Source of the DNA: Flagellimonas alvinocaridis
Lineage (GTDB): Bacteria; Bacteroidota; Bacteroidia; Flavobacteriales; Flavobacteriaceae
Direction: 5' to 3'
DNA: 64,000 nucleotides
Assembly (NCBI RefSeq): GCF_004916895.1
Contig: NZ_SNTZ01000001.1
Coordinates: 1,024,263 to 1,088,262 of the forward strand
Below, in pieces: positions 1 to 64,000 of this stretch. Position numbers and translations under genes: made by a program. Every line of letters starts with the position of its first letter. Position 1 is the first letter of the stretch. A model generated the notes under the pieces. The model was not told the origin of the DNA, ran no database searches, and saw only the letters and a list, made by a program, of their open reading frames with translations.

Positions 1-2340
1 ATCAAAATCATAGGGAGAAATTGTGGAAATATTTTTAAACGTGGATGGTAATTCGTTGTCCGATTTTGTGAAATTTCCGTTGCCATCATTAAGATATAAA
101 CGCGGTCTGTAGCTTCGTTGTAAGCCTACATTGTTACCCCCGGAACCTACAAGGAGATCAAGGTCGTTATCCCCATCGGCATCGAAGAAAGCGGCGGCCA
201 CATCTTCATAATCCCTGTCATCTTCAAAAACTTTTGATATTTTTTGCTTGACTTTTCCACTTCCTGTGTGCAGATATATGGTTCCAGATTGGCCACGAGC
301 ACCACCTATGAAAAAATCTTCGTTGCCATCACCATTAATATCCGCCACGGCCAATGAAGGGCCTTCTTGGGACAGTTTTTGATAGATAAGCCCCTCATAG
401 TCAAAATCGTTATAGCTATCTTCCATGTGCGATTCCATGGTTGCTGCATCCAACTCTTTCAGGAAGGAATTTTGGATATTTTCTTTTGGGATTGTATAGG
501 TTTGGGTGGCGTCTTCATAATGTAACACCAATACTTGGTTGGCTTTTACATTTTCCAGTTTTTGGGTTTTCTCATCGGGCCAAACAATGCGGATGGAATC
601 CAATGCTTCGGTTTTACCTAGACCAATTGTCATTTCGTACCCCATGGAAGATTGAAATCCCCGGGATGGAATCAGTTCTTGGTTGATGATGTTTCCATTA
701 AAATAGAATTTGGCCAAAGTTCCTATCGCAAAGGGGTTGTTTTTGGGTCCTTTGAATTTTAATTGAACAAAGTTGTTATCCAATTGGGTTTCTGAATTGT
801 TACGATAGACAAACGTTTCGGTGTTGACATTGTTGATGACCAAATCCAAATCGCCATCATTGTCCAAATCCCCATATGCAGCGCCGTTGGATCGGGACGG
901 TAGTTCAAACCCCCATTCCTTGTTGGCATTTTTAAAAGTAATATCCCCATTGTTTTTATAGGCATAATTGGGTTGGGGCTTAATGGGCATTTTACTGATG
1001 ATGGAATCTATGGATTCCTTTTTTCCGGTGAGGGCCATTTTTTGCACGATTTCGTTGGCAAAAAAGTCCACAAAATCCAAATCGGTAAGATCATGATTGA
1101 TACCGTTGGTCACGAAAATGTCCTTTAGGCCGTCATTGTCCATGTCGAACATAAGGCCGGCCCAGCTCCAATCCGTGGCATCGATACCACTGTAATAGGC
1201 TACTTCGGAAAAAGTACCGTTGCCATTATTGAGCTGAAGTGTATTTTGAATGTACTGTTGGTAGAAATCCTTGCTCTGTTTTAGGTCGAAGACATTGTAG
1301 CCATCGAATTCCATTACGGATTTGACCCTATGTTCTTCTTCGGGCAGCATGTCCGTAATGAAGATGTCGTTATGGCCATCATTGTTGATGTCCGCAATGT
1401 CTATACCCATGGCCGACAAACTCAGATGAGATGTCCATGCCTTGATTTCTTCCTTAAAGGTGCCGTTTTTTTGGTTGATGTAGAGGTAATCCCTTTCATA
1501 AAAATCGTTGGACACATAAATATCCGGGTAGAGATCCCCATTAAAATCGGTGACCAATACCCCCAATCCGAAGCCGATAAGACTTCCATAGATTCCTGCT
1601 TCTTCGCTGACATCAACAAATTTGCCATCATCATTGCGGAGTAGCATATCCCCAACACCTTTGAAAATATCGGGAACACCTTCCCAATCTTGGGCCCTTA
1701 CTTCTCTTTGTTCTGCATATCCTAGGCTACTCACGGGAATGTTGCTGTTGTTTAGAATATAGACATCCAAATCCCCATCCTTGTCATAATCAAAAAAGGA
1801 AGCGTGGGTGGTAAACCCGGTTTTTGCCAAATTGTACTCGTTGGCCTTTTCCGTGAAAGTAAGATCCCCATTGTTAATGTACAGGTCGTTATCATGGTTA
1901 TTGCCTTCCATATTCCCGGCATTGCAGACGTAGATATCCAGAAGCCCATCTTGGTTCACATCTACCATGACCACACCTGTGGACCACGGTTTATTTCCCA
2001 TAATGCCTGCACTTTCGGAAATGTCCTCGAATTGAAGATTGCCTTTGTTCAAGTAAAGACGATTGGAAACCATGTTTCCGGTTAGGTAGATATCGGAAAG
2101 CCCATCGTTGTTAATGTCGCCTATGGCAACGCCTCCCCCATTGTAAAAATTACGATACTTGAAGATGTTGAAGTCTTTTTGGTTCTCAACGACATTTACG
2201 AACGATACTCCAGATTCTTCAGGGGATAAGAGCGTAAACAGCGTTTCTTGTTGCTCTTCCCCACCATTATTTGATTCTTTTTTTCCGCAAGACGCAACAA
2301 AAATCAATGTAGCGCATAGGATTGTATATCTGAGTTTCAT
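1..2340 (-). CDS. VCBS/FG-GAP repeat lipoprotein with ASPIC/UnbV domain (C-terminus outside window)
   Basis: The reading frame is open from an ATG at 2340 to the window edge (780 codons, no stop), so the C-terminus is missing. It begins with a lipoprotein signal (MKLRYTILCATLIFVASC, lipobox VASC), so it is probably anchored in the outer membrane. Many calcium-binding-type repeats of the form DxNxDGxxD are visible (for example DINNDGLSD and DYDKDGDLD), as expected for a beta-propeller of FG-GAP/VCBS repeats. An ASPIC/UnbV-like segment follows about two thirds of the way in (KFKGPKNNPFAIG ... IRIVWP). The start overlaps the stop of the upstream paralogue as ATGA, so the two are translationally coupled. 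Such proteins often accompany SusC/SusD loci in Flavobacteriia. Their role is unknown, with surface binding the usual guess. Confidence 0.9.
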   Translation of the reverse strand, partial: MKLRYTILCATLIFVASCGKKESNNGGEEQQETLFTLLSPEESGVSFVNVVENQKDFNIFKYRNFYNGGGVAIGDINNDGLSDIYLTGNMVSNRLYLNKGNLQFEDISESAGIMGNKPWSTGVVMVDVNQDGLLDIYVCNAGNMEGNNHDNDLYINNGDLTFTEKANEYNLAKTGFTTHASFFDYDKDGDLDVYILNNSNIPVSSLGYAEQREVRAQDWEGVPDIFKGVGDMLLRNDDGKFVDVSEEAGIYGSLIGFGLGVLVTDFNGDLYPDIYVSNDFYERDYLYINQKNGTFKEEIKAWTSHLSLSAMGIDIADINNDGHNDIFITDMLPEEEHRVKSVMEFDGYNVFDLKQSKDFYQQYIQNTLQLNNGNGTFSEVAYYSGIDATDWSWAGLMFDMDNDGLKDIFVTNGINHDLTDLDFVDFFANEIVQKMALTGKKESIDSIISKMPIKPQPNYAYKNNGDITFKNANKEWGFELPSRSNGAAYGDLDNDGDLDLVINNVNTETFVYRNNSETQLDNNFVQLKFKGPKNNPFAIGTLAKFYFNGNIINQELIPSRGFQSSMGYEMTIGLGKTEALDSIRIVWPDEKTQKLENVKANQVLVLHYEDATQTYTIPKENIQNSFLKELDAATMESHMEDSYNDFDYEGLIYQKLSQEGPSLAVADINGDGNEDFFIGGARGQSGTIYLHTGSGKVKQKISKVFEDDRDYEDVAAAFFDADGDNDLDLLVGSGGNNVGLQRSYRPRLYLNDGNGNFTKSDNELPSTFKNISTISPYDFD

Positions 2341-5300
2341 TCCGAGTTCTGTTTTTTGTTTAAAAAGAAAGGAGAATTGTTGTTGAGTGTAATGATGAAT
2401 CCCGTATCCCCGTTTCTTGTTATCTTCTCAATTTTACGGGCAGCTCCAGAAATGCTCAAGCTTTGTTTCCAGATTAAATTGCCCTGCCCATCATTTTGTA
2501 ACAAAAGCCCATGTGAAGCATCTAATCTACCAAGTTGGGTACTTATCTCAAAATTATTGCCGACCATTAATATTTCATTAATCGTTTCTTTATCATTCTT
2601 TTCAATAAAGATGTCATTAACGGTAGAGGCTTGTACCATAAAGGGCAATTCCTTTGGGGCAAAGACACCGTTTCCATTGTTTTGGAAATAGGTTGTCTCT
2701 AACATGTACACCTTCTTCTTGAGGGCCTTGTCCAATTTATCATTTTCAAAAAGATCTTCTAAGGATGCCTTGGCAAAATCTTTATAGAATAGGAATTTTT
2801 TATTGAGGAAAGGCATCTGTTTGGCGAGTTCATCCTTGGATGAAAAAACGGTTTCCCGCTCTCCGTGAAAATAGGTGACCACTGTCTCAATGGAGCCATT
2901 GTTGTCAAAATCATTGATGTAAAGGGTTACAGGACGTTCTTTTGAAGCTCTGAACTTGGTGTTAAGGCCCCAATTTCCAGCCAAAATATCCAGGTAGCCA
3001 TCATTGTCCAAATCGGCCACTTGTATGCAGTTCCACCATCCGTTGGTGTTTTCAAGACCGTTGTTGGCCTGTTTGATGAGCTGCTTGCCGTTATTAAGGA
3101 AAATAGTGATGGGAGTCCAATGCCCAGCTATAATTAAATCTGGCAATCCATTTCCATCCAAATCCGTCCAGACGAAATCTTTGACATTGATATTATTTTC
3201 AAGATCTGGAGCAAAGGTTGGAGTGATTTCCGTAAACATTCCGCTGCCATCATTTAGAAAAATATATTGCTTGGAAGACTCTCCAAATTTAGTGGGCAAC
3301 CCATTGGAGGCAATACATATATCTAAATCTCCATCATTGTCAAAATCCACGGCAGCTACCTTGGAGGCATTCACTTCCACTTGAGGAAATTTTGTGCGAT
3401 TTTTAACGAACTTCCCATTCTCATTAAGATATAATCTGGGCTGTAAAGGTTCCCCTTGGGTAAATTCATTGCCACCACTTACCACAAGAAGGTCTAAATC
3501 CCCATCATTATCTGCATCAAAAAGCGTGTGATCAGTATCTTCACTTATGGTATCTTCTTTAAATACATCTTCTTGGTGGTTGGTGAAGTTCCCATTTTCA
3601 TCTTGTATGAAAAGAACAGAAGCCTGTTTTTTGGCACCACTGATAAAAATATCATCAAAACCATCATTGTTTATGTCTCCTACAGATACAGATGGACCTT
3701 CATTTGAATAAGAAAAAGGAATCAGTGGGTTTCTATCAAAATCCAAGGAGGGTTGTTCTTTGTGAACAAAATCGAATGGTTGAGTAGGCTTTGAAAAGAT
3801 TGGATCACTCTTGTGAGGTCTTGAGGTATAATAATCGCCCTTGGAATCTGTATGGGATACCGTCAAAGTTTTGTTGGTTTCCAAATGATGGAGCGTTTGG
3901 TGCGACCCCCCAGGCCAAATAATTTGTATGGAGTCTATGATGCTATCCTTCCCAAGACCAAAGTTTAAGGTGTTGTCTTTTGCGGAAAGAAATCCACGGG
4001 TTGGAATGTTTTCCTGGACTGCCTTTTGGGAGTTTTGGAATATAATGACCTTTGCCCCAATGCCAAATGGGTTTTTGGTTGGGCCTTTAAATTGTATTTT
4101 GATATAGTTTGATTTTTTTAAGGTATTTTCAAGGACAAAAGCTTCTTGATTGACATTGTTCACCACAAGATCTAAATCGCCGTCATTATCAAGGTCGGCA
4201 TAGGTGCAACCGTTACTGTAGGAAGCTTTTTTCTGACTCCATACATCCGTGACATTGGTAAAAGTGACACCATCCTTATTTTTATAGAAATAATTGGGGA
4301 CTTTCTTTTTGGGAAGCTTTTCAATAAGGGACATGTCCTTATCCGAGAGCCCGGATGCTATATTTTTTTGAATTTGTTCATTGGAAATATAGTTGATATA
4401 ATCCATGTCGTTGGTTACACCTTGAATGCCATTGGATATAAACAGATCCTTGAAACCATCATTGTCAAAGTCTGCAAATAGGGCTCCCCAGGACCATTCA
4501 GTAGCCTCAATGCCACTTAAATTGGCAATTTCCCCAAAGCGTTCCCCGTCCAGATTAAGGTGGAGTGCATTTTGCATGTATTGGGGGGCAAATCCATTTT
4601 TCAAGTATTGCTGATAAACAGGATAGGGGTGCTCCGCCCCGGATGTTTTGTAGGTCTCCAAGTCTTCTGGGAGCATATCTAGGGATAAAATGTCTGGTAG
4701 GCCATCATTGTTCACATCGGCCACGTCATTACCCATGGAAAAATGAGTAGTATGCCCAATTTTGGTATTATCCTCCGATATAACCTCTTTAAATGTGCCA
4801 TCTCTTTGGTTGATGTAGAGATAATCGTTCTCAAAAAAATCATTCCCCACATAAATGTCCGGATACCCATCATTATTGATATCACTGATAGCCAGTCCAA
4901 GGCCATAACCAATACTTCCTTGAAATACTCCAGCTTCCTTGGAAACATTGACAAAATTACCATGGTCATTTCTGAAGAGAACATCACCGGACATAGAGTC
5001 GGTTATTGTTCGTTTAGAGCCTTTCCCGTAGGAACGATTGGGGTTTACCGAATGATTTAGTAGGTACATGTCCAAATCTCCATCAAGATCGTAATCAAAA
5101 AACGCAGCTTGGGTGGAATAGCCGATAAAGTCCAATCCATACTTTGAAGCTTCCTCCTTAAAAATAGGGGTTCCATTTTCGCTGACTCCTTTATTGATGT
5201 AAAGAAGATTTTTTCCAGTTATGGGACCATGGTCCCCAACTTTGCAGATGTATATGTCGATGAGTCCATCGTTGTTAACATCGGCATGCGTTACCCCTGT

Positions 5301-5636
5301 GGTCCAACCGGTATCGTTTTTAATTTGAGCTGCTTCCGTAATGTCCTCGAACTTAAAATCGCCATGATTCAGGTATAGCTTATCCTCACCTTGATTGGAT
5401 GTGAAATAAAGATCAACTAGGTTGTCTCCGTTAAAATCTGCCGCCGCAACTCCTGCTCCATTATAAAAATAGAGGTAGTTTAGAATGTTCAATTCTGGTG
5501 TTTGATGGAGTTTATTAATGAAGGTTATACCTGTTTGGGACGGTTTTTTATCCGCAAATAGGGAATTTGGATTTTTATTAGTACAACTTGTGGTCACTAA
5601 AAAAATCCCAAGAACAAACCAGTATGTGCTGTTCAT
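2337..5636 (-). CDS. VCBS/FG-GAP repeat lipoprotein with ASPIC/UnbV domain
   Basis: A complete protein of about 1099 residues. I place the start at the ATG at 5636, not the more upstream in-frame codon at 5705, because it gives a clean lipoprotein signal (MNSTYWFVLGIFLVTTSC). Repeats such as DFNGDNLVD, DVNNDGLID, DYDLDGDLD and DFDNDGFKD run through both halves. The ASPIC/UnbV domain lies near residues 510-593 (IQFKGPTKNPFGIG ... IIWPGG). It is a tandem paralogue of the downstream gene, and the two overlap by 4 bp (ATGA). A strong terminator at 5774-5795 separates it from susD, so this pair is probably its own transcription unit. Family membership is clear; the ligand is unknown. Confidence 0.92.
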   Translation of the reverse strand: MNSTYWFVLGIFLVTTSCTNKNPNSLFADKKPSQTGITFINKLHQTPELNILNYLYFYNGAGVAAADFNGDNLVDLYFTSNQGEDKLYLNHGDFKFEDITEAAQIKNDTGWTTGVTHADVNNDGLIDIYICKVGDHGPITGKNLLYINKGVSENGTPIFKEEASKYGLDFIGYSTQAAFFDYDLDGDLDMYLLNHSVNPNRSYGKGSKRTITDSMSGDVLFRNDHGNFVNVSKEAGVFQGSIGYGLGLAISDINNDGYPDIYVGNDFFENDYLYINQRDGTFKEVISEDNTKIGHTTHFSMGNDVADVNNDGLPDILSLDMLPEDLETYKTSGAEHPYPVYQQYLKNGFAPQYMQNALHLNLDGERFGEIANLSGIEATEWSWGALFADFDNDGFKDLFISNGIQGVTNDMDYINYISNEQIQKNIASGLSDKDMSLIEKLPKKKVPNYFYKNKDGVTFTNVTDVWSQKKASYSNGCTYADLDNDGDLDLVVNNVNQEAFVLENTLKKSNYIKIQFKGPTKNPFGIGAKVIIFQNSQKAVQENIPTRGFLSAKDNTLNFGLGKDSIIDSIQIIWPGGSHQTLHHLETNKTLTVSHTDSKGDYYTSRPHKSDPIFSKPTQPFDFVHKEQPSLDFDRNPLIPFSYSNEGPSVSVGDINNDGFDDIFISGAKKQASVLFIQDENGNFTNHQEDVFKEDTISEDTDHTLFDADNDGDLDLLVVSGGNEFTQGEPLQPRLYLNENGKFVKNRTKFPQVEVNASKVAAVDFDNDGDLDICIASNGLPTKFGESSKQYIFLNDGSGMFTEITPTFAPDLENNINVKDFVWTDLDGNGLPDLIIAGHWTPITIFLNNGKQLIKQANNGLENTNGWWNCIQVADLDNDGYLDILAGNWGLNTKFRASKERPVTLYINDFDNNGSIETVVTYFHGERETVFSSKDELAKQMPFLNKKFLFYKDFAKASLEDLFENDKLDKALKKKVYMLETTYFQNNGNGVFAPKELPFMVQASTVNDIFIEKNDKETINEILMVGNNFEISTQLGRLDASHGLLLQNDGQGNLIWKQSLSISGAARKIEKITRNGDTGFIITLNNNSPFFLNKKQNSE

Positions 5637-5773
5637 TTTACCCATAAAAATAGATGGTAAGTTAACCATTTCCATAGGAAACCAGAAGACTGTAAAGGTT
5701 AACAATCGTCTAAGGTTTGACTAATGATTGTATAATGGTGAGCTATTGAATGTTTGTGGTTTCACAAATAAAA

Positions 5774-5795
5774 GAGGCCGCCAATTGGCGGCCTC
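5774..5795 (-). terminator. Rho-independent terminator of the susC-susD operon
   Basis: A perfect inverted repeat, GAGGCCGCC-AATT-GGCGGCCTC, has a 9-bp GC-rich stem. Read on the minus strand it is followed by a T-rich run (TTTTATTTG). It lies 34 bp beyond the susD stop and separates susCD from the VCBS pair. Confidence 0.9.
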
Positions 5796-5828
5796 CTTAG
5801 ATATATAAAAGCCTAAACTATGGATTGT

Positions 5829-7448
5829 CTAGTATCCAGGATTTTGAACCAAATTTGGGTTTGACAATAGGGCGTTGTTGGGAATTGGAAACAATAGCTT
5901 TGTTTCATCCCCAACAGCATCGGGATCTTTGAATTCCCAATCCCTTGTGTACTGTCCAAATCGAATCATATCACCTCTACGAACAAATTCGACGTAAAGC
6001 TCACGACCTCTTTCTGCCAAAAGATCTGCTTCAGAGACAGAACCTAGAGGAGTTGCTCCCCTAAGGGTACGCAATTCATTGACCATGGCCGTTGCATCTC
6101 CACTACTGCGCATCATGGCTTCTGCCTTCATAAGATGTGCATCAGCATATCTGAAGATGATTTCATGACCTAGGAATTCCCCATATCGTGCGCCATATTT
6201 TTGGACACGAATACCGGTTCTTTCATTGTTACCTACCAAACCAGGAAGTTCTTTGGTGAATTCCAAATTGTTTCCAGGTCTATCCTTTAATGGGTTTCCG
6301 TTTGGAGCATATTGCTGTCCAATCAAAAATCCGAAACCAACATTTGATCCATCCTCAAAACCGTCACCGTTTTCATCCTTGGTGCCTGCAGCACTTGTAA
6401 ACGGGGTTCCAGCGTTTGGTACCCAACCTCTACGCTCTTCTTGACCGTCAAGTGGAGTACCATCCAGTTCTCCTCGGTTGCTATTGGGGTCCCCTTCAAA
6501 CATATCATAGAATTCTGCCAAGGTGCTGAATCCGTTCCAACCACCACCACCTAGCTCGGTAGAGTTGTAGTGTAGTCCGTTGAAAATACGGTTACCCACT
6601 GACGTTTCCAACCACCATATGGTTTCGGTATCAGGAGAATCACGGAAAATATCAAAATAGCCAGCTTGTAGAGCATATCCTTCAGCAGCAATTTCATCCA
6701 CTAAAGAAATAACACGTGCCATATCTGCAGATTCTGGAGTTCCAGAGCCATTATAGATATGCTTATTTAACAGAATACGGGCCAATAGGAATCTTGCTGC
6801 AGCTTTGCTGGCTCTCTTGTTGTCATCCCCACTTGGGGCGGCAACTGATGGTAGGCCAGTGATGGCTGCTTCCAAATCCGAAATAACAAAGTCCATGGCT
6901 TCGCTTCTTGATAGCACACGAGGGTTGATTTCTGGTCCTTCATCAACTTCCCTGAACGGAACTTGACCATACAAATCCAAAATCACCCACATACTTAACC
7001 CTCTGATGAATTGAGCTTCAGCCAATACACTTGCTGGGGAGTTACTTCTGGAATCAATAACCTCCGACGCTCTAAAAACGTTTTGGTTAAATTGGTTCCA
7101 AGTGTTTAGTATGTATTGATGGGAAGCATCCCACGTGTGTTGGTGTAAGGTTCTCCAGATACCATTATCACCCCAGTCAGTACCCCTGGTTGGGACCAAC
7201 TGTTCATCCGTTGAAACTTCTGTAAGGGCATAATAGTTTGCTTGATCCCCAAAATGGCCATTAAGATCGTTATAGAGACCATCTACCTGACTTGCTGGAT
7301 TTCCAACTCCTGAGAATCCTTCGCCGGTATTTTCTGGGAAGTTCGAATCAGTCTCCTCGATCTCCAGATTTGTACAGGAGACCACGAGGGCTAAACTTAA
7401 CGCAATTGGCGCAAATATTTTAAATCGATTTCTTTTCATTGTCTTCAA
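5829..7448 (-). CDS. susD: RagB/SusD family nutrient-uptake outer membrane lipoprotein
   Basis: This is a 539-residue SusD-like glycan-binding lipoprotein that caps the SusC transporter at the cell surface. The signal peptide ends in the lipobox VVSC (Cys25). The length, the TPR-like helical N-terminal half and the C-terminus ending NPNLVQNPGY are typical of the family. ATG codons occur at residues 1 and 4 and either could be the start. It lies 9 bp downstream of susC and is followed by a strong terminator, so susC-susD form a two-gene operon. No SusE/F-like gene follows. The divergent LacI, GH65 and GH13 genes suggest alpha-glucan oligosaccharides (maltodextrin or similar) as ligand; that is inferred from context. 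Confidence 0.95.
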   Translation of the reverse strand: MKTMKRNRFKIFAPIALSLALVVSCTNLEIEETDSNFPENTGEGFSGVGNPASQVDGLYNDLNGHFGDQANYYALTEVSTDEQLVPTRGTDWGDNGIWRTLHQHTWDASHQYILNTWNQFNQNVFRASEVIDSRSNSPASVLAEAQFIRGLSMWVILDLYGQVPFREVDEGPEINPRVLSRSEAMDFVISDLEAAITGLPSVAAPSGDDNKRASKAAARFLLARILLNKHIYNGSGTPESADMARVISLVDEIAAEGYALQAGYFDIFRDSPDTETIWWLETSVGNRIFNGLHYNSTELGGGGWNGFSTLAEFYDMFEGDPNSNRGELDGTPLDGQEERRGWVPNAGTPFTSAAGTKDENGDGFEDGSNVGFGFLIGQQYAPNGNPLKDRPGNNLEFTKELPGLVGNNERTGIRVQKYGARYGEFLGHEIIFRYADAHLMKAEAMMRSSGDATAMVNELRTLRGATPLGSVSEADLLAERGRELYVEFVRRGDMIRFGQYTRDWEFKDPDAVGDETKLLFPIPNNALLSNPNLVQNPGY

Positions 7449-7457
7449 TTTTTTTGT

Positions 7458-10400
7458 TTAAAAAGTAGCATTTATGCCAAAGGTCACTGTTCTTGGTCTT
7501 GGGAAAGATGTGTAATCGATACCAGCCGTAGGAATACCATTCAGCAAATCGCTAACTCCATTGTTTGGTGTGCCTGGCTGCACACTTACTTCTGGATCCA
7601 AACCACTATAATCTGTTATCAAGAAAAGGTTTTGTCCTGTAACAGATAGTCTTAGGCTTTTTAATCCGCCGTCACCACTAAGAGGCACAGTATAGCCAAT
7701 GGATGCGTTCTGCATTCTAACAAAATCACCTTTTTCCAAAAATCTTGTGGAAACTGGGGCGGAAGCCAGATTACTTTCCCCGGAGGTAAGTACATCTGGA
7801 GTAACATTTCTGGCATTACCAATAGAACCAGCGGTAAAGAAGGCGTTCTTGGTATTGTTATATACAGAGAAGCCAAATTGTCCGGCCATATAGGCGGAAA
7901 CGTCCCAATTCTTATACCCAAAATTCAATGAAAGACCTGCGTTGACATCAGGTAATGCATCTTCGCCTACAAATCCTTGGACATCTCCAATTGGAAGACC
8001 GTTTTCGAATCCGCCAAATTCACGAAGGAAGTATGAAAACAATGGACGGTCTCCTGCCAAAATTTGGGCAAATGCCAATGAAAGACCTTGTCCTCGGATC
8101 GTACCGGAAGGAATTTGTCCGTCAAAATCCTGTAGTTCGTTTTCATTGTACGCTATGTTGAATGATGTGGAGAAGTTGACATCTTCTGTGGCAACCCAAT
8201 CTACGTTCATTTCAAATTCCACACCTTGGTTGATCAAAGTGGCATCCAAGTTTTCAAAGAATCTTGGTTGCGGAGATGGCTGTGCCGCCTCAATGTTCAA
8301 CAGTAGGTCAGTGGTCTGCTTGCGATAAACGTTAATACTACCTGAAACCTTGTCTTGGTTAAATCCAAAATCAACACCTACGTTGAAGTCCAAAGTTTCT
8401 TCCCATTTCAAATCTGGGTTTGCAAAGGTAACGGGCGAAATCCCAGGTGGTACAAACTCACCGTTGTCATTGATGGATGGGTCTCCAAATCTTTCACGCC
8501 TGATGAACTGACCATATCCAAGACCTTCTTGGTTACCTGTTATACCAGCCCCCAAACGTAATTTAAGGGTGGAGAAGGTGTCGCCCATAAAATCTTCTTC
8601 GCTTATTTTCCATGCAAATGCTGCAGAAGGGAAGTATCCATATTGGTTGTTTCCACCAAATCTGGAAGATCCATCAGCACGGACAGTAGCGGTGAACAAG
8701 TACTTATCCATTAGGGTATAGTTTACCCTGGCAAAGAATGACTGTAGTTCATCGGTATTGTCAAAAGTATTGGCGGCAAGTGCTCTAACAGAGCGAGTGG
8801 AATTGCCCAAGGGCACGGCCACTGCGGCCTCAACGGTGGGCAAAAGACGATTTACGATAATATCCTCAGATCTGGCATCATAACCAAACTGTTGGAAGCG
8901 ACCATCTATTTCTGCCTGAGTAGTTCGGGTAGATCTTTTCAAGTCAGTTTCCATGGTGTTGAAATCAGAGGAGTTAAAACCAAATCCTTCCACATTTCGG
9001 CCACTGGTGCCAAAGTCTTGGAAAGAGTATCCCACAATTGCATCCAAATAAGAATTTTCAAACTCTTTGCGATAGTTCAAAGTAGCTTCAACAAGACGGT
9101 TCTCCAAATCAAGGGTATTGTAGTTACCCCGACCATTACCTTGGACATTTCGTCCTGCGTTGATGGCATCTTTAGTGGTAAGTGCTATAGTTTGACCATT
9201 GGATTTGTCATAACCTACATTGATTTTACCGGTTAGTTCAGGAGTAAATTTATACTCAACCGACCCATTCAATAGTATGCGGTTCACATTACTGGTAGTT
9301 CTTACTTCTTCCAATAATGTTGCAGGACTTAATAGTCCACCTGCCGCTGAAAATGATGCGCTTGTAGGCCAAGTAGGGTTGGCAGAATATGCCGCACCAA
9401 GTAAATCCCCGTTAAAACCTGCACTACCGCTCAATGGCGCTCTTTGCTCGTTTACTCTTGAAATTGTTCCTTGGAAATTTAAGGTTAGGTCATCATCCAA
9501 AAATCTATGTGTGGCATTGATACGTCCTGTGATTCTTTCCAAATCTGAGTTTTCAACAACACCAAATTGTTTGCCATAGCCAAATGTTGCCCTAACATTG
9601 CCTTTTCCATAATTATGGGAGTAAGAAAGGTTTTGGTTTTGTGATGCAACAGTACGGGTAACATAATCTTGCCAATCTGTATTGTTGCCAAAGTCCTGTG
9701 CACTTCGATCTCCTCCAAATTGCTCAACAGCATCCAAGAAAGCCTCTCTGTCCAAAAGGTCGTATTCATTGGCAGGGGTTGAAATACTGAGGTTGGAAGA
9801 AAATTCGAATATTCCTCCTTGACTTCCTCTTCCTGTCTTGGTGGTAATAATAACCACACCGTTTGCCCCACGAGAACCATAGATGGCAGTTGCGGAGGCA
9901 TCTTTTAGGACACTGATGCTTTCAATGTCATTGGGGTTAAGGAAGTTAAGTGGGTTGGAAGATGTAGAGGTTCCAAGACCGGTGTCTCCACTGGAAGGAG
10001 ATGTGTCAGCTCCAGAAAGTGGCACTCCATCCACCACAAAAAGTGGATTGTTGTTAGATCGAACCGAGTTAGTACCCCTGATACGAATGGCCACTCCATC
10101 TCCTGGAGCACCACTGGCTTGGGTAATCTGCACACCAGCTGTCTTACCTTGAATGAGCTGTTCAGGTGAAGCAATGACCCCACCATTAAAATCTTCCGAG
10201 GTAACGGCAGCTACGGCTCCAGTTGCATCTTTAATGGTTGTTTGACCATAACCAATAATTACAACCTCGTCCAAGGCTTGGGTATCCTCTTCTAGGGTCA
10301 CACTTATTGTAGAGCGTCCATTGACGGCAACTTCAATGGATTTGTAACCAATATAACTGAACACCAAAACGGCAGAGTCAGCTATGCCGTCCAAGGTGTA

Positions 10401-10574
10401 GTTTCCGTCAAAATCGGTTTGAGTACCATTGGTAGTGCCTTTTACAAGTACGCTTGCCCCGGGCAACGGTCCAGTTGCGTCCGAAACAGTACCTGACACT
10501 GTCTGAGCTTTTGCTAAGCCAAAGCATAAAAATGCCCCAAGCATCAAAAAGCTTTTTAGTAGCGTAATCTTCAT
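7458..10574 (-). CDS. susC: SusC/RagA family TonB-linked outer membrane protein
   Basis: A 1038-residue TonB-dependent transporter. The signal peptide (cleavage near AKAQ, residue 24) is followed by a carboxypeptidase-regulatory-like beta-sandwich (about residues 25-98), a DEVVIIGYG segment at 102-110, a plug domain (about 115-250, containing the SusC hallmark SVLKDASATAIYGSRGANG) and a 22-strand-type barrel ending in Phe (GINATF). It works with the SusD protein encoded 9 bp downstream to import oligosaccharides. A LacI-type operator lies about 100 bp upstream of the start, so repression or induction by the divergently encoded LacI protein is likely. The alpha-glucan substrate is inferred from the neighbouring GH65 and GH13 enzymes. 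Confidence 0.96.
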   Translation of the reverse strand: MKITLLKSFLMLGAFLCFGLAKAQTVSGTVSDATGPLPGASVLVKGTTNGTQTDFDGNYTLDGIADSAVLVFSYIGYKSIEVAVNGRSTISVTLEEDTQALDEVVIIGYGQTTIKDATGAVAAVTSEDFNGGVIASPEQLIQGKTAGVQITQASGAPGDGVAIRIRGTNSVRSNNNPLFVVDGVPLSGADTSPSSGDTGLGTSTSSNPLNFLNPNDIESISVLKDASATAIYGSRGANGVVIITTKTGRGSQGGIFEFSSNLSISTPANEYDLLDREAFLDAVEQFGGDRSAQDFGNNTDWQDYVTRTVASQNQNLSYSHNYGKGNVRATFGYGKQFGVVENSDLERITGRINATHRFLDDDLTLNFQGTISRVNEQRAPLSGSAGFNGDLLGAAYSANPTWPTSASFSAAGGLLSPATLLEEVRTTSNVNRILLNGSVEYKFTPELTGKINVGYDKSNGQTIALTTKDAINAGRNVQGNGRGNYNTLDLENRLVEATLNYRKEFENSYLDAIVGYSFQDFGTSGRNVEGFGFNSSDFNTMETDLKRSTRTTQAEIDGRFQQFGYDARSEDIIVNRLLPTVEAAVAVPLGNSTRSVRALAANTFDNTDELQSFFARVNYTLMDKYLFTATVRADGSSRFGGNNQYGYFPSAAFAWKISEEDFMGDTFSTLKLRLGAGITGNQEGLGYGQFIRRERFGDPSINDNGEFVPPGISPVTFANPDLKWEETLDFNVGVDFGFNQDKVSGSINVYRKQTTDLLLNIEAAQPSPQPRFFENLDATLINQGVEFEMNVDWVATEDVNFSTSFNIAYNENELQDFDGQIPSGTIRGQGLSLAFAQILAGDRPLFSYFLREFGGFENGLPIGDVQGFVGEDALPDVNAGLSLNFGYKNWDVSAYMAGQFGFSVYNNTKNAFFTAGSIGNARNVTPDVLTSGESNLASAPVSTRFLEKGDFVRMQNASIGYTVPLSGDGGLKSLRLSVTGQNLFLITDYSGLDPEVSVQPGTPNNGVSDLLNGIPTAGIDYTSFPRPRTVTFGINATF

Positions 10575-10947
10575 AAATAATTAATTTTAAGTTTAGTTAA
10601 TTTTAATTCAAGTGTTAAACATATATAAAAAATATGTTAATTAAAATCAACACATATCTGCAATGCAAAACGAAAACGGTTTCGTGTTAATAACTTTGGA
10701 TATGTGAAGGGTTGACAAAACTTAATGGGTTGGTTTGTTTATATTACAATATAAGAAAAGAAAATTAAGAATTTTGTAATACATGGCTAATATAACATTT
10801 TTTATTTTCTTAGACGTTTTAACATTTAATTAAGATTTTATTTCTAACTAAAAGGTATTATGTGTTAAAAAAACATATTTTGATAAAGGCTCTTTTTTTT
10901 AATGCGTACTTTCAAAATACCAAATCATGAAAATCTAAAATTTTGGA
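10575..10947. other. Divergent susC / lacI regulatory region
   Basis: This AT-rich 373-bp intergenic region separates susC (minus) from lacI (plus). It holds a LacI-type palindrome at 10671-10684. A perfect match to the Bacteroidota -7 consensus TAnnTTTG on the plus strand (TAACTTTG, 10691-10698) could drive lacI with a leader of about 240 nt, but I see no good -33 element for it. A second weak plus-strand candidate is TTTTG at 10878 with TACTTTC at 10907. I could not assign a convincing -33/-7 pair for susC. Confidence 0.5.
10671..10684. promoter_or_regulatory. LacI-family operator upstream of susC
   Basis: The sequence CGAAAACGGTTTCG is a 14-bp near-perfect palindrome, with six of seven pairs complementary and a central CG. 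This is the classical operator form for LacI/GalR-family repressors. It sits between susC and the divergent lacI gene, centred about 103 bp upstream of the susC start. The neighbouring LacI protein is the obvious ligand. Confidence 0.7.
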
Positions 10948-11970
10948 TTGTTGAAAACAAAAATCACCTTAAAAGATATCGCAAGAGAATTGGAGGTGTC
11001 CATCTCCACTGTTTCAAAGGCACTAAAGAACAGTGAAGAAATCAGTAGGGACACCAAGGAAAAAGTACAGGCTTTTGCAAGGCTGTATAATTACAAACCC
11101 AACAATATAGCCATTAGCCTCAAAAATAAGAGGACCAAGAACATTGGTGTGGTAATCCCGGATATTGTGCACCATTTTTTTACCACAGTTATTCGGGGTA
11201 TTGAAAAATATGCCAATGCCAGGGGCTATAATGTAATTGTATGCCTTTCCGAGGAGTCCTTTGATAAAGAGGTAATTAACATGGAAATGTTGGCTAATGG
11301 AAGCATAGATGGCTTCATTATGTCGCTATCATCGGAAACCCAACAAAAAGGGGACTATAATCACCTTAAGGAAGTTACCGAGCAGGGGATTCCTGTGGTA
11401 CTTTTTGACCGTATCACCAATGAGATTGAATGTGACAAAGTTATTATAGATGATGAGCTTGGGGCGTATATAGCCACAAAAAAGCTCGTGGAACAGGGTA
11501 GAAAAAAAATAGCGTTGATCACTACGGACGATTACCTCAGCGTAAGCAAATCACGTACCATGGGTTACAAAAAAGCACTCATGGAAACCGGTATTGAGGT
11601 GGATGAATCCAGAATCCTAAAACTACCTACCATGGAAATGGACGAAGCAAGCATCAAAGACTTCTTGGAAAACCAAAAACTTGATGCAGTCCTATGCGTT
11701 AATGAAATATTCGCCGTCTATAGCATGCGATTGGCACAGAAAAATGGACTTAGAATTCCGGAAGATGTTTCTGTTATAGGTTTTACGGATGGAGTTTTGT
11801 CCAAATATGCCAATCCAAGTCTTACAGTAGTAGCCCAACATGGCGAAAAAATGGGCGAGGTCTCTGCCCAAATGCTGATAGACAAGGTAGAAAGTGAAGA
11901 AGATGAAGAAACCTACCAGACCAAAATTTTGGAGCCTACCTTGGTGATCAGGGATTCCATTGTACATTAA
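10948..11970 (+). CDS. LacI family transcriptional regulator of the alpha-glucan locus
   Basis: A 340-residue LacI/GalR-family regulator. Residues 7-30 form the helix-turn-helix (TLKDIARELEVSISTVSKAL), and a periplasmic-binding-protein-like effector domain runs from about residue 64 to the end. No in-frame ATG is available: an upstream ATG at 10927 is closed by a TAA after two codons. The start must therefore be TTG, at 10948 or 10951. It is divergent from susC, with a canonical LacI operator in between, and lies 51 bp upstream of the GH65 gene in the same direction. It probably senses maltose or another alpha-glucoside and controls both arms of the locus; the effector is inferred. Confidence 0.92.
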   Translation: MLKTKITLKDIARELEVSISTVSKALKNSEEISRDTKEKVQAFARLYNYKPNNIAISLKNKRTKNIGVVIPDIVHHFFTTVIRGIEKYANARGYNVIVCLSEESFDKEVINMEMLANGSIDGFIMSLSSETQQKGDYNHLKEVTEQGIPVVLFDRITNEIECDKVIIDDELGAYIATKKLVEQGRKKIALITTDDYLSVSKSRTMGYKKALMETGIEVDESRILKLPTMEMDEASIKDFLENQKLDAVLCVNEIFAVYSMRLAQKNGLRIPEDVSVIGFTDGVLSKYANPSLTVVAQHGEKMGEVSAQMLIDKVESEEDEETYQTKILEPTLVIRDSIVH

Positions 11971-12021
11971 CCAAAATGCGGGCAATAGGTTAACTTCAGC
12001 CAGCATATTAATTCAGAAAAA

Positions 12022-14328
12022 ATGAATCAAGAATACATAACCACACACCCTTGGTCCATTATTGAAGAAGGGTTTGACAAAGAATTGGTACAATCGTCCG
12101 AGAGCCTATTCAGTCTTGGGAATGGAGCCATGGGGCAGCGCGCCAATTTTGAAGAGCAGTATTCAGGGGAAACTTTTCAGGGCAGTTATATAGCTGGGGT
12201 CTACTATCCGGACAAAACCCGTGTAGGATGGTGGAAAAACGGTTATCCAGAGTACTTCGCAAAAGTCCTTAATGCGCCAAATTGGATTGGTATCGATATT
12301 TCCTTGAATGGCCAGCCATTGAATTTGGCCAACTGCAAAAAAGTTGCGCATTTTCTTCGGGAACTCAATATGAAAGAAGGATGGTACAAGCGCAGTTTCG
12401 TTGCCACCATGCCCAATGATTTGGAAATTGCTGTTGAGGTGGTTCGTTTTTTGAGTTTGGATTTGGATGAATTGGGTGCCATACAATATAATGTACAGCT
12501 CCTCAATGCCGATGCAGAAGTCACAGTAACGCCTTATGTGGATGGTGGGATAAAGAACAGGGATAGCAACTGGGACGACAAATTTTGGAACATCACTGGA
12601 ATTGACTCCAAACAAAATAGGGCTTTTGTGGAATCGCACACCATGAAGACCCAATTTAAGGTCTGTACCTTCATGGGTAGTGAGCTATATGTTGATGGAG
12701 TAAAGGCCGATGAAATCCCTGCCGTTAAAAAAGATGAAGTTTCCATATCCCATACCTATAAGTTAAACCTCCAAAAGGATGAAACCCTGACCTTGATTAA
12801 ATATGGCGGTTATACCGTGGATAGAAATCATCCGGCAGACAAACTTGTCGAAGTTGCCAATCGGGTTCTGGACCAAGCATCCAAACTAGGTTTTGAAGCC
12901 CTATTGCAAATGCAAAAGGAAGCCTGGGCTAAAATTTGGGAAATGAGCGACATTGCCATTGAAGGTGATGTAAAGGCACAGCAAGGAATCCGATTCAACA
13001 TATTTCAGCTTAACCAAACCTATCTTGGAAAAGATTCCAGACTGAATATTGGCCCAAAAGGGTTCACCGGTGAGAAATATGGAGGAAGCACTTATTGGGA
13101 CACCGAGGCATACTGCCTGCCCTTTTATATGGCCACCAAAAACCAGGAGGTGGCATGGAACTTATTGGAATACCGCTATAACCATTTACAAAAGGCCATA
13201 GAGAATGCGGAAAAATTAGGATTTAAAAATGGTGCGGCACTCTATCCAATGGTCACCATGAACGGCGAAGAATGCCATAACGAATGGGAAATTACCTTTG
13301 AGGAAATTCACAGAAACGGGGCGATCGCCTTCGCCATATACAATTATCACCGTTTCACAGGAGATTACAGCTATATCCCCAAAATGGGCTTGGAAGTCTT
13401 GATAGGGATAGCTCGGTTTTGGTACCAGCGGGTCAATTTTTCAGAAGAGAAGCAACAGTATGTAATGTTGGGCGTAACCGGACCCAATGAGTATGAGAAC
13501 AACGTCAACAACAACTGGTATACCAATTATTTGGCCAAATGGTGCATGGAATATGCCGTGGATCAGGCCAAAATTGTATCTGAATCCTATCCGGAGGATT
13601 ACCAACGTATAATTTCTAACACAAAGTTGTCTCCAACTGAAATTGAAGACTGGGCCAAAGTGGCCGACAACATATATTTTCCTTTTTCTGAAAAACACAA
13701 AGTGTTCTTACAACAAGATGGATTTTTGGACAAGGAATTGGTAAGGGTGCAAGATTTGGACAAGTCCCAAAGACCCATCAACCAAAAATGGAGCTGGGAT
13801 CGTATCCTTAGGTCCCCCTACATAAAACAGGCCGATGTGCTTCAAGGCTTTTACTTTTTTGAAGATCATTTCAGTCAGGACGAATTGGAACGTCATTTCG
13901 ATTTTTACGAACCTTTTACCGTTCACGAATCCTCACTTTCGCCTTGTGTGCATAGTATTCAAGCTGCAAAACTGGGACGAATGGAACAGGCCTATACCTT
14001 TTACTTAAGAACATCCCGGTTGGATCTGGACGATTACAATAAGGAAGTGGAGGAAGGGCTTCACATTACCTCCATGGCAGGCACATGGATGAGCATTGTG
14101 GAAGGTTTTGGGGGAATGCGGGTCGTGGATAACGTACTCAGCTTTACCCCCCAAATTCCAGAACAATGGAAATCCTACTCCTTCAAGATCAATTTTAGAA
14201 ATCAAATTGTTACCATTACTGTTTCACATAAAGGAAGCTCTTTTCAAATTTCAGGTGACGATTCTTTAGGTATTCAGGTGCATGGAAAATCTATTACATT
14301 GATGCCCGGAGAAACGGTAAACACCTAA
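12022..14328 (+). CDS. Glycoside hydrolase family 65 (maltose phosphorylase-like)
   Basis: This 768-residue GH65 enzyme probably phosphorolyses an alpha-glucosidic disaccharide to beta-glucose 1-phosphate and a sugar. The N-terminal super-sandwich domain is followed by the (alpha/alpha)6 barrel. The conserved catalytic segment ECHNEWEITFEEIH spans residues 417-430 and contains the general-acid glutamate of the family. There is no signal peptide, so the enzyme is cytoplasmic. It lies downstream of lacI and 43 bp upstream of a GH13 gene. Maltose is the most likely substrate, but GH65 also includes trehalose, kojibiose and nigerose phosphorylases, which sequence reading alone cannot exclude. The beta-phosphoglucomutase and MFS transporter that often accompany such genes are not in this window. 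Confidence 0.92.
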   Translation: MNQEYITTHPWSIIEEGFDKELVQSSESLFSLGNGAMGQRANFEEQYSGETFQGSYIAGVYYPDKTRVGWWKNGYPEYFAKVLNAPNWIGIDISLNGQPLNLANCKKVAHFLRELNMKEGWYKRSFVATMPNDLEIAVEVVRFLSLDLDELGAIQYNVQLLNADAEVTVTPYVDGGIKNRDSNWDDKFWNITGIDSKQNRAFVESHTMKTQFKVCTFMGSELYVDGVKADEIPAVKKDEVSISHTYKLNLQKDETLTLIKYGGYTVDRNHPADKLVEVANRVLDQASKLGFEALLQMQKEAWAKIWEMSDIAIEGDVKAQQGIRFNIFQLNQTYLGKDSRLNIGPKGFTGEKYGGSTYWDTEAYCLPFYMATKNQEVAWNLLEYRYNHLQKAIENAEKLGFKNGAALYPMVTMNGEECHNEWEITFEEIHRNGAIAFAIYNYHRFTGDYSYIPKMGLEVLIGIARFWYQRVNFSEEKQQYVMLGVTGPNEYENNVNNNWYTNYLAKWCMEYAVDQAKIVSESYPEDYQRIISNTKLSPTEIEDWAKVADNIYFPFSEKHKVFLQQDGFLDKELVRVQDLDKSQRPINQKWSWDRILRSPYIKQADVLQGFYFFEDHFSQDELERHFDFYEPFTVHESSLSPCVHSIQAAKLGRMEQAYTFYLRTSRLDLDDYNKEVEEGLHITSMAGTWMSIVEGFGGMRVVDNVLSFTPQIPEQWKSYSFKINFRNQIVTITVSHKGSSFQISGDDSLGIQVHGKSITLMPGETVNT

Positions 14329-14371
14329 AAAAGTTCCCTTATTTTGCGGTTGGAAAACCACAAGAGACCTC

Positions 14372-16150
14372 ATGAAGCAAAAAACCATAGTATACCAAGT
14401 CTTTACCCGACTTTTTGGAAATACCAATACTACCAACACCCCTTGGGGCACCATTGAAGAAAATGGAGTAGGGAAGTTTGCGGATTTTACTGAAAAAGCT
14501 TTGGGGGAAATCCAAGCTTTAGGGGTCACCCATGTCTGGTATACCGGAGTGCTACACCATGCCCTAGTCAATGATTATACTGCATGTGGCATTTCCAATG
14601 ACGATTACAATGTGGTCAAGGGGCGTGCAGGCTCACCTTACGCCGTAAAGGACTACTACAATGTAAACCCCGATTTGGCCATGGACCCTTCCAAACGACT
14701 CGATGAATTCAAGGAACTTATCCAGAGGACCCATAAATTGGGGATGAAAGTGATCATTGACATAGTGCCCAACCATGTGGCCCGCAAATATAAAGGGACC
14801 AATAACCCTAAAGGAGTGGTGGACTTGGGCGCCCGTGACGATGTTACGAAGGAATACGATGTTGACAATAATTTTTACTACATCCCTGGTCAACCCTTTC
14901 AATTGCCACATTGGGAGCATGGCTATGTACCTTTAGGCGGAAAAAACGTTCCGTTATCAAATCAAAAACTTGAGGAGAACCCCGCCAAATGGACAGGAAA
15001 TGGTTCCCGAATGGCCCAACCCCATTTCAACGATTGGTATGAAACGGTGAAAATCAATTATGGGGTGCGTCCGGATGGAACCAAGGATTTTGATGAGTTG
15101 CCGGGGGACTTCAGGAGCAAGGGCTACAAAGAACACTTTCAATTTTGGAGTGATAAAACTGTGCCCGATTCTTGGATAAAATTTAGGGATATTGTGCTGT
15201 ATTGGTTGGATTTTGGAGTGGATGGGTTTCGTTACGATATGGCCGAAATGGTGCCGGTGGAGTTTTGGAGCTACCTGAATTCCAACATCAAAATGAAGAA
15301 GCCAGACGCTTTTTTAATGGCGGAAGTGTACAATCCTGACCTGTATAGGGGCTATATCCATTTGGGAAAAATGGATTACCTCTACGACAAAGTGGATTTT
15401 TATGATGGTTTAAAGCATATTATGAAAGGGTATGGTTGGACAGACCATATTCCCGTGGTACAACAAAAGGTGTTGGACATTGAGCACCACATGCTACATT
15501 TTCTGGAAAATCATGATGAGCAAAGAATTGCCAGTCCAGATTTTGCAGGCAAAGCGGAACTTGGAAAGCCAGCCATGGTGGTCTCGGCAACCATAAGCAC
15601 CTCTCCTGTCATGACTTATTTTGGACAGGAAGTAGGTGAGCCAGCCGCTGAGGATGCCGGTTTTGGAAACCCTACACGAACCTCCATTTTCGATTACATT
15701 GGAGTGCCCCACCATCAACGTTGGATGAACAATAAAGCATTTGATGGAGGTCAATTGTCACAAGAAGAAAAAGACCTACGGGATTTTTATGCCCGTCTTT
15801 TAAATTTTACCAAACAAAGTGAGGCCTTGATGGGCGATTACCAAGAAACTCATTTTTATAATAAAGAACGTACCGAGAACTATGATCATAGGGTCCTTTC
15901 CTTTGCAAGATGGACCGATGGGGAAAAACTGCTGGTCATTTCCAATTTCGATACCCAAAAAAGCTATGCCTTTGAGCTTAAGGTTCCGGAAGATATCATT
16001 GCCAAATGGCAATTGAAGGATAAAGCGTATGGCCTTTCCGAAGAATTATATGGAAAAGTGGAACCGACCTTATCAGTAGAAAATGGGCAAGGAAAGGTTT
16101 GGGTAGAGCTGAAACCTTTAGAATCCTATATTTTTAAATTGGAACAGTAA
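14372..16150 (+). CDS. GH13 alpha-amylase family glycosidase, cytoplasmic
   Basis: A 592-residue GH13 enzyme with the standard catalytic regions: DGFRYDMAE (nucleophile Asp289), MAEVYN (acid/base Glu318) and ENHDEQ (transition-state Asp382). The protein begins MKQKTIVYQVFTR with no signal peptide or lipobox, so it acts in the cytoplasm, probably trimming imported malto-oligosaccharides for the GH65 phosphorylase encoded just upstream. A C-terminal beta domain follows the barrel. It is the last gene of the lacI-GH65-GH13 run and ends at a hairpin shared with the convergent gene. Exact specificity (alpha-amylase, neopullulanase-like or glucosidase) is not resolved. Confidence 0.92.
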   Translation: MKQKTIVYQVFTRLFGNTNTTNTPWGTIEENGVGKFADFTEKALGEIQALGVTHVWYTGVLHHALVNDYTACGISNDDYNVVKGRAGSPYAVKDYYNVNPDLAMDPSKRLDEFKELIQRTHKLGMKVIIDIVPNHVARKYKGTNNPKGVVDLGARDDVTKEYDVDNNFYYIPGQPFQLPHWEHGYVPLGGKNVPLSNQKLEENPAKWTGNGSRMAQPHFNDWYETVKINYGVRPDGTKDFDELPGDFRSKGYKEHFQFWSDKTVPDSWIKFRDIVLYWLDFGVDGFRYDMAEMVPVEFWSYLNSNIKMKKPDAFLMAEVYNPDLYRGYIHLGKMDYLYDKVDFYDGLKHIMKGYGWTDHIPVVQQKVLDIEHHMLHFLENHDEQRIASPDFAGKAELGKPAMVVSATISTSPVMTYFGQEVGEPAAEDAGFGNPTRTSIFDYIGVPHHQRWMNNKAFDGGQLSQEEKDLRDFYARLLNFTKQSEALMGDYQETHFYNKERTENYDHRVLSFARWTDGEKLLVISNFDTQKSYAFELKVPEDIIAKWQLKDKAYGLSEELYGKVEPTLSVENGQGKVWVELKPLESYIFKLEQ

Positions 16151-16154
16151 AAAA

Positions 16155-16175
16155 GCGGATTGCAAAGCAATCCGC
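16155..16175. terminator. Intergenic terminator between convergent genes
   Basis: GCGGATTGC-AAA-GCAATCCGC is a perfect 9-bp stem with a 3-nt loop. On the minus strand it is followed by a run of T residues (TTTTTT), making a canonical terminator for the gene ending at 16200. It may also stop transcription from the GH13 side, where the T-run is absent. Confidence 0.85.
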
Positions 16176-16199
16176 CCGAGCTTAGGTTGGTTAGTTGCC

Positions 16200-16619
16200 T
16201 TACTCCTTTGCAGCTGTTTTTTTGTAGATCAGTGCAATGATGGCCCCTATGATACCGTAAAAAATAATGTCGATTATGGCTTCGACCAAATGAGCAGTAA
16301 TGTCCATCCAGCTTACAGTGGCATAAGTAATAAGTCCCATTCCCAATCCTATTAGAGCCCCAATCCAGGCCCCGAACTCAAATCCTTGACCCAAAGAATG
16401 ATGGCCTCTGGCCCATTTGCTGTAGAGGTTACTAAGGATAAAGGAGGCAATAAGATTCGCTAAGGCTATAATTCCCAAATCGGGAACCTCTTTCATGGCG
16501 TTGACAATGGTGTGTTCTGTAAAAAAGTCTACAGTGGCAATACCCCAAATGAGGTATCCCAGAAAAAACATGACAATCGTGGCAACCAAGGTGGCCAACA
16601 AATTAGATTTAGAAAACAT
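16200..16619 (-). CDS. Four-helix integral membrane protein of unknown function
   Basis: This 139-residue, very hydrophobic protein has about four predicted membrane helices (near residues 8-28, 46-64, 82-104 and 110-133). It has Gly/Ala-rich packing motifs (FGAWIGALIGLGMG) and a short basic C-terminus. The overall look resembles small DUF1761-like membrane proteins, but I do not recognise a firm family. It is convergent with the GH13 gene and terminated by the hairpin at 16155-16175. The upstream gene is divergent, so it is probably monocistronic. Confidence 0.8.
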   Translation of the reverse strand: MFSKSNLLATLVATIVMFFLGYLIWGIATVDFFTEHTIVNAMKEVPDLGIIALANLIASFILSNLYSKWARGHHSLGQGFEFGAWIGALIGLGMGLITYATVSWMDITAHLVEAIIDIIFYGIIGAIIALIYKKTAAKE

Positions 16620-16811
16620 GGTCGTAGTTTTTTATTGGTTATCAATATGATAAATGTATTAAATAAAATTTAACAAATCGATAAAAATCAACGCGTTATA
16701 AAATGAATATCTCTTTTTTAAGCCATAAGACCCATAAATATTTCATTTTTCCGCTTAGCTCCCAGATTAAATTTTTCAAGTTGTATTTTTAACTGTATTT
16801 AAAACCAAAAA

Positions 16812-17564
16812 ATGAAGAAAAACCTACTTTGGGCATCGATTGTCATTTTCTTATATAACAGTTGCGGAATGAAAGATTTAAAACCATTGGTCATTGGCCA
16901 TAGGGGGGCCATGGGCCATGAAACTGAAAATTCACTGGCCTCAATACAGAAGGCCATGGATATGGGTGTGGATATGATTGAAATAGATGTATTCCAGATT
17001 AAAAGTGGCGAAACTGTGGTATTTCATGATGATACAGTGGATAGATTAACAAATGGGGAAGGTGAAATAGAAGCATATAGTTTAACTGACATGCAGGAAC
17101 TTGTTTTGGATGGAGGACACAAGATTCCGTTGCTAGAGGATGTGTTGAATCTTATTGATAACCAAGTGGGATTGAATATTGAATTGAAGGGAGCAGGAAC
17201 GTCAGAACAGGTCAACTTCATCACAAAAAGTTTTATTGAAAACAAGGGCTGGTCACTAGATAATATTGTTATTTCCAGTTTTAAGTGGGATGAACTCCGT
17301 GAGATGCGAAGAATCAATAAAGACATTAAGATTGCAGTTCTAATAGGAGAAGACCCACTGGAAGCCATTGCGGTCGCTAAGGAATTGAATGCAATGGCCA
17401 TCAATCCCAGATATACCACATTGACTGCTGAAAACGTGCAAAAAATGCAGGAAGAAGGATTGAAGGTCTATACGTGGACAGTCAACGAACCAGAAGATAT
17501 TCAACGAATGAAAGATTTTGGGGTAGACGGAATCATTACCAATTATCCTGAACGAGCGCATTGA
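16812..17564 (+). CDS. Glycerophosphodiester phosphodiesterase, lipoprotein
   Basis: This 250-residue GDPD enzyme hydrolyses glycerophosphodiesters to sn-glycerol 3-phosphate and an alcohol. The family signature is clear: VIGHRGAMG with the catalytic His-Arg, followed by ENS, EIDVF, and the FHDDTVDRLT segment carrying acidic metal ligands and the second His. The N-terminus (MKKNLLWASIVIFLYNSCG) reads as a lipoprotein signal with Cys19, placing it in the periplasm or on a membrane. Its stop overlaps the start of the flavoprotein gene by 1 nt. The glpF and glpK genes on the opposite strand nearby fit a glycerol/glycerophosphodiester scavenging theme. Confidence 0.93.
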   Translation: MKKNLLWASIVIFLYNSCGMKDLKPLVIGHRGAMGHETENSLASIQKAMDMGVDMIEIDVFQIKSGETVVFHDDTVDRLTNGEGEIEAYSLTDMQELVLDGGHKIPLLEDVLNLIDNQVGLNIELKGAGTSEQVNFITKSFIENKGWSLDNIVISSFKWDELREMRRINKDIKIAVLIGEDPLEAIAVAKELNAMAINPRYTTLTAENVQKMQEEGLKVYTWTVNEPEDIQRMKDFGVDGIITNYPERAH

Positions 17565-18835
17565 TGTTTGATGTAATCATCGTTGGAGGTGGTGCTGCCG
17601 GGTTTTATGCCGGAATCCACATTGCTGAAAAGGCTTCCCATTTAAAGATTGCCATTTTTGAACGGGGCAAGAGTGTATTGTCCAAAGTAAAAGTTTCAGG
17701 GGGCGGTCGGTGCAATGTAACCCATGGTGAGTTTTCGCCACGCGATCTTTGTACCAACTATCCCCGTGGTGAGAGAGAACTATTGGGACCGTTCCACAAT
17801 TACGCCCCCATGGATGTCATGGCATTTTTTGAAGAACGTGGGGTGCCGCTCAAGATTGAAGAGGATGGACGCGTATTCCCCCAGAGCGATTCTTCACAAT
17901 CCATAATAGATTGTCTAGTAGGCGAAGCCGAACGATTGGGCGTTAAAATTTTACGAAACAGCTCCGTGAAGCATTTCCAGAAAAAGGATGGGGAATGGCA
18001 GGTAACCACTATGAACAAACACTACCAAGCCAAAAAGTTGCTTTTGGCCACAGGGAGCAACACCAAGATTTGGCAACAACTTCAGACGTTGGGACATACT
18101 ATTGTTACACCGGTACCCTCTTTGTTCACGTTCAACATCAATGATGATCGCATTAATGGGATACAAGGCATAAGCACCAACGTTTCTGCTGAAATCCCCC
18201 CCAAGAAAATTTTCGCTTCCAATAAAGTTGACCTCAATTTAAAAAGTGCAAAGAAGGAAGAACCCGTTTTACAGTCCGAAGGCCCCTTATTGATAACGCA
18301 TTGGGGGTTAAGTGGACCGGCAATCCTAAAATTGTCTGCTTGGGGAGCCAATATTTTGAATGGATATAATTATGTATTTCGAGTGATCATCAATTGGACA
18401 CCTGAATATACAACAGCTTCCATGGAAGGCTTACTCCGAAAAATTAAAGAAGTAGAACCCAAAAAGACAGTTTTAAGAACCCATGCCGTTGAACTTCCAA
18501 GACGACTTTGGGCAAAACTGGTTCATGCGGCACATATTAAGAAAGAGGAAAAATGGGCAGATTTGACCAAAGAGAAACTTCAAAACTTGGCAAAACAGCT
18601 TACCGCATCCTCCTTTAAGGTTGATGGGAAAAGCACTTTTAAGGAAGAGTTTGTCACCGCTGGAGGGGTAGACTTAAAAGAAATCGATTTTAGGACATTC
18701 GAAAGTAAAATTATTCCCAACCTTTACTTTGCCGGGGAAATTATCAATGTAGATGCCATTACTGGTGGATTCAACTTTCAAAATGCATGGACAGGGGCCT
18801 ACTTGGCCGCACAGGCAATTGCATCATCGGAATAA
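17564..18835 (+). CDS. HI0933/YhiN family FAD-dependent oxidoreductase
   Basis: A flavoprotein of 423 residues starting at the ATG at 17564, which overlaps the last base of the upstream stop codon. An in-frame TTG three bases earlier is less likely. The N-terminal dinucleotide-binding motif VGGGAAGFYAGI, the KVSGGGRCNVTH segment and the C-terminal GGFNFQNAWTGAYLA motif are characteristic of the HI0933-like (aminoacetone oxidase/YhiN) family. The reaction is not established for most members. It is translationally coupled to the GDPD gene and convergent with glpF, whose stop codon is directly adjacent. Confidence 0.92.
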   Translation: MFDVIIVGGGAAGFYAGIHIAEKASHLKIAIFERGKSVLSKVKVSGGGRCNVTHGEFSPRDLCTNYPRGERELLGPFHNYAPMDVMAFFEERGVPLKIEEDGRVFPQSDSSQSIIDCLVGEAERLGVKILRNSSVKHFQKKDGEWQVTTMNKHYQAKKLLLATGSNTKIWQQLQTLGHTIVTPVPSLFTFNINDDRINGIQGISTNVSAEIPPKKIFASNKVDLNLKSAKKEEPVLQSEGPLLITHWGLSGPAILKLSAWGANILNGYNYVFRVIINWTPEYTTASMEGLLRKIKEVEPKKTVLRTHAVELPRRLWAKLVHAAHIKKEEKWADLTKEKLQNLAKQLTASSFKVDGKSTFKEEFVTAGGVDLKEIDFRTFESKIIPNLYFAGEIINVDAITGGFNFQNAWTGAYLAAQAIASSE

Positions 18836-19564
18836 TTACTGCAAGAGCATAGCGATAGCAGCAGCCAATGCCGCACCCAAAATAGGACCTATGACTGGAA
18901 TCCAAGAATAGCCCCAACCATTGGAGCCTTTATTTTTTATGGGTACCAAAGCATGAATGATTCTAGGCCCCATATCTCGGGCCGGATTGATGGCATAGCC
19001 TGTAGTACCTCCCAAGGACAACCCAATTCCCCACACGATCAATGCTACAGGTAAGGCGCCCAAGGAACCCAGACCAATGATGGTGTTGTCAGAAGACATC
19101 ACGGCATCGGTAAAATAAAGTACCGCAAATACGAGGACAAAAGTGCCCAAGATTTCGGTCAATAGATTTAAGAAGGTATTTGAAATGGCAGGAGCATTGC
19201 AAAAGACCGCACGCTTTGCGTTCCCGTCCTCCGTGGCATCAAAATGGTCTTTGTTAATTAGCCACACCAAAAAGGCACCCAACATGGCGCCTATGAACTG
19301 CCCCAAAATATAGCTTAAGATGGCATCAACTGGAAATTCCCCTGCCACGGCCAACCCAATGGTAACGGCGGGGTTAAGATGGGCACCGCTGTAGGGGCCG
19401 GCTACCACGACCCCGGTATAAACCGCAAAGGCCCATCCGGTGGTGATCACAATCCAACCGGAGCCATTTCCGTAGGTTTTTTGTAGAGAGACGTTGGCAT
19501 TGACACCACACCCCAAGAGAATCAAAAGAAAGGTGCCCACAATTTCGGCGATAAAGGGAGTCAT
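18836..19564 (-). CDS. glpF: Glycerol uptake facilitator (aquaporin family)
   Basis: A 242-residue member of the MIP/aquaporin family with six membrane helices and two half-helices. Both NPA boxes are intact (GAHLNPAVTIG and GYAINPARDMGPR); the Asp after NPAR is the aquaglyceroporin-type residue, pointing to glycerol rather than water. It lies 34 bp downstream of glpK on the same strand, forming a glpK-glpF operon. The 3' end abuts the convergent flavoprotein gene with no spacer. Confidence 0.95.
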   Translation of the reverse strand: MTPFIAEIVGTFLLILLGCGVNANVSLQKTYGNGSGWIVITTGWAFAVYTGVVVAGPYSGAHLNPAVTIGLAVAGEFPVDAILSYILGQFIGAMLGAFLVWLINKDHFDATEDGNAKRAVFCNAPAISNTFLNLLTEILGTFVLVFAVLYFTDAVMSSDNTIIGLGSLGALPVALIVWGIGLSLGGTTGYAINPARDMGPRIIHALVPIKNKGSNGWGYSWIPVIGPILGAALAAAIAMLLQ

Positions 19565-19598
19565 ATGGATTTTGGTTTAGCGTTTACAGTCGGTTAAT

Positions 19599-21095
19599 TT
19601 ATGGGTTTTCCGTCCAATGTTCCAAAGCTTTTATGGCCCGGTACCATCCTTGTATGCCTTTATCTATGGTTTCCCGCTCCTTGGAAGGCTTAAAATGGAC
19701 ATCGGCTTGCCAAATATCTTGTATTTCCGTGGTGCTTTTCCAATACCCAACGGCCAATCCAGCTAGATAGGCGGCACCCATGACTGTGGTTTCCACAATT
19801 TTCGGTCTAACGGTAACCGTATTCAATACATCGGCCTGAAATTGCATGAGCATATCATTTATGGTGGCACCACCATCCACCCGAAGCTCTTTGATGGAAA
19901 TGCCTGAATCAGCCTCCATGGCTTTTAAAATATCCATGGTTTGATAAGCAATGGATTCTAAAGAGGCTCTTGCAATATGGGCATCGGTACTTCCTCGTGT
20001 CAATCCAAAAATGGTGCCTTGTGCATGTTGGTTCCAATGCGGCGCCCCCAAACCTGCAAAGGCGGGAACAAAATAGACCCCATCCGAACTATTGACACCC
20101 CCTGCCAGTTGTTCAACTTCCGAGGAGGTTTTAATGATCTTTAAACTGTCCCGAAGCCATTGTACCACAGCACCAGCAATAAAAATGCTCCCTTCCAGGG
20201 CATATTGGGTCTTTCCGTTGATTTTCCATGCCACCGTGGTCAATAGATTATTTTTGGATACTACAGGGGTCTCCCCAATGTTCATGAGCATAAAACAACC
20301 CGTGCCATAGGTGTTTTTGACCATTCCCTTTTTGGTACACATTTGGCCAAAGAGGGCTGCTTGTTGATCTCCGGCAATTCCCGCAATGGGGATTTTGGAG
20401 GCAAAGAAATTGGGGCTGGTGTAGCCATAGACCTCACTGGATTGATGTACTTCGGGAAGCATGCTCTTTGGGATGGTGAGCAACTCCAGCAGCTCATCGT
20501 CCCATTGCATGGTATTGATGTTGAAAAGAAGGGTGCGTGAGGCATTGGTAACATCCGTGATATGCAACTTGCCCTCTGTCATTTTCCAGATGAGCCAGGT
20601 ATCTATAGTGCCCATGATCAAATCACCGGCCTCGGCTTTTTCCCGGGCGCCTTCCACATGATCCAAAATCCATTTTACCTTGGTTCCCGAAAAATAAGAG
20701 TCAATAACTAAACCTGTTTTTTTACGGATCAAGTCTGATTTCCCTTGTTTTTTTAAGACATCGCAATAGTCGGCCGTACGCTTGTCCTGCCAGACGATGG
20801 CATTGTAGACAGGTTCCCCGGTATTTCGGTCCCAAACTACTACGGTTTCACGCTGGTTGGTGATTCCAATAGCAGCCATTTGTTCCCCTTTCAATCCTTT
20901 TTTGCTAACGGCTTCGGCGGCCATTCCTGCTTGGGTAGCCCATATCTCATTGGGGTCGTGCTCTACCCAACCCGGTTTAGGGAAAATTTGGGTGAATTCT
21001 TTCTGGGCCACAGAGATAATGCTTCCCTTTTGATCAAAGATCACGGCCCTGGAACTGGTAGTGCCTTGATCCAAAGCAAGGATGTATTGGTTCAT
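19599..21095 (-). CDS. glpK: Glycerol kinase
   Basis: This 498-residue FGGY-family kinase phosphorylates glycerol to sn-glycerol 3-phosphate using ATP. The N-terminal phosphate-binding motif [14 protein letters not shown], the segment [18 protein letters not shown] and an overall length near 500 are typical of GlpK. It is the first gene of a glpK-glpF operon, so glycerol entering through GlpF is trapped at once. No glycerol 3-phosphate dehydrogenase is in this window. Confidence 0.97.
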
Positions 21096-21151
21096 TTTTG
21101 TTAATTTAATGCGATTGAATTTACTAAAATTAATTTGGGTAGCTTTTTAAT

Positions 21152-21694
21152 ATGATGCATAACTACATAGCACTTCTAAGGGGAATCAATGTGGGTGGCC
21201 AAAAGAAGATAAAAATGGCAGACCTAAGGGAAACCTTGATCAAAACAGGATTGAACCATGTGGAGACCTACATTCAGAGTGGTAATGTGGTTTTTAGGGA
21301 TGGGGAATCGAACAAGCGAGTGCTTGAAAGCCGCATCCATAAGGCCATTTTGGATGATTTTGGGTTTGAGGTACCCGTTTTGGTGGTATTGGAAGAGGAT
21401 ATCAAAGGAATATTGGATAAAAATCCGTTCAATCAAAATGATGAGGATAATAAATTATATTATGTATTGCTCAAAGAACCTCCAAGGACGGATGCCGTAA
21501 ATGAATTCAATGAGCTCCATTTTGAACAAGAAGATTTTCACATCACGGATGCCTGTGTCTACCTACTATGCAAAAAGGGATATGGAAACGCCAAACTCAG
21601 TAATAATCTGGTAGAGCAAAAACTCAAAGTGGAAGCCACCACCCGCAATTTAAGAACCATGCAAAAGCTGCTGGATATGGTCCAAAAAAAGTAG
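21152..21694 (+). CDS. DUF1697 domain-containing protein
   Basis: A 180-residue cytoplasmic protein of the DUF1697 family, recognised by the N-terminal YIALLRGINVGGQKKIKMADLR and the YIQSGNVVF segment. Two consecutive ATG codons open the frame; the first is used here. It is divergent from glpK and convergent with tspO. The biochemical role of the family is unknown, though the fold is thought to resemble ribosomal-protein-like alpha/beta sandwiches. Confidence 0.9.
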   Translation: MMHNYIALLRGINVGGQKKIKMADLRETLIKTGLNHVETYIQSGNVVFRDGESNKRVLESRIHKAILDDFGFEVPVLVVLEEDIKGILDKNPFNQNDEDNKLYYVLLKEPPRTDAVNEFNELHFEQEDFHITDACVYLLCKKGYGNAKLSNNLVEQKLKVEATTRNLRTMQKLLDMVQKK

Positions 21695-21740
21695 TCAGCC
21701 AATAGTCTTGTCTTTCTCCAAATAGTATTGAACCTGAACT

Positions 21741-21790
21741 TGCCCTTCAACTTATATTTGAATTTACACTGCCCTTGAACTTGTATTTAA
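21741..21790. repeat. Imperfect 21-nt direct repeat between convergent genes
   Basis: Two copies occur 29 nt apart, at 21741-21761 (TGCCCTTCAACTTATATTTG...) and 21770-21790 (TGCCCTTGAACTTGTATTTA...), matching at 18 of 21 positions. They lie downstream of the DUF1697 gene, and the second copy includes the tspO stop codon. Confidence 0.6.
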
Positions 21791-22263
21791 GGGTTAAGCT
21801 CCCAGACCTTATAGTTGAGAACGGCGGCAAAACAGACCCATAATAGATAGGGGACCATTAAAATGGCAGCAGGCTTACTGACCACCTTGAACCATTTAAT
21901 GGTCAACATGATCAAAGTAAGCAGCACCAAAATCACCAGAAGGGCCAATAGTGGATTCTTCAATCCAAAAAAGACAATGCTCCACAAAGCGTTGAAAAGC
22001 AGTTGGAAAACAAAATGATAAAGTGCCGTTTTTACCCAAATGTGGTGGTAACCCTTGGACCAGACCACTCCGGCCGCAACACCCATCATCACGTAAAGCA
22101 CAGTCCAGACTGGGGCAAAAAGTTCATTGGGAGGGGTAAAAGAAGGTTTGTTCAATGTGGTATACCATTCATTCACAGAGCTTTGGGTCGCAAAACCTGA
22201 AAGGAAGCCTATGAGTAGACAAACGGCGACACTTATGGCAATGTAGATGATTCTTTTTTTCAT
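21787..22263 (-). CDS. tspO: TspO/MBR family tryptophan-rich sensory protein
   Basis: A five-helix membrane protein of 158 residues starting at the ATG at 22263; the upstream in-frame start candidate is a GTG three codons earlier. Family signatures include WYTTLNKPSFTPPNELFAPVWTVLY, with the conserved PP...PVW element, and the later NALWSIVFFGLKNP and PYLLWVCFAAVLNY segments. TspO proteins bind tetrapyrroles and similar ligands in the membrane. It is probably monocistronic and divergent from the mevalonate genes. Confidence 0.93.
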   Translation of the reverse strand: MKKRIIYIAISVAVCLLIGFLSGFATQSSVNEWYTTLNKPSFTPPNELFAPVWTVLYVMMGVAAGVVWSKGYHHIWVKTALYHFVFQLLFNALWSIVFFGLKNPLLALLVILVLLTLIMLTIKWFKVVSKPAAILMVPYLLWVCFAAVLNYKVWELNP

Positions 22264-22353
22264 GGCTGGCACTAGGTCAACTAAAATAAGAATTTATTTG
22301 AATCCACTTTCCAGTAAGGGACTTGCTATCTTATATTTGTCCAAACATTTCCC

Positions 22354-23439
22354 ATGACCGAAAAGGACTTTTCCCAAAGAACATATTCCCATTTTCCAAA
22401 AGAGGGCAAGGTCACATGGAAGGCACCCAGCAATATCGCCTTGGTGAAATATTGGGGAAAATTGGCCCATCAGATACCGGCCAACCCATCCATTAGTTTT
22501 ACGTTGGATGCGTGTGCCACCACCACTTCAATGGCGTTTGTGAAAAAAGGGGAAAGCTCGGATACGTTTTCTTTCGACTTCTTTTTTGAGGGAAAGCCCA
22601 AGGAAGATTTCAAACCCAAGATTAAGACCTTTTTGGATCGTATTGATATGTATGTTCCTTTTTTAAAGGAATACCACTTGGTTATTGAAACCTCCAATTC
22701 CTTCCCGCATAGCAGTGGGATAGCTTCCTCTGCAAGCGGTATGGCCGCATTGTCCTTGTGTATCATGGACATTGAAAAGCAAATGAACCCTGATATGGAC
22801 GAGGTCTTTTTCAATAAAAAAGCGTCCTTTTTGGCCCGTTTGGGTTCGGGAAGTGCCTGTAGGAGTATTGAGGGTGATTTGATCCAATGGGGGACACATA
22901 AAAACATACCCGAAAGCTCCAATCTGTACGGGATCAAATACCCGTTTGAAGTCAATCCGGTATTCAAAAATTATCATGATACCATTTTATTGGTCCATAA
23001 AGGGCAAAAACAAGTGAGCAGCACCGTGGGGCACGAATTGATGCACGGACATCCTTTTGCCAAGAACAGGTTTCGGCAAGCACATGAAAATTTGGATGCG
23101 CTAAAGTCTGTTTTAGCCGATGGTGATGTAGAGGAATTTATAAAAATTGTGGAAAGTGAGGCACTTACCCTTCACGCCATGATGATGACCAGTATGCCCT
23201 ATTTCATTTTAATGAAACCGGATACTTTGGAGATTATCAACAAGATTTGGGCCTACCGAATGCAAACCCATATTCCCATTTGCTTCACCTTGGATGCAGG
23301 GGCCAATGTGCATGTGTTCTACCCAGAGTCGGTCAAGGAAAAAGCCATCCAATTTATTCAGGATGAATTGATTGAACATTGTGAGAAAGGCCACTACATT
23401 TGCGACCGAATTGGCCAAGGAGCACGAAAAATACGGTAA
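22354..23439 (+). CDS. mvaD: Diphosphomevalonate decarboxylase family protein
   Basis: A 361-residue GHMP-superfamily enzyme of the mevalonate pathway that decarboxylates (di)phosphomevalonate to isopentenyl (di)phosphate. The N-terminal segment APSNIALVKYWGK and the phosphate-binding loop FPHSSGIASSASGMAAL are decarboxylase signatures, and GSGSACRSIEG is the conserved region around the catalytic serine. It is co-directional with mevalonate kinase (138 bp downstream). No phosphomevalonate kinase is encoded nearby, so the exact order of steps cannot be read from this cluster alone. Confidence 0.94.
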   Translation: MTEKDFSQRTYSHFPKEGKVTWKAPSNIALVKYWGKLAHQIPANPSISFTLDACATTTSMAFVKKGESSDTFSFDFFFEGKPKEDFKPKIKTFLDRIDMYVPFLKEYHLVIETSNSFPHSSGIASSASGMAALSLCIMDIEKQMNPDMDEVFFNKKASFLARLGSGSACRSIEGDLIQWGTHKNIPESSNLYGIKYPFEVNPVFKNYHDTILLVHKGQKQVSSTVGHELMHGHPFAKNRFRQAHENLDALKSVLADGDVEEFIKIVESEALTLHAMMMTSMPYFILMKPDTLEIINKIWAYRMQTHIPICFTLDAGANVHVFYPESVKEKAIQFIQDELIEHCEKGHYICDRIGQGARKIR

Positions 23440-23560
23440 AACAAACTCAAGGAAGCCGTTTTTTTGCGTTCTTTGCCCCAAATTTTGACGGTGACACAAG
23501 ATTTTGAAGAGAAAACAGTTTTGTTCATCGGATTAGTTTAATAATCAAACACATAGTTTG

Positions 23561-23568
23561 TATCTTAG
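23561..23568 (+). promoter_or_regulatory. Candidate -7 box upstream of mevalonate kinase
   Basis: TATCTTAG matches the Bacteroidota -7 consensus TAnnTTTG at six of eight positions, ten bases before the ATG at 23578. A weak TTTA at 23537-23540 is correctly spaced for -33. The transcript would be nearly leaderless. Confidence 0.35.
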
Positions 23569-23577
23569 CGCTAGTAT

Positions 23578-24516
23578 ATGAAAGGCCCTCTGTTTTATTC
23601 CAAGATTCTACTTTTCGGAGAGTATGGCATCATCAAAGATTCCAAAGGACTTTCCATTCCTTATAATTTTTTCAAGGGAGCTTTAAAAAGGGGTAAGGAT
23701 TTGTCTGGACAAGCCCAGAAATCCAATGAAAGTCTAAAGGCTTTTGCGGGATATTTAAAGCAGCTCCAAAATCAGGAGGAAGATTTGGTGTCTTTTGATT
23801 TAAAAGCTTTGGAAGAGGATATAGCCAGCGGAATGTACTTTGACAGCTCTATTCCCCAAGGCTACGGTATTGGCAGTAGCGGTGCCTTGGTGGCGGCCAT
23901 TTACGATAAATATGCGAATGAAAAGATTACAGTGCTTGAAAACCTAACCCGGGACAAATTGTTGAGGTTGAAGGACATTTTTGGAAAGATGGAATCGTTT
24001 TTCCACGGGAAATCTTCCGGTCTTGATCCTTTGAACAGCTACTTGAGCCTACCCATCCTGATCAACTCCAAGGATAATATTGAATCTACCAGCATACCTT
24101 CCCAAAACATCAATGGCAAGGGCGCCGTATTCCTTTTGGATAGCGGAATCACTGGAGAAACAGCTCCCATGGTACAGATTTTTATGGAGAAGATGAAGCA
24201 GGAAGGGTTTAGAAATATGGTCAAGAACCAATTCGTAAAGCATACCGATGCCTGTGTGGAGGACTTTTTGAACGGGAACATCAAATCGCTTTTTGGAAAC
24301 CTGAAGCAACTTTCCCATGTGGTCTTTGATCACTTTAAACCCATGATTCCGTCCAAGTTCCACCAACTTTGGAAACAAGGTATTGAAACCAACGATTACT
24401 ACCTAAAACTTTGTGGTTCTGGTGGTGGAGGATACATTTTGGGCTTCACCCAAGATTTGGAGAAGGCAAAAAAAGCACTCAAAGACTACAATTTAGAGGT
24501 GGTGTACAACTTCTAA
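23578..24516 (+). CDS. Mevalonate kinase-like GHMP kinase
   Basis: A 312-residue GHMP kinase with all three family motifs: KILLFGEYGIIKDS at the N-terminus, the ATP loop PQGYGIGSSGALVAA near residue 95, and the C-terminal glycine-rich KLCGSGGGGYILGF. In Flavobacteriia this gene lies beside the decarboxylase and is assigned as mevalonate kinase. It is followed after 9 bp by a UbiA-type prenyltransferase, so the cluster links isoprenoid precursor synthesis to its use. Confidence 0.92.
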   Translation: MKGPLFYSKILLFGEYGIIKDSKGLSIPYNFFKGALKRGKDLSGQAQKSNESLKAFAGYLKQLQNQEEDLVSFDLKALEEDIASGMYFDSSIPQGYGIGSSGALVAAIYDKYANEKITVLENLTRDKLLRLKDIFGKMESFFHGKSSGLDPLNSYLSLPILINSKDNIESTSIPSQNINGKGAVFLLDSGITGETAPMVQIFMEKMKQEGFRNMVKNQFVKHTDACVEDFLNGNIKSLFGNLKQLSHVVFDHFKPMIPSKFHQLWKQGIETNDYYLKLCGSGGGGYILGFTQDLEKAKKALKDYNLEVVYNF

Positions 24517-24525
24517 AATCATTCC

Positions 24526-25431
24526 ATGCTCAGTCGAAAGAACAAACTCTTGCTTTTTAAGCTATTGAGTCTGTTTTCTGTGGTTCGCGGATACAACATT
24601 TTGGTGATAACCTTGGCCCAATACTTGGCCTCCATCTATATTCTTTCGCCAGATGTTCCGCTTCGGCAAGTGGTGTTTGACCTTAATCTTTTTTTGATCG
24701 TTACTGCTTCTGCCTTGGTCATTGCAAGTGGGTACATCATCAACAATTTTTATGATGCCGAAAAGGATTTGATCAACAAACCCACCAAAAGTATGCTGGA
24801 CAGGTTGGTAAGCCAACGATTTAAGCTGACGACTTATTTTATCCTGAATTTTTTGGCGGTGTTCGCGGCCAGTTATATTTCGTTTAAGGCCGTGTTGTTT
24901 TTTTCGGCCTACATTTTTGGAATCTGGTTCTATTCCCACAAGTTGAAACGCATTCCCTTTTTGGGCAACTTGGTATCGGCCACCTTGGCCATTGCTCCCT
25001 TCTTTGTGGTATTTGTCTACTATCAGAATTTCAAGACCGTAATTTTTGTACATGCCCTGTTTCTGTTTCTCTTGATTTTGGCCCGCGAAATGATCAAGGA
25101 TTTGGAGAACATGGCCGGCGACATGGCACAGAACTACAAGACCATTCCTATAATTTACGGACCCAAAGTTTCCAAATTTCTTATTGGCCTGCTCATTGTC
25201 CTGACTCTGGTTCCTGCCCTTTTGCTGATCAAGACCTTTGATGTGGGCTATATGTACCTCTACTTTGTGGCCTGTATTGCCTTGCTTTTGCTGTTTTTGG
25301 TGCTTTTGTGGAAATCGCAAGGAAAACGGGACTATGTTTGGCTCCATAACATCCTGAAGTTTATCATTGTAGCAGGTGTCTTTAGCATTCTTCTGATTGA
25401 TGTGGACTTGGTACTGAACCGAATCCTGTAA
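24526..25431 (+). CDS. UbiA-family prenyltransferase (geranylgeranylglycerol-phosphate geranylgeranyltransferase-like)
   Basis: A 301-residue membrane protein with about eight helices and the Asp-rich prenyl-diphosphate-binding motif NNFYDAEKDLINKP. A second acidic motif (REMIKDLENMAGD) lies in the C-terminal half. This is the UbiA superfamily. Bacteroidota members close to it are usually named geranylgeranylglycerol-phosphate geranylgeranyltransferase, although a quinone or other acceptor is equally possible. It lies 9 bp after mevalonate kinase, so it is probably co-transcribed. Confidence 0.88.
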   Translation: MLSRKNKLLLFKLLSLFSVVRGYNILVITLAQYLASIYILSPDVPLRQVVFDLNLFLIVTASALVIASGYIINNFYDAEKDLINKPTKSMLDRLVSQRFKLTTYFILNFLAVFAASYISFKAVLFFSAYIFGIWFYSHKLKRIPFLGNLVSATLAIAPFFVVFVYYQNFKTVIFVHALFLFLLILAREMIKDLENMAGDMAQNYKTIPIIYGPKVSKFLIGLLIVLTLVPALLLIKTFDVGYMYLYFVACIALLLLFLVLLWKSQGKRDYVWLHNILKFIIVAGVFSILLIDVDLVLNRIL

Positions 25432-25468
25432 TTGTTTGCCCTAGAGGTTTTTCGGGAGGTAAAAACAC

Positions 25469-25476
25469 TACATTTG
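25469..25476 (+). promoter_or_regulatory. Candidate -7 promoter box for the pseudouridine synthase gene
   Basis: TACATTTG is an exact match to the Bacteroidota TAnnTTTG -7 consensus, 17 bp upstream of the ATG at 25494. The -33 side is weak (TTTC near 25450). Confidence 0.45.
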
Positions 25477-25493
25477 CAAAAAATTGATGACTG

Positions 25494-26339
25494 ATGACGA
25501 GATCGGACAATAGCGGGAACAGGAGAAACCCAAAAGGCGGCAACAGGGGAGGAAACAACCGTAAGCCCTTTGCCAAAAAGTACAACACCCGTGAAAAAGG
25601 AAATACACCACAGAAAAAATCCAACCCGGATGAGATTCGGTTGAACCGCTATATTGCCAATGCAGGCATCTGCTCCCGTAGGGAGGCCGACACTTACATT
25701 GCTGCCGGTAACGTATCCGTGAACGGAAAGGTGGTCACTGAAATGGGCTATAAGGTAAAGCGCTCTGATGAGGTCCGTTTCGATGGAAAGCGATTGAGCC
25801 TCGAGAAGAAAGAATACATCCTTTTGAATAAACCCAAAAACTTTATTACCACCACCAGTGACGAAAAGGGAAGACGAACCGTAATGGAGTTGATTTCAAG
25901 TGCAACAAAAGCCAGACTATTGCCCGTGGGAAGATTGGATCGTAACACCACTGGACTTTTACTCTTTACCAATGATGGGGATCTTACCAAAAAACTCACC
26001 CATCCCAAACATGGGGTCCGTAAGATATACCATGTGCATTTGGATCAAAACCTGAGTTTATCCGATTTGCATAAGATTGAGGAAGGTTTGGAACTGGAAG
26101 ATGGGCCTATTGATGTGGACAGCATCAGTTTTATCCAAGGAGCACCCAAACGGGAAATAGGGGTGGAAATCCATAGCGGAAGAAACCGTATTGTGCGCCG
26201 TATTTTTGAGCATTTGGGCTATGAGGTGACCAAATTGGACCGGGTTATATTTGCCGGACTTACCAAAAAGGATTTGCCCCGGGGCCATTGGAGGCATTTG
26301 ACCGAGCAGGAAATCATTAATCTTAGAAACATAAAATAA
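25494..26339 (+). CDS. RsuA/RluB family pseudouridine synthase
   Basis: A 281-residue RNA pseudouridine synthase. A long basic, Asn/Gly/Arg-rich N-terminal tail (about 40 residues) precedes an S4 RNA-binding domain (RLNRYIANAGICSRREAD ... VSVNGKVV) and the catalytic domain with the motif VGRLDRNTTGLLLFTNDG, whose Asp is the nucleophile. The arrangement fits the 23S rRNA enzyme RluB or the 16S enzyme RsuA. A near-consensus -7 box lies 17 bp upstream. Confidence 0.93.
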   Translation: MTRSDNSGNRRNPKGGNRGGNNRKPFAKKYNTREKGNTPQKKSNPDEIRLNRYIANAGICSRREADTYIAAGNVSVNGKVVTEMGYKVKRSDEVRFDGKRLSLEKKEYILLNKPKNFITTTSDEKGRRTVMELISSATKARLLPVGRLDRNTTGLLLFTNDGDLTKKLTHPKHGVRKIYHVHLDQNLSLSDLHKIEEGLELEDGPIDVDSISFIQGAPKREIGVEIHSGRNRIVRRIFEHLGYEVTKLDRVIFAGLTKKDLPRGHWRHLTEQEIINLRNIK

Positions 26340-26342
26340 GAT

Positions 26343-26786
26343 TTGGAAAAAGCAAAGCTCTATCATACTCGTTTTTGGTTGTTATCACTTTGCTTTTTTT
26401 CACTTGCGGCCGTTTTCAAGTTTTTCTTCGGAAACTCATATGTTGACATTAATGTCCATGACACCTATTTTGTCATGGCCCATGCCGACCTGTTCGTCTT
26501 GACGGGTTTGTGGTTTGGCCTTTGCGGATTGGGCTACTGGATTCTTTTTAGGTTAAAAATAAGGGCGTTTCCATGGATGCATTGGGCACACTTTGTATTG
26601 AGTCTTTTGCCTTTTTTGATGATATCCCTTGTCAACCTAATTTCCCCGGAACCTAGCTTTGAAAGCCTAGCTTTGCTAAAGCGTATTGATTATGCGTGGT
26701 TTCTGGTATTGTTGGGATTCATTGTGGGTCAAACGTTATATTTCGTAAATATTTTAACATCCACAATAAAACATAAAACCAATTAG
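26343..26786 (+). CDS. Small membrane protein resembling part of cytochrome oxidase subunit I
   Basis: A 147-residue protein with about four membrane helices. The start is a TTG at 26343, three bases after the pseudouridine synthase stop; the first in-frame ATG would remove the first helix. The segment INVHDTYFVMAHADLFVLTG resembles the helix of haem-copper oxidase subunit I that normally reads DTYYVVAHFHYVL, but the HFH haem/Cu ligand pattern is HAD here, so it cannot be a working oxidase subunit. Similar orphan proteins exist in Flavobacteriia with no assigned role. It overlaps the convergent argH by 4 bp. Confidence 0.7.
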   Translation: MEKAKLYHTRFWLLSLCFFSLAAVFKFFFGNSYVDINVHDTYFVMAHADLFVLTGLWFGLCGLGYWILFRLKIRAFPWMHWAHFVLSLLPFLMISLVNLISPEPSFESLALLKRIDYAWFLVLLGFIVGQTLYFVNILTSTIKHKTN

Positions 26787-28063
26787 ACAATTTTGTCCAT
26801 TTTGGCTCGGATTTCTTCCAGACATAGATTCCCCAAACTACCCTCGTGGGAGTGTTCAATATCCCTTTTAGGCTTAAAATTACCATTCTCAATGGCCTTA
26901 CCCATGGTCTTGTAGGCATCCCGGAACGGCATTCCGCTTTTTACCAGCTCGTTCAAAGTGTCCACGCTAAAGAGATAATCATATTTGGGATCGTCCAAAA
27001 TATTTGCGTTCACCTTAATTTCCTTTAGACTGAACACCATCATCTCCAAACAGGCCTGCATATCCTGTAAAGCAGGAACAATTACCTCCTTCACCAATTG
27101 AAGATCCCGGTGATAGCCACTGGGCAAATTGTTCATGATGAGGATCAATTGGTTGGGTACCGCCTGAATCTTGTTGCATTTGGCCCGAATCAATTCAAAC
27201 ACATCTGGGTTTTTCTTGTGGGGCATAATGCTGCTTCCCGTGGTCAACTCATTGGGGAAAGAGATAAAATCAAAATTCTGGCTCATGTACAAACAGATAT
27301 CCATGGCCATTTTGGAAAGGGTGGCAGCTACACTCGAAATTCCAAAAGCTGTGGCCTTTTCTACTTTTCCCCGCCCCATTTGGGCGGCAACCACATTGTA
27401 TTTTAGGGTTTCAAAGCCCATTTCGGTAGTAGTGAAACTTCTATCTATGGGAAAAGAGCTGCCATAACCAGCAGCACTTCCCAAAGGGTTCTGATCGGCA
27501 ACCTTATGGGCGGCGTCTATAAAATAAAGGTCATCCACCAAACTTTCGGCATAGGCCGAAAACCAAAGCCCGAAGGAAGAGGGCATGGCAATCTGCAAGT
27601 GCGTATAGCCGGGCAATAATACATTTTTGTGCTTTTCCGCAAGGTTCAACAATAGGTCAAAAAGTGTTTTTACCAGAGCCTTGATAGCATCCAATTCATC
27701 CTTGAGATACAATTGCATGGCCACCAGGACTTGATCGTTCCTAGATCGGGCCGTATGGATTTTTTTTCCGGTATCCCCCAATTTTTCGGTCAACAAAAAC
27801 TCGATTTTCGAGTGCATGTCCTCAAAATCACCCTCAATGGTAAATTTCCCTTTTTCTATATCCTTGGCGATGTTTCCCAAAGCTTTTACCAAATCCTTGG
27901 TTTCCGTTTCGGTAATCAATCCCACTTTTCCCAGCATTTTGGCATGTGCAGTTGAGGCGATCACGTCGTATTTGGCCAAAACCAAATCCAATTCACGGTC
28001 GTTGCCTACGGTAAAGTGATCTATTTTCTTATCGGTACTAAAACCTTTGTCCCAGAGTTTCAT
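26783..28063 (-). CDS. argH: Argininosuccinate lyase
   Basis: A 426-residue enzyme starting at the ATG at 28063 (the more upstream in-frame codon is TTG). It cleaves argininosuccinate to arginine and fumarate, the last step of arginine synthesis. The superfamily signature TGSSIMPHKKNPD is present, as are HTARSRNDQV and PGYTHLQIAMP. It is the last gene of the arginine operon, about 50 bp after argE, and its stop overlaps the convergent small membrane gene by 4 bp. Confidence 0.96.
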   Translation of the reverse strand: MKLWDKGFSTDKKIDHFTVGNDRELDLVLAKYDVIASTAHAKMLGKVGLITETETKDLVKALGNIAKDIEKGKFTIEGDFEDMHSKIEFLLTEKLGDTGKKIHTARSRNDQVLVAMQLYLKDELDAIKALVKTLFDLLLNLAEKHKNVLLPGYTHLQIAMPSSFGLWFSAYAESLVDDLYFIDAAHKVADQNPLGSAAGYGSSFPIDRSFTTTEMGFETLKYNVVAAQMGRGKVEKATAFGISSVAATLSKMAMDICLYMSQNFDFISFPNELTTGSSIMPHKKNPDVFELIRAKCNKIQAVPNQLILIMNNLPSGYHRDLQLVKEVIVPALQDMQACLEMMVFSLKEIKVNANILDDPKYDYLFSVDTLNELVKSGMPFRDAYKTMGKAIENGNFKPKRDIEHSHEGSLGNLCLEEIRAKMDKIV

Positions 28064-28110
28064 ACTATCCAATTATCAGTTGTCAATGTGCAATAAACAA
28101 TGGTTGATTG

Positions 28111-29196
28111 CTAATTGTATTTTGTTTTTTGTAAAAATCCAGAGAGGATTTTGATATAAAGGTCAATCCCTTCTTCAATCTCATTTACATATATAAATTC
28201 ATCGGCTGAGTGGGAACGGGTGCTGTCCCCAGGCCCCAATTTTACCGATTGGCAGCTCAAGGCCGCTTGATCGGATAAGGTCGGGGAGCCATAAGTGCCC
28301 CTGCCCAATGCCAAACCACTTTTTACCAAAGCGTGTTCAGGGTCAATGGAGGATGAGTTCAAACGCAGGGAACGTGGAGTCATTTCGCAAGGCGCTTCTT
28401 TTTGTAGAATGTCCGCAATTTCTTGATTGGAATAGCAATCGTTTACCCGAACATCCACTACCATATCTACTTGTGAAGGAACTACATTATGCTGCTTTCC
28501 TGCGTTGATTTGGGTCACAGTGAGTTTGACTTCTCCCAAAGCTTCGGAAACTTTATCAAAAGTGCAATTTTTAAACCATTCCAAAACTTGTATGGTATTG
28601 TAAATGGCATTGTTATCATTCGGATGTGCAGCGTGCGACGGGGTTCCCTTGACCACAGCATCAAAAACGACGAGTCCTTTTTCCGCAATGGCCAAATCCA
28701 TCAAGGTGGGCTCACCTACCACAGCTACATCAATTTTTGGAAGGATGGGCAGTAGGGAACGAATGCTTTTTTCCCCGGCATCCTCTTCTTCTGCAGTTGC
28801 CGCCATAATAATATTGTGACTCATCCCCTCTATTTCGTAAAAATGGACGAAGGTAGCAAGGAGGGATACCAAGCATCCTCCGGCATCGTTGCTACCCAGA
28901 CCATACAGTTTTCCATCCTCAATATGGGGGTGAAACGGGTCTTTGGTATAGGCGTTGTTGGGCTTTACCGTGTCATGGTGCGAGTTTAGCAGTAAAGTGG
29001 GTTTGGATTCATCAAAATGTTGGTTGAATGCATAGATGTTGTTGTATTGTCTGTGGACATCTATCCCAAATCCTGTGAGAAATGCAGCAATGGCATCACC
29101 TGTTTTATCTTCCTCTCCTGAAAATGAAGGAATGGAAATGAGCTGTTTTAAAAGCTCAATGGCTTTTTGGGTCAATTGGTCTTGGGGTATTTTCAT
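28111..29196 (-). CDS. argE: M20-family N-acyl-citrulline/ornithine deacylase
   Basis: A 361-residue M20 zinc peptidase-family protein. The motifs LNSHHDTVKP and GLGSNDAGGC carry metal ligands, AATAEEEDAG the catalytic Glu pair, and VGEPT follows. In an operon that uses an N-acyl-ornithine carbamoyltransferase, the expected substrate is N-acetyl- or N-succinyl-citrulline rather than N-acetylornithine. The start overlaps the argB stop as ATGA, so translation is coupled. Confidence 0.92.
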   Translation of the reverse strand: MKIPQDQLTQKAIELLKQLISIPSFSGEEDKTGDAIAAFLTGFGIDVHRQYNNIYAFNQHFDESKPTLLLNSHHDTVKPNNAYTKDPFHPHIEDGKLYGLGSNDAGGCLVSLLATFVHFYEIEGMSHNIIMAATAEEEDAGEKSIRSLLPILPKIDVAVVGEPTLMDLAIAEKGLVVFDAVVKGTPSHAAHPNDNNAIYNTIQVLEWFKNCTFDKVSEALGEVKLTVTQINAGKQHNVVPSQVDMVVDVRVNDCYSNQEIADILQKEAPCEMTPRSLRLNSSSIDPEHALVKSGLALGRGTYGSPTLSDQAALSCQSVKLGPGDSTRSHSADEFIYVNEIEEGIDLYIKILSGFLQKTKYN

Positions 29197-29972
29197 AGCG
29201 TTAATGTGGTAAAATTTGAATTGCCTTTTTCAAGCATGCTGACATCACCAATACAGACTTTGGATACTTGATTTCTTAAGGCATAAAAGCAATTGTGCAT
29301 TTTGGGAAGCATTCCGTCAGAAATAATACCGTAGGCCAACAGCTCGTCATAGGCCTTGGTGTCTATATGTTGAATCACGGAGTTTTCATCCTCTACATCC
29401 TGAAGCACCCCTTTCTTTTCGAAGCAGTAATACAGGGTGGTGTCAAATTGGTCAGACATTGCAATGGCCAATTCCGCAGCAATCGTATCGGCATTGGTAT
29501 TGAGCAGTTGTCCTTTACCGTCGTGTGTCAATGCACAAAAGATGGGGGTAAAACCAGACTGCAATAATTTAAAGATACCATAGGAATTAACCATATCCAC
29601 ATCGCCCACATAACCAAAATCCACTTTCTTAATGGGTCTTTTATGGGCTTTTATGGCATTGGCATCCGCACCGCTCATTCCAATGGCATTGGTGCCAAAA
29701 GCTTGTAATTGTGCTACCATTTTCTTGCTGACCAAGCCGCCATATACCATAATGGCAATATCCAAGCTCTCCGCATCGGTGATTCGCCGACCATTTATCA
29801 TTTTGGTCTCAACACCAAGCTTTTTACTCATCTCGGTGGCCTTTTTGCCACCACCATGGACCATAATCTTATTGCCCGGCATTTTGGAAAAAAGCTCCAA
29901 AATACGGTAAAACCCTTTCTCGTCCTCAATCAGATTGCTTCCTACTTTTATTATGGAAAGTGTCTGTTTCAT
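29193..29972 (-). CDS. argB: N-acylglutamate kinase
   Basis: A 259-residue amino-acid kinase family enzyme phosphorylating N-acetyl- (or N-succinyl-) glutamate. Motifs are IIKVGSNLIED, MVHGGGKKATEMSKKLG and the C-terminal GIISDGMLPKM. The ATG at 29972 follows the SDR stop by one base; another in-frame ATG at 29981 would give a small overlap and is possible. It sits between the SDR and argE genes with ATGA-type coupling downstream. Confidence 0.94.
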   Translation of the reverse strand: MKQTLSIIKVGSNLIEDEKGFYRILELFSKMPGNKIMVHGGGKKATEMSKKLGVETKMINGRRITDAESLDIAIMVYGGLVSKKMVAQLQAFGTNAIGMSGADANAIKAHKRPIKKVDFGYVGDVDMVNSYGIFKLLQSGFTPIFCALTHDGKGQLLNTNADTIAAELAIAMSDQFDTTLYYCFEKKGVLQDVEDENSVIQHIDTKAYDELLAYGIISDGMLPKMHNCFYALRNQVSKVCIGDVSMLEKGNSNFTTLTL

Positions 29973-29973
29973 A

Positions 29974-30720
29974 TTATACATTTAAAATTCCTCCATCTAT
30001 GGTTATTGCGGTGCCGGTAATCCATGAGCTGTCTTCCGAGACCATAAAAAGTGCAAGTTTTGCTATATCTTCAGGAGTTCCCAACCGTTTTAACAAAGTG
30101 GCTTCCTTTGCCTTTTCCACGGCCGTCTCCGGGTTGTTGAAAGCTTTTGCGGAATCCCATAGCAAAGGGGTGTCCACCGGACCCGGACAAATAGCGTTTA
30201 CCCTTACTTTTGGGGCATAGTCCACGGCCATTTGCTTCATCAATGCCATGGCTGCTGCCTTTGAAGCACAATAGGCTGGGTGGTTGGGAAAACTCTTGAA
30301 TGCTGCTATGGATGCGTTGATCAAAATATGGCCCTGTTCGTTATTTTGCAAATGGGGCAGCGCATATTTGGATAGGTAAAAAATTGAACTCAAATTGGTG
30401 TTGATGGTTTGGTGCCATTCAGAAATGGGAAGCTCCATTACATTTCCAAGGCCTAGGATACCGGCGTTCAGGGAAAGCATGTCCAATTTCCCAAAGCGGT
30501 CCATTGCTGTGGACACCAATTGTTCGTTATAGGATGGGTCGGTAATGTCGCCTGCCAAGAACACAGCTTTGCCGAGCTCCTTTTCGAGTGAACGGCCAGC
30601 TTCCTTGTTTCGTCCGGACAGGACTAGTTGAGCCCCTTCAGATGAGAAAGCCTTAGCAATGGCTTTTCCCATGCCACTGGTAGCTCCAGTTACTATACAT
30701 ACCTTGTCCTTTAATTTCAT
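29974..30720 (-). CDS. Short-chain dehydrogenase/reductase inside the arginine operon
   Basis: A 248-residue classical SDR. The N-terminal cofactor motif TGATSGMGKAIA, NAG (in SLNAGILG), catalytic Ser (INASIAAF) and YCASK are all present, so the active site is intact. It is embedded between argF' and argB with a 4-bp start/stop overlap, so it is co-translated with the pathway genes, although arginine synthesis has no known SDR step. The substrate is unknown; a metabolite-repair or proline/ornithine side reaction is only a guess. Confidence 0.93.
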   Translation of the reverse strand: MKLKDKVCIVTGATSGMGKAIAKAFSSEGAQLVLSGRNKEAGRSLEKELGKAVFLAGDITDPSYNEQLVSTAMDRFGKLDMLSLNAGILGLGNVMELPISEWHQTINTNLSSIFYLSKYALPHLQNNEQGHILINASIAAFKSFPNHPAYCASKAAAMALMKQMAVDYAPKVRVNAICPGPVDTPLLWDSAKAFNNPETAVEKAKEATLLKRLGTPEDIAKLALFMVSEDSSWITGTAITIDGGILNV

Positions 30721-31658
30721 TTTATATCCTCCAATAACTTTTTTAATACGAGTTGTGCTGAAAAGACCCTGTTATTTGCCTGATCCAACACCAAAGATTG
30801 ATTGCCATCCAATACGGCATCCTCAACAACTATATTGCGCCTTACGGGTAGACAATGCATGAATTTAGCTTTTCCCAATTTTTCTTGGGTCATGGTCCAA
30901 TCAAGATCCTTGCTCAATACCTTTCCATAATCCGTATAACTGCTCCAATTTTTTACGTAGACGAAATCAGCATTTTCCAAGGCTTTTTTTTGATTGTACT
31001 CAATTTTACATCCTTTTGTGATCTCGTGGTTGAGCTCATATCCTTCTGGATGGGTTATTACAAATTCTGCATCCTGTAGCTTCATCATTTCAACAAACGA
31101 ATTGGCCACGGCATGGGGCAATGCTTTTGGGTGTGGTGCCCATGACAACACCACTTTGGGCTTTGATTTTGTACCGTGCTCTGCGATGGTAATGGCATCT
31201 GCAAAAGCCTGAAGTGGATGACCCACTGAGCTTTCCATGTTCACTACCGGAATGGAGGCATATTTGGCAAAACCGTTCAGCACTTCTTCGGCCTCGTCCT
31301 TGGCTTTGTCCTTCAGCCCGGCAAAGGCCCTAATGGCAATAATATCGCAGTATTCGGAAACCACACGGGCTGCTTCCTTGATATGTTCTGAAGTACCTTG
31401 GTCCATAAGGGTGCCATCTCCAAATTCCAAGGCCCAACCCTCACTGCCAAAGTTCATGATCATTACTTCCATTCCCAAATGTATGGCTGCTTTTTGGGTA
31501 CTTAACCTCGTTCTAAGGCTATTGTTGAAAAAAAGCAGGCAAATGGTTTTTTGTTTCCCCAGTTCTTTAAATTGATAAGGGTCTTTTTTTAAGGTAATTG
31601 CTTCATCTACCCATACGGGGAGGGAATCAATATCGTTTATGGAGAGATAGTGTTTCAT
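30717..31658 (-). CDS. argF': N-succinylornithine carbamoyltransferase-like (ArgF')
   Basis: A 313-residue transcarbamylase. The carbamoyl-phosphate loop is FFNNSLRTRLSTQKAA, as in the Bacteroides fragilis N-succinylornithine enzyme, and the C-terminal HCLPVRRN motif is intact. The residue that separates succinyl from acetyl specificity (Pro90 in B. fragilis, Glu92 in the Xanthomonas acetyl enzyme) is Ser90 here, in the segment DQGTSEHIKEA. Published E92S mutants of the Xanthomonas enzyme use N-succinylornithine, so succinyl specificity is favoured. It is linked by ATGA overlaps to argD upstream and the SDR gene downstream. Confidence 0.93.
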   Translation of the reverse strand: MKHYLSINDIDSLPVWVDEAITLKKDPYQFKELGKQKTICLLFFNNSLRTRLSTQKAAIHLGMEVMIMNFGSEGWALEFGDGTLMDQGTSEHIKEAARVVSEYCDIIAIRAFAGLKDKAKDEAEEVLNGFAKYASIPVVNMESSVGHPLQAFADAITIAEHGTKSKPKVVLSWAPHPKALPHAVANSFVEMMKLQDAEFVITHPEGYELNHEITKGCKIEYNQKKALENADFVYVKNWSSYTDYGKVLSKDLDWTMTQEKLGKAKFMHCLPVRRNIVVEDAVLDGNQSLVLDQANNRVFSAQLVLKKLLEDIK

Positions 31659-32782
31659 TTGAGTACGGTTTTGAGGGCTTCAAAAAATAGGTCGATATGC
31701 TCTTTGGTTATGTTCAATGCCGGCAAAAACCGAAGCAGTTTCTTGTTTTTGGCGCTACCAGTGAAAATATGTTCATCATAGATTAGTTTTTTGCGCAAAT
31801 CGGCCACTTCAAAATCAAATTCCAAACCTATCATCAGCCCTCGGCCTTTTACGTTTTTAATTTGGGGAATTTCTACGGCTTTTTCCTTAAAATAGGAACC
31901 CAAGCTAGCTGCGTTGGCAATCAAATTTTCATTGTCAACCACATCTAAGACCGCCAAACAGGCCGCGCAGGCCAAGTGGTTTCCACCAAAGGTAGTGCCT
32001 AAAAGTCCATATGAAGGCTTAAAGGTTTCATGAAGCAGCACACCGCCCACAGGAAAGCCATTCCCCATGCCTTTGGCAATGGTTATGATATCGGGTTGGA
32101 TATTGTGGTGTTGAAAGGCGAAGAACTTCCCACTTCGGCCATACCCGGATTGTACCTCATCCGCAATAAGAACCACGTTGTTCTCCTTACATTTTTTGGC
32201 GATGAACTGATAGAATTCCGTGGAAGGTTCATCCAATCCGCCCACACCTTGAATGGCTTCCAAGATTACAGCACAATAGGCATCGGAAGTGATGACCTTT
32301 TCAAAGGCCTCAAAATCATTCAAGGGAAGAAAGGTCACTTCCTGTTGCTGGTTAATGGGTGCATTGATGCTAGGGTTGTCCGTAGCGGCCACCGCCGCCG
32401 AGGTCCTACCGTGAAAACTGTTCTTAAAGGAAATCACTTTGGCCTTTCCGGTATGAAAAGAGGCCATTTTCAGTGCATTTTCATTGGCTTCGGCACCCGA
32501 ATTGCACATAAACAGGTCATAATCGGTGCAATCGGATAATTTTCCCAATTTTTCTGCGAGCTCCTCTTGAAGTGGGTTTTGCACGGAATTGCTGTAAAAC
32601 GCCATCTTATCAAGTTGGTCCTTGATTTTCGCCACATAATGTGGATGGGTGTGCCCAATGGAGATTACGGCATGACCTCCGTAAAAATCCAAATATTTTT
32701 GCCCTTTATCATCCCATACCTCAATGCCTTTGGCAGATACGGGGGTAACATCATAAAGAGGATATACGTCAAATAATTTCAT
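31655..32782 (-). CDS. argD: Acyl-ornithine aminotransferase (class III)
   Basis: A 375-residue PLP-dependent class III aminotransferase starting at the ATG at 32782; the upstream alternative (32800) is GTG and would run into a dispersed repeat. It converts N-acylglutamate semialdehyde to N-acylornithine. The PLP-lysine region IADEVQSGYGRSGKFFAFQH ... ITIAKGMGNGFPVG is canonical. Its stop overlaps the argF' start (ATGA). Confidence 0.95.
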   Translation of the reverse strand: MKLFDVYPLYDVTPVSAKGIEVWDDKGQKYLDFYGGHAVISIGHTHPHYVAKIKDQLDKMAFYSNSVQNPLQEELAEKLGKLSDCTDYDLFMCNSGAEANENALKMASFHTGKAKVISFKNSFHGRTSAAVAATDNPSINAPINQQQEVTFLPLNDFEAFEKVITSDAYCAVILEAIQGVGGLDEPSTEFYQFIAKKCKENNVVLIADEVQSGYGRSGKFFAFQHHNIQPDIITIAKGMGNGFPVGGVLLHETFKPSYGLLGTTFGGNHLACAACLAVLDVVDNENLIANAASLGSYFKEKAVEIPQIKNVKGRGLMIGLEFDFEVADLRKKLIYDEHIFTGSAKNKKLLRFLPALNITKEHIDLFFEALKTVLK

Positions 32783-32794
32783 AATCTTTTTACT

Positions 32795-32861
32795 GGTCAC
32801 CTCGAACGGATTCGAGAGATGGTTTTTTATGGTTGAAGGTCAATACTACGCTCGACCTCAT
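32795..32861. repeat. Dispersed palindromic repeat in the argD-proC spacer
   Basis: The block GTCACCTCGAACGGATTCGA (32796-32815) is internally palindromic (CTCGAA...TTCGAG). A partial second copy in the other orientation, ACTACGCTCGACCTCA, follows at 32845-32860. Related copies occur at 33689-33710 and 35940-35961. This resembles the TCTCGACTnCGCTCGA-type intergenic repeats common in Flavobacteriia genomes. Confidence 0.6.
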
Positions 32862-32867
32862 ATTGTT

Positions 32868-33662
32868 TCATCCTTTTTTAATTTGGCTTATTTTTTCATA
32901 AGAGCTCACAATTCCGCGAATCAAGGAAGAGCTCAACCCTTGGTGTTCCATTTCATTCAAGCCTTCAATAGTACACCCTTTGGGGGTGGTTACCCTATCA
33001 ATTTCTTCTTCGGGGTGGCTTCCGGACTCGATCAAAAGGCTTGCGGCACCGTTACAGGTGTGCATGGCCAACTCTTGTGCTTCCTTGGCATCAAAACCCA
33101 ACTGAATGGCTCCTTGGGTTGTGGCGCGTATCAAGCGCATCCAAAAGGCAATACCACTTGCACAAATAACCGTAGCGGCCTGCATTTGTTCCTCGGGAAT
33201 TTGCATCGTGTGTCCCATACGGTTAAAGATGGCCTTGGCCAAATCAACCCTTTTTTTACCCAACTCATTGCTACAGATACAGGTCATGGACTTTCCTACT
33301 GAAATGGCCGTGTTGGGCATGCTACGGATGATGAATTTGTCCGCGCCAATGATCTCTTCAATTTTAGGAATACTAAATCCTGTAATGGTACTGATCAACA
33401 CATGTTTTTCCGAAAGTAGGTCCTTGACGTCCTTTAGAATGGTGGCAAAATGCCCGGGCTGCACGGCAAAAATCAAGATGTCGGAATTTTTTACCGCTTC
33501 TTGGTTATCCGAAGTCACTGTAACGTTTCCGTACTTTTCAAATTCTTGGATGGATTTGGTATTTCTCTTGGTGAGGTACATGGTGGTGGCTCCATTGCTG
33601 TGTAAAATGCCCTTGGCAATGGCCAATCCCAAATTTCCTGCTCCTATGATGGCTACTTTCAT
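32868..33662 (-). CDS. proC: Pyrroline-5-carboxylate reductase
   Basis: A 264-residue ProC-family NAD(P)H-dependent reductase that makes proline from pyrroline-5-carboxylate. The N-terminal Rossmann motif VAIIGAGNLGLAIAKG, the segment RSMPNTAISVGKSMT and the C-terminal TTPKGCTIEGLNEME, typical of ProC, are present. Its place inside the arginine operon is conserved in many Bacteroidota and ties proline to arginine/ornithine metabolism. It lies 66 bp after argC and 85 bp before argD, with dispersed repeats on both sides. Confidence 0.94.
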   Translation of the reverse strand: MKVAIIGAGNLGLAIAKGILHSNGATTMYLTKRNTKSIQEFEKYGNVTVTSDNQEAVKNSDILIFAVQPGHFATILKDVKDLLSEKHVLISTITGFSIPKIEEIIGADKFIIRSMPNTAISVGKSMTCICSNELGKKRVDLAKAIFNRMGHTMQIPEEQMQAATVICASGIAFWMRLIRATTQGAIQLGFDAKEAQELAMHTCNGAASLLIESGSHPEEEIDRVTTPKGCTIEGLNEMEHQGLSSSLIRGIVSSYEKISQIKKG

Positions 33663-33688
33663 TTTTTCTTAATTAGGGGGTCTCGCAT

Positions 33689-33710
33689 CTCGACTACGCT
33701 CGATATGACA
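33689..33710. repeat. Dispersed repeat in the argC-proC spacer
   Basis: CTCGACTACGCTCGATATGA matches the copy at 35940-35961 at 18 of 22 positions and, in reverse orientation, the copy near 32795. It lies between two operon genes. Confidence 0.6.
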
Positions 33711-33728
33711 GCTCGACCAAAATTACTT

Positions 33729-34703
33729 TTAAAATACTCCTGCTTTTAATAATAGACCTTCGGTCTCAGGGAAACCGAACATCAGGTTCATATTCTGTAC
33801 CGCCTGACCGGACGCGCCTTTCAATAAATTGTCAATGGCAGAGGTGATCAAGATCAAATTCTCATGCTGGTGCAGGTGGATATGACATTGATTGGTATTC
33901 ACCACTTGCTTTAGGTGGACGGGTTCATCGGAAACATGCGTGAAAACCGCGCCTGTATAAAATTCTTTGAACAAGGCTTTTGCGTCCTCTAAACTTCCGT
34001 CAAAGGCAGTATAGGCCGTGGCCAATATTCCCCTTGTGAAGTTTCCACGGTTTGGCAAGAACAAGAGTTTGCCCACAGGATTTCCATACGAGTCCAGGCT
34101 TTCCCCAATTTCTCCCAGATGTTGGTGAGAAAAGGGTTTATACCAGGATACATTGTTGTTTCTCCAGCTAAAATGGGAGGTGGACGATAGCCCGACCCCT
34201 GCACCGGTACTCCCCGTTACGGCATTGATATGTACTTCGTTTTTCAACAGTCCTGCTTTGGCCAAGGGCAACAATCCCAATTGGATTGCGGTGGCAAAAC
34301 ATCCGGGATTGGCAATGGCGTCAGCGGATATTATGGCCTCCTTGTTCAGTTCGGGAAGTCCGTACACAAACTCTTTTCCATTAAAATGGGTATCGGCCTT
34401 TAGCCTAAAGTCGTTGCTGAGGTCTATGATCTTGGTGTTTTTTGAAAAGGTGTTCTCCTGTAAAAAAGAGGTGGAATTGCCATGTCCAAGGCATAGAAAA
34501 ACCACATCCACATTTGGATTCACCTCACCCGTAAAGGCCAAATCTGTCAATCCCAAAAGATCTTGATGGGCAGAGGTAATGGATTTTCCAGCTCTAGTGG
34601 TACTGAACACAAAGTCAATTTCGGCCTGGGGGTGGTTCAATAGGATTCGGATAAGTTCCCCGCCAGTGTATCCGGACCCGCCTATGATGCCTGCTTTAAT
34701 CAT
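33729..34703 (-). CDS. argC: N-acyl-gamma-glutamyl-phosphate reductase
   Basis: A 324-residue NADPH-dependent reductase. The dinucleotide motif GIIGGSGYTGGELIRIL opens the protein, and the catalytic cysteine is in ANPGCFATAIQLGLLPL. It reduces N-acylglutamyl phosphate to the semialdehyde. The start overlaps the end of argG by 8 bp. Confidence 0.95.
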   Translation of the reverse strand: MIKAGIIGGSGYTGGELIRILLNHPQAEIDFVFSTTRAGKSITSAHQDLLGLTDLAFTGEVNPNVDVVFLCLGHGNSTSFLQENTFSKNTKIIDLSNDFRLKADTHFNGKEFVYGLPELNKEAIISADAIANPGCFATAIQLGLLPLAKAGLLKNEVHINAVTGSTGAGVGLSSTSHFSWRNNNVSWYKPFSHQHLGEIGESLDSYGNPVGKLLFLPNRGNFTRGILATAYTAFDGSLEDAKALFKEFYTGAVFTHVSDEPVHLKQVVNTNQCHIHLHQHENLILITSAIDNLLKGASGQAVQNMNLMFGFPETEGLLLKAGVF

Positions 34704-35886
34704 TGTTCTGGTTTACGTGGTTTGCAATTTTACCGGAATTGGATAAAATTTTAATGAATCCTTTGGCATCATCAGCCGTCCAGCCCTTGTTCATTTCACC
34801 ATAGCTTCCAAAAGAAGCGTTCATAAGGTCATGGTCTGAAGCAATTCCATTGAGTTCAAATCGGTAGGGGTGAAGCGTGACAAAAACGTCGCCAGAAACA
34901 TGTTTTTGGGTATCCGCCAAGAACGCTTCAATGTTTCGCATCACTTCATCCAAATAGTTTCCTTCATGCAACAACATGCCATAAAAATTGCCCAATTGCT
35001 CTTTTTGGTACTGCTGCCATTTGCTCAAGGTGTGTTTTTCCAAAAGATGGTGCGCTTTAATGATGATGAGAGGTGCGGCAGCCTCAAAACCGACCCGACC
35101 CTTGATGCCGATAATGGTATCACCAACGTGGATATCCCTGCCAATGGCATATTTGGATGCAATGGCCGATAACTTTTCAATATTGGCTACAGGGGTATCA
35201 GTTTCTCCATCCAAAGCAACCAACTCTCCTTTTTTGAAGGTCAGTTTCAATTCTTTGGGAAGCTCTTTTTCCAATTGGCTTGGGTAGGCACTTCCGGGCA
35301 GGGCCGAATGGGATGTCAGGGTTTCTTCACCACCCACAGAGGTTCCCCATAGTCCCTTATTTATGGAGTATTTTGCTTTTTCCCAAGAATAATCAATACC
35401 ATTTTGTTGTAGATAGTTGATTTCCTCTTCCCGGGCCAATTTTTTGTCCCTGATCGGGGTGATGATTTCAATTTCAGGGGCCAAAATTTGAAAGATCATA
35501 TCAAATCGCACTTGGTCGTTTCCGGCACCGGTACTACCATGGGCAATGTACTGTGCCCCTATTTTTTTGGCATGGTTTACAATTTCGATGGCCTGTACAA
35601 TCCGTTCCGCGCTTACCGAAAGGGGATAGGTATTGTTCTTAAGGACATTTCCGAAGATGAGGTACTTGACCACTTTTTCATAAAATGTGGCAATGGCGTT
35701 GATGGAGGTGTAGGAACTTGCACCAAGGGTCAGGGCCTTCTCCTCAATTTCCTTGATTTCTTCCTTGCTGAAGCCCCCCGTGTTCACACTTACGGCGTGT
35801 ACTTCAAAACCTTGGTCCTGTGAAAGATATTTTGCACAATATGAGGTGTCCAATCCACCGCTATAGGCCAAAACTAATTTTTTCAT
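34696..35886 (-). CDS. argG: Argininosuccinate synthase
   Basis: A 396-residue ATP-dependent ligase joining citrulline and aspartate. The PP-loop LAYSGGLDTSYC is at residues 4-15, and AHGSTGAGNDQVRF is the conserved citrulline/ATP region. It is the second gene of the arginine operon, 76 bp after the acetyltransferase gene, and is coupled to argC by an 8-bp overlap. Confidence 0.96.
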   Translation of the reverse strand: MKKLVLAYSGGLDTSYCAKYLSQDQGFEVHAVSVNTGGFSKEEIKEIEEKALTLGASSYTSINAIATFYEKVVKYLIFGNVLKNNTYPLSVSAERIVQAIEIVNHAKKIGAQYIAHGSTGAGNDQVRFDMIFQILAPEIEIITPIRDKKLAREEEINYLQQNGIDYSWEKAKYSINKGLWGTSVGGEETLTSHSALPGSAYPSQLEKELPKELKLTFKKGELVALDGETDTPVANIEKLSAIASKYAIGRDIHVGDTIIGIKGRVGFEAAAPLIIIKAHHLLEKHTLSKWQQYQKEQLGNFYGMLLHEGNYLDEVMRNIEAFLADTQKHVSGDVFVTLHPYRFELNGIASDHDLMNASFGSYGEMNKGWTADDAKGFIKILSNSGKIANHVNQNND

Positions 35887-35939
35887 GTTGTATTTCTTCT
35901 ATTAATTGATGTTACGAAGGCAGTGGAAAGTATACCGTT

Positions 35940-35961
35940 CTCGACTGCGTTCGAACTGACA
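35940..35961. repeat. Dispersed repeat in the argA-argG spacer
   Basis: CTCGACTGCGTTCGAACTGA is another copy of the element seen at 33689-33710 (18 of 22 identical). It directly precedes the stop codon of the acetyltransferase gene. Confidence 0.6.
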
Positions 35962-35962
35962 T

Positions 35963-36577
35963 TTATTTTTGCTTCTTTTTTAAAAAAAGGGCTTCCTTAA
36001 TTTTTTTCAGTCTTTGAAAGGCTTTCTCGTTCCACTTTTTGGTTACCGGCTTTTTGGAATTGGGATCGTAAAGCATACCGGTGCACAGACACATTTTTTG
36101 TTCTGTGCGGGTAAGGATGTCAAAATTCTTACAGGTCTGACAGCCTTTCCAGAATTCGGGGTCGTCGGTGAGTTCAGAAAATGTAACAGGTTTATAACCT
36201 AGTTCGTAATTCATTTTCATTACGGCCAAACCTGTGGTGATGCCAAATATTTTTGCGTCGGGGAATTTTTTTCGGGAGAGGTCAAAAATGGCCTTTTTTA
36301 TTTCCTTGGCCAATCCTTGGTTTCGGTAATCTGGATGTACGATTAATCCAGAGTTGGCCACAAAGTCCTTGTTGCCCCATACTTCTATATAACAGAACCC
36401 TGCGAATTTATCACCATCCAGGGCAATAATCGCATTCCCATTCTGTAATCGCTTCATAATGTACTCCGGGGTTCTTCTGGCAATTCCGGTGCCTCGTACC
36501 TTGGCAGATTCCGTGATGGTATCACTTATGATGTGTGCGTATTTAAAATGTGATTCGTTAGCAACTACAATTTCCAT
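35963..36577 (-). CDS. GNAT-family N-acylglutamate synthase candidate (ArgA-like)
   Basis: A 204-residue GNAT acyltransferase, first structural gene of the arginine operon. The acyl-CoA loop region is LIVHPDYRNQGLAKEIK. An unusual Cys-rich patch, CQTCKN ... KMCLCTGM, sits in the C-terminal half and could bind metal. The C-terminus is highly basic. Position and family fit the step glutamate to N-acylglutamate; in Bacteroides thetaiotaomicron a related GNAT gene has been assigned as N-succinylglutamate synthase (from memory). With a Ser90-type carbamoyltransferase downstream, N-succinylglutamate is the likelier product. Confidence 0.85.
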   Translation of the reverse strand: MEIVVANESHFKYAHIISDTITESAKVRGTGIARRTPEYIMKRLQNGNAIIALDGDKFAGFCYIEVWGNKDFVANSGLIVHPDYRNQGLAKEIKKAIFDLSRKKFPDAKIFGITTGLAVMKMNYELGYKPVTFSELTDDPEFWKGCQTCKNFDILTRTEQKMCLCTGMLYDPNSKKPVTKKWNEKAFQRLKKIKEALFLKKKQK

Positions 36578-36630
36578 TGCAAGCGTTTAAACTGATAAAA
36601 AATTAATGAAAGATGTTGGTTTGTTGTTGC

Positions 36631-36652
36631 GGAAATGGACTCACCTATTTCC
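36631..36652 (-). other. Stem-loop in the arginine operon leader
   Basis: GGAAAT and ATTTCC form a 6-bp stem around a 10-nt loop between the leader peptide stop and the first structural gene. No T-run follows, so it is not a standard intrinsic terminator. Confidence 0.45.
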
Positions 36653-36670
36653 ATAGATCGTGATGCACCC

Positions 36671-36751
36671 TTACGGGCGACGACGGGGAGAAAATGGACG
36701 TACTGGAGCAGGAATGCTCAATGTATGTAATATGTATTGTTGTCCTTTCAT
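36671..36751 (-). CDS. Arginine-rich leader peptide of the arginine operon
   Basis: A 26-codon ORF opens with ATG at 36751 and closes with TAA at 36671-36673, ending 93 nt before the ArgA-like gene on the same strand. The peptide begins MKGQQYILHT and ends VRPFSPRRRP, with three consecutive Arg codons (CGT CGT CGC) just before the stop. Arginine-rich leaders ahead of arginine genes are the hallmark of translation-coupled amino-acid sensing. The stop codon falls in the loop of a short hairpin (GCCC-GTAA-GGGT). I see no intrinsic terminator after it, so control may act by ribosome stalling, RNA refolding or Rho. It is a prediction from sequence only. Confidence 0.7.
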   Translation of the reverse strand: MKGQQYILHTLSIPAPVRPFSPRRRP

Positions 36752-36759
36752 TTCGGGAT

Positions 36760-36767
36760 TAAAAGTA
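36760..36767 (-). promoter_or_regulatory. Candidate -7 box of the arginine operon
   Basis: On the minus strand, TACTTTTA matches TAnnTTTG at seven of eight positions, just upstream of the leader-peptide ATG. The transcript would be almost leaderless. No clear -33 element is seen. Confidence 0.35.
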
Positions 36768-36798
36768 CAAATTAATTCCAATTGACCTAAGAACAGAT

Positions 36799-38151
36799 TT
36801 ATTTTTTAAAGAAATATAACTTTTTTGGGCCTTTGCTTATCATTTCATAAATAAAAAAGCCTATGACCAAAATGTATTCAAAAGCCAACCACCACATATT
36901 TTCCTTAAAATCTGGATTTGAATAAGCTTGATAACTCAACACAACGGCAAAAGACCAAATCAAGGGGAAGCGATAATCCGTTAAAAGGGAGACTCCCAAA
37001 AGGAACACAACATACCATGGGTGAACTGTGCTGGATATGAAAAAATATATCGAGAGTACCAGTAGAGTTGAAGTAATTAGGGTTTGTAGGCTTTGATTCT
37101 TCCGCAAGAAGGCAAACAATAGGATGACGATGGCCATTACCTTGATCACCAATGTTCCATAGGCTTCAATGAGTTCCCAAGGCTTGGCGTCATAAAAAGT
37201 GACCGCTATTTTTTTGATGCCATTGTAGATTCCGGCATTGAATTCAAAATTGGAGAACCATAGACCAATGGTATCCGAATAGTTGTCGATGAAAAATGGA
37301 GCGTAAAAAGGAGTAAGCAGGATAAGACAGCCCAGTCCTGTTAAGGCATAGAAGAAAATACTTTTTCGTAATCCCAAATACTTCAAAAAAAGAGGCAGAA
37401 AGAGTATTGGGACCAATTTTACCATTATGGATATGGCATACAATGGAGCCCCGAGCCACCATTTTTGGCTTGAGATTAGATAGAGTGCCCAAACAAAGAA
37501 GAACAGCATGGTTCCTTCAAAGTGCAGGTTTCCGGTGAGCTCAATGATGACCAAAGGGTTTAGGAAATACCAAAAGGCCAAATAGCTAGGACGGTTGAGT
37601 TTTTGGAGCAGTTTTCTTCCAAAATACAAAACTCCTAAATCACCAAGGATGGTGATCAGTCGCAGGGCAATGATAGCACCGAGCACACTACCGCCTCCAA
37701 GAATAGACGCAAGGGCAAAGAAAAATTGGTTTACCGGAGGGTAGTTGCTATAATGTTTGGCATGAAGGCTTCCCATACCGGCATATAGTTCATCAGCATT
37801 GGCTATGGAAAAATTGGGTTGCTCCATAAGCTGGTCCGGCGTATACAAGTAGGGGTTGAAACCATTTTTGATGAGCTCCCCATCCCAAATAAAGCGATAG
37901 AAATCTTGGGAGAGATTAGGTTCTGCAACAAGGAAAATCAACCTAAAAAGGATTCCCGCTACCAAAAGGAACTTAAAGTTCCATTTTTCAAACTGAATAA
38001 TCTTGTAGCAAAAAAAGAACAGTCCGCTAAACAGTGTTAGCAGCTTTATGTAATCGGTGCGGTCTAAATCATACCCAAAACTGGTGTAGAACAACATACT
38101 CCCGATAACAAAGAGTATCGGGTATTTGTGCAGGTTCCAGTAAGAGCGCAT
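36799..38151 (-). CDS. GT-C type membrane glycosyltransferase (mannosyltransferase-like)
   Basis: A 450-residue protein with about ten or more membrane helices and few charged loops. The first periplasmic loop carries FYRFIWDGELIKNGFNPYLY, the type of D-containing loop seen in lipid-phosphate-sugar-dependent GT-C (GT87/DUF2029-like) enzymes. In Flavobacteriia such genes are named mannosyltransferases. It is the third gene of a tight operon (4-bp spacer) with a BcsA-like GT2 and a DPM1-like GT2; the latter may supply its polyprenyl-phosphate-sugar donor. Confidence 0.82.
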   Translation of the reverse strand: MRSYWNLHKYPILFVIGSMLFYTSFGYDLDRTDYIKLLTLFSGLFFFCYKIIQFEKWNFKFLLVAGILFRLIFLVAEPNLSQDFYRFIWDGELIKNGFNPYLYTPDQLMEQPNFSIANADELYAGMGSLHAKHYSNYPPVNQFFFALASILGGGSVLGAIIALRLITILGDLGVLYFGRKLLQKLNRPSYLAFWYFLNPLVIIELTGNLHFEGTMLFFFVWALYLISSQKWWLGAPLYAISIMVKLVPILFLPLFLKYLGLRKSIFFYALTGLGCLILLTPFYAPFFIDNYSDTIGLWFSNFEFNAGIYNGIKKIAVTFYDAKPWELIEAYGTLVIKVMAIVILLFAFLRKNQSLQTLITSTLLVLSIYFFISSTVHPWYVVFLLGVSLLTDYRFPLIWSFAVVLSYQAYSNPDFKENMWWLAFEYILVIGFFIYEMISKGPKKLYFFKK

Positions 38152-38155
38152 GAAT

Positions 38156-39640
38156 TTAAGCCTTGGATGTCAGCGACTTAAAGAATACAAAGCCAAATCC
38201 TAAGAACAACATTAAATGGAATGGAAAAAGTCCGTAATCATTTAATGGAATGGCACTGTACATTCCAAAAAGGAAGTAGACCATCAGGGCAAATTCCAAA
38301 ATCATATTTGGCGATAGTTTCTTGGCCAAATATTTATTGCCCTTCCACGTATCGGTAAGGTTGTTGATGTTGAATTTTGGAGTTCGCACAAACTCACTTC
38401 GCTTTCCTAAATGTCCTTCCAAAACAGCAACCGTGTTATGCAGGGAGAAGCCCAATGCTACTGAAAAGAAAGTAAAGAACAACTTGATGTAGTCCACAAA
38501 ATTATCAAAACTACTTCCCTGTATACTTTTATAGGTGAACCAGTAACAAATGAATAGGATAATGGTACTGATGATAAAGAAGCTGGTCACTTCAAATATC
38601 CATCCCAAATGGCCATACATATTTTTAATGTATAGCATGGGAATGCTCAATAGAGCAACGATGAACACGCAAAGGAACATAGAACTGTTCAATAGGTGCA
38701 TTACGCCGTGGAACTTGGTTTTAAAGGGAATGTTTTTGGCAGTGATCACACTCCAAACCGTTTTTCTGAAGTTTTCGGCACCACCTTTGTTCCAACGGAA
38801 TTGCTGGGAGCGGGCTGCACTGATTACTACGGGAAGCTCGGCAGGGGTTTCCACGTCTTCCAAATACTTGAACTTCCAGTTTTTCAATTGGGCACGGTAG
38901 CTCAGGTCCAAATCCTCGGTCAAGGTGTCGCCTTCCCAGTTGCCGGCATCCAAGATGCACTCTTTTCTCCAGATACCTGCGGTACCGTTAAAATTTATGA
39001 AATGCCCCTTGGAGTTTCGCCCCACTTGCTCTAAGGTGAAATGTGCATCCAAAGCAAAGGCTTGGATGCGGGTAAGTGTGGAGTAATCACGGTTGATGTG
39101 TCCCCAACGGGTCTGTACCACACCAATTTCCTCGTCTTTAAAGTAGGGAACGGTCTTTTTGAGCCAATCGCTTTCAGGAAGAAAATCTGCATCAAAAATG
39201 GCGATGAACTCTCCTTTGGCTATAGCCAAACCTTCTTTCAAGGCACCGGCCTTAAAGCCTTTTCGGTTTTCCCTGCGGATGTGTTGGATGTCCAAACCTG
39301 TTTTTTGGAGCTCTTTTACCCTTCTGGCTGTTTCTATTACAGAGTCATCGGTAGAGTCGTCCAACACTTGGATTTCCAATTTGCTTTTAGGGTATTCTAT
39401 TTTGGCAATATTGTCCAACAAGCGCTCCATTACGTATTCCTCATTGTAAATGGGAAGTTGAATGGTAACAAAGGGAATTTCTTTTGGATCTAGTAAATTG
39501 AATTTTGGGGCTTCCTCGTTTCGCTTTTTATATCCTAGATAGTTTATCAAGAGGTTTAATTGGGCTAGACTGTAGAAGAATATCAAAATCAGGGCCGTAC
39601 TGTAGATAGCAATGATGATAAGAGCGATAGTGAGTCCCAT
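38156..39640 (-). CDS. Cellulose synthase-like family 2 glycosyltransferase
   Basis: A 494-residue processive-type GT2. An N-terminal helix is followed by the catalytic domain, with QLPIYNEEYVMERLL, the DDSTDDS motif, FDADFLPESDWL and the QQFRW motif (QXXRW type) at about residue 285, and then four or more C-terminal membrane helices. It resembles BcsA/ceramide glucosyltransferase-like enzymes. The gene lies 1 bp after the DPM1-like GT2 and 4 bp before the GT-C enzyme, so all three are one unit, probably building a glycolipid or surface glycan. Confidence 0.9.
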   Translation of the reverse strand: MGLTIALIIIAIYSTALILIFFYSLAQLNLLINYLGYKKRNEEAPKFNLLDPKEIPFVTIQLPIYNEEYVMERLLDNIAKIEYPKSKLEIQVLDDSTDDSVIETARRVKELQKTGLDIQHIRRENRKGFKAGALKEGLAIAKGEFIAIFDADFLPESDWLKKTVPYFKDEEIGVVQTRWGHINRDYSTLTRIQAFALDAHFTLEQVGRNSKGHFINFNGTAGIWRKECILDAGNWEGDTLTEDLDLSYRAQLKNWKFKYLEDVETPAELPVVISAARSQQFRWNKGGAENFRKTVWSVITAKNIPFKTKFHGVMHLLNSSMFLCVFIVALLSIPMLYIKNMYGHLGWIFEVTSFFIISTIILFICYWFTYKSIQGSSFDNFVDYIKLFFTFFSVALGFSLHNTVAVLEGHLGKRSEFVRTPKFNINNLTDTWKGNKYLAKKLSPNMILEFALMVYFLFGMYSAIPLNDYGLFPFHLMLFLGFGFVFFKSLTSKA

Positions 39641-39641
39641 G

Positions 39642-40337
39642 TTATTTTAAACTGTATTTAAAGATCCAACCCAAAATTTTTATGCCTGCAAATATAGTAC
39701 CTTTTACCGTTCCTGAAACTTTTGACACTCCAATTCTTCGTTTATAACGTACTGGTACTTCGGTATATGTCATTTTTTTTCTTAAAATTTTTAACTGCAT
39801 TTCCACGGTCCACCCGTAAGTCGTGTCCTGCATTCCCAATTCTTTGAGCTTTTCATATTTAATGGCCCTAAAAGGTCCTAAATCCGTAAATCTTGACCTA
39901 AAGAATAATCGCATCAAAAAAGTGGCCAACCAATTGCCAAAAACCTGTTGCGGTGTCATAGATCCTGGTTCACGGAGTTCTTTTTTGCGTGCGCCGACCA
40001 CAAAATCAATGTCCTTCTCCAAGATAGGGGCGATTACTTTATCCAGTTCTTCTGGATAATCAGAGTAATCTCCGTCAATAAATACGATGATATTGGGTGT
40101 TTTGGATGCTTTGGATATGTAATCTATTCCTTTTAGGCAGGCAGAGCCATATCCTTTGCGGGTTTCGGTGATTACGGTAGCTCCTGCTTTTTGCGCATTT
40201 TGAATGGTATTGTCGATAGATCCATTGTCCACCACAATGATTTCAGAAACATGTTTCGGCAATTCGGAAACCACCTTGCCTATGGAATCTCCTTCATTGA
40301 TTGCGGGAATGATTACCTTGATGTTGGTCATAGGCAT
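39642..40337 (-). CDS. GT2 family glycosyltransferase, DPM1-like
   Basis: A 231-residue GT2 enzyme with VIIPAINEGDSIGKVV, the nucleotide-sugar motif VVDNGSIDNT and the metal-binding FIDGDYSDYP. The length and lack of long membrane segments fit polyprenol monophosphomannose synthase-like enzymes. ATG codons occur at 40337 and 40331 and either could start. It is the first gene of a three-gene glycosyltransferase operon and may generate the polyprenyl-phosphate sugar used by the GT-C protein at the end. Confidence 0.9.
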   Translation of the reverse strand: MPMTNIKVIIPAINEGDSIGKVVSELPKHVSEIIVVDNGSIDNTIQNAQKAGATVITETRKGYGSACLKGIDYISKASKTPNIIVFIDGDYSDYPEELDKVIAPILEKDIDFVVGARKKELREPGSMTPQQVFGNWLATFLMRLFFRSRFTDLGPFRAIKYEKLKELGMQDTTYGWTVEMQLKILRKKMTYTEVPVRYKRRIGVSKVSGTVKGTIFAGIKILGWIFKYSLK

Positions 40338-40412
40338 TCTTAGGTTTATCTTGAAGTTGCCAAAACTACACTATTCCACCGATTTTGACTTGATAGATAT
40401 GACCAATGGAAA

Positions 40413-42023
40413 TTATTTTTGGTTCACCAAGTCCATAAGGTCAACATCGTTGCCCAACAGCACTTGGTTGCTGTCTATACGTCCTTTTTGTGGGCCATTT
40501 TCCAATTTTAGCACTCCCCTTGGGCAAACAGCGGAGCAGATGCCACATCCCACGCAACTAGATCTGACAATGTTTTCCCCTTTTTGGGCATAGGCACGGA
40601 CATCGATACCCATTTCGCAATAGGTGGAGCAACTTCCGCAAGAGATGCACTGGCCTCCATTGGTGGTAATGCGGAATCGGGAGAACAGACGTTGTTGAAA
40701 ACCAAGCATGGCGGCCATGGGACAGCCAAATCTACACCAGACCCGATTCCCGAAAATGGGGTAAAACCCAGTTCCGATCACCCCTGAAAAAATACTGCCG
40801 ATCAAAAAGGAATAGGATTTGCGAAGGGTTTCGGATTTGAACAGGAATACATACCCCTCCCCACTAAAAAAATGGAATCCGATCAACGCCATAATGATGA
40901 CAAAATAACCTATGGCTCCATATTGGGCATCTTTTTGAAGCTGTTCCCTTTTAAAGAGCATTACCCAACCAAAAACCAAGGTCAACAACGAAGCCACACC
41001 GATTAAAAAGGTGCTTTTGGTGAGCCAGTACTTGCTCGTATCCGTTCCCAAATAGGAGTAGATGACGGCAGTGGTCATGAGAGTCACAAAAACCACTACG
41101 CTGTGTACGACCCAACGTTCAATCCGCCATGCCTTTACAGATTTGTCACTGAGCTGTCGGAAAGAATCCCCAGCAGTCTCGGCCAATCCGCCGCATCCAC
41201 AAACCCAAGAACAGTACCAACGTTTTCCGTATTTGTAGGTAAGGATGGGTGTAATCACAAAGATGGAAAGAATACCAAAAATCAAAAGTGCAAATCCAAT
41301 ATCCCCAGAACTTAAAAAACCTTTGATGCGATAGCCTTCAAAATTATAGTAATTGAGGGGCCATACATTTTTAAGGTCGTAGTAAGGTAGACTGCCACCA
41401 TTTAATAGTTTATCACCATTCAAACGGGCCATCAATTCGGGAATGATAAAAGCAAAAGCCGTTTGGAAGAACATCACACTTAATGTTCGTAACCTTTCGT
41501 AGCGATTGTGTCTGTATTTCCACAAAAACTTGACCCCAAAAGCCAAAATGGCCACGGTGTAGAGCGTTCCATACACAAACCATTGGCTGGCCGGGTTCCC
41601 GCTCAAGGCTTTGCTAAGTGGGTCGAACAAGGCAATCACCCCTTTGTTGCTGCCTTTGCTGGCCAATCCCAAATATTCGGGATAAAAATAGAGGATGATG
41701 TAAAATCCAGTAAGGGCGATTCCCGCAATCCAACCCCAAAGCCCTTGGCTTGAAATGGATTTGAACCATACCCCATCGTTCTTGATGCCGGGCAGTTTTT
41801 GGGAATAGGCTTCCCATGAAAACCAGAGAATACCCGTGAACAGTGCGGAAAGGGAAATGGTCAGCCATAGTGTCTTGTTGGGGAAAGAGACATTAAAGGC
41901 GGCCAATAGCATCACGGCCAAACCAAACATCCCTACCAAGGTGGCGAATTTTTGGTTTCGGGTAATATTTTTAGGCGGTTGGCCGGTAAGGGCCATGCTT
42001 TGACTATGCGTTTTATAGTTCAT
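40413..42023 (-). CDS. Membrane polyferredoxin, NapH/NosR/CcoG-like
   Basis: A 536-residue membrane electron-transfer protein. About ten hydrophobic segments are followed by conserved cysteine clusters: CSWVCGCGG in the middle, WCRFGCPM, and then two ferredoxin-type clusters CISCGSCSTYC and CVGCGICSAVCPRG, predicted to bind two [4Fe-4S] centres. This layout is shared by NapH, NosR C-terminal and CcoG-type proteins. It lies in an operon with a pyridine nucleotide flavoprotein and starts with an ATGA overlap to a four-helix-bundle gene. The electron acceptor is unknown. Confidence 0.9.
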   Translation of the reverse strand: MNYKTHSQSMALTGQPPKNITRNQKFATLVGMFGLAVMLLAAFNVSFPNKTLWLTISLSALFTGILWFSWEAYSQKLPGIKNDGVWFKSISSQGLWGWIAGIALTGFYIILYFYPEYLGLASKGSNKGVIALFDPLSKALSGNPASQWFVYGTLYTVAILAFGVKFLWKYRHNRYERLRTLSVMFFQTAFAFIIPELMARLNGDKLLNGGSLPYYDLKNVWPLNYYNFEGYRIKGFLSSGDIGFALLIFGILSIFVITPILTYKYGKRWYCSWVCGCGGLAETAGDSFRQLSDKSVKAWRIERWVVHSVVVFVTLMTTAVIYSYLGTDTSKYWLTKSTFLIGVASLLTLVFGWVMLFKREQLQKDAQYGAIGYFVIIMALIGFHFFSGEGYVFLFKSETLRKSYSFLIGSIFSGVIGTGFYPIFGNRVWCRFGCPMAAMLGFQQRLFSRFRITTNGGQCISCGSCSTYCEMGIDVRAYAQKGENIVRSSCVGCGICSAVCPRGVLKLENGPQKGRIDSNQVLLGNDVDLMDLVNQK

Positions 42024-42433
42024 GGTTTGTTGTCCTTTTTTAATGATTTGAACTTTTGACCTTTGAATTCTGATTTTCTTAAATAGAACATGAAAGCCCC
42101 AATTTTGTTAATCTCCATATCAATGATTGATTGTAGATGTTCAATTTGTTCTTCATGGATCAGCTTCTTGTCCAATGCTCTGTAAAGTTGTGATTTAAGT
42201 TCAGAGCAAGACGCTTTGGAATAGCTTAAAAAATTATGGAATTCACGATTTCCATCTCTGCCAAACCCTTCGGCAATATTGTCCATAATTGAACCAGAAC
42301 TTCGCTCCATTTGGTCCCTTAATGAAAAATTCTTGCCAAGTGGGGTTGTTCCAAAAAGGTTTTCGATTTCTTTACAAATGGTTCTGGCCAATTGCCAAAC
42401 TTCCAAATCTTCAAATTTTTCTATTCTTCCCAT
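42020..42433 (-). CDS. Four-helix bundle protein (23S rRNA intervening-sequence family)
   Basis: A 137-residue protein starting at the ATG at 42433 (the alternative upstream start is GTG). The segments FEDLEVWQLAR, LRDQMERSSGSIMDNIAEGFGR and EFHNFLSYSKASCSELKSQL are diagnostic of the S23/IVP four-helix bundle family. Homologues occur inside 23S rRNA insertions or, as here, free-standing. Its role is unknown. It is wedged between two redox genes and overlaps the polyferredoxin start by 4 bp, so it is translated with them. Confidence 0.93.
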   Translation of the reverse strand: MGRIEKFEDLEVWQLARTICKEIENLFGTTPLGKNFSLRDQMERSSGSIMDNIAEGFGRDGNREFHNFLSYSKASCSELKSQLYRALDKKLIHEEQIEHLQSIIDMEINKIGAFMFYLRKSEFKGQKFKSLKKDNKP

Positions 42434-42473
42434 ATCAAATTTTAGAAACACTGAACCATGAACATTAAACCAT

Positions 42474-43823
42474 TTAATTGAACTGAAAGATGCGTTTTAA
42501 ACTTTTCTTTTTAGGTTTGATAGAGGTTCCGAAATCAATATTGTACTTGGAAACTATATCTGGTTCATACTTTTTATAAAATTCCGGGTCAAAATTGGCA
42601 TCCGCCAAGTGTTCTAGGACAAAATCCACGGTGCGTTCCTCTTTGAGCCAACGGTCAAATACTTCATGGCGCATTCGGATACCAAAGGTATTGATGCCCA
42701 AAAATTGCTTGGAATCTTGGTGAAAAGCAATCGTAATGCAGATTTTTTCCTCTGGGTGTCGCCAGTGGAAATGCATCTCATGGGTTTCCTTTCTCCGCTC
42801 GGAAAATACCCATCCATAGGTTTGATACTCAATGTCCAAAAACTTGGCGGAGTTGAACCAATGCCCTGGATTATAGGCAATCCGGTTCCCGCAAATGGTC
42901 TGAGCCAAGGTTTCGCCCATCATGCGACCGGTGTACCAAACTGCTTCAATGGGCCTACGGTTGCCAATGGCCTCATGTTGTTCGGCACAATCGCCAATGG
43001 CATAAATATCTTTGATATTGGTTTCTAGGAAACGGTTCACTTTTACACCTCGTCCCAGTTTAATGCAGGAATCTTTTAGGAAATCAACATTGGGGGTGAC
43101 CCCTGCGGTAAGGCCCACCAAATTACATGGGATTTCTTCATTGGTGTCGGCGATGATTACGGATTTTACCCTCCCATTTTCATCCGAAACAATTTCTTTG
43201 AGGTTGGTGCCCAATCGAAGGTCGATATGGTGCTCCAAGATATGTTCATTGATCATCTGCGATTCGCCCTCAGGCAAAACCCCGTTCCAGAAACTGGTTT
43301 CCCTTACCAAAAAAGTAACGGGAATATCCCTGCTTCGGAGCATTTCCGCCAATTCAATGCCGATCAATCCCCCGCCCACGATTACGGCCCTCTCACAAAC
43401 CTCTTTATTGGGTGCGTTTACTTCCAAAAGGTCCAAATCTTGTTTGGAATAAAGCCCTTGGACTCCATGAAGATCCTGTCCGGGCCAACCAAATTTATTG
43501 GGTTTGGAGCCTGTGGCAATGATGAGCTTGTCGTAATGTAGGGAGCTTACGTTGTCAAGGATAAGTTTTTTTTCTTCAGTATTGACTTGGGTAACGTAGC
43601 CACGCACCAATTCTATCCGATTCTTTTCCCAAAACCAATCTTCATAGGGTTGAATGTGCTCAAACTTCATATGGCCCATATACACATACATGAGGGCCGT
43701 TCTTGAAAAGAAATGGTCGGTTTCCGCAGAAATGATGATGATACGTTTATCGGAAAGTTTGCGGATATGCCGCGCTGCGGTCACTCCAGCTATTCCATTC
43801 CCGATAATGACAATGTTCTCCAT
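42474..43823 (-). CDS. NAD(P)/FAD-dependent oxidoreductase
   Basis: A 449-residue pyridine nucleotide-disulfide reductase-type flavoprotein resembling nitrite-reductase/rubredoxin reductase flavoproteins. The FAD motif IIGNGIAGVTAARHIRKL is at the N-terminus, a second Rossmann motif VIVGGGLIGIELAEML around residue 155, and DIYAIGDCAE completes FAD binding. It heads an operon with a four-helix-bundle protein and a membrane polyferredoxin, so it probably passes electrons from NAD(P)H to the iron-sulfur protein. A palindrome TTAACCC-TTT-GGGTTAA lies upstream near its promoter. Confidence 0.92.
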   Translation of the reverse strand: MENIVIIGNGIAGVTAARHIRKLSDKRIIIISAETDHFFSRTALMYVYMGHMKFEHIQPYEDWFWEKNRIELVRGYVTQVNTEEKKLILDNVSSLHYDKLIIATGSKPNKFGWPGQDLHGVQGLYSKQDLDLLEVNAPNKEVCERAVIVGGGLIGIELAEMLRSRDIPVTFLVRETSFWNGVLPEGESQMINEHILEHHIDLRLGTNLKEIVSDENGRVKSVIIADTNEEIPCNLVGLTAGVTPNVDFLKDSCIKLGRGVKVNRFLETNIKDIYAIGDCAEQHEAIGNRRPIEAVWYTGRMMGETLAQTICGNRIAYNPGHWFNSAKFLDIEYQTYGWVFSERRKETHEMHFHWRHPEEKICITIAFHQDSKQFLGINTFGIRMRHEVFDRWLKEERTVDFVLEHLADANFDPEFYKKYEPDIVSKYNIDFGTSIKPKKKSLKRIFQFN

Positions 43824-43857
43824 AGGATTAGATTGATTGTGGCTATTGTGTCGTTTT

Positions 43858-43865
43858 TAAAGATA
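43858..43865 (-). promoter_or_regulatory. Candidate -7 box of the flavoprotein operon
   Basis: Read on the minus strand, TATCTTTA matches TAnnTTTG at seven of eight positions, about 35 bp before the ATG at 43823. The palindrome at 43871-43887 lies just upstream of it. Confidence 0.45.
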
Positions 43866-43870
43866 GGAAC

Positions 43871-43887
43871 TTAACCCTTTGGGTTAA
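43871..43887. promoter_or_regulatory. Perfect palindrome, candidate operator
   Basis: TTAACCC-TTT-GGGTTAA is a perfect 7-bp inverted repeat with a 3-nt spacer between divergent genes. It overlaps the expected -33 region of the flavoprotein promoter. No T-run follows on either strand, so it is more likely a protein-binding site than a terminator. Confidence 0.5.
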
Positions 43888-43958
43888 TTTAGAAAGGTTT
43901 TAATTAACAAGCCCCAACAGATAAAAAGATTATTTTTAGGATTTTACATTCCAAATAC

Positions 43959-44978
43959 ATGAAACAATTTGCCTTTCTATTGTGGTTTGCCCTTCTTTCT
44001 TGCAGCGGACAAAAGGGAGATAAGATCAATGGGATAAGTTTTGTGGGGTCTCGTGAAGAGGTGTTGCAGGCCCATGTAAATCCTGTATTGGATATCCATG
44101 CCAACTATGCAGCGGTAATGCCCTTTGGTTTTATTAGGGATTTGCAATCTCCGGAACTGGTATTTGATACGGAACGACAATGGTATGGTGAAACCAAACA
44201 GGGGGCCAAGCAGTATATAGGGATGTTGCATAAGAATGGTATAAAAGTGATGTTGAAACCCCAAATTTGGATTTGGCGTGGAGCGTTCACAGGGGATATG
44301 GTCATGCAGTCCGAAACAGATTGGAAGGCTTTGGAGAGTGCGTACGCCAAGTTCATTCTGGCTTATGCGGAACTGGCCCAGGAAACCCAATGCGATATGT
44401 ATTGCATTGGTACCGAACTGGAAGAGTTTGTAAAGAACCGACCTCAATTTTGGCAAGATTTGATTATTCAGGTTAAACATATTTATAAGGGCAAGCTTAC
44501 CTATGCGGCCAATTGGGACGAGTACACACGAACCCCATTTTGGGATCAGTTGGATTTTATTGGGGTGGATGCATATTTCCCATTATCTGAGCATCGGGAG
44601 CCTTCCCAAGAGCAATTGAGAAGTGGTTGGCAACCATGGAAAAAGCAATTAAAAGCGTTATCCGAAAAGTTTGAAAAACCTATTCTTTTTACAGAGTTTG
44701 GATACCGTAGCATGGATTATACAGGAAAAAAACCTTGGCTGGTGGACCGAAACCAAATGGAGGTAAATCTTGAGGCACAGGCAGAGGCGACCCAGATGAT
44801 TTTTGATGAGTTTTGGGACGAGGATTGGTTTGCCGGAGGGTTTGTCTGGAAATGGTTTATACACCATGATAGGGCTGGAGGGCATGCCGATAATAGATTT
44901 ACGCCCCAGAACAAACCTGCAGAATCGGTGATACGAAAACACTATGCCCGGATTAAGAAATTGAACCCTCAAGGTTAA
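43959..44978 (+). CDS. GH113-like glycoside hydrolase, secreted lipoprotein
   Basis: A 339-residue TIM-barrel protein with an N-terminal lipoprotein signal (FALLSC, Cys15). The segments KVMLKPQIWIW, MYCIGTELEEF (acid/base-type Glu) and ILFTEFGYRS (nucleophile-type Glu) match the layout of family GH113 (beta-1,4-mannanase). The segment GGFVWKWF near the C-terminus fits the barrel's last strand. Mannan as substrate is inferred from family only. It is divergent from the flavoprotein operon and followed after 96 bp by a LysM protein. Confidence 0.8.
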   Translation: MKQFAFLLWFALLSCSGQKGDKINGISFVGSREEVLQAHVNPVLDIHANYAAVMPFGFIRDLQSPELVFDTERQWYGETKQGAKQYIGMLHKNGIKVMLKPQIWIWRGAFTGDMVMQSETDWKALESAYAKFILAYAELAQETQCDMYCIGTELEEFVKNRPQFWQDLIIQVKHIYKGKLTYAANWDEYTRTPFWDQLDFIGVDAYFPLSEHREPSQEQLRSGWQPWKKQLKALSEKFEKPILFTEFGYRSMDYTGKKPWLVDRNQMEVNLEAQAEATQMIFDEFWDEDWFAGGFVWKWFIHHDRAGGHADNRFTPQNKPAESVIRKHYARIKKLNPQG

Positions 44979-45074
44979 AGAAAAGAATTGTTAAGAATTT
45001 TCCCCTAACCAATCGCAATCGTAGCTGTTTTTTTGCCATATTTGTAATGCACCCTTCCCCAAAAAATTACAGTT

Positions 45075-46007
45075 ATGAGATTAATGCCAACCCTATTCTT
45101 CTGGGTCTGTGCTTGCTCTGTTATTTTGGCGCAAGAGGACCATTACACCGTAGTTGCCCAACCCGGGGACGGAATTTTTTCGCTCTTGAGAAAGCAGGGG
45201 TTAGACCCTGTCAAACATTATGAAGAGTTCATCAAGTTGAATTCTGAAAAAATAAAGAATGGCAGTCTGCTACAAGTGGGTGTAGGCTATGAAGTGCCAC
45301 GGGCTAAAGATTCGTTTAAAAAAACCGGGGTGGTGGTGCAGTCCAAAGATGGTGTTGAAGAACCCATTTTTGATTCTGAGTTGGCACAAATGTCCTTGAA
45401 AAGTGAAACCTTAAAAAATGCCGTGTATTATCTCATTGTTGAGGACAAGAAAGATATAAATAATGGGTATGCAAAAGGTGTTACGGAGAGTTTGGCCGCA
45501 GAATTGATGGTTCACGGAGCCCAAGTCTATATTTTGGGACAAGAAATTCCGGATTCCCCTGAGTTGGTTGAGCCGCTGACCGAAATGCAGCAAATGGGAA
45601 ATTATATTGAAGCCATTAATAAGCGTTATATTCAAAACACAGGCAAATACCAAAGGGTTATTGTGATACGTGCAGTTGACGTAATTGCTGGAAGCAATAC
45701 AGATGTGGCTGTGTACCATTACAATAAGAGTGAGCAGGGACAGCGTTTGGCCAATAATATTGAGAACGTGTTCAAAAAGAACAGTGTTTCAAACCGCACG
45801 TATGAAGATGTCCATTTGATTTTTGAGGACAAGGAAAATCTCTATCTCGCTCGAAATATTCTACCAGCCATAAGTCTTATCACCTTAGAAAACGCATCTA
45901 AAAAATCCAAGGAAAAAATTGCGATGCAACTGGATAGAAAAAAGTTCGTCAATGTGCTTACCAATGGCATTATGAACGATTATGTTGATTTGGAAATCAA
46001 TGAATAA
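45075..46007 (+). CDS. LysM-like protein with degenerate amidase_3-like domain
   Basis: A 310-residue exported protein. The signal peptide is followed by a LysM-like segment (about residues 22-75, YTVVAQPGDGIFSLLRKQGL). The rest aligns by eye with N-acetylmuramoyl-L-alanine amidase (amidase_3), for example YAKGVTESLAAELMVHGAQVYIL. However, the zinc-binding GHGG is replaced by EDKKD and the S-H-A/N motif by VIRAVD, so the catalytic ligands are missing. It is probably an inactive cell-wall-binding protein. It ends 4 bp from the convergent TIGR04283 gene. Confidence 0.65.
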   Translation: MRLMPTLFFWVCACSVILAQEDHYTVVAQPGDGIFSLLRKQGLDPVKHYEEFIKLNSEKIKNGSLLQVGVGYEVPRAKDSFKKTGVVVQSKDGVEEPIFDSELAQMSLKSETLKNAVYYLIVEDKKDINNGYAKGVTESLAAELMVHGAQVYILGQEIPDSPELVEPLTEMQQMGNYIEAINKRYIQNTGKYQRVIVIRAVDVIAGSNTDVAVYHYNKSEQGQRLANNIENVFKKNSVSNRTYEDVHLIFEDKENLYLARNILPAISLITLENASKKSKEKIAMQLDRKKFVNVLTNGIMNDYVDLEINE

Positions 46008-46010
46008 TAT

Positions 46011-46715
46011 TTAGGTCAGGATATTTTTGTTGTAATACCGATGCAGTTCTTCGGGTCCTGCGCCAAAAAAGTTTTTTAGGTGGATCATGGCAAAGTGAAA
46101 CTGCAATCTAAACCATCCCACCTCATGGTATTTTCTGGCCGATGTGACTACATAGTGTGGCAAAACCATAAATTGGTCATGTCTGTATACTCTCGATATA
46201 AATTCCGTATCCTCGTAAATTTTATAGGTTTCATTGAACCCGCCCAGTTGGTTAAAAAGCGCTTGTTGTACAAATAAGGATTGATCCCCACCCCTGCACA
46301 GGATATGGTTGATGCGTGAAAACCAGGCAAAGAACCCCAAAAAACGATTTTTGGTGTCAAATTTCATCCGGAAACACCCAGCCTTATGCCCTTTCTCGGT
46401 GGCTTTGAGGATAATTTGGTCAAAATGTTTAGGAGGAAAAGTGTCTGCATGTAAAAAATAGAGTACACTGCCTTGGGCATGTTTGGCTCCAAGGTTCATT
46501 TGAACGGCACGCCCTCTCTCTGAAAGTATGACCCTTGCACCATGTTTTTTGGCAATAGCACTTGTATTGTCCGTGCTGCCACCATCCACACAGATTATTT
46601 CCGATATCAAATGTGGGGATGAATTCTTTGAAAGGTATGTGAGTAAATTGCCAATATGCGGTGCTTCATTGAGCACAGGAATAATAATACTTAAGGTTTG
46701 AGGTTTATTTGGCAT
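46011..46715 (-). CDS. TIGR04283-type glycosyltransferase of arsenosugar cluster
   Basis: A 234-residue GT2 enzyme. The motifs LSIIIPVLNEAPHIGNLL, CVDGGSTDNTSAIA and the FLHADTFPP metal-binding segment are typical of the family named for arsenosugar biosynthesis. It overlaps the end of the DUF547 gene by 11 bp. With ArsM, PNP, TIGR04282, DUF547 and a rhodanese gene upstream, it completes a recognisable cluster. Its exact transfer reaction is not established. Confidence 0.9.
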   Translation of the reverse strand: MPNKPQTLSIIIPVLNEAPHIGNLLTYLSKNSSPHLISEIICVDGGSTDNTSAIAKKHGARVILSERGRAVQMNLGAKHAQGSVLYFLHADTFPPKHFDQIILKATEKGHKAGCFRMKFDTKNRFLGFFAWFSRINHILCRGGDQSLFVQQALFNQLGGFNETYKIYEDTEFISRVYRHDQFMVLPHYVVTSARKYHEVGWFRLQFHFAMIHLKNFFGAGPEELHRYYNKNILT

Positions 46716-47442
46716 CGTTCAAGCTCCAATCATATTCCAAATAATCAATTTTGGTGTCCTTGATAATGGGTTTGTCCAAATAGGAACTGATATACTCCTG
46801 AAGCGACCCATTCTCAGTGAAATCACCTTTGTACCACTTGAAAATTTTGGATAAATAAGCGGTATTGCCTTCAAATTGGTTCCGTTTGGGGTCATTGATG
46901 AAATCCAAAGCGGCTTGGTGTAGTTGATCCTCCATGTTCTCGGCGGTAAAAGCCGAATTGAGCAATTTGGGGCAGGAATAGGAAGCGCAATTGATGGCAA
47001 AATGAATACGGGCTTCGTTCATTTTCCGAAGAATCTTGTGCTCAATGTCATTTAAAGATAGAACATCGTTTCCCACCCTGAGCCATTCCTTGTCCCAACG
47101 GTTGGGAATATCCTTTATGCTTTCCACCGGAAAATGGTCCACGATGAGCTTAACGGTCCCGGCATTGTACAGGTTGATGTAATAGGCCAATTTTTCGTTT
47201 TTGGACCAGGAGGTTGCAGGTGGATTAGTGGAGAGTTCCCCCAAATAGGTATCCAAACGGGATACCTCTTTTTGCAACCCACCGTAGTCCACATCCCCAT
47301 CTTCATCTACATACTGTTGCACCAAAGTGTTCCATAGGGTGTGCGATGGAGGGGTCGATGTTTCTTGATGCTCAATTTTTACACTCTTTCCGCCGCAACA
47401 AATCAGAATCAACCCTAAAACGATGTACAAAACACTGTTCAT
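46705..47442 (-). CDS. DUF547 domain lipoprotein
   Basis: A 245-residue DUF547 protein starting at the ATG at 47442 (the upstream alternative is TTG). The signal has the lipobox LILICC. Family features visible are the NEKLAYYINLYNAGTVKLIVDHFP block and HFAINCASYSCPKL, with a conserved Cys pair resembling a peptidase-like active site. It lies 14 bp after arsM in the arsenosugar-type operon. The function of DUF547 proteins is unknown. Confidence 0.9.
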   Translation of the reverse strand: MNSVLYIVLGLILICCGGKSVKIEHQETSTPPSHTLWNTLVQQYVDEDGDVDYGGLQKEVSRLDTYLGELSTNPPATSWSKNEKLAYYINLYNAGTVKLIVDHFPVESIKDIPNRWDKEWLRVGNDVLSLNDIEHKILRKMNEARIHFAINCASYSCPKLLNSAFTAENMEDQLHQAALDFINDPKRNQFEGNTAYLSKIFKWYKGDFTENGSLQEYISSYLDKPIIKDTKIDYLEYDWSLNDAK

Positions 47443-47456
47443 GACCAATAATTATC

Positions 47457-48422
47457 TTAACAGCATCCGCCCCCGTTATAGTGCCAGGTGCTTTCACTGA
47501 TATGGATTTCATCCGACGCATTGCCCAAAGCTGCCGCCGTTTTATCACATACGGCCAAGGGTTGGTTTTGAAGAAGTACATGCCCCTTTCCATCATCAAA
47601 ATACTCCTCTCCTCCATAATAAATGGCTGTTTTTCCAGTGAACATGCAAGGTCCATCTTCTGGCATGGGATCTTTAATGGCCGCTATTTCAATGGACTCA
47701 ATATGGATGAGCTCATCGGTGGGGTAGTGGTTGGGCGAGAGTACCCTGTACGACCTTCGCCCCCTGATTTCTATGGTGCCGAAACCGGCATCGGTCAACA
47801 CTTTTACGTAATCCTTCAAGGGGATACTGCCGCTAAGGCATTGGGCACGGAGTCTGTCATCATTTCGTAGTTCATCATTCATAGGCTGTTCGCAGATGGG
47901 GTCGCTCATGACCAAACGGCCATGGGGTTTGAGGACCCGGTACATTTCTGCAACGGCCTTTTTCAGGTCTTCCATTTTAAAGATGTTGAACAGACAGTTT
48001 TGGGCTGCAACATCAATACTTTCATCGGCTACGGGCAGGTTTAATGCATCACCTTTTACGAGATCCACAAACTCACTTTTGAACCAATCATTTTCCGTTT
48101 CGGCCACCTTAAAGTTTTTTCGGGAGGCCTCCAACATTTCATCCACGGAATCTACACCTATGACCCCGCCTTTTTGTCTGGAGAAATAGGAGAACTGTAG
48201 CAATTCCATTCCGCCACCAACGCCTACGTAAAGAATTTTGGGGTCGTTCACCAAATCTTGCGCGGAAACGGTGCTTCCGCATCCGTAGTTCATCTCCTGC
48301 ATAATTTTGGGAATGGACAGTCCCGGGAACTGCCAAATGGGATTGGTGGTACAGCAAAGTCCAACGTCTGGGGTAAGTGCGGCCTCTTTATAGAGGTCTT
48401 GGGTGGCATCTAAATAACTCAT
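47457..48422 (-). CDS. arsM: Arsenosugar-type arsenite methyltransferase
   Basis: A 321-residue SAM-dependent methyltransferase that methylates arsenite. The SAM motif is YVGVGGGMELL (residues 65-75), and conserved cysteines occur at GLCCT (23-24), NYGCG (48) and in DPICEQP, with a C-terminal GGGCC. It is coupled to PNP by an ATGA overlap and followed by DUF547. It should give mono- or dimethylated arsenic, the substrate of later arsenosugar steps. Confidence 0.93.
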   Translation of the reverse strand: MSYLDATQDLYKEAALTPDVGLCCTTNPIWQFPGLSIPKIMQEMNYGCGSTVSAQDLVNDPKILYVGVGGGMELLQFSYFSRQKGGVIGVDSVDEMLEASRKNFKVAETENDWFKSEFVDLVKGDALNLPVADESIDVAAQNCLFNIFKMEDLKKAVAEMYRVLKPHGRLVMSDPICEQPMNDELRNDDRLRAQCLSGSIPLKDYVKVLTDAGFGTIEIRGRRSYRVLSPNHYPTDELIHIESIEIAAIKDPMPEDGPCMFTGKTAIYYGGEEYFDDGKGHVLLQNQPLAVCDKTAAALGNASDEIHISESTWHYNGGGCC

Positions 48423-49234
48423 ATTTCCAGTATCAATTCTTTAAACAATTGTATCATTTTTGGTTCTGTTCTATTGGCGACGGCTATGATTTCCTGAATG
48501 TCAATGGGTTGAAGGTTTTCAGGGTCGCATTCATCGGTTAAAACAGATACCGCTACAATGGGTAGTCGTAAATGATTGGCGACAATTACTTCTGGTACGG
48601 TACTCATTCCTACGGCATCTGCCCCTAAAATTTTCAACATGCGATATTCCGCCTTGGTTTCCAGTTGTGGTCCCACTACTGAAGCGTAGACTCCTTTTTT
48701 GAGGGAAATGCCATTTTTGTTGGCGATGTTCTCAATTTTTTTGCGCATGTCCACATCGTAGGGTTCGCTCATGTCCACAAAACGTTCTCCAAATTCGGAA
48801 ACACCCTTAAAAGCCAGTGGAGATCCCCCTTGAAGATTAATGTGGTCTTCAATGAGCATGATGTCCCCTTTTTTAAAGTCAAGGTTCACTGCCCCAGCCG
48901 CGTTGGACACAAAGAGCTTTTTTATGCCCAAGAGGTGCATCACCCGAATGGGGTAGGTGATATCCACAAAATCATATCCTTCGTATAAGTGGAAACGCCC
49001 TTGCATGACTACGACCTTTTTGCCGGAAATGGTTCCATAGATCAGTTTTCCTGAATGAAACTCCACGGTGGCCAAAGGAAAATGGGGAATATGGTTGTAG
49101 TGGGCCTCAACCGGATTTTCAATGTTATCTACCAATTGTCCCAGTCCGGTGCCCAGTACAATTCCAATTTCAGGGGCTTCAAACCCTCGTTTTATTAAAT
49201 AATCAACAGATTCGTCAAGTTGTGCTTGGGTCAT
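48419..49234 (-). CDS. Purine nucleoside phosphorylase
   Basis: A 271-residue PNP-I family enzyme. The phosphate-binding segments IGIVLGTGLG and VEFHSGKLIYG and the purine-binding SVLTDECDPENL region are present. Within an arsenosugar cluster it may remove adenine from a 5'-deoxyadenosyl arsenical by phosphorolysis, but it could equally be an ordinary inosine/guanosine phosphorylase. Both ends overlap neighbours by 4 bp (ATGA), so it is translated with them. Confidence 0.92.
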   Translation of the reverse strand: MTQAQLDESVDYLIKRGFEAPEIGIVLGTGLGQLVDNIENPVEAHYNHIPHFPLATVEFHSGKLIYGTISGKKVVVMQGRFHLYEGYDFVDITYPIRVMHLLGIKKLFVSNAAGAVNLDFKKGDIMLIEDHINLQGGSPLAFKGVSEFGERFVDMSEPYDVDMRKKIENIANKNGISLKKGVYASVVGPQLETKAEYRMLKILGADAVGMSTVPEVIVANHLRLPIVAVSVLTDECDPENLQPIDIQEIIAVANRTEPKMIQLFKELILEI

Positions 49235-49845
49235 TTTTTCATATGTTTTAAAAAAGGCTGAAAAGCCTCAATATCTTTTATGTCTTCGTAATGGTCCACA
49301 TCGTTTTTTTCGGAAAGTAAAAAAACAGAATCAGCCCTTAAGTCCTTTAATGTATCCGAGAGAACAGTATTTGTTCCCCATGTTTTGTTCAGAAACAATT
49401 CCTTTTTCAAGGTGGTCATTCCAAGAAGATAGTACCCTCCATCTTCCGCAGGTCCTACCACAAAATCATGGTCGTCCAATCTGGAAAAAGCCTCCTCCAA
49501 ATTGGCTTGGGAGAGGTGGTACATATCACTTCCAATAATACAGATTTTTTTAAACCCAGCCTTGAAACCTTCTTCAAAAGCGTTTAACATGCGTGTCCCC
49601 AAATCAGGACCGCGTTGCAGTTTTTTTGTATAGATATGGTTGTCCCAAATATCGTGTTCCCAAATGTCTTCGGAATAGAAAACCCATTTTTCCACAGTCA
49701 GGTTTTTGGTGAACGAAACGGTATGCTGGAGCAGGAACTTGTAAATATCCAGTGCGGCCGTATCCCCTACCTTGGCTGCCAAACGGGTCTTGCATTTGCC
49801 AAGTTCAGGGTTTCTGGTGAGAATTATGAGAAGGCTACTGCCCAT
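49231..49845 (-). CDS. TIGR04282-type arsenosugar-cluster glycosyltransferase
   Basis: A 204-residue protein starting at the ATG at 49845, which overlaps the rhodanese gene by 11 bp; a longer start at 49881 is less likely. The nucleotide-sugar-type N-terminus LLIILTRNPELGKCKTRLAA and the segments IIGSDMYHLSQAN and VVGPAEDGGYYLLG match the DUF2064/TIGR04282 family assigned to arsenosugar biosynthesis. It overlaps PNP downstream (ATGA). Confidence 0.91.
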   Translation of the reverse strand: MGSSLLIILTRNPELGKCKTRLAAKVGDTAALDIYKFLLQHTVSFTKNLTVEKWVFYSEDIWEHDIWDNHIYTKKLQRGPDLGTRMLNAFEEGFKAGFKKICIIGSDMYHLSQANLEEAFSRLDDHDFVVGPAEDGGYYLLGMTTLKKELFLNKTWGTNTVLSDTLKDLRADSVFLLSEKNDVDHYEDIKDIEAFQPFLKHMKK

Positions 49846-50350
49846 GTGTGTTACTTTTGTTGGCGTACACTTTTTCGGCATTGGTCAAAAATCGTCCCCA
49901 ATACTTACTAAAGGCATGTACTTTTTCGGTCTGTTGTTGATTTTGGTCATACACCGGACGGCCTTGGTTTTTCCATTCAAAAATGCCCCCATATAGGTTT
50001 TTGACGTTGGTGTATCCGGCCTTTTTCAATTGCTTCCCAATCTCTTCGGACCGAACGCCCAAGGAACAGTAGACTACTAGGGGCGTTTTTTTATCAGGGA
50101 CCATCTCTTGGACGGTTTCCACATTGAAATTCGTATACCCTACCCATAACGCATGGTCCAAATGACTTACCTCAAATTCTTCGAGTTCCCGGGCATCCAG
50201 TAGCATGGGAGTGTTTAGGGTGTCCAAGGAAGCAACCGTTATGTATTCAACCGTGTGGTCGTTGTACTTTTCAAGCACATCGGGTATGGACTGTGCACAG
50301 GAAACCACGCCGAGGACCAAAAAAAGAAGAAGATGTAGGTGTCGCTTCAT
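49835..50350 (-). CDS. Rhodanese-like lipoprotein heading the arsenosugar operon
   Basis: A 171-residue protein. The start at 50350 gives a lipoprotein signal (MKRHLHLLLFLVLGVVSC) and sits just behind a good -7 box, so it is preferred over the longer frame from 50437. The rhodanese domain has LLDARELEEF and the active-site loop YCSLGVRSEE with Cys, so it is a predicted sulfurtransferase or thiol-binding protein. It is the first gene of the arsenosugar-type operon. Confidence 0.9.
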   Translation of the reverse strand: MKRHLHLLLFLVLGVVSCAQSIPDVLEKYNDHTVEYITVASLDTLNTPMLLDARELEEFEVSHLDHALWVGYTNFNVETVQEMVPDKKTPLVVYCSLGVRSEEIGKQLKKAGYTNVKNLYGGIFEWKNQGRPVYDQNQQQTEKVHAFSKYWGRFLTNAEKVYANKSNTHGQ

Positions 50351-50367
50351 GGATTTTGGATGTAATC

Positions 50368-50375
50368 CAAAGATA
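50368..50375 (-). promoter_or_regulatory. Promoter -7 box of the arsenosugar-type operon
   Basis: On the minus strand TATCTTTG is an exact TAnnTTTG match, 18 nt upstream of the rhodanese ATG. It supports the shorter start at 50350. No clear -33 sequence is seen. Confidence 0.55.
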
Positions 50376-50441
50376 GCCTTTAAATTTTCATTCATTATTA
50401 TGATTAACTTAAGGGAATATTCATGAACAAAATCCAATCCG

Positions 50442-51989
50442 ATGCAAAAAGCAATGGTCGTATGTGTTTTTTTGGCAGGTTTTATGGCCTGTAAGGAAAC
50501 AAGGAAAAAGAAGGTTGATGAAGGGCAAGAACCTCAAGTGTATAAGGAGCAATACCGCCCCCAATACCATTTTTCACCTCCCAAGATGTGGATGAACGAC
50601 CCCAACGGACTTGTATACCACGAGGGGATCTACCACCTTTTTTATCAATATTATCCAGATGATATTGTATGGGGACCTATGCATTGGGGGCATGCGGTTA
50701 GTAAGGATATGGTACATTGGGAACACAAGCCTATTGCCTTGTATCCGGATGAGCATGGCCTTATTTTTTCAGGAAGTGCCGTGGTGGACCGTAACAATAC
50801 TTCGGGTTTTGCCAAGAATGGAGAGACACCCTTGGTGGCTATTTTCACCTATCACTCCATGGAAGGAGAAAAAGAGGGCAGGACCGATTTTCAGACCCAG
50901 GGCATTGCGTACAGTCTGGACAATGGGGATACATGGACCAAGTACGAAGGAAATCCGGTTATTGGCAATGAGGGAATAAAGGATTTTAGAGATCCCAAGG
51001 TTTTTTGGCACGAATCCACAAAGCGATGGATATTGGCTTTGGTGGCAGGGGACCATGCCAAGTTTTACGCATCGGAAAATTTAAGGGAATGGGAGTATCT
51101 CAGTGATTTTGGAAAAAATCAGGGTGCGCATGGCGGTGTATGGGAGTGCCCGGACCTTTTTAAATTACCGGTAGAGGGCACCGATGAGGAAAAATGGGTG
51201 TTGATCATCAGTATAAATCCGGGAGCACCCAATGGAGGGAGTGGTACGCAGTATTTTGTTGGGGATTTTGATGGGGAGAAATTCACTTCAGATCAGAAAG
51301 AGGCAAAATGGTTGGATTATGGAACGGACAATTATGCTGGGGTCACCTATAATAATGTACCCAACGGTGACCGAATATTTATAGGGTGGATGAGCAACTG
51401 GGATTATGCCAGGGATACACCGACCCAAGTTTGGAGAAGTGCCATGACCTTGCCCAGAAAACTGTCGTTGGTAAAAATGGGAGAGGAATATGCCTTGAAA
51501 AACTTCCCATTGGAGCAAGTAGATGGATTGACTGCAGAAATGATGGCAAAAGATGTAAGGGTTCCATCAGGTGGAAAAAGGGAGGTGGTTTTAGATGGAC
51601 TGAACCAATCCCGAATCAAATTAAGAACAGCTTGCAAGGATTTCAGCATCACTTTTAAGAACCATTTAGATGAAGCATTGGTATTGTCCATGGATTCCAA
51701 TACCAATATGTTCAGGTTGGATCGGACCAATTCGGGGCAGGTTGAATTTCAACAAGAGTTTGGCAATAAGCATCACCAAATGCCATTGGATTGTTCCAAG
51801 GCAGGGGAGCTGGAGCTAAGTATCTTTTTGGACAGGTCGTCTGTTGAGGTTTTTATAAATGAAGGGCTTTGGGTGATGACCGACCAAATTTTCCCAACCG
51901 CACCGTATACCATCTTAATCATATCCAATGGGCAAAGTGGGCAAGACATTTTATTGGAAGGCATAGAAACCATGCAAACCATTTGGTGA
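50442..51989 (+). CDS. GH32 beta-fructosidase (levanase/fructanase-like), lipoprotein
   Basis: A 515-residue GH32 enzyme with a lipoprotein signal (LAGFMAC, Cys17), so it probably hydrolyses fructans at the cell surface or in the periplasm. All three catalytic positions are intact: WMNDPNG (nucleophile Asp53), FRDPK (stabiliser Asp184) and WECPD (acid/base Glu235). A C-terminal beta-sandwich follows the five-bladed propeller. It stands alone, divergent from the arsenosugar operon, with no fructose transporter nearby. Confidence 0.95.
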   Translation: MQKAMVVCVFLAGFMACKETRKKKVDEGQEPQVYKEQYRPQYHFSPPKMWMNDPNGLVYHEGIYHLFYQYYPDDIVWGPMHWGHAVSKDMVHWEHKPIALYPDEHGLIFSGSAVVDRNNTSGFAKNGETPLVAIFTYHSMEGEKEGRTDFQTQGIAYSLDNGDTWTKYEGNPVIGNEGIKDFRDPKVFWHESTKRWILALVAGDHAKFYASENLREWEYLSDFGKNQGAHGGVWECPDLFKLPVEGTDEEKWVLIISINPGAPNGGSGTQYFVGDFDGEKFTSDQKEAKWLDYGTDNYAGVTYNNVPNGDRIFIGWMSNWDYARDTPTQVWRSAMTLPRKLSLVKMGEEYALKNFPLEQVDGLTAEMMAKDVRVPSGGKREVVLDGLNQSRIKLRTACKDFSITFKNHLDEALVLSMDSNTNMFRLDRTNSGQVEFQQEFGNKHHQMPLDCSKAGELELSIFLDRSSVEVFINEGLWVMTDQIFPTAPYTILIISNGQSGQDILLEGIETMQTIW

Positions 51990-52011
51990 ATTTTTGATGA
52001 CGGGGAATAAA

Positions 52012-52039
52012 AAAGGGCATCCTAAAAAAGATACCCTTT
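52012..52039 (-). terminator. Terminator downstream of small membrane ORF
   Basis: AAAGGGCATC and GATACCCTTT pair (nine of ten) around a loop CTAAAAAA. On the minus strand the hairpin is followed by TTTTTTATT, a good intrinsic terminator for the small gene at 52093-52194. On the plus strand there is no T-run. Confidence 0.75.
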
Positions 52040-52092
52040 GGAGAGACTACATTTTCTAATTGGGAATTTTCGTGAATGGTGTTTAGTATAGC

Positions 52093-52194
52093 TTAACTGA
52101 TATAATTGTATAGACTGCTAATAAGGGAAACTACAGAAATGGCAATGACAAAATACCAGAAAAGGTAACCCAGTTTTACTTCTACAGTGTTCAT
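52093..52194 (-). CDS. Small single-pass membrane protein
   Basis: A 33-residue ORF begins with ATG at 52194 and ends TAA. The peptide is MNTVEVKLGYLFWYFVIAIS followed by VVSLISSLYNYIS, one clear hydrophobic helix with polar ends. A terminator at 52012-52039, active only on this strand, lies 53 bp downstream, which argues that the ORF is transcribed. Function and family are unknown. Confidence 0.5.
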   Translation of the reverse strand: MNTVEVKLGYLFWYFVIAISVVSLISSLYNYIS

Positions 52195-52454
52195 TTTGCA
52201 ATAGTGTTTGTTCTTGGTTGAGATGTTCTGTCACCGAAAGTACTAAAAGCAATGTCCCTACAATTCACAATTTTATTTATGGCAGTAAATGGGATATAAT
52301 TGGTGCAAATTGCTTTGTAAATGGAAAAACCAGCCCCTATTTTTTTGAAAATCAGAAAGGAAAGGAATGGAAGGTAGTGGGTTTTTGTTTCGTTTTTTCT
52401 GAAAACCAGAAAGTTACCTAGATGTGGTGTGGGTCGGAATCAAAAATAAAAGAA
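52195..52454. other. Intergenic stretch with nothing assigned
   Basis: No convincing gene was seen here. A plus-strand frame of 67 codons (52218-52421) has no supporting motif, start context or neighbour and is probably chance. The region likely holds the promoter of the small membrane ORF on the minus strand. Confidence 0.4.
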
Positions 52455-52487
52455 ATGGGGCCGTAAGCTTTTCGCCTACGGCCCCAT
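52455..52487 (-). terminator. Terminator of the 52513-52740 gene
   Basis: ATGGGGCCGTA and TACGGCCCCAT form a perfect 11-bp stem around an 11-nt loop. On the minus strand it is followed by TTTCTTTTATTTTTG. Confidence 0.88.
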
Positions 52488-52512
52488 TCCTGCCTTATCA
52501 GGAAACCTTACC

Positions 52513-52740
52513 TTAAACCAAAGGGGTTCCTTTAAGACGCTTTTCAATTTTTTGCTTTTTAAGGGTCAGATTTTTCATCACTTCCATCAATTTGGAATCT
52601 TTGGTCTTTTTATAGATCTCATTAATGGATAATATAAGCTGTTTGGCTTCCCTGGAAGCTTCAACCCTATCGCTTGTGGACATGTGGCTCAGAGGTCTGT
52701 TTTCAAACTCTTGGGCCTTTGTAAGTAACTCTTGAGTCAT
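52513..52740 (-). CDS. Small conserved-type hypothetical protein
   Basis: A 75-residue, charged, helical, cytoplasmic protein (LLTKAQEFENRP ... EIYKKTKDSKLMEVMK ... KQKIEKRLKGTPLV). It has no signal peptide or membrane segment. It has its own strong terminator 26 bp downstream, so it is an independent transcription unit. Function unknown; similar small proteins occur in related flavobacteria (impression, not searched). Confidence 0.75.
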   Translation of the reverse strand: MTQELLTKAQEFENRPLSHMSTSDRVEASREAKQLILSINEIYKKTKDSKLMEVMKNLTLKKQKIEKRLKGTPLV

Positions 52741-52965
52741 TTTTGTTTAAAATTAATCTGAATTGGCTAAATATAAGGGTTTGTTTTATAGTTTGTGCTT
52801 ATAATACCATTCGATTTTTGTATTTATGAAAACCTTAAGAGAAAAAGGTCGCTTTAACTTTTTTTTCTAAGTTTCAAAAACGTGGACGGGTGAAAAACAG
52901 CTTTTTAAAGTGATTGGACCCGTGTCAACGCAGTTGCGCACTAGTATGGAATGCGTTCCGGTCTT

Positions 52966-54300
52966 CTAAGGTTTTTGAAACTCCACCCCTTCTATTTTCA
53001 CCACCACCGGGTTGGGCCAGGTCTGGTCGTTGTAGAGGCGTTGCGATCGCATCACACTTATGGTAAGACCACCTTCCGTGGACAAGATCTTGGGAGCTGG
53101 GTCCGTGTTCGGGGCGTACTCCAACACTTTTCCATTTTGTCCCAAAACGCTGATCTTGGTATTGGGACCCGCCTTTACGGAATTTAGGGTAAATGCCTTC
53201 CGTTTTCCAAAGGGCATGGCCTCTTTGGTGATAAAGGCATAAACGGTATTCTGGTTCTTCTTTTTGGTGAACCAGATGTTTCCTTCGCGGATCACGCCCC
53301 AAGATTCCACCTCATGGATGGACTCCCCGTTCACAAACTGCCAAAGGGCCACTTCGCGAAGGCGCTCTTCCTGTTCAATGGGCAATGAGCCATCCGGTTT
53401 TGGTCCCACGTTCAGCAACCAGTTGCCGCCTTTAGCCCTGATCTCAATAAGTTGCTCAATAATATCCGTGCCGCTTTTATAAGTCTCGTTGGTGGGTTTG
53501 TACTGCCATTGGGTACCCATGGTATAGCAAGCCTCCCAAGGGGCGGGCATGGGTTCGTTGGGTGTGTTCTGTTCGGGGGTGTGCATAACGCCGCGGGTCA
53601 CTACAATGTCCGGGTCCATGGACCAGGCCACCTTGGCCAGTTCCGTCTCTGCATATTGCTCCATACCGTCCAGAAAGATGAGGTCCACCTTACCATAGTT
53701 GGTCAACAGTTCCCGCAACTGCTTTTTGGCAAAAGCGTTGAGTTCTGGGTTGCCGGAAGCCTTGGCCTTGGGATCTACCCGACTGATGGTAACGCCCTGC
53801 TCATATAAAAAATGAAAATCGTCCGGGGAAAAATATACGCCAATGGCAATGCCTTCTTTTCGGAACGCATCAAAGACCTCGCGGGTGGCATCCCGCCCAA
53901 AGGGCGTGTTCATGATGTTGTAGTCCGTGGTCTTGGTATCGTACATGCAGAAGCCGTTATGGTGCTTGGTGGTGAACATTACGTACCGCATCCCGGCCAG
54001 TTTGGCCAGTTTGGCCCAATTTTCGGGGTCAAATGCCTTGGGGTTGAAGGTCTTTGGTAGCTCTTCAAAATAGCGTTTGGTGTAATCTTCCGATGCCCCG
54101 ACAAGGGAGTGGCTGATCACGGAGCCCAGTTCCACATCCACACTCCAATGGATGAACATGCCAAAACCTTGCTCGGAAAACCAAGCTTCCCTTTCCGGTT
54201 TGTTCAGGTTAAGGACTTCTTCTTGGGCGTGTAGGGAAACAGGCAGCAATAACAACATACAGCCTAAGATTTGGAAACAACAGGTTGTAAAAAACTTCAT
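52966..54300 (-). CDS. GH29 alpha-L-fucosidase
   Basis: A 444-residue secreted alpha-L-fucosidase. The signal peptide ends near SLHAQ (residue 26). The catalytic barrel has FGMFIHWS, FTTKHHNGF (residues 109-117) and VDLIFLDG, with nucleophile Asp211. A C-terminal beta-sandwich follows. It is one of the more GC-rich genes here: a 60-nt sample at 53401 is 50% GC against 32-38% in the neighbouring island. No linked SusCD pair is present, so its glycan source is unclear. Confidence 0.95.
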   Translation of the reverse strand: MKFFTTCCFQILGCMLLLLPVSLHAQEEVLNLNKPEREAWFSEQGFGMFIHWSVDVELGSVISHSLVGASEDYTKRYFEELPKTFNPKAFDPENWAKLAKLAGMRYVMFTTKHHNGFCMYDTKTTDYNIMNTPFGRDATREVFDAFRKEGIAIGVYFSPDDFHFLYEQGVTISRVDPKAKASGNPELNAFAKKQLRELLTNYGKVDLIFLDGMEQYAETELAKVAWSMDPDIVVTRGVMHTPEQNTPNEPMPAPWEACYTMGTQWQYKPTNETYKSGTDIIEQLIEIRAKGGNWLLNVGPKPDGSLPIEQEERLREVALWQFVNGESIHEVESWGVIREGNIWFTKKKNQNTVYAFITKEAMPFGKRKAFTLNSVKAGPNTKISVLGQNGKVLEYAPNTDPAPKILSTEGGLTISVMRSQRLYNDQTWPNPVVVKIEGVEFQKP

Positions 54301-54379
54301 TGGCTATTAAGGTTTGGTGTGGTCCGCTAAGATACGCACTTGAAAGGAAACGAAAGAAACTAAACCCTAATGTTGGTGG

Positions 54380-54817
54380 TTACCCGCAACATGGGGCACA
54401 GCAACGGTTGCGTACCAGTATGCCTTGGTACACATGGGTCACCTGTAGCCGTAGAAAAGGGTCCGGGGGATCTATGAAAAAGGAGAGCTGCAGTTTATCA
54501 TGGTCCACATACCAACTGCCTTGGTGCAGGGGGCGGGGCAGCTGCAGCATTTGGCCCTCATGGGGCCCTTGGGCACCGGGCATGGCAAATTGAAAGGCGA
54601 AGGGAAACACCATATAGTCCAGCACCGTTATTTGGGCCACGCCCTCTTGTGTTGTTTTCTGGAGGATCACATGGCCCTGCGGCCTATGCACCCGTTGCAG
54701 CAATTGCCCGTTTTGGTGGTTTTGGATCTCCAAGTTGGCAAAGCTAAGGTGCAAGGGAGCTTGGGAGTTTTGGTGGAGAAAGCGGTCAAAGGCGGATAAA
54801 ATGGAGGGTGTTGGCAT
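54380..54817 (-). CDS. Hypothetical protein with Cys-rich C-terminus
   Basis: A 145-residue protein of unknown family, cytoplasmic by sequence (no signal peptide). It has a Gln/His-rich character (RFLHQNSQAPLHLSF) and ends RNRCCAPCCG. Several frames are open here because the region is GC-rich, but the minus-strand frame has a plausible ATG and an exact TAnnTTTG box 33 bp upstream. The adjacent regulator gene is divergent. Moderately confident that it is real. Confidence 0.5.
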   Translation of the reverse strand: MPTPSILSAFDRFLHQNSQAPLHLSFANLEIQNHQNGQLLQRVHRPQGHVILQKTTQEGVAQITVLDYMVFPFAFQFAMPGAQGPHEGQMLQLPRPLHQGSWYVDHDKLQLSFFIDPPDPFLRLQVTHVYQGILVRNRCCAPCCG

Positions 54818-54849
54818 AGTAGATAGTTGATTTTGGGATTCTCTATATT

Positions 54850-54857
54850 CAAAAATA
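54850..54857 (-). promoter_or_regulatory. Candidate -7 box for the 54380-54817 gene
   Basis: Minus-strand TATTTTTG matches TAnnTTTG exactly, 33 bp before the ATG. It lies close to the TTGTA boxes, so the neighbouring XRE protein might also influence it. Confidence 0.4.
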
Positions 54858-54866
54858 GTAAAAAGG

Positions 54867-54918
54867 TTGTAAATAACCTATTGTATACAATTCGTTGCAT
54901 AAAACTTCTTGTATGCAT
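54867..54918 (+). promoter_or_regulatory. Repeated TTGTA boxes upstream of the XRE regulator
   Basis: Three related sites occur just before the regulator: TTGTAAATAA (54867-54876), the perfect palindrome TTGTATACAA (54881-54890) and TTGTATGCAT (54909-54918). Their spacing next to an XRE gene suggests autoregulatory operators. Confidence 0.45.
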
Positions 54919-54927
54919 TTTTGATAT

Positions 54928-55170
54928 ATGTCGAAACGTGAACGAAAAAAAGAAATCCCAGCCTTTTGTGTTGAATTTGGGAAACATCTCAGAGCACTTA
55001 GGGTTGAAAATGATTTGAGTATTGAAGAAATTGCCTTCAAGGCAGGCATAGATGCTCAGAACCTACGGAAATATGAATTGGGTAAGCAAGAAATGAAAAT
55101 TTCCATGTTGAAAAGATTGGCGGATGCTTTTGGAATAACGACTTCGGAATTGTTGGCTTTTGACAATTGA
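54928..55170 (+). CDS. XRE-family helix-turn-helix regulator
   Basis: An 80-residue protein made almost entirely of an HTH_3 domain: LRALRVENDLSIEEIAFKAG ... AQNLRKYELGKQEMKISMLKRLADAFGI. A basic N-terminus (MSKRERKKE) precedes it. It probably binds the TTGTA boxes upstream and controls its own expression and perhaps the cassette that begins 245 bp downstream. It lies at the left edge of the AT-rich island. Confidence 0.9.
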   Translation: MSKRERKKEIPAFCVEFGKHLRALRVENDLSIEEIAFKAGIDAQNLRKYELGKQEMKISMLKRLADAFGITTSELLAFDN

Positions 55171-55415
55171 TTACAAGGAAATAAATTGAAGGTAGTACAT
55201 TTAAAAATCTAATGCCAGGTTCGATTTCATTCGTATCCAATGATTACTTTGGAAATCAGCCATATTATTGATAACTGCTGAATGGTAGACATTTTGGTTG
55301 ATTTATTTGCCTTTTGAGAAATTTTTCAAATAATTTTAACTTGAAAGGAAATGGATTCAAGTGAAATAGATTTGTATATTTAAGCGTTCTAATGAATGAA
55401 CTATAAGCAGTAACC

Positions 55416-56069
55416 GTGCAAAAACCAGATATTTATAGCTTATCTATTGTTCTCTTAGGCAACTTCAATCCTATAATAATTAACCCCCATTGGCTAGAGC
55501 TAAAAGGACTGATTCGAGCTTCTGATAAAGATCAAGAAGGCATTATCGAAGTGGTACATCCAGAAGTTAGTAAGTTTGATTTATCCTTTGCGAAAATTCA
55601 AGTGACTAAAGATAGGTTTCAACTTGATTGCTATAATGAAGCTGAATTTATTCTTTGCAAAGACTTAGTGATAAGTATATTTAGATATCTTGCTGAAACC
55701 CCGATTCGGGGAATAGGGATTAATCATACACGACACTTTAAGCTAAAAGATGTAAATGAATTTAAAAAATTTGGTCATTGGCTTGTCCCAGTGGAACCTT
55801 GGAACGATGACTTAAAGGAGCCGGGTGTCCTAGAATTGAAAATGGTAGAAAATGAAAATCCGGATGCAAAAGTTAGAAATACGGTAATAATAAGCCCTTC
55901 AGGTGTGGTTAGGCCACTTGGGGTTTCTTTTCAGCTTAACTATCATATTCACTTTGATAGAATCTCTGATGCAACTGTTGATGGAACAATAGAAAAGCAT
56001 TGGGAACTTTCTGCAGTTAAGGCTATGAATTTATATGAAAATATTTTAAAGCGTTTTCAAAATGAGTAA
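55416..56069 (+). CDS. Unknown protein, first gene of the MBL cassette (gene A)
   Basis: A 217-residue cytoplasmic protein opened by GTG; no in-frame ATG gives a sensible N-terminus. It appears to be an alpha/beta protein with a central motif GIGINHTRHF (residues 99-108) followed by FGHWLVPVEPW, and is rich in beta-strands. I do not recognise a named family; from memory, proteins with this layout occur beside MBL-fold genes in other bacteria. It overlaps gene B by 8 bp, and base composition is AT-rich (a 60-nt sample at 55501 is 38% GC). A role in defence or conflict is inferred from context only. Confidence 0.8.
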   Translation: MQKPDIYSLSIVLLGNFNPIIINPHWLELKGLIRASDKDQEGIIEVVHPEVSKFDLSFAKIQVTKDRFQLDCYNEAEFILCKDLVISIFRYLAETPIRGIGINHTRHFKLKDVNEFKKFGHWLVPVEPWNDDLKEPGVLELKMVENENPDAKVRNTVIISPSGVVRPLGVSFQLNYHIHFDRISDATVDGTIEKHWELSAVKAMNLYENILKRFQNE

Positions 56070-56637
56070 TACACTTGTTCAACCGGTTTGGTATGAAGAT
56101 GCTCAGTTATTAAGAACTGATATTGATGAAGAATCAATACTGACTAAGCAAATCGACGACCTATATTCTGGATATGGTTTGATTGACCATGGTTCAAAAG
56201 GATTTCTTTCTGAACAAGAAGCACCATCCCTATATGAATCTTCAAAGGGTTTTATTGTATCTCAAGAATTGGGTTATTTAAGAAAGATTCCAAGGTATAA
56301 TTACTATAAGGACCCCTCAACTATTACTAATGATTATCTCAAAATGAAAGGATTTGTTACTTCCATCGAAGAAGATAGTTTTAAAGGGCGTTTATTTAGC
56401 GATGATGGCACCTATGAATTAGTGGAATTTGAAAAGGATTCAGTTTCAGAGGAAGATTTACCTCTTTTCAAAGAAGGAGCCATATTTTATTGGATTTTTG
56501 GACTTTTTACTATAAGGAAACAAAGAAAAAAGGTTTCAGAAATTAGATTTCAAAGAATAGCCCCTTTGAATCCAAATGAATTTGATTCTTTAATGGATAA
56601 GGCTGACAAATTGAATGAAGCTATAGATTGGGATTAA
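56062..56637 (+). CDS. Small beta-rich protein, second gene of the MBL cassette (gene B)
   Basis: A 191-residue protein. The C-terminal half looks like a small beta-barrel: MKGFVTSIEEDSFKGRLF (residues 95-112), then EGAIFYWIFG (138-147) and SEIRFQRIAPL (159-169). The pattern KGxV...E.D.FxxRL...GAIFYW...S.IRFxR recurs in short bacterial proteins of unknown function (recollection, not searched). The N-terminal half is less ordered. It overlaps gene A by 8 bp and gene C by 10 bp, so it is made together with the MBL hydrolase and may be its partner. Confidence 0.8.
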   Translation: MSNTLVQPVWYEDAQLLRTDIDEESILTKQIDDLYSGYGLIDHGSKGFLSEQEAPSLYESSKGFIVSQELGYLRKIPRYNYYKDPSTITNDYLKMKGFVTSIEEDSFKGRLFSDDGTYELVEFEKDSVSEEDLPLFKEGAIFYWIFGLFTIRKQRKKVSEIRFQRIAPLNPNEFDSLMDKADKLNEAIDWD

Positions 56638-57752
56638 AACGTAACTTTTTTACTCTGCCAAAAGAGACAGAAGCAGAAATAACGCTTATCGGTACTGGTG
56701 GTGGTTATGGGGAGTCTATGGTTGTTAGGGTAGGCCGCAATTGGATAATTGTTGATAGTTGTATTAATCCTAAAACTAAGGATGTTTTACCCTTACAGTA
56801 TTTGGAAGAAATTGGAGCAAACTTAAATGATGTAAGCCTTGTTATATGTACACATTGGCACAATGATCATATTAGGGGCCTTTCCCATATTTTGGAAGTG
56901 TGCGAGAATGCAAAATTTATTGTCCCAAGAGTTAATGACAAGGATAAATTCGTAAGGTTTATTACCCTTGATTCTGAGAAAGAAGCAAAGGGTGGATTTT
57001 CTTCAATTGATGAATTTGGAAAATGTTTAGAACTATCAGTGTCTAAGAAAATTAAAGTTGTTAGAGCGTCTTCGAATCAAGTTTTAGGAAAAATACAATT
57101 TAATGTTGGGGGAAACGATTTAGGGGAGTTTGAAATTGACTCTTTATCTCCTTCGGAAAGTGTTGTTGCACATTTTGACAGAGAACTGGGGGCATTATTA
57201 GACAAGAGGTTTTCGGTTGTAAGCGTACCGGAAAAAGGTCCAAATGATAAATCTGTAGTTATCTTAATTAAGCATAAAAAGTTTTCTGCCCTATTGGGAG
57301 CGGATTTGGAGGTTAAGGAAAATCAGGATCAAGGATGGCATGATATCATTAACAACTGTCTTATGTTTAATACCAAACCTGTAATTTACAAATTACCACA
57401 TCACGGGTCCCAAAATGGATATCATGAAGATATTTTTAAGAATATTATAGGAGACAATGCAATTCTTAAATTGACACCATGGAATAGAGGGTCGAAACTT
57501 CCCGAACTAGAGATGCTGAAAAAATACAGGGAACACTCAACTGATCTGTTTATAACCTCTCCTGTGCATAATAACCAACCAAGACCAAAAGCAAGGTCTA
57601 AATCATTGCATAAAATGGCGGAGTTATTTTCAAAAAATCTGTCGGAAATGAAATTCGAGCTAGGAATAGTTAGGTCAAGAATTGATCTGTCTGATTCTCA
57701 TCCTATGGTATCTGTTGAATTATTTGGAAGTGCTTTTAAGGTCGCAGATTGA
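56628..57752 (+). CDS. ComEC-like metallo-beta-lactamase-fold hydrolase (gene C)
   Basis: A 374-residue MBL-fold protein. The zinc motif THWHNDH is at residues 75-81 (His76, His78, Asp80, His81). Further ligand-type segments are LLGADLE and KLPHHGSQNG, the latter characteristic of ComEC/Rec2-type MBL domains. There is no signal peptide or membrane segment, so it is a soluble hydrolase, possibly a nuclease or phosphodiesterase. The start is a TTG inside the end of gene B (10-bp overlap). It ends 60 bp from a convergent AbiC-like gene. Confidence 0.88.
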   Translation: MGLKRNFFTLPKETEAEITLIGTGGGYGESMVVRVGRNWIIVDSCINPKTKDVLPLQYLEEIGANLNDVSLVICTHWHNDHIRGLSHILEVCENAKFIVPRVNDKDKFVRFITLDSEKEAKGGFSSIDEFGKCLELSVSKKIKVVRASSNQVLGKIQFNVGGNDLGEFEIDSLSPSESVVAHFDRELGALLDKRFSVVSVPEKGPNDKSVVILIKHKKFSALLGADLEVKENQDQGWHDIINNCLMFNTKPVIYKLPHHGSQNGYHEDIFKNIIGDNAILKLTPWNRGSKLPELEMLKKYREHSTDLFITSPVHNNQPRPKARSKSLHKMAELFSKNLSEMKFELGIVRSRIDLSDSHPMVSVELFGSAFKVAD

Positions 57753-57812
57753 ATATCTAAACAGGTTGTGCGGGTAAAGAAAGTCCAATCATATTTAAAT
57801 TTAACAGAAACA

Positions 57813-58304
57813 TTAGATGGGTTCATTTTTTCTGTTCAAAATGTTTTGTATTTCTTCTACACAATCCTTTTGTTTTTTCTTAGCTTCTATTATTTCTGAT
57901 ACAAATTCACTTATTTTTTCTATTTCTATATAATAGTTCAGCAACGAATTCAGAGCATTTAGTCTAGCTGTTGTTTTTAAATTGTTTGATTGACGCTCAA
58001 GTTGCTTTTCAGATCTATCCTGAGCATCTGCGGACCTTTTTAATTCCTTTCGAGTCTCTATTAGTTCTTGTCTTTGCAGGGATAGTTCATTCCGTTGAAG
58101 TATTATGGTGTAAATGATGCCGGCAAAAGCCAAAGCCGAAAACAAACTATTTATTGTTCCAAAACTATCTCCAAAAGCTCCAATATCTTTACGGTTTTCG
58201 GGCCCCCACCAATGTTCAAACCCATACCAAAGTCCTCTCCAGACTAGAATAACGAGCAGAAGTAATAATATCAATCCAACGTAATTTTTGAATTCTTTAC
58301 TCAT
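57813..58304 (-). CDS. AbiC-like two-helix membrane protein with coiled coil
   Basis: A 163-residue protein starting at the ATG at 58304; a longer frame from 58406 runs into tRNA-Phe and is rejected. Helix 1 (residues 8-24) and helix 2 (about 50-67) are followed by a long charged coiled coil (LQRNELSLQRQELIETRKEL). The segment DIGAFGDSFGTINSLFSALAF plus YTIILQ matches the N-terminal pattern of putative phage abortive infection (putAbiC-type) proteins. It is convergent with the MBL cassette and lies just downstream of tRNA-Phe. Defence function is inferred. Confidence 0.7.
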   Translation of the reverse strand: MSKEFKNYVGLILLLLLVILVWRGLWYGFEHWWGPENRKDIGAFGDSFGTINSLFSALAFAGIIYTIILQRNELSLQRQELIETRKELKRSADAQDRSEKQLERQSNNLKTTARLNALNSLLNYYIEIEKISEFVSEIIEAKKKQKDCVEEIQNILNRKNEPI

Positions 58305-58337
58305 GATATTTAAACTTAAATTGTCAACCAAAAAACA

Positions 58338-58370
58338 AAACCCCCATAACCATTGTGGTTGTGGGGGTTT
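58338..58370 (-). terminator. Terminator of tRNA-Phe
   Basis: CCCCCATAACCA and TGGTTGTGGGGG form a 12-bp stem (one G-U) with a TTG loop, extended by AAA/TTT. On the minus strand it is followed by TTTTGTTTTTT. It lies 4 bp beyond the tRNA 3' end. Confidence 0.9.
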
Positions 58371-58374
58371 GCTG

Positions 58375-58447
<73 letters not shown>

Positions 58448-58547
58448 ATGCCGTTAAGCGGGTGCAAATATAATTTCAAAATTAGGATATACAAACAAAA
58501 TCTGGAAAAAAGGCTAGGGTTTTTTTTCAATTCTCGATCTTTGCAGA

Positions 58548-59276
58548 ATGAATTTGGTTGTGGATGTCGGGAATACCTTGGTAAAGTATGCGGTTTTTGA
58601 AAACGGCAGAATGTTGCATGACCAAAATTCAGAGTCCGGATTGTTCCTTTCCCAGATCAAGGAACTTTTTGAACAATACCCCAGAATTGGCAACGCATTG
58701 ATCTCTTCGGTTGGGAAAATGGATAAAAAAGAGCGCGATGTTCTGGCCTTGTTCTGTAAGGTGCATGTGCTCACAAATGCATCAAAAGTTCCTTTTAAGA
58801 ACAGTTATGCCACCCCACAGACCTTGGGGGTAGATAGGTTGGCATTGGCAACGGCGGCTTTTTACCATAACCCTAGAGGCAATACATTGGTGATAGATGC
58901 CGGGACCTGCATCACATACGATTTGGTAAATAATGTAGGGGAGTTTGTTGGAGGAGCTATTTCACCCGGTATTCGGATGCGATATAAAGCCATGAACCAG
59001 CAAACGGCCGGATTACCTCTGCTGGAACCTACTGAGGTTTTGGATTTTATTGGAAACTCCACCAATGCTTGTATGCATAGTGGGGTAATTAATGGTGTGT
59101 CCCGGGAAGTGGACGGTGTTATTGACCAGTATCGGGCTCGGTTCCAACATTTAACAGTTATTTTAACAGGCGGTGACTCCCATTTTTTTGACAAAAGGCT
59201 AAAAAACACCATATTTGCGAACCCCAAATTTCTCTTGGAGGGACTAAATTACTTGCTGGAATACAACAAAAGCTAG
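58548..59276 (+). CDS. coaX: Type III pantothenate kinase
   Basis: A 242-residue ASKHA-fold kinase that starts coenzyme A synthesis by phosphorylating pantothenate. The N-terminal DVGNTLVKYAVFENG, the middle GVDRLALATAAF and VIDAGTCITYDLV, and the ILTGGDSHFF segment identify CoaX. A near-consensus -7 sequence (GATCTTTG) lies just upstream. It abuts the outer-membrane protein gene with no spacer. Confidence 0.95.
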   Translation: MNLVVDVGNTLVKYAVFENGRMLHDQNSESGLFLSQIKELFEQYPRIGNALISSVGKMDKKERDVLALFCKVHVLTNASKVPFKNSYATPQTLGVDRLALATAAFYHNPRGNTLVIDAGTCITYDLVNNVGEFVGGAISPGIRMRYKAMNQQTAGLPLLEPTEVLDFIGNSTNACMHSGVINGVSREVDGVIDQYRARFQHLTVILTGGDSHFFDKRLKNTIFANPKFLLEGLNYLLEYNKS

Positions 59277-60542
59277 ATGGTTAGGAAATTTTTGATTGCT
59301 TTTTTTTGTGTGATTGCCCATGGCATTTTTGCGCAAAACGGTACAATATCACCGTATTCATACTTTGGAATAGGGGACCTGAGAAACAATGGAACGGTGG
59401 ATAACCAAATGATGGGGGGCGTTAGTATGTATGCGGACAGCATCCATATAAACCTTTCCAATCCAGCGGCCTATTCAAAACTAAAACTTACTACATATAC
59501 CGCTGCACTCTCCCATACAGAGTACAGGTTAAAAGATTGGAGCGAACAGCAGAACATCTCGGTTACAAACCTGGATTATTTGGCTATTGGCTTCCCTGTG
59601 GCAAAAAATGTGGGCATGGGCTTTGGATTAATGCCCCTGTCATCTGTAGGCTATAGTTTAAGGAATGAGACACAAACTTCCGATGGAGCAGAGGTCACCA
59701 ATGTGTTCACGGGAGACGGTGGGCTAAACCGTATATATGCCTCTATAGGAATGCAAATTCTTAAAGACTTGAGCATTGGTGTTACGGCAAGCTACAATTT
59801 TGGAACGTTGGAATACAGAAGGATCCAAAGTGTGGAAGATGTTCAGTTTGGAACTTTGGACGATCGCGAGTCACGTATAAATGGGTACGACTTTAAATAT
59901 GCACTCAATTATAACCCAACCATAAAAGATAAGTACACACTATATACCTCGGTTTTGGTGAATACCCAAGGCAATCTTGTTTCAAAGAATACTGCAAAAC
60001 TAGGTTCGTTCTCGTTGGTCACAGGAGACGAAATTGAAGTGATAGATGTGGATTTGGATGCAAACAACCTAAGGAACACCGAGCTCAAAATACCCACAAG
60101 AACTACGGTTGGATTAGGTTTTGGGGAAAACAAAAAGTGGTTTATGGGCGGTGAATACAGTTTCCAACAATTCAGCGATTTTGAAAACACATTCCTAGGC
60201 TTGGAAAATGTAACCTATAACGATGCAAGTACATACGCCTTTGGAGGGTATTTTGTGCCGGATTATCGTTCCCTGACCAGCTATTTTAAAAGAATTACAT
60301 ACCGTGCAGGACTCCGGTACGATGTAACCGGGCTTCAGGTGAACAATAAGGAAATAAACAACTTTGGCATAACTTTTGGATTTGGATTACCGTTGGGGAA
60401 TTCGTTCTCAAATCTAAACCTAGGTTTTGAACTGGGAAGAAGGGGTACCACGGATGCAGCTCTTATTGAAGAAAGTTATTTTAAGGTTAATGTAGGATTG
60501 TCCTTAAACGATAGATGGTTTGTCAAGAGAAAAATAAATTGA
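59277..60542 (+). CDS. Putative outer membrane beta-barrel protein
   Basis: A 421-residue exported protein. A signal peptide (to about residue 20, IFAQ) is followed by NGTISPYSYFGIGDLRNNGT and alternating beta-strand patterns throughout, as in PorV/FadL-like barrels, with repeated Gly-Phe/Gly-Leu turns. It follows coaX immediately (ATG next to the TAG stop), an arrangement common in Bacteroidota. Substrate unknown. Confidence 0.85.
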   Translation: MVRKFLIAFFCVIAHGIFAQNGTISPYSYFGIGDLRNNGTVDNQMMGGVSMYADSIHINLSNPAAYSKLKLTTYTAALSHTEYRLKDWSEQQNISVTNLDYLAIGFPVAKNVGMGFGLMPLSSVGYSLRNETQTSDGAEVTNVFTGDGGLNRIYASIGMQILKDLSIGVTASYNFGTLEYRRIQSVEDVQFGTLDDRESRINGYDFKYALNYNPTIKDKYTLYTSVLVNTQGNLVSKNTAKLGSFSLVTGDEIEVIDVDLDANNLRNTELKIPTRTTVGLGFGENKKWFMGGEYSFQQFSDFENTFLGLENVTYNDASTYAFGGYFVPDYRSLTSYFKRITYRAGLRYDVTGLQVNNKEINNFGITFGFGLPLGNSFSNLNLGFELGRRGTTDAALIEESYFKVNVGLSLNDRWFVKRKIN

Positions 60543-60644
60543 TGGCCCTTTTTTTAAAGAAATAATAAATAACCACCCATATAAGTTCCTTTAACAGGAT
60601 TTATTAATGAAAATTTGTACTTTAACCACTTTAAAATTAGTAAG

Positions 60645-62015
60645 ATGAAGAAGAAACACTACTTAACGATGATAGCGGCCATTATGTCGACGGGATTAAG
60701 TATGGCTCAAGCACAAAATCCAGAGTGCATGACCAATCTTTCCATTTACGCAGAACACGCTAAAGTAAAAAACTATGATGCCGCCTACGAACCATGGAAA
60801 ATGGTTTATGAAAGCTGCCCAGACATCAACAAGGCCAATTTCTCCTACGGAGAAAAAATTCTGGCGCACAAAATAGACAACTCTTCAGGCGCCGATAAAG
60901 ATGGATATATCCAGGAATTGTTGTCATTATATGACAACAGTAGAAAATATTTCCCAAAGAACTACCCGCCAGCGGCTACCGAAATCGATAAAGCACTTTT
61001 GCTTTACGACAACAAAATGGCATCCGATGAGCAGTTGTTCGGTATGTTGGACAAGGCTTTTAAGGAAGACCGTGATAACTTCAAAAACCCTAAAGCCCTA
61101 TACCTATACTTCTCAGCTTTGGTGAATCTACATGATACAGGCAAGAAAGACCTGCAAGATGTTTTTGATACCTATGATGATGTAACCGAGAAAGTAGAGG
61201 AAGAAAATAAAAAATTGACCGATGTTGTCACCAAGTTGCTTCCGAAGGATTCATTGGGAACATTGACTTCCAAAGAAAAAAGACAATTGAGAGTGGCCAG
61301 CACTAACTCTGAGTCTTACGGGAAAATTGCAAGTAGCATCGACTCCAAATTGGGTGCCTTGGCAGATTGTGACAATCTTATCCCGCTATATGAAAAGAGT
61401 TATGATGCCAAAAAAGGAGATGTAAAATGGGTGAAGCGTGCCGTGGGAAGAATGTTCTCCAAAGAGTGTACGGACGACCCTATGTTCCGCAAGTTGTTTG
61501 AAGCCCAATTGGCTTTGGATCCTTCCGCAGATGCCTACATGTATGGAGGTGTTTTAAAACAAAAATCTGGAGATAACAAAGGAGCTATTGCAGACTTTAA
61601 TAAAGCCGTGGAACTGGAAACGGATTCCTATAAGAAGTCCAATATCCTATACAAGATTGCCACTATTGTTCGAAAAAGCAGTAAATCACAAGGTAGAAGC
61701 TATGCGCTAAAAGCAGTTGATGCCAATCCAGCAAATGGTAAAGCATATTTGTTGATTGCCAATCTTTATGCTGGAAGTGCCAACGATTGTGGAACCTCTG
61801 CATTTGAGAAAAGAGCCATCTATTGGAAAGCTGCCGACATGGCCAGAAAAGCAGGAAGAGTAGATCCCTCTTTGAGCGGTCACGCCAGTCAAACTGCTGC
61901 AAGTTATGATGCAAAAGCCCCTACCAAGGAAATGATTTTCAGCTCTGGAATGGCAGGAAAAACCATTAGTTTCAGCTGCTGGGTAGGAGGTAGTGTTAAA
62001 GTACCTAATCTATAA
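60645..62015 (+). CDS. Exported tetratricopeptide-repeat protein
   Basis: A 456-residue protein starting at the ATG at 60645 (an in-frame TTG 30 bp upstream is less likely). The signal peptide is MKKKHYLTMIAAIMSTGLSM. TPR-like helical pairs are visible, clearest in the C-terminal third (LDPSADAYMYGGVLKQKSGD ... AIADFNKAVELETDSYKKS ... NPANGKAYLLIANLYAG). It probably acts in the periplasm or at the outer membrane next to lptC; the partner is unknown. Confidence 0.88.
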   Translation: MKKKHYLTMIAAIMSTGLSMAQAQNPECMTNLSIYAEHAKVKNYDAAYEPWKMVYESCPDINKANFSYGEKILAHKIDNSSGADKDGYIQELLSLYDNSRKYFPKNYPPAATEIDKALLLYDNKMASDEQLFGMLDKAFKEDRDNFKNPKALYLYFSALVNLHDTGKKDLQDVFDTYDDVTEKVEEENKKLTDVVTKLLPKDSLGTLTSKEKRQLRVASTNSESYGKIASSIDSKLGALADCDNLIPLYEKSYDAKKGDVKWVKRAVGRMFSKECTDDPMFRKLFEAQLALDPSADAYMYGGVLKQKSGDNKGAIADFNKAVELETDSYKKSNILYKIATIVRKSSKSQGRSYALKAVDANPANGKAYLLIANLYAGSANDCGTSAFEKRAIYWKAADMARKAGRVDPSLSGHASQTAASYDAKAPTKEMIFSSGMAGKTISFSCWVGGSVKVPNL

Positions 62016-62016
62016 G

Positions 62017-62622
62017 TTGAAACGAACATCCAGAAATATTTTAAAGTGTTTTGCCACGGCTTTTGTCGTGGCAATCCTTTTTATGTCCTGTAAGGACGAC
62101 TATCAAAGGGTGGGTGAAGAAGCCATAAAACCTGTTTTCCCTGAAAGGATTGCCCATAACTTCACCTTCACATATACCGAGACCGTTGATGTCATGAGTT
62201 CCCAAGATTCTGCACAGTCCCGCGTAATTGCAGTGCTGTCCAGTCCTTTATCTGAGGATTATGACAACCAAAACTTTAAATTCCGTACCTTTCCTAATGG
62301 ACTCAAGGTCGATTTTTTTGACGAGAAGAATCAAAAAAGTATTGTCAAGGCAGACTATGGGATTGTATATTCCCAGACCGGATTGATAGACTTACAGGGC
62401 AATGTGGTAATCGAAACCCATGATGGTAAAAAATTGGAAACTCCCCAACTGTTCTTTGATAGAAAGAATAATTGGATTTTTACCGAAGAGAAATTTACAT
62501 ATACCAACCCCGAAGATGGAACTATAATGGATGGAGAAGGAATGGATTTCAATAAGGAATTTAGTTTTTTAAAAGCCCATAAAACATATGGTCTAATGAC
62601 TATCAAGGAAGAAAAAGAATAG
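62017..62622 (+). CDS. lptC: LPS export periplasmic protein LptC-like
   Basis: A protein of about 201 residues from TTG at 62017 (just after the TPR stop), giving MKRTSRNILKCFATAFVVAI with lipobox FMSC. GTG at 61993, overlapping the TPR gene, is an alternative that adds eight residues. The beta-jellyroll pattern of LptC is visible (VIAVLSSPLSEDY, KADYGIVYSQTGLIDLQGNV, LETPQLFFDRKNNWI). It would connect the inner-membrane LPS transporter to LptA-type proteins. Confidence 0.88.
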   Translation: MKRTSRNILKCFATAFVVAILFMSCKDDYQRVGEEAIKPVFPERIAHNFTFTYTETVDVMSSQDSAQSRVIAVLSSPLSEDYDNQNFKFRTFPNGLKVDFFDEKNQKSIVKADYGIVYSQTGLIDLQGNVVIETHDGKKLETPQLFFDRKNNWIFTEEKFTYTNPEDGTIMDGEGMDFNKEFSFLKAHKTYGLMTIKEEKE

Positions 62623-62623
62623 T

Positions 62624-62827
62624 ATGATAAAGATTTTACGATACACGGAATACCTTTATTTGGTCGTTGCCATTGTAGCTATATATAAGATTGTTACCCT
62701 TTGGCAGATAGACCCAAAGGAAACCTATATTTTTATATTTTTTGCGGTGGTCTCCATAGCCATGTTCTTATTTAGAAGGAGGTATCGCAAACGTTTTGAA
62801 CAACGTAAAAAGGACAACCAACAATAA
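62624..62827 (+). CDS. Small two-helix membrane protein
   Basis: A 67-residue protein, MIKILRYTEYLYLVVAIVAI then a second helix (YIFIFFAVVSIAMFLF), with a strongly basic C-terminal tail (RRRYRKRFEQRKK). It lies between lptC (1 bp) and the CorC-like gene (2 bp), so it is part of the operon. Function unknown; the position is conserved in Flavobacteriia (recollection). Confidence 0.85.
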   Translation: MIKILRYTEYLYLVVAIVAIYKIVTLWQIDPKETYIFIFFAVVSIAMFLFRRRYRKRFEQRKKDNQQ

Positions 62828-62829
62828 TT

Positions 62830-64000
62830 TTGGACTTCTCTTTTGGTATCATAGCGCTTTCGCTGTTGTTCTCGGCCTTTTTTTCAGGAATGGAGATTGC
62901 TTTTATTTCTGCAAACAAAATCCATATCGAGATTGAGAAAAAGCAACAAGGATTTTTGGCAAAAGTATTGACACTGCTTACCCAAAAACCATCAAAATTT
63001 ATAGCCACCATGCTCATTGGAAACAATATAGCATTGGTTATTTATGGACTTTTCATGGGAGATGTACTCATGAGATGGTTTCAAAGCCTGTTGCCCACAA
63101 ACTTGGATTTTCTTAATGTGCTGCTCACAGATTTTAGTTTGGTGGCCCAAACAGTGATTTCAACCTTGATCATTTTGCTTACCGCCGAGTTTTTGCCCAA
63201 GGTACTTTTTCAAATCTATTCCAATACCCTACTGAAGTTCTTGGCCGTACCGGCCTATATTTTTTATGTGTTGTTCTCGTTCATCTCTTGGTTTGTAATC
63301 AAGGTATCGGATTTTATTCTCAAGATATTTTTTAAAACGGATGGGGATGAAGTGCAGTTATCATTTACCAAACTGGAACTTGGAGACTACATTACCGAGC
63401 AGATGGAAGCTGTGGAAGAGGAGGATGAGGTGGATTCTGAAATTCAGATATTCCAGAATGCCTTGGAGTTTTCTACCGTAAAGGCAAGGGAAGTTATGGT
63501 GCCAAGAACGGAAATCACCGCAGTGGAAATCTCCGAGACACCCAAAAATCTGGCAAAATTGTTCTCAGAGACAGGGTACTCCAAGATTTTGGTGTACAAG
63601 GAAAATATAGATGAAATCATTGGGTATGTGCATTCGTATGAGCTTTTTAAAAAACCCAAGACCTTAAAAAGTATCCTCTTGCCGGTTGAATTTGTTCCAG
63701 AGACCATGCCCATTCAGGATATTTTGAATGCCTTGACCAAAAAGAGGAAAAGTATGGCCGTGGTGTTGGATGAGTATGGTGGCACAGCGGGAATAATGAC
63801 TGTTGAGGATATTATTGAAGAACTTTTTGGGGAGATAGAAGATGAGCACGACTCTACAGACCTTCATGAAGAACAACTAAGTGAAAATGTATATAAGTTC
63901 TCTGCCCGACTGGAAGTGGATTATATCAATGAAAATTATAAGTTGGAGCTGCCCGAAGGCGAGGAATACGAGACACTGGGCGGACTCATCATGAATGAGA
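62830..64000 (+). CDS. CorC/HlyC (CNNM) family transporter-like protein, partial
   Basis: The frame is open from TTG at 62830 to the window edge, 390 codons, so the C-terminus is missing. The N-terminal CNNM (DUF21) membrane domain has ALSLLFSAFFSGMEIAFISA and the IGNNIALVIYG segment, followed by CBS domains with VMVPRTEITAVEI and VVLDEYGGTAGIMTVEDIIE. These proteins are linked to Mg2+/Co2+ efflux; a GldE-type gliding role is less likely in this context. It is the last visible gene of the coaX-lptC run. Confidence 0.92.
   Translation, partial: MDFSFGIIALSLLFSAFFSGMEIAFISANKIHIEIEKKQQGFLAKVLTLLTQKPSKFIATMLIGNNIALVIYGLFMGDVLMRWFQSLLPTNLDFLNVLLTDFSLVAQTVISTLIILLTAEFLPKVLFQIYSNTLLKFLAVPAYIFYVLFSFISWFVIKVSDFILKIFFKTDGDEVQLSFTKLELGDYITEQMEAVEEEDEVDSEIQIFQNALEFSTVKAREVMVPRTEITAVEISETPKNLAKLFSETGYSKILVYKENIDEIIGYVHSYELFKKPKTLKSILLPVEFVPETMPIQDILNALTKKRKSMAVVLDEYGGTAGIMTVEDIIEELFGEIEDEHDSTDLHEEQLSENVYKFSARLEVDYINENYKLELPEGEEYETLGGLIMNE

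Follow-up and report, generated by a model that had tools for sequence, protein, structure and literature searches.

Genes A, B and C occur as one unit and recur on mobile elements. With moderate confidence we propose that they form an undescribed mobile antiphage cassette, in which A and B would detect infection and release C to act as a DNase. The trio is probably an undescribed defence unit because its genes travel together between distant bacteria, sometimes inside an antiviral cluster. The analysed stretch, here called the window, is 64,000 nucleotides of Flagellimonas alvinocaridis DNA. The three genes are open reading frames on its forward strand: A at 55416-56069 (217 aa, GTG start; the proposed sensor), B at 56062-56637 (191 aa, ATG start; the proposed adaptor) and C at 56628-57752 (374 aa, TTG start; the proposed DNase effector). 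The ORF list agrees exactly with an earlier sequence-only reading on the gene sizes and on the overlaps of 8 bp between A and B and 10 bp between B and C. The peptide motifs picked out in that reading are all present in the translations: GIGINHTRHF in A, EGAIFYW and IRFQR in B, THWHNDH and KLPHHGS in C.

Searches of 395 genomes of the phylum found A (BLAST), C (profile, E 1e-25) and B (profile, E 1e-3) side by side in the same 4 genomes, a count that takes in the window's own genome. Within the window's order, A is present in 2 of 395 genomes. No C without A and B was found in these genomes at E 1e-25, a threshold that excludes more distant metallo-beta-lactamase (MBL) proteins. One A peptide pattern, scanned against 84,980 species genomes, gave at least 49 loci (a lower bound), Croceitalea included. 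With the window, two plasmids and a phage contig, these make 53 distinct loci; L057, a duplicate of L010, is uncounted. A is followed by B and then C on the same strand in 50 of the 53, a recurrence beyond chance. Since the loci were located through A, this count establishes that A is accompanied by B and C, and the B and C profile searches test the reverse. The exceptions are L040, where A runs into the contig end, and L060 and L061, which have a divergent A and other partners.

The loci span 11 phyla, nine of them in the tree labels, together with Bacteroidota (the Adhaeribacter plasmid) and Nitrospinae (by record title). Many record names resemble those of what we take to be sponge-symbiont assemblies. 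The trio tree mixes phyla, with Rhodothermota placed beside Latescibacterota and an alphaproteobacterium among Gemmatimonadota. It has 44 rows. Excluded are the three loci lacking B and C, as well as seven rows that are duplicate, broken, split or contig-cut (L057, L037, L046, L039, L017, L056 and L028). Alignments A4, A5 and A6 hold 45, 45 and 40 rows of 54 sources, with near-duplicates and incomplete genes omitted. The suggestion in the sequence-only reading that similar trios occur in distant bacteria as a mobile functional unit is borne out by these data, in which A, B and C co-occur, and by the copies on mobile elements.

One such copy is on an Adhaeribacter plasmid. Another is on a conjugative Pantoea plasmid, with a tyrosine-recombinase gene on each side. 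A further copy lies in an IMG/VR contig with phage-type genes, flanked by a BglII-type endonuclease, an MT-A70 methylase and a D12 methylase, and a second viral-contig scan led to the same single contig. No C was found by tblastn in 50,697 phage records, though the PHROGs family phrog_28593 matches C (8.5e-39). The plasmid copies, the small overlapping genes and the sporadic distribution would also suit a toxin-antitoxin or plasmid-maintenance unit, with C as toxin, A and B as antitoxin, and phage defence a side effect at most. We consider this unlikely, given the repeated placement of the trio within BREX-related loci described below and the well-ordered predicted fold of the 217-aa A, unlike that of a small antitoxin.

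Base composition and the insertion site were examined in the window. The GC content of the trio is 34.8% versus 42.2% for the window. It is the most AT-rich stretch there, matched by no non-overlapping window of equal length (1,234 windows in 50-base steps). A tRNA-Phe gene (58374-58447, reverse strand), with coaX next to it in all 12 same-genus genomes, marks one edge of a variable slot, and a conserved 75-aa gene (52513-52740, reverse strand) lies on the other side. The two are 5.6 kb apart in the window and 151 bp apart in L098 and L099. Five relatives have 7.6-11.2 kb between them. For the remaining five, the fetched stretch is without the 75-aa gene; stretches vary from 2.8 to 14 kb owing to contig ends. 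A plain 'empty site' reading proved too simple: a gene block common to the five relatives, recognised by eye, fills much of their interval, so not all of the 7.6-11.2 kb is cargo. A, B and C are absent from this site in all 12 same-genus genomes, within the 2.8-14 kb fetched around it. Since the relatives differ beside the tRNA and all 12 are without the three genes, the flank at tRNA-Phe is a variable slot, and Flagellimonas alvinocaridis probably acquired the trio recently. Both the AT-richness against the neighbours and the island beside a tRNA had been recognised in the sequence-only reading, and both hold.

The genes adjacent to the tRNA vary among relatives, and Fic-like, DUF4065-like and integrase-like genes were seen there by eye. 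The immediate neighbours of the window's trio are an HTH gene and a small gene of no recognised family. The former, a small Cro/CI-type gene upstream of A (54928-55170, forward strand; PF01381, 1.4e-12), is a possible regulator, and its membership in the trio is only putative. An HTH frame with 37% identity is present in the slot of one relative (L097), and HTH-like frames were seen by eye elsewhere, with other cargo there.

The ComEC-like domain of C and the many trio copies among ordinary genes are in keeping with a housekeeping or DNA-uptake operon that has no conflict role. We disfavour this explanation as highly improbable: A is present in just 4 of the 395 phylum genomes, the site is without A, B and C in 12 of 12 same-genus genomes, and copies are carried by plasmids and the phage contig. 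The plasmid, phage and BREX-related copies likewise show that the trio is not confined to conserved housekeeping operons.

The top neighbour family found by clustering is a protein of about 1000 aa with DUF1156, encoded directly downstream of the trio in four loci. DUF1156 is described as the methylase of BREX-related (BR) systems in excerpts of PMC12839542. It has 54 matches, in 21 of 45 trio genomes. In L022, L035, L032 and L036, the methylase gene runs in the direction of the trio and starts 0, 6, 45 and 111 nt, respectively, past the last sense codon of C. Only 0.0017 methylases were expected within 300 bp (Poisson P 3.5e-13); this P is to be discounted because the test was picked after the neighbours were seen, and it survives a thousand-fold correction. 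L032, L035 and L036 have DUF499 and DUF7680 genes upstream and a helicase gene downstream. The trios of L016 and L026 lie in the same BR system with further genes stacked alongside; the methylase of L016 is 6 kb on, and the contig of L026 ends past the trio. L022 is a 4-kb contig with only a DUF7680 end, the trio and the methylase. The trio is thus within a DUF499-methylase-helicase locus in L016, L032, L035 and L036, and in L022 and L026 as far as the contigs reach.

The four methylase-adjacent loci are not one clade of the trio tree. They require 4 changes, all forced by starred branches, and the six BR-embedded loci require 6, of which 4 are forced. These forced changes indicate that the association of the trio with BR systems was gained or lost several times. 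The link is limited to one clade, the window's copy is outside that clade, and DUF1156 has no match in the window's genome.

A pooled PADLOC comparison was also made. At 1e-10, the numbers of matching models were 232 and 104 for 159 neighbouring proteins (20 loci with 5 kb on either side) and 84 and 30 for 144 proteins from 20 control regions; type III restriction and DpdF are among the models listed for the controls. We claim no enrichment, because the models overlap heavily, the counts are pooled over loci and the control regions also contain defence genes; the comparison was superseded by tests of DUF1156 distance and of DUF7680. The sequence-only reading had named recurrence of the trio beside restriction-modification, Abi or CBASS genes as support for a defence role and had called the trio a candidate defence or conflict system. 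The first point is borne out by those trios that lie beside or inside restriction or BR loci, whereas more than half, judged by eye, are among ordinary genes with no nameable adjoining defence gene. The second is supported by neighbourhoods elsewhere; the window's own copy has no recognisable defence gene among the neighbours inspected, and the pooled PADLOC counts are not decisive.

DUF7680 bears on how the trio may enter these loci. Of 53 loci, 12 have the gene, whole or as a 3'-end fragment, in the 600 bp upstream of A, always on the strand of the trio; control windows and reversed windows gave 0 of 53 each. Two of 46 downstream windows also matched: L016, a real copy, and L041 at 0.006, which is probably a chance match. 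Upstream of the trio, the gene is whole in L035 and L036, a 3'-end fragment in L016, L026 and L032, and contig-cut in L022. The other six DUF7680-preceded loci (L020, L039, L048, L028, L029 and L034) are without BR context in the available sequence; L020, L039 and L048 are near-copies of each other, and L028 is a 3-kb contig. The match in L034 is borderline (E 0.005, no better than that of L041), and the other eleven have E of 1.3e-4 or lower.

Repeats of the DUF7680 3' end are found before trios. L026 has a 139-nt repeat that is 98% identical, and L032 has a 58-nt repeat that is 93% identical. In L016, the trio is preceded by a DUF7680 fragment and followed by a full copy, and the start of the methylase recurs in partial copies past the next module. 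We read these 3'-end repeats and fragments as signs that cassettes may enter and leave the slot between DUF7680 and the methylase by recombination. In the 46 downstream windows, the search for scars of the methylase 5' end matched nothing but the real gene, in four loci, and gave no scar outside BR loci.

C matches PF00753 (8e-11, above the cut-off) and, partially, the ComEC model TIGR00361 (1e-13; 50.4 bits versus a cut-off of 190). It also matches the PADLOC models RTasMBL (6.9e-15) and LmuA (1.5e-10); at 1e-5, LmuA matches 35 and RTasMBL 33 of 40 C proteins. The closest sequences with solved structures are ComEC nuclease domains, 9ic4 being found by profile at 1.9e-12. The metal-binding HWHNDH motif (residues 76-81) is encoded at 56853-56870 and the PHHGS element (residues 257-261) at 57396-57410, both on the forward strand. 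The metal-site residues H76, H78, D80, H81, D226, H258 and H259 are invariant in all 40 aligned C proteins, as is G260. C shares with the ComEC/Rec2 nuclease domain the conserved blocks around the metal site, namely N..SVV, (G/S)AD and KxPHHGS. Unlike ComEC/Rec2, C is without a membrane channel and has separate operon partners; it also has the full HxHxDH, where two aligned ComEC chains have HPDADH. Its ORF spans the nuclease domain alone, with neither the full-length score nor the membrane part of a ComEC/Rec2 uptake protein. C is a soluble ComEC-type MBL hydrolase with an intact metal site, and here the sequence-only reading had judged correctly.

MBL-fold enzymes are catalytically diverse, and C could cleave a signalling nucleotide or RNA in place of DNA. 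The trio would then belong to signalling or counter-defence. One trio is in a phage contig, and PMC9117128 concerns nucleases with which phages act against cyclic nucleotide signals. The ComEC blocks of C and its best solved-structure matches, which are ComEC nucleases, nevertheless make such a role quite improbable.

The proposed activity of C as a DNase invites comparison with known MBL nucleases. Excerpts of PMC12799240 describe them as effectors common to several antiviral systems and activated by a partner protease. The gated nuclease-protease pairs given there include HamM of Hachiman, Avs1a, the MBL proteins of Lamassu and DRT, and CanC of Canu. Like the trio, these pairs have a soluble ComEC-type MBL enzyme in a small operon and are used by unrelated defence systems. 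They differ in that the trio has no trypsin-like or caspase protease, and its MBL gene is preceded by A and the OB-fold protein B. Protease models of PADLOC, Pfam and NCBIfam matched none of A, B, the HTH gene and a 197-aa neighbour. As no protease was seen, control of the trio must differ from that of the MBL-protease pairs or use a host protease.

C might be a gated pro-nuclease of the Hachiman, Avs and Canu kind, opened by proteolysis, with A, B or a host protease as the cutter. C scores with the PADLOC MBL models of the DRT and Lamassu systems, and its residues 25-280 align to positions 8-256 of the RTasMBL profile with little net gap. Gating loops occur in that MBL family according to the excerpts of PMC12799240, and the interval between two conserved blocks is 104 profile positions in C (88-192) versus 62 residues in 9ic4 (83-145). 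However, A and B match no protease family. The stretch from HxHxDH to GxDLE in C is near-fixed in length (131-148 residues) and contains the invariant E129, unlike a loose loop, and the interval from GxDLE to HHG (24-29 residues) is only about six residues longer than in 9ic4. This check for insertions of the MBL-pair kind, made on sequence and not on a structure of C, shows one interval longer than in ComEC and the other nearly equal. We regard proteolytic gating of C as rather improbable.

A and B had been thought to belong to no nameable family, and no Pfam, NCBIfam or PADLOC model matches either of them at E up to 1. A is also without a match in PHROGs. The conserved motifs of its family are G-x-F-N-P-A-I-F-x-P-x-W and G-I-N-x3-H-F (alignment A4). 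The structure prediction called for in the earlier reading gave an AlphaFold model of A with a pLDDT of 92.8, a mixed alpha/beta fold and a long final helix. Its top Foldseek matches are AdoMetDC chains (E 1.8e-4, TM 0.37). A second structure comparison placed guanidino-kinase halves at the top (Z 9.0, rmsd 4.2, 168 aligned), ahead of AdoMetDC and TBP chains at Z close to 7. Because match-less models usually reach a best Z of 7 to 8 in this comparison, we describe the predicted fold of A as one without a clear relative in the PDB and do not claim a new fold. A sequence search of the PDB gave weak matches only, the best at 3.5e-4 across 24 residues.

The A profile matches the divergent A proteins of L060 and L061 (98%, 2e-13), partly by construction because they were picked through A's own peptide pattern. 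It also matches a protein of L086, which was found by profile (82%, 1e-5), a less sure link. The third gene of L060 encodes a HEPN protein (PF05168, 23.5 bits versus a cut-off of 22). These links suggest that the A group may be a sensor paired with different effectors. A more specific proposal is tentative: A and B would provide protease-free control of an MBL DNase, A would be a phage sensor with swappable partners, and the trio would be a portable BR backup effector that recombines at the DUF7680 3' end and leaves scars. The partners of such a sensor would be the MBL enzyme in the trio, the HEPN protein in L060 and other nameless genes in L061, L085 and L086.

Two leads on relatives were dropped. 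The TIGR04255 family, considered for its operon shape, resembles the trio in that it is a sporadic protein in small operons of nameless genes. hhalign of A4 against one member gave a probability of only 1.2%, the NCBIfam scan of A was empty, and a relationship is putative at most. Partner genes showed only faint likeness between L061 and L064 and between L086 and L063 (two-sequence E 3e-4 and 2e-4) and one further pair had none, so this lead was abandoned.

B has a weak PHROGs match, phrog_29493 (7e-4), and no match in the PDB sequence search. In its predicted structure, residues 1-88 are of low confidence and are followed by an OB-fold and a helix, with pLDDT 83-98 over residues 91 to 170. 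The OB-fold-like domain (residues 89-165) is encoded at 56326-56556 on the forward strand. Its nearest structure is the C-domain of archaeal IF5A (1bkb; Z 9.4, rmsd 2.1, 63 aligned), followed by cold-shock domains. The best Foldseek E is 1.8e-3, with none below 1e-3. The five-stranded barrel of the model places this domain among the OB-folds; sharing this fold implies no function.

The preferred reading, a mobile antiphage cassette, can be put as a sequence of steps, in which the roles of A and B follow from fold and position only. The trigger sensed by A would be a phage product or some cue of infection. By way of its OB-fold and flexible tail, B could bridge A and C, or A and nucleic acid, and would keep C off until triggered. 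C would be an effector DNase, harmful once active. Triggered C would degrade DNA and stop the infection or the cell, with cell arrest or DNA loss as the outcome. In one lineage, the cassette may serve as a backup effector of DUF499/DUF1156 systems, placed between the DUF7680 and methylase genes.

Auxiliary or backup effectors of BR systems include HNH, PD-(D/E)XK, HEPN, PIN, Schlafen and TOPRIM proteins, as described in excerpts of PMC12839542. The trio resembles these auxiliary nucleases in that six loci place it in such a system, and differs in that it also exists apart from any BR system, the window being an example. The main text of PMC12839542 contains no mention of MBL, ComEC, lactamase or DUF7680, and 'metallo' occurs once. 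DUF7680 is named in none of the open-licence PMC papers searched. No description of the trio was found in open-licence PMC main texts; a supplement figure of PMC12799240 with further loci may include it.

If the proposal is correct, the trio would represent a second way of controlling an MBL nuclease, through two partners of no named family, and would bring two nameless protein families into bacterial immunity. The scars of DUF7680 and the stacking of cassettes offer a directly testable explanation for the loading and unloading of effector modules at defence loci.

Two NCBIfam defence models were also compared with C. The score for Avs1a (NF041809) is 27 bits versus a cut-off of 420, and that for 6A-MBL (NF058524) is 17.5 bits versus 220. 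The 6A-MBL system is a multi-gene defence system that, like the trio, has an MBL protein. In a separate observation, the trio at L059 adjoins an E2/ThiF/JAB/patatin protein.

The variable slot between the 75-aa gene and tRNA-Phe (window 52741-58373) contains other genes besides the trio. One of them, a gene judged by eye to be glycosidase-like, is located at 52966-54300. The GC content of the stretch around this gene is much higher than that of the trio, so the slot probably acquired its genes in several separate events. A putative 145-aa frame is found at 54380-54817 on the minus strand. By eye, it was seen again near the same slot in several genomes of the same genus (L090, L093, L096 and L097). 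The listed 197-aa ORF (57813-58406, minus strand) runs into tRNA-Phe, and its true start is therefore probably internal. Inspected by eye, its predicted product looks like a small membrane coiled-coil protein.

In three BREX-related defence loci (L016:5800-19874, L026:4100-12508 and L032:2300-12700), the interval between the DUF7680 gene and the DUF1156 methylase gene is filled by stacked cassettes. The ends of the core genes are partly repeated in these stacks (58-168 nt, 83-98%). Beside another trio, the stretch L059:12616-17144 includes a protein with Prok-E2, ThiF, JAB and patatin regions, accompanied by a second MBL-like protein, recognised as such by eye and with no Pfam match. These genes probably constitute another defence system.

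Divergent A proteins also head other three-gene groups, at L060:9980-11596 and L061:452-2237. One of these includes a HEPN protein, the other two unnamed proteins. An additional A-like group, followed by unnamed genes, is located at L085:1011-1646 and L086:6413-8240, in genomes that also carry a trio. In L086, it adjoins a gene that is integrase-like by eye.

Several trios are interrupted or broken. Gene C is split at L017:11312-15806 by an insert of about 3.4 kb carrying a transposase, assigned by eye to the ISXO2-like family, and a similar fragment is found 1.2 kb downstream of the trio in L018. Gene C is in pieces or shortened in L039, L046, L056 and L038, as is gene A in L038 and L039. The broken genes of these four loci may reflect either decay or assembly errors.
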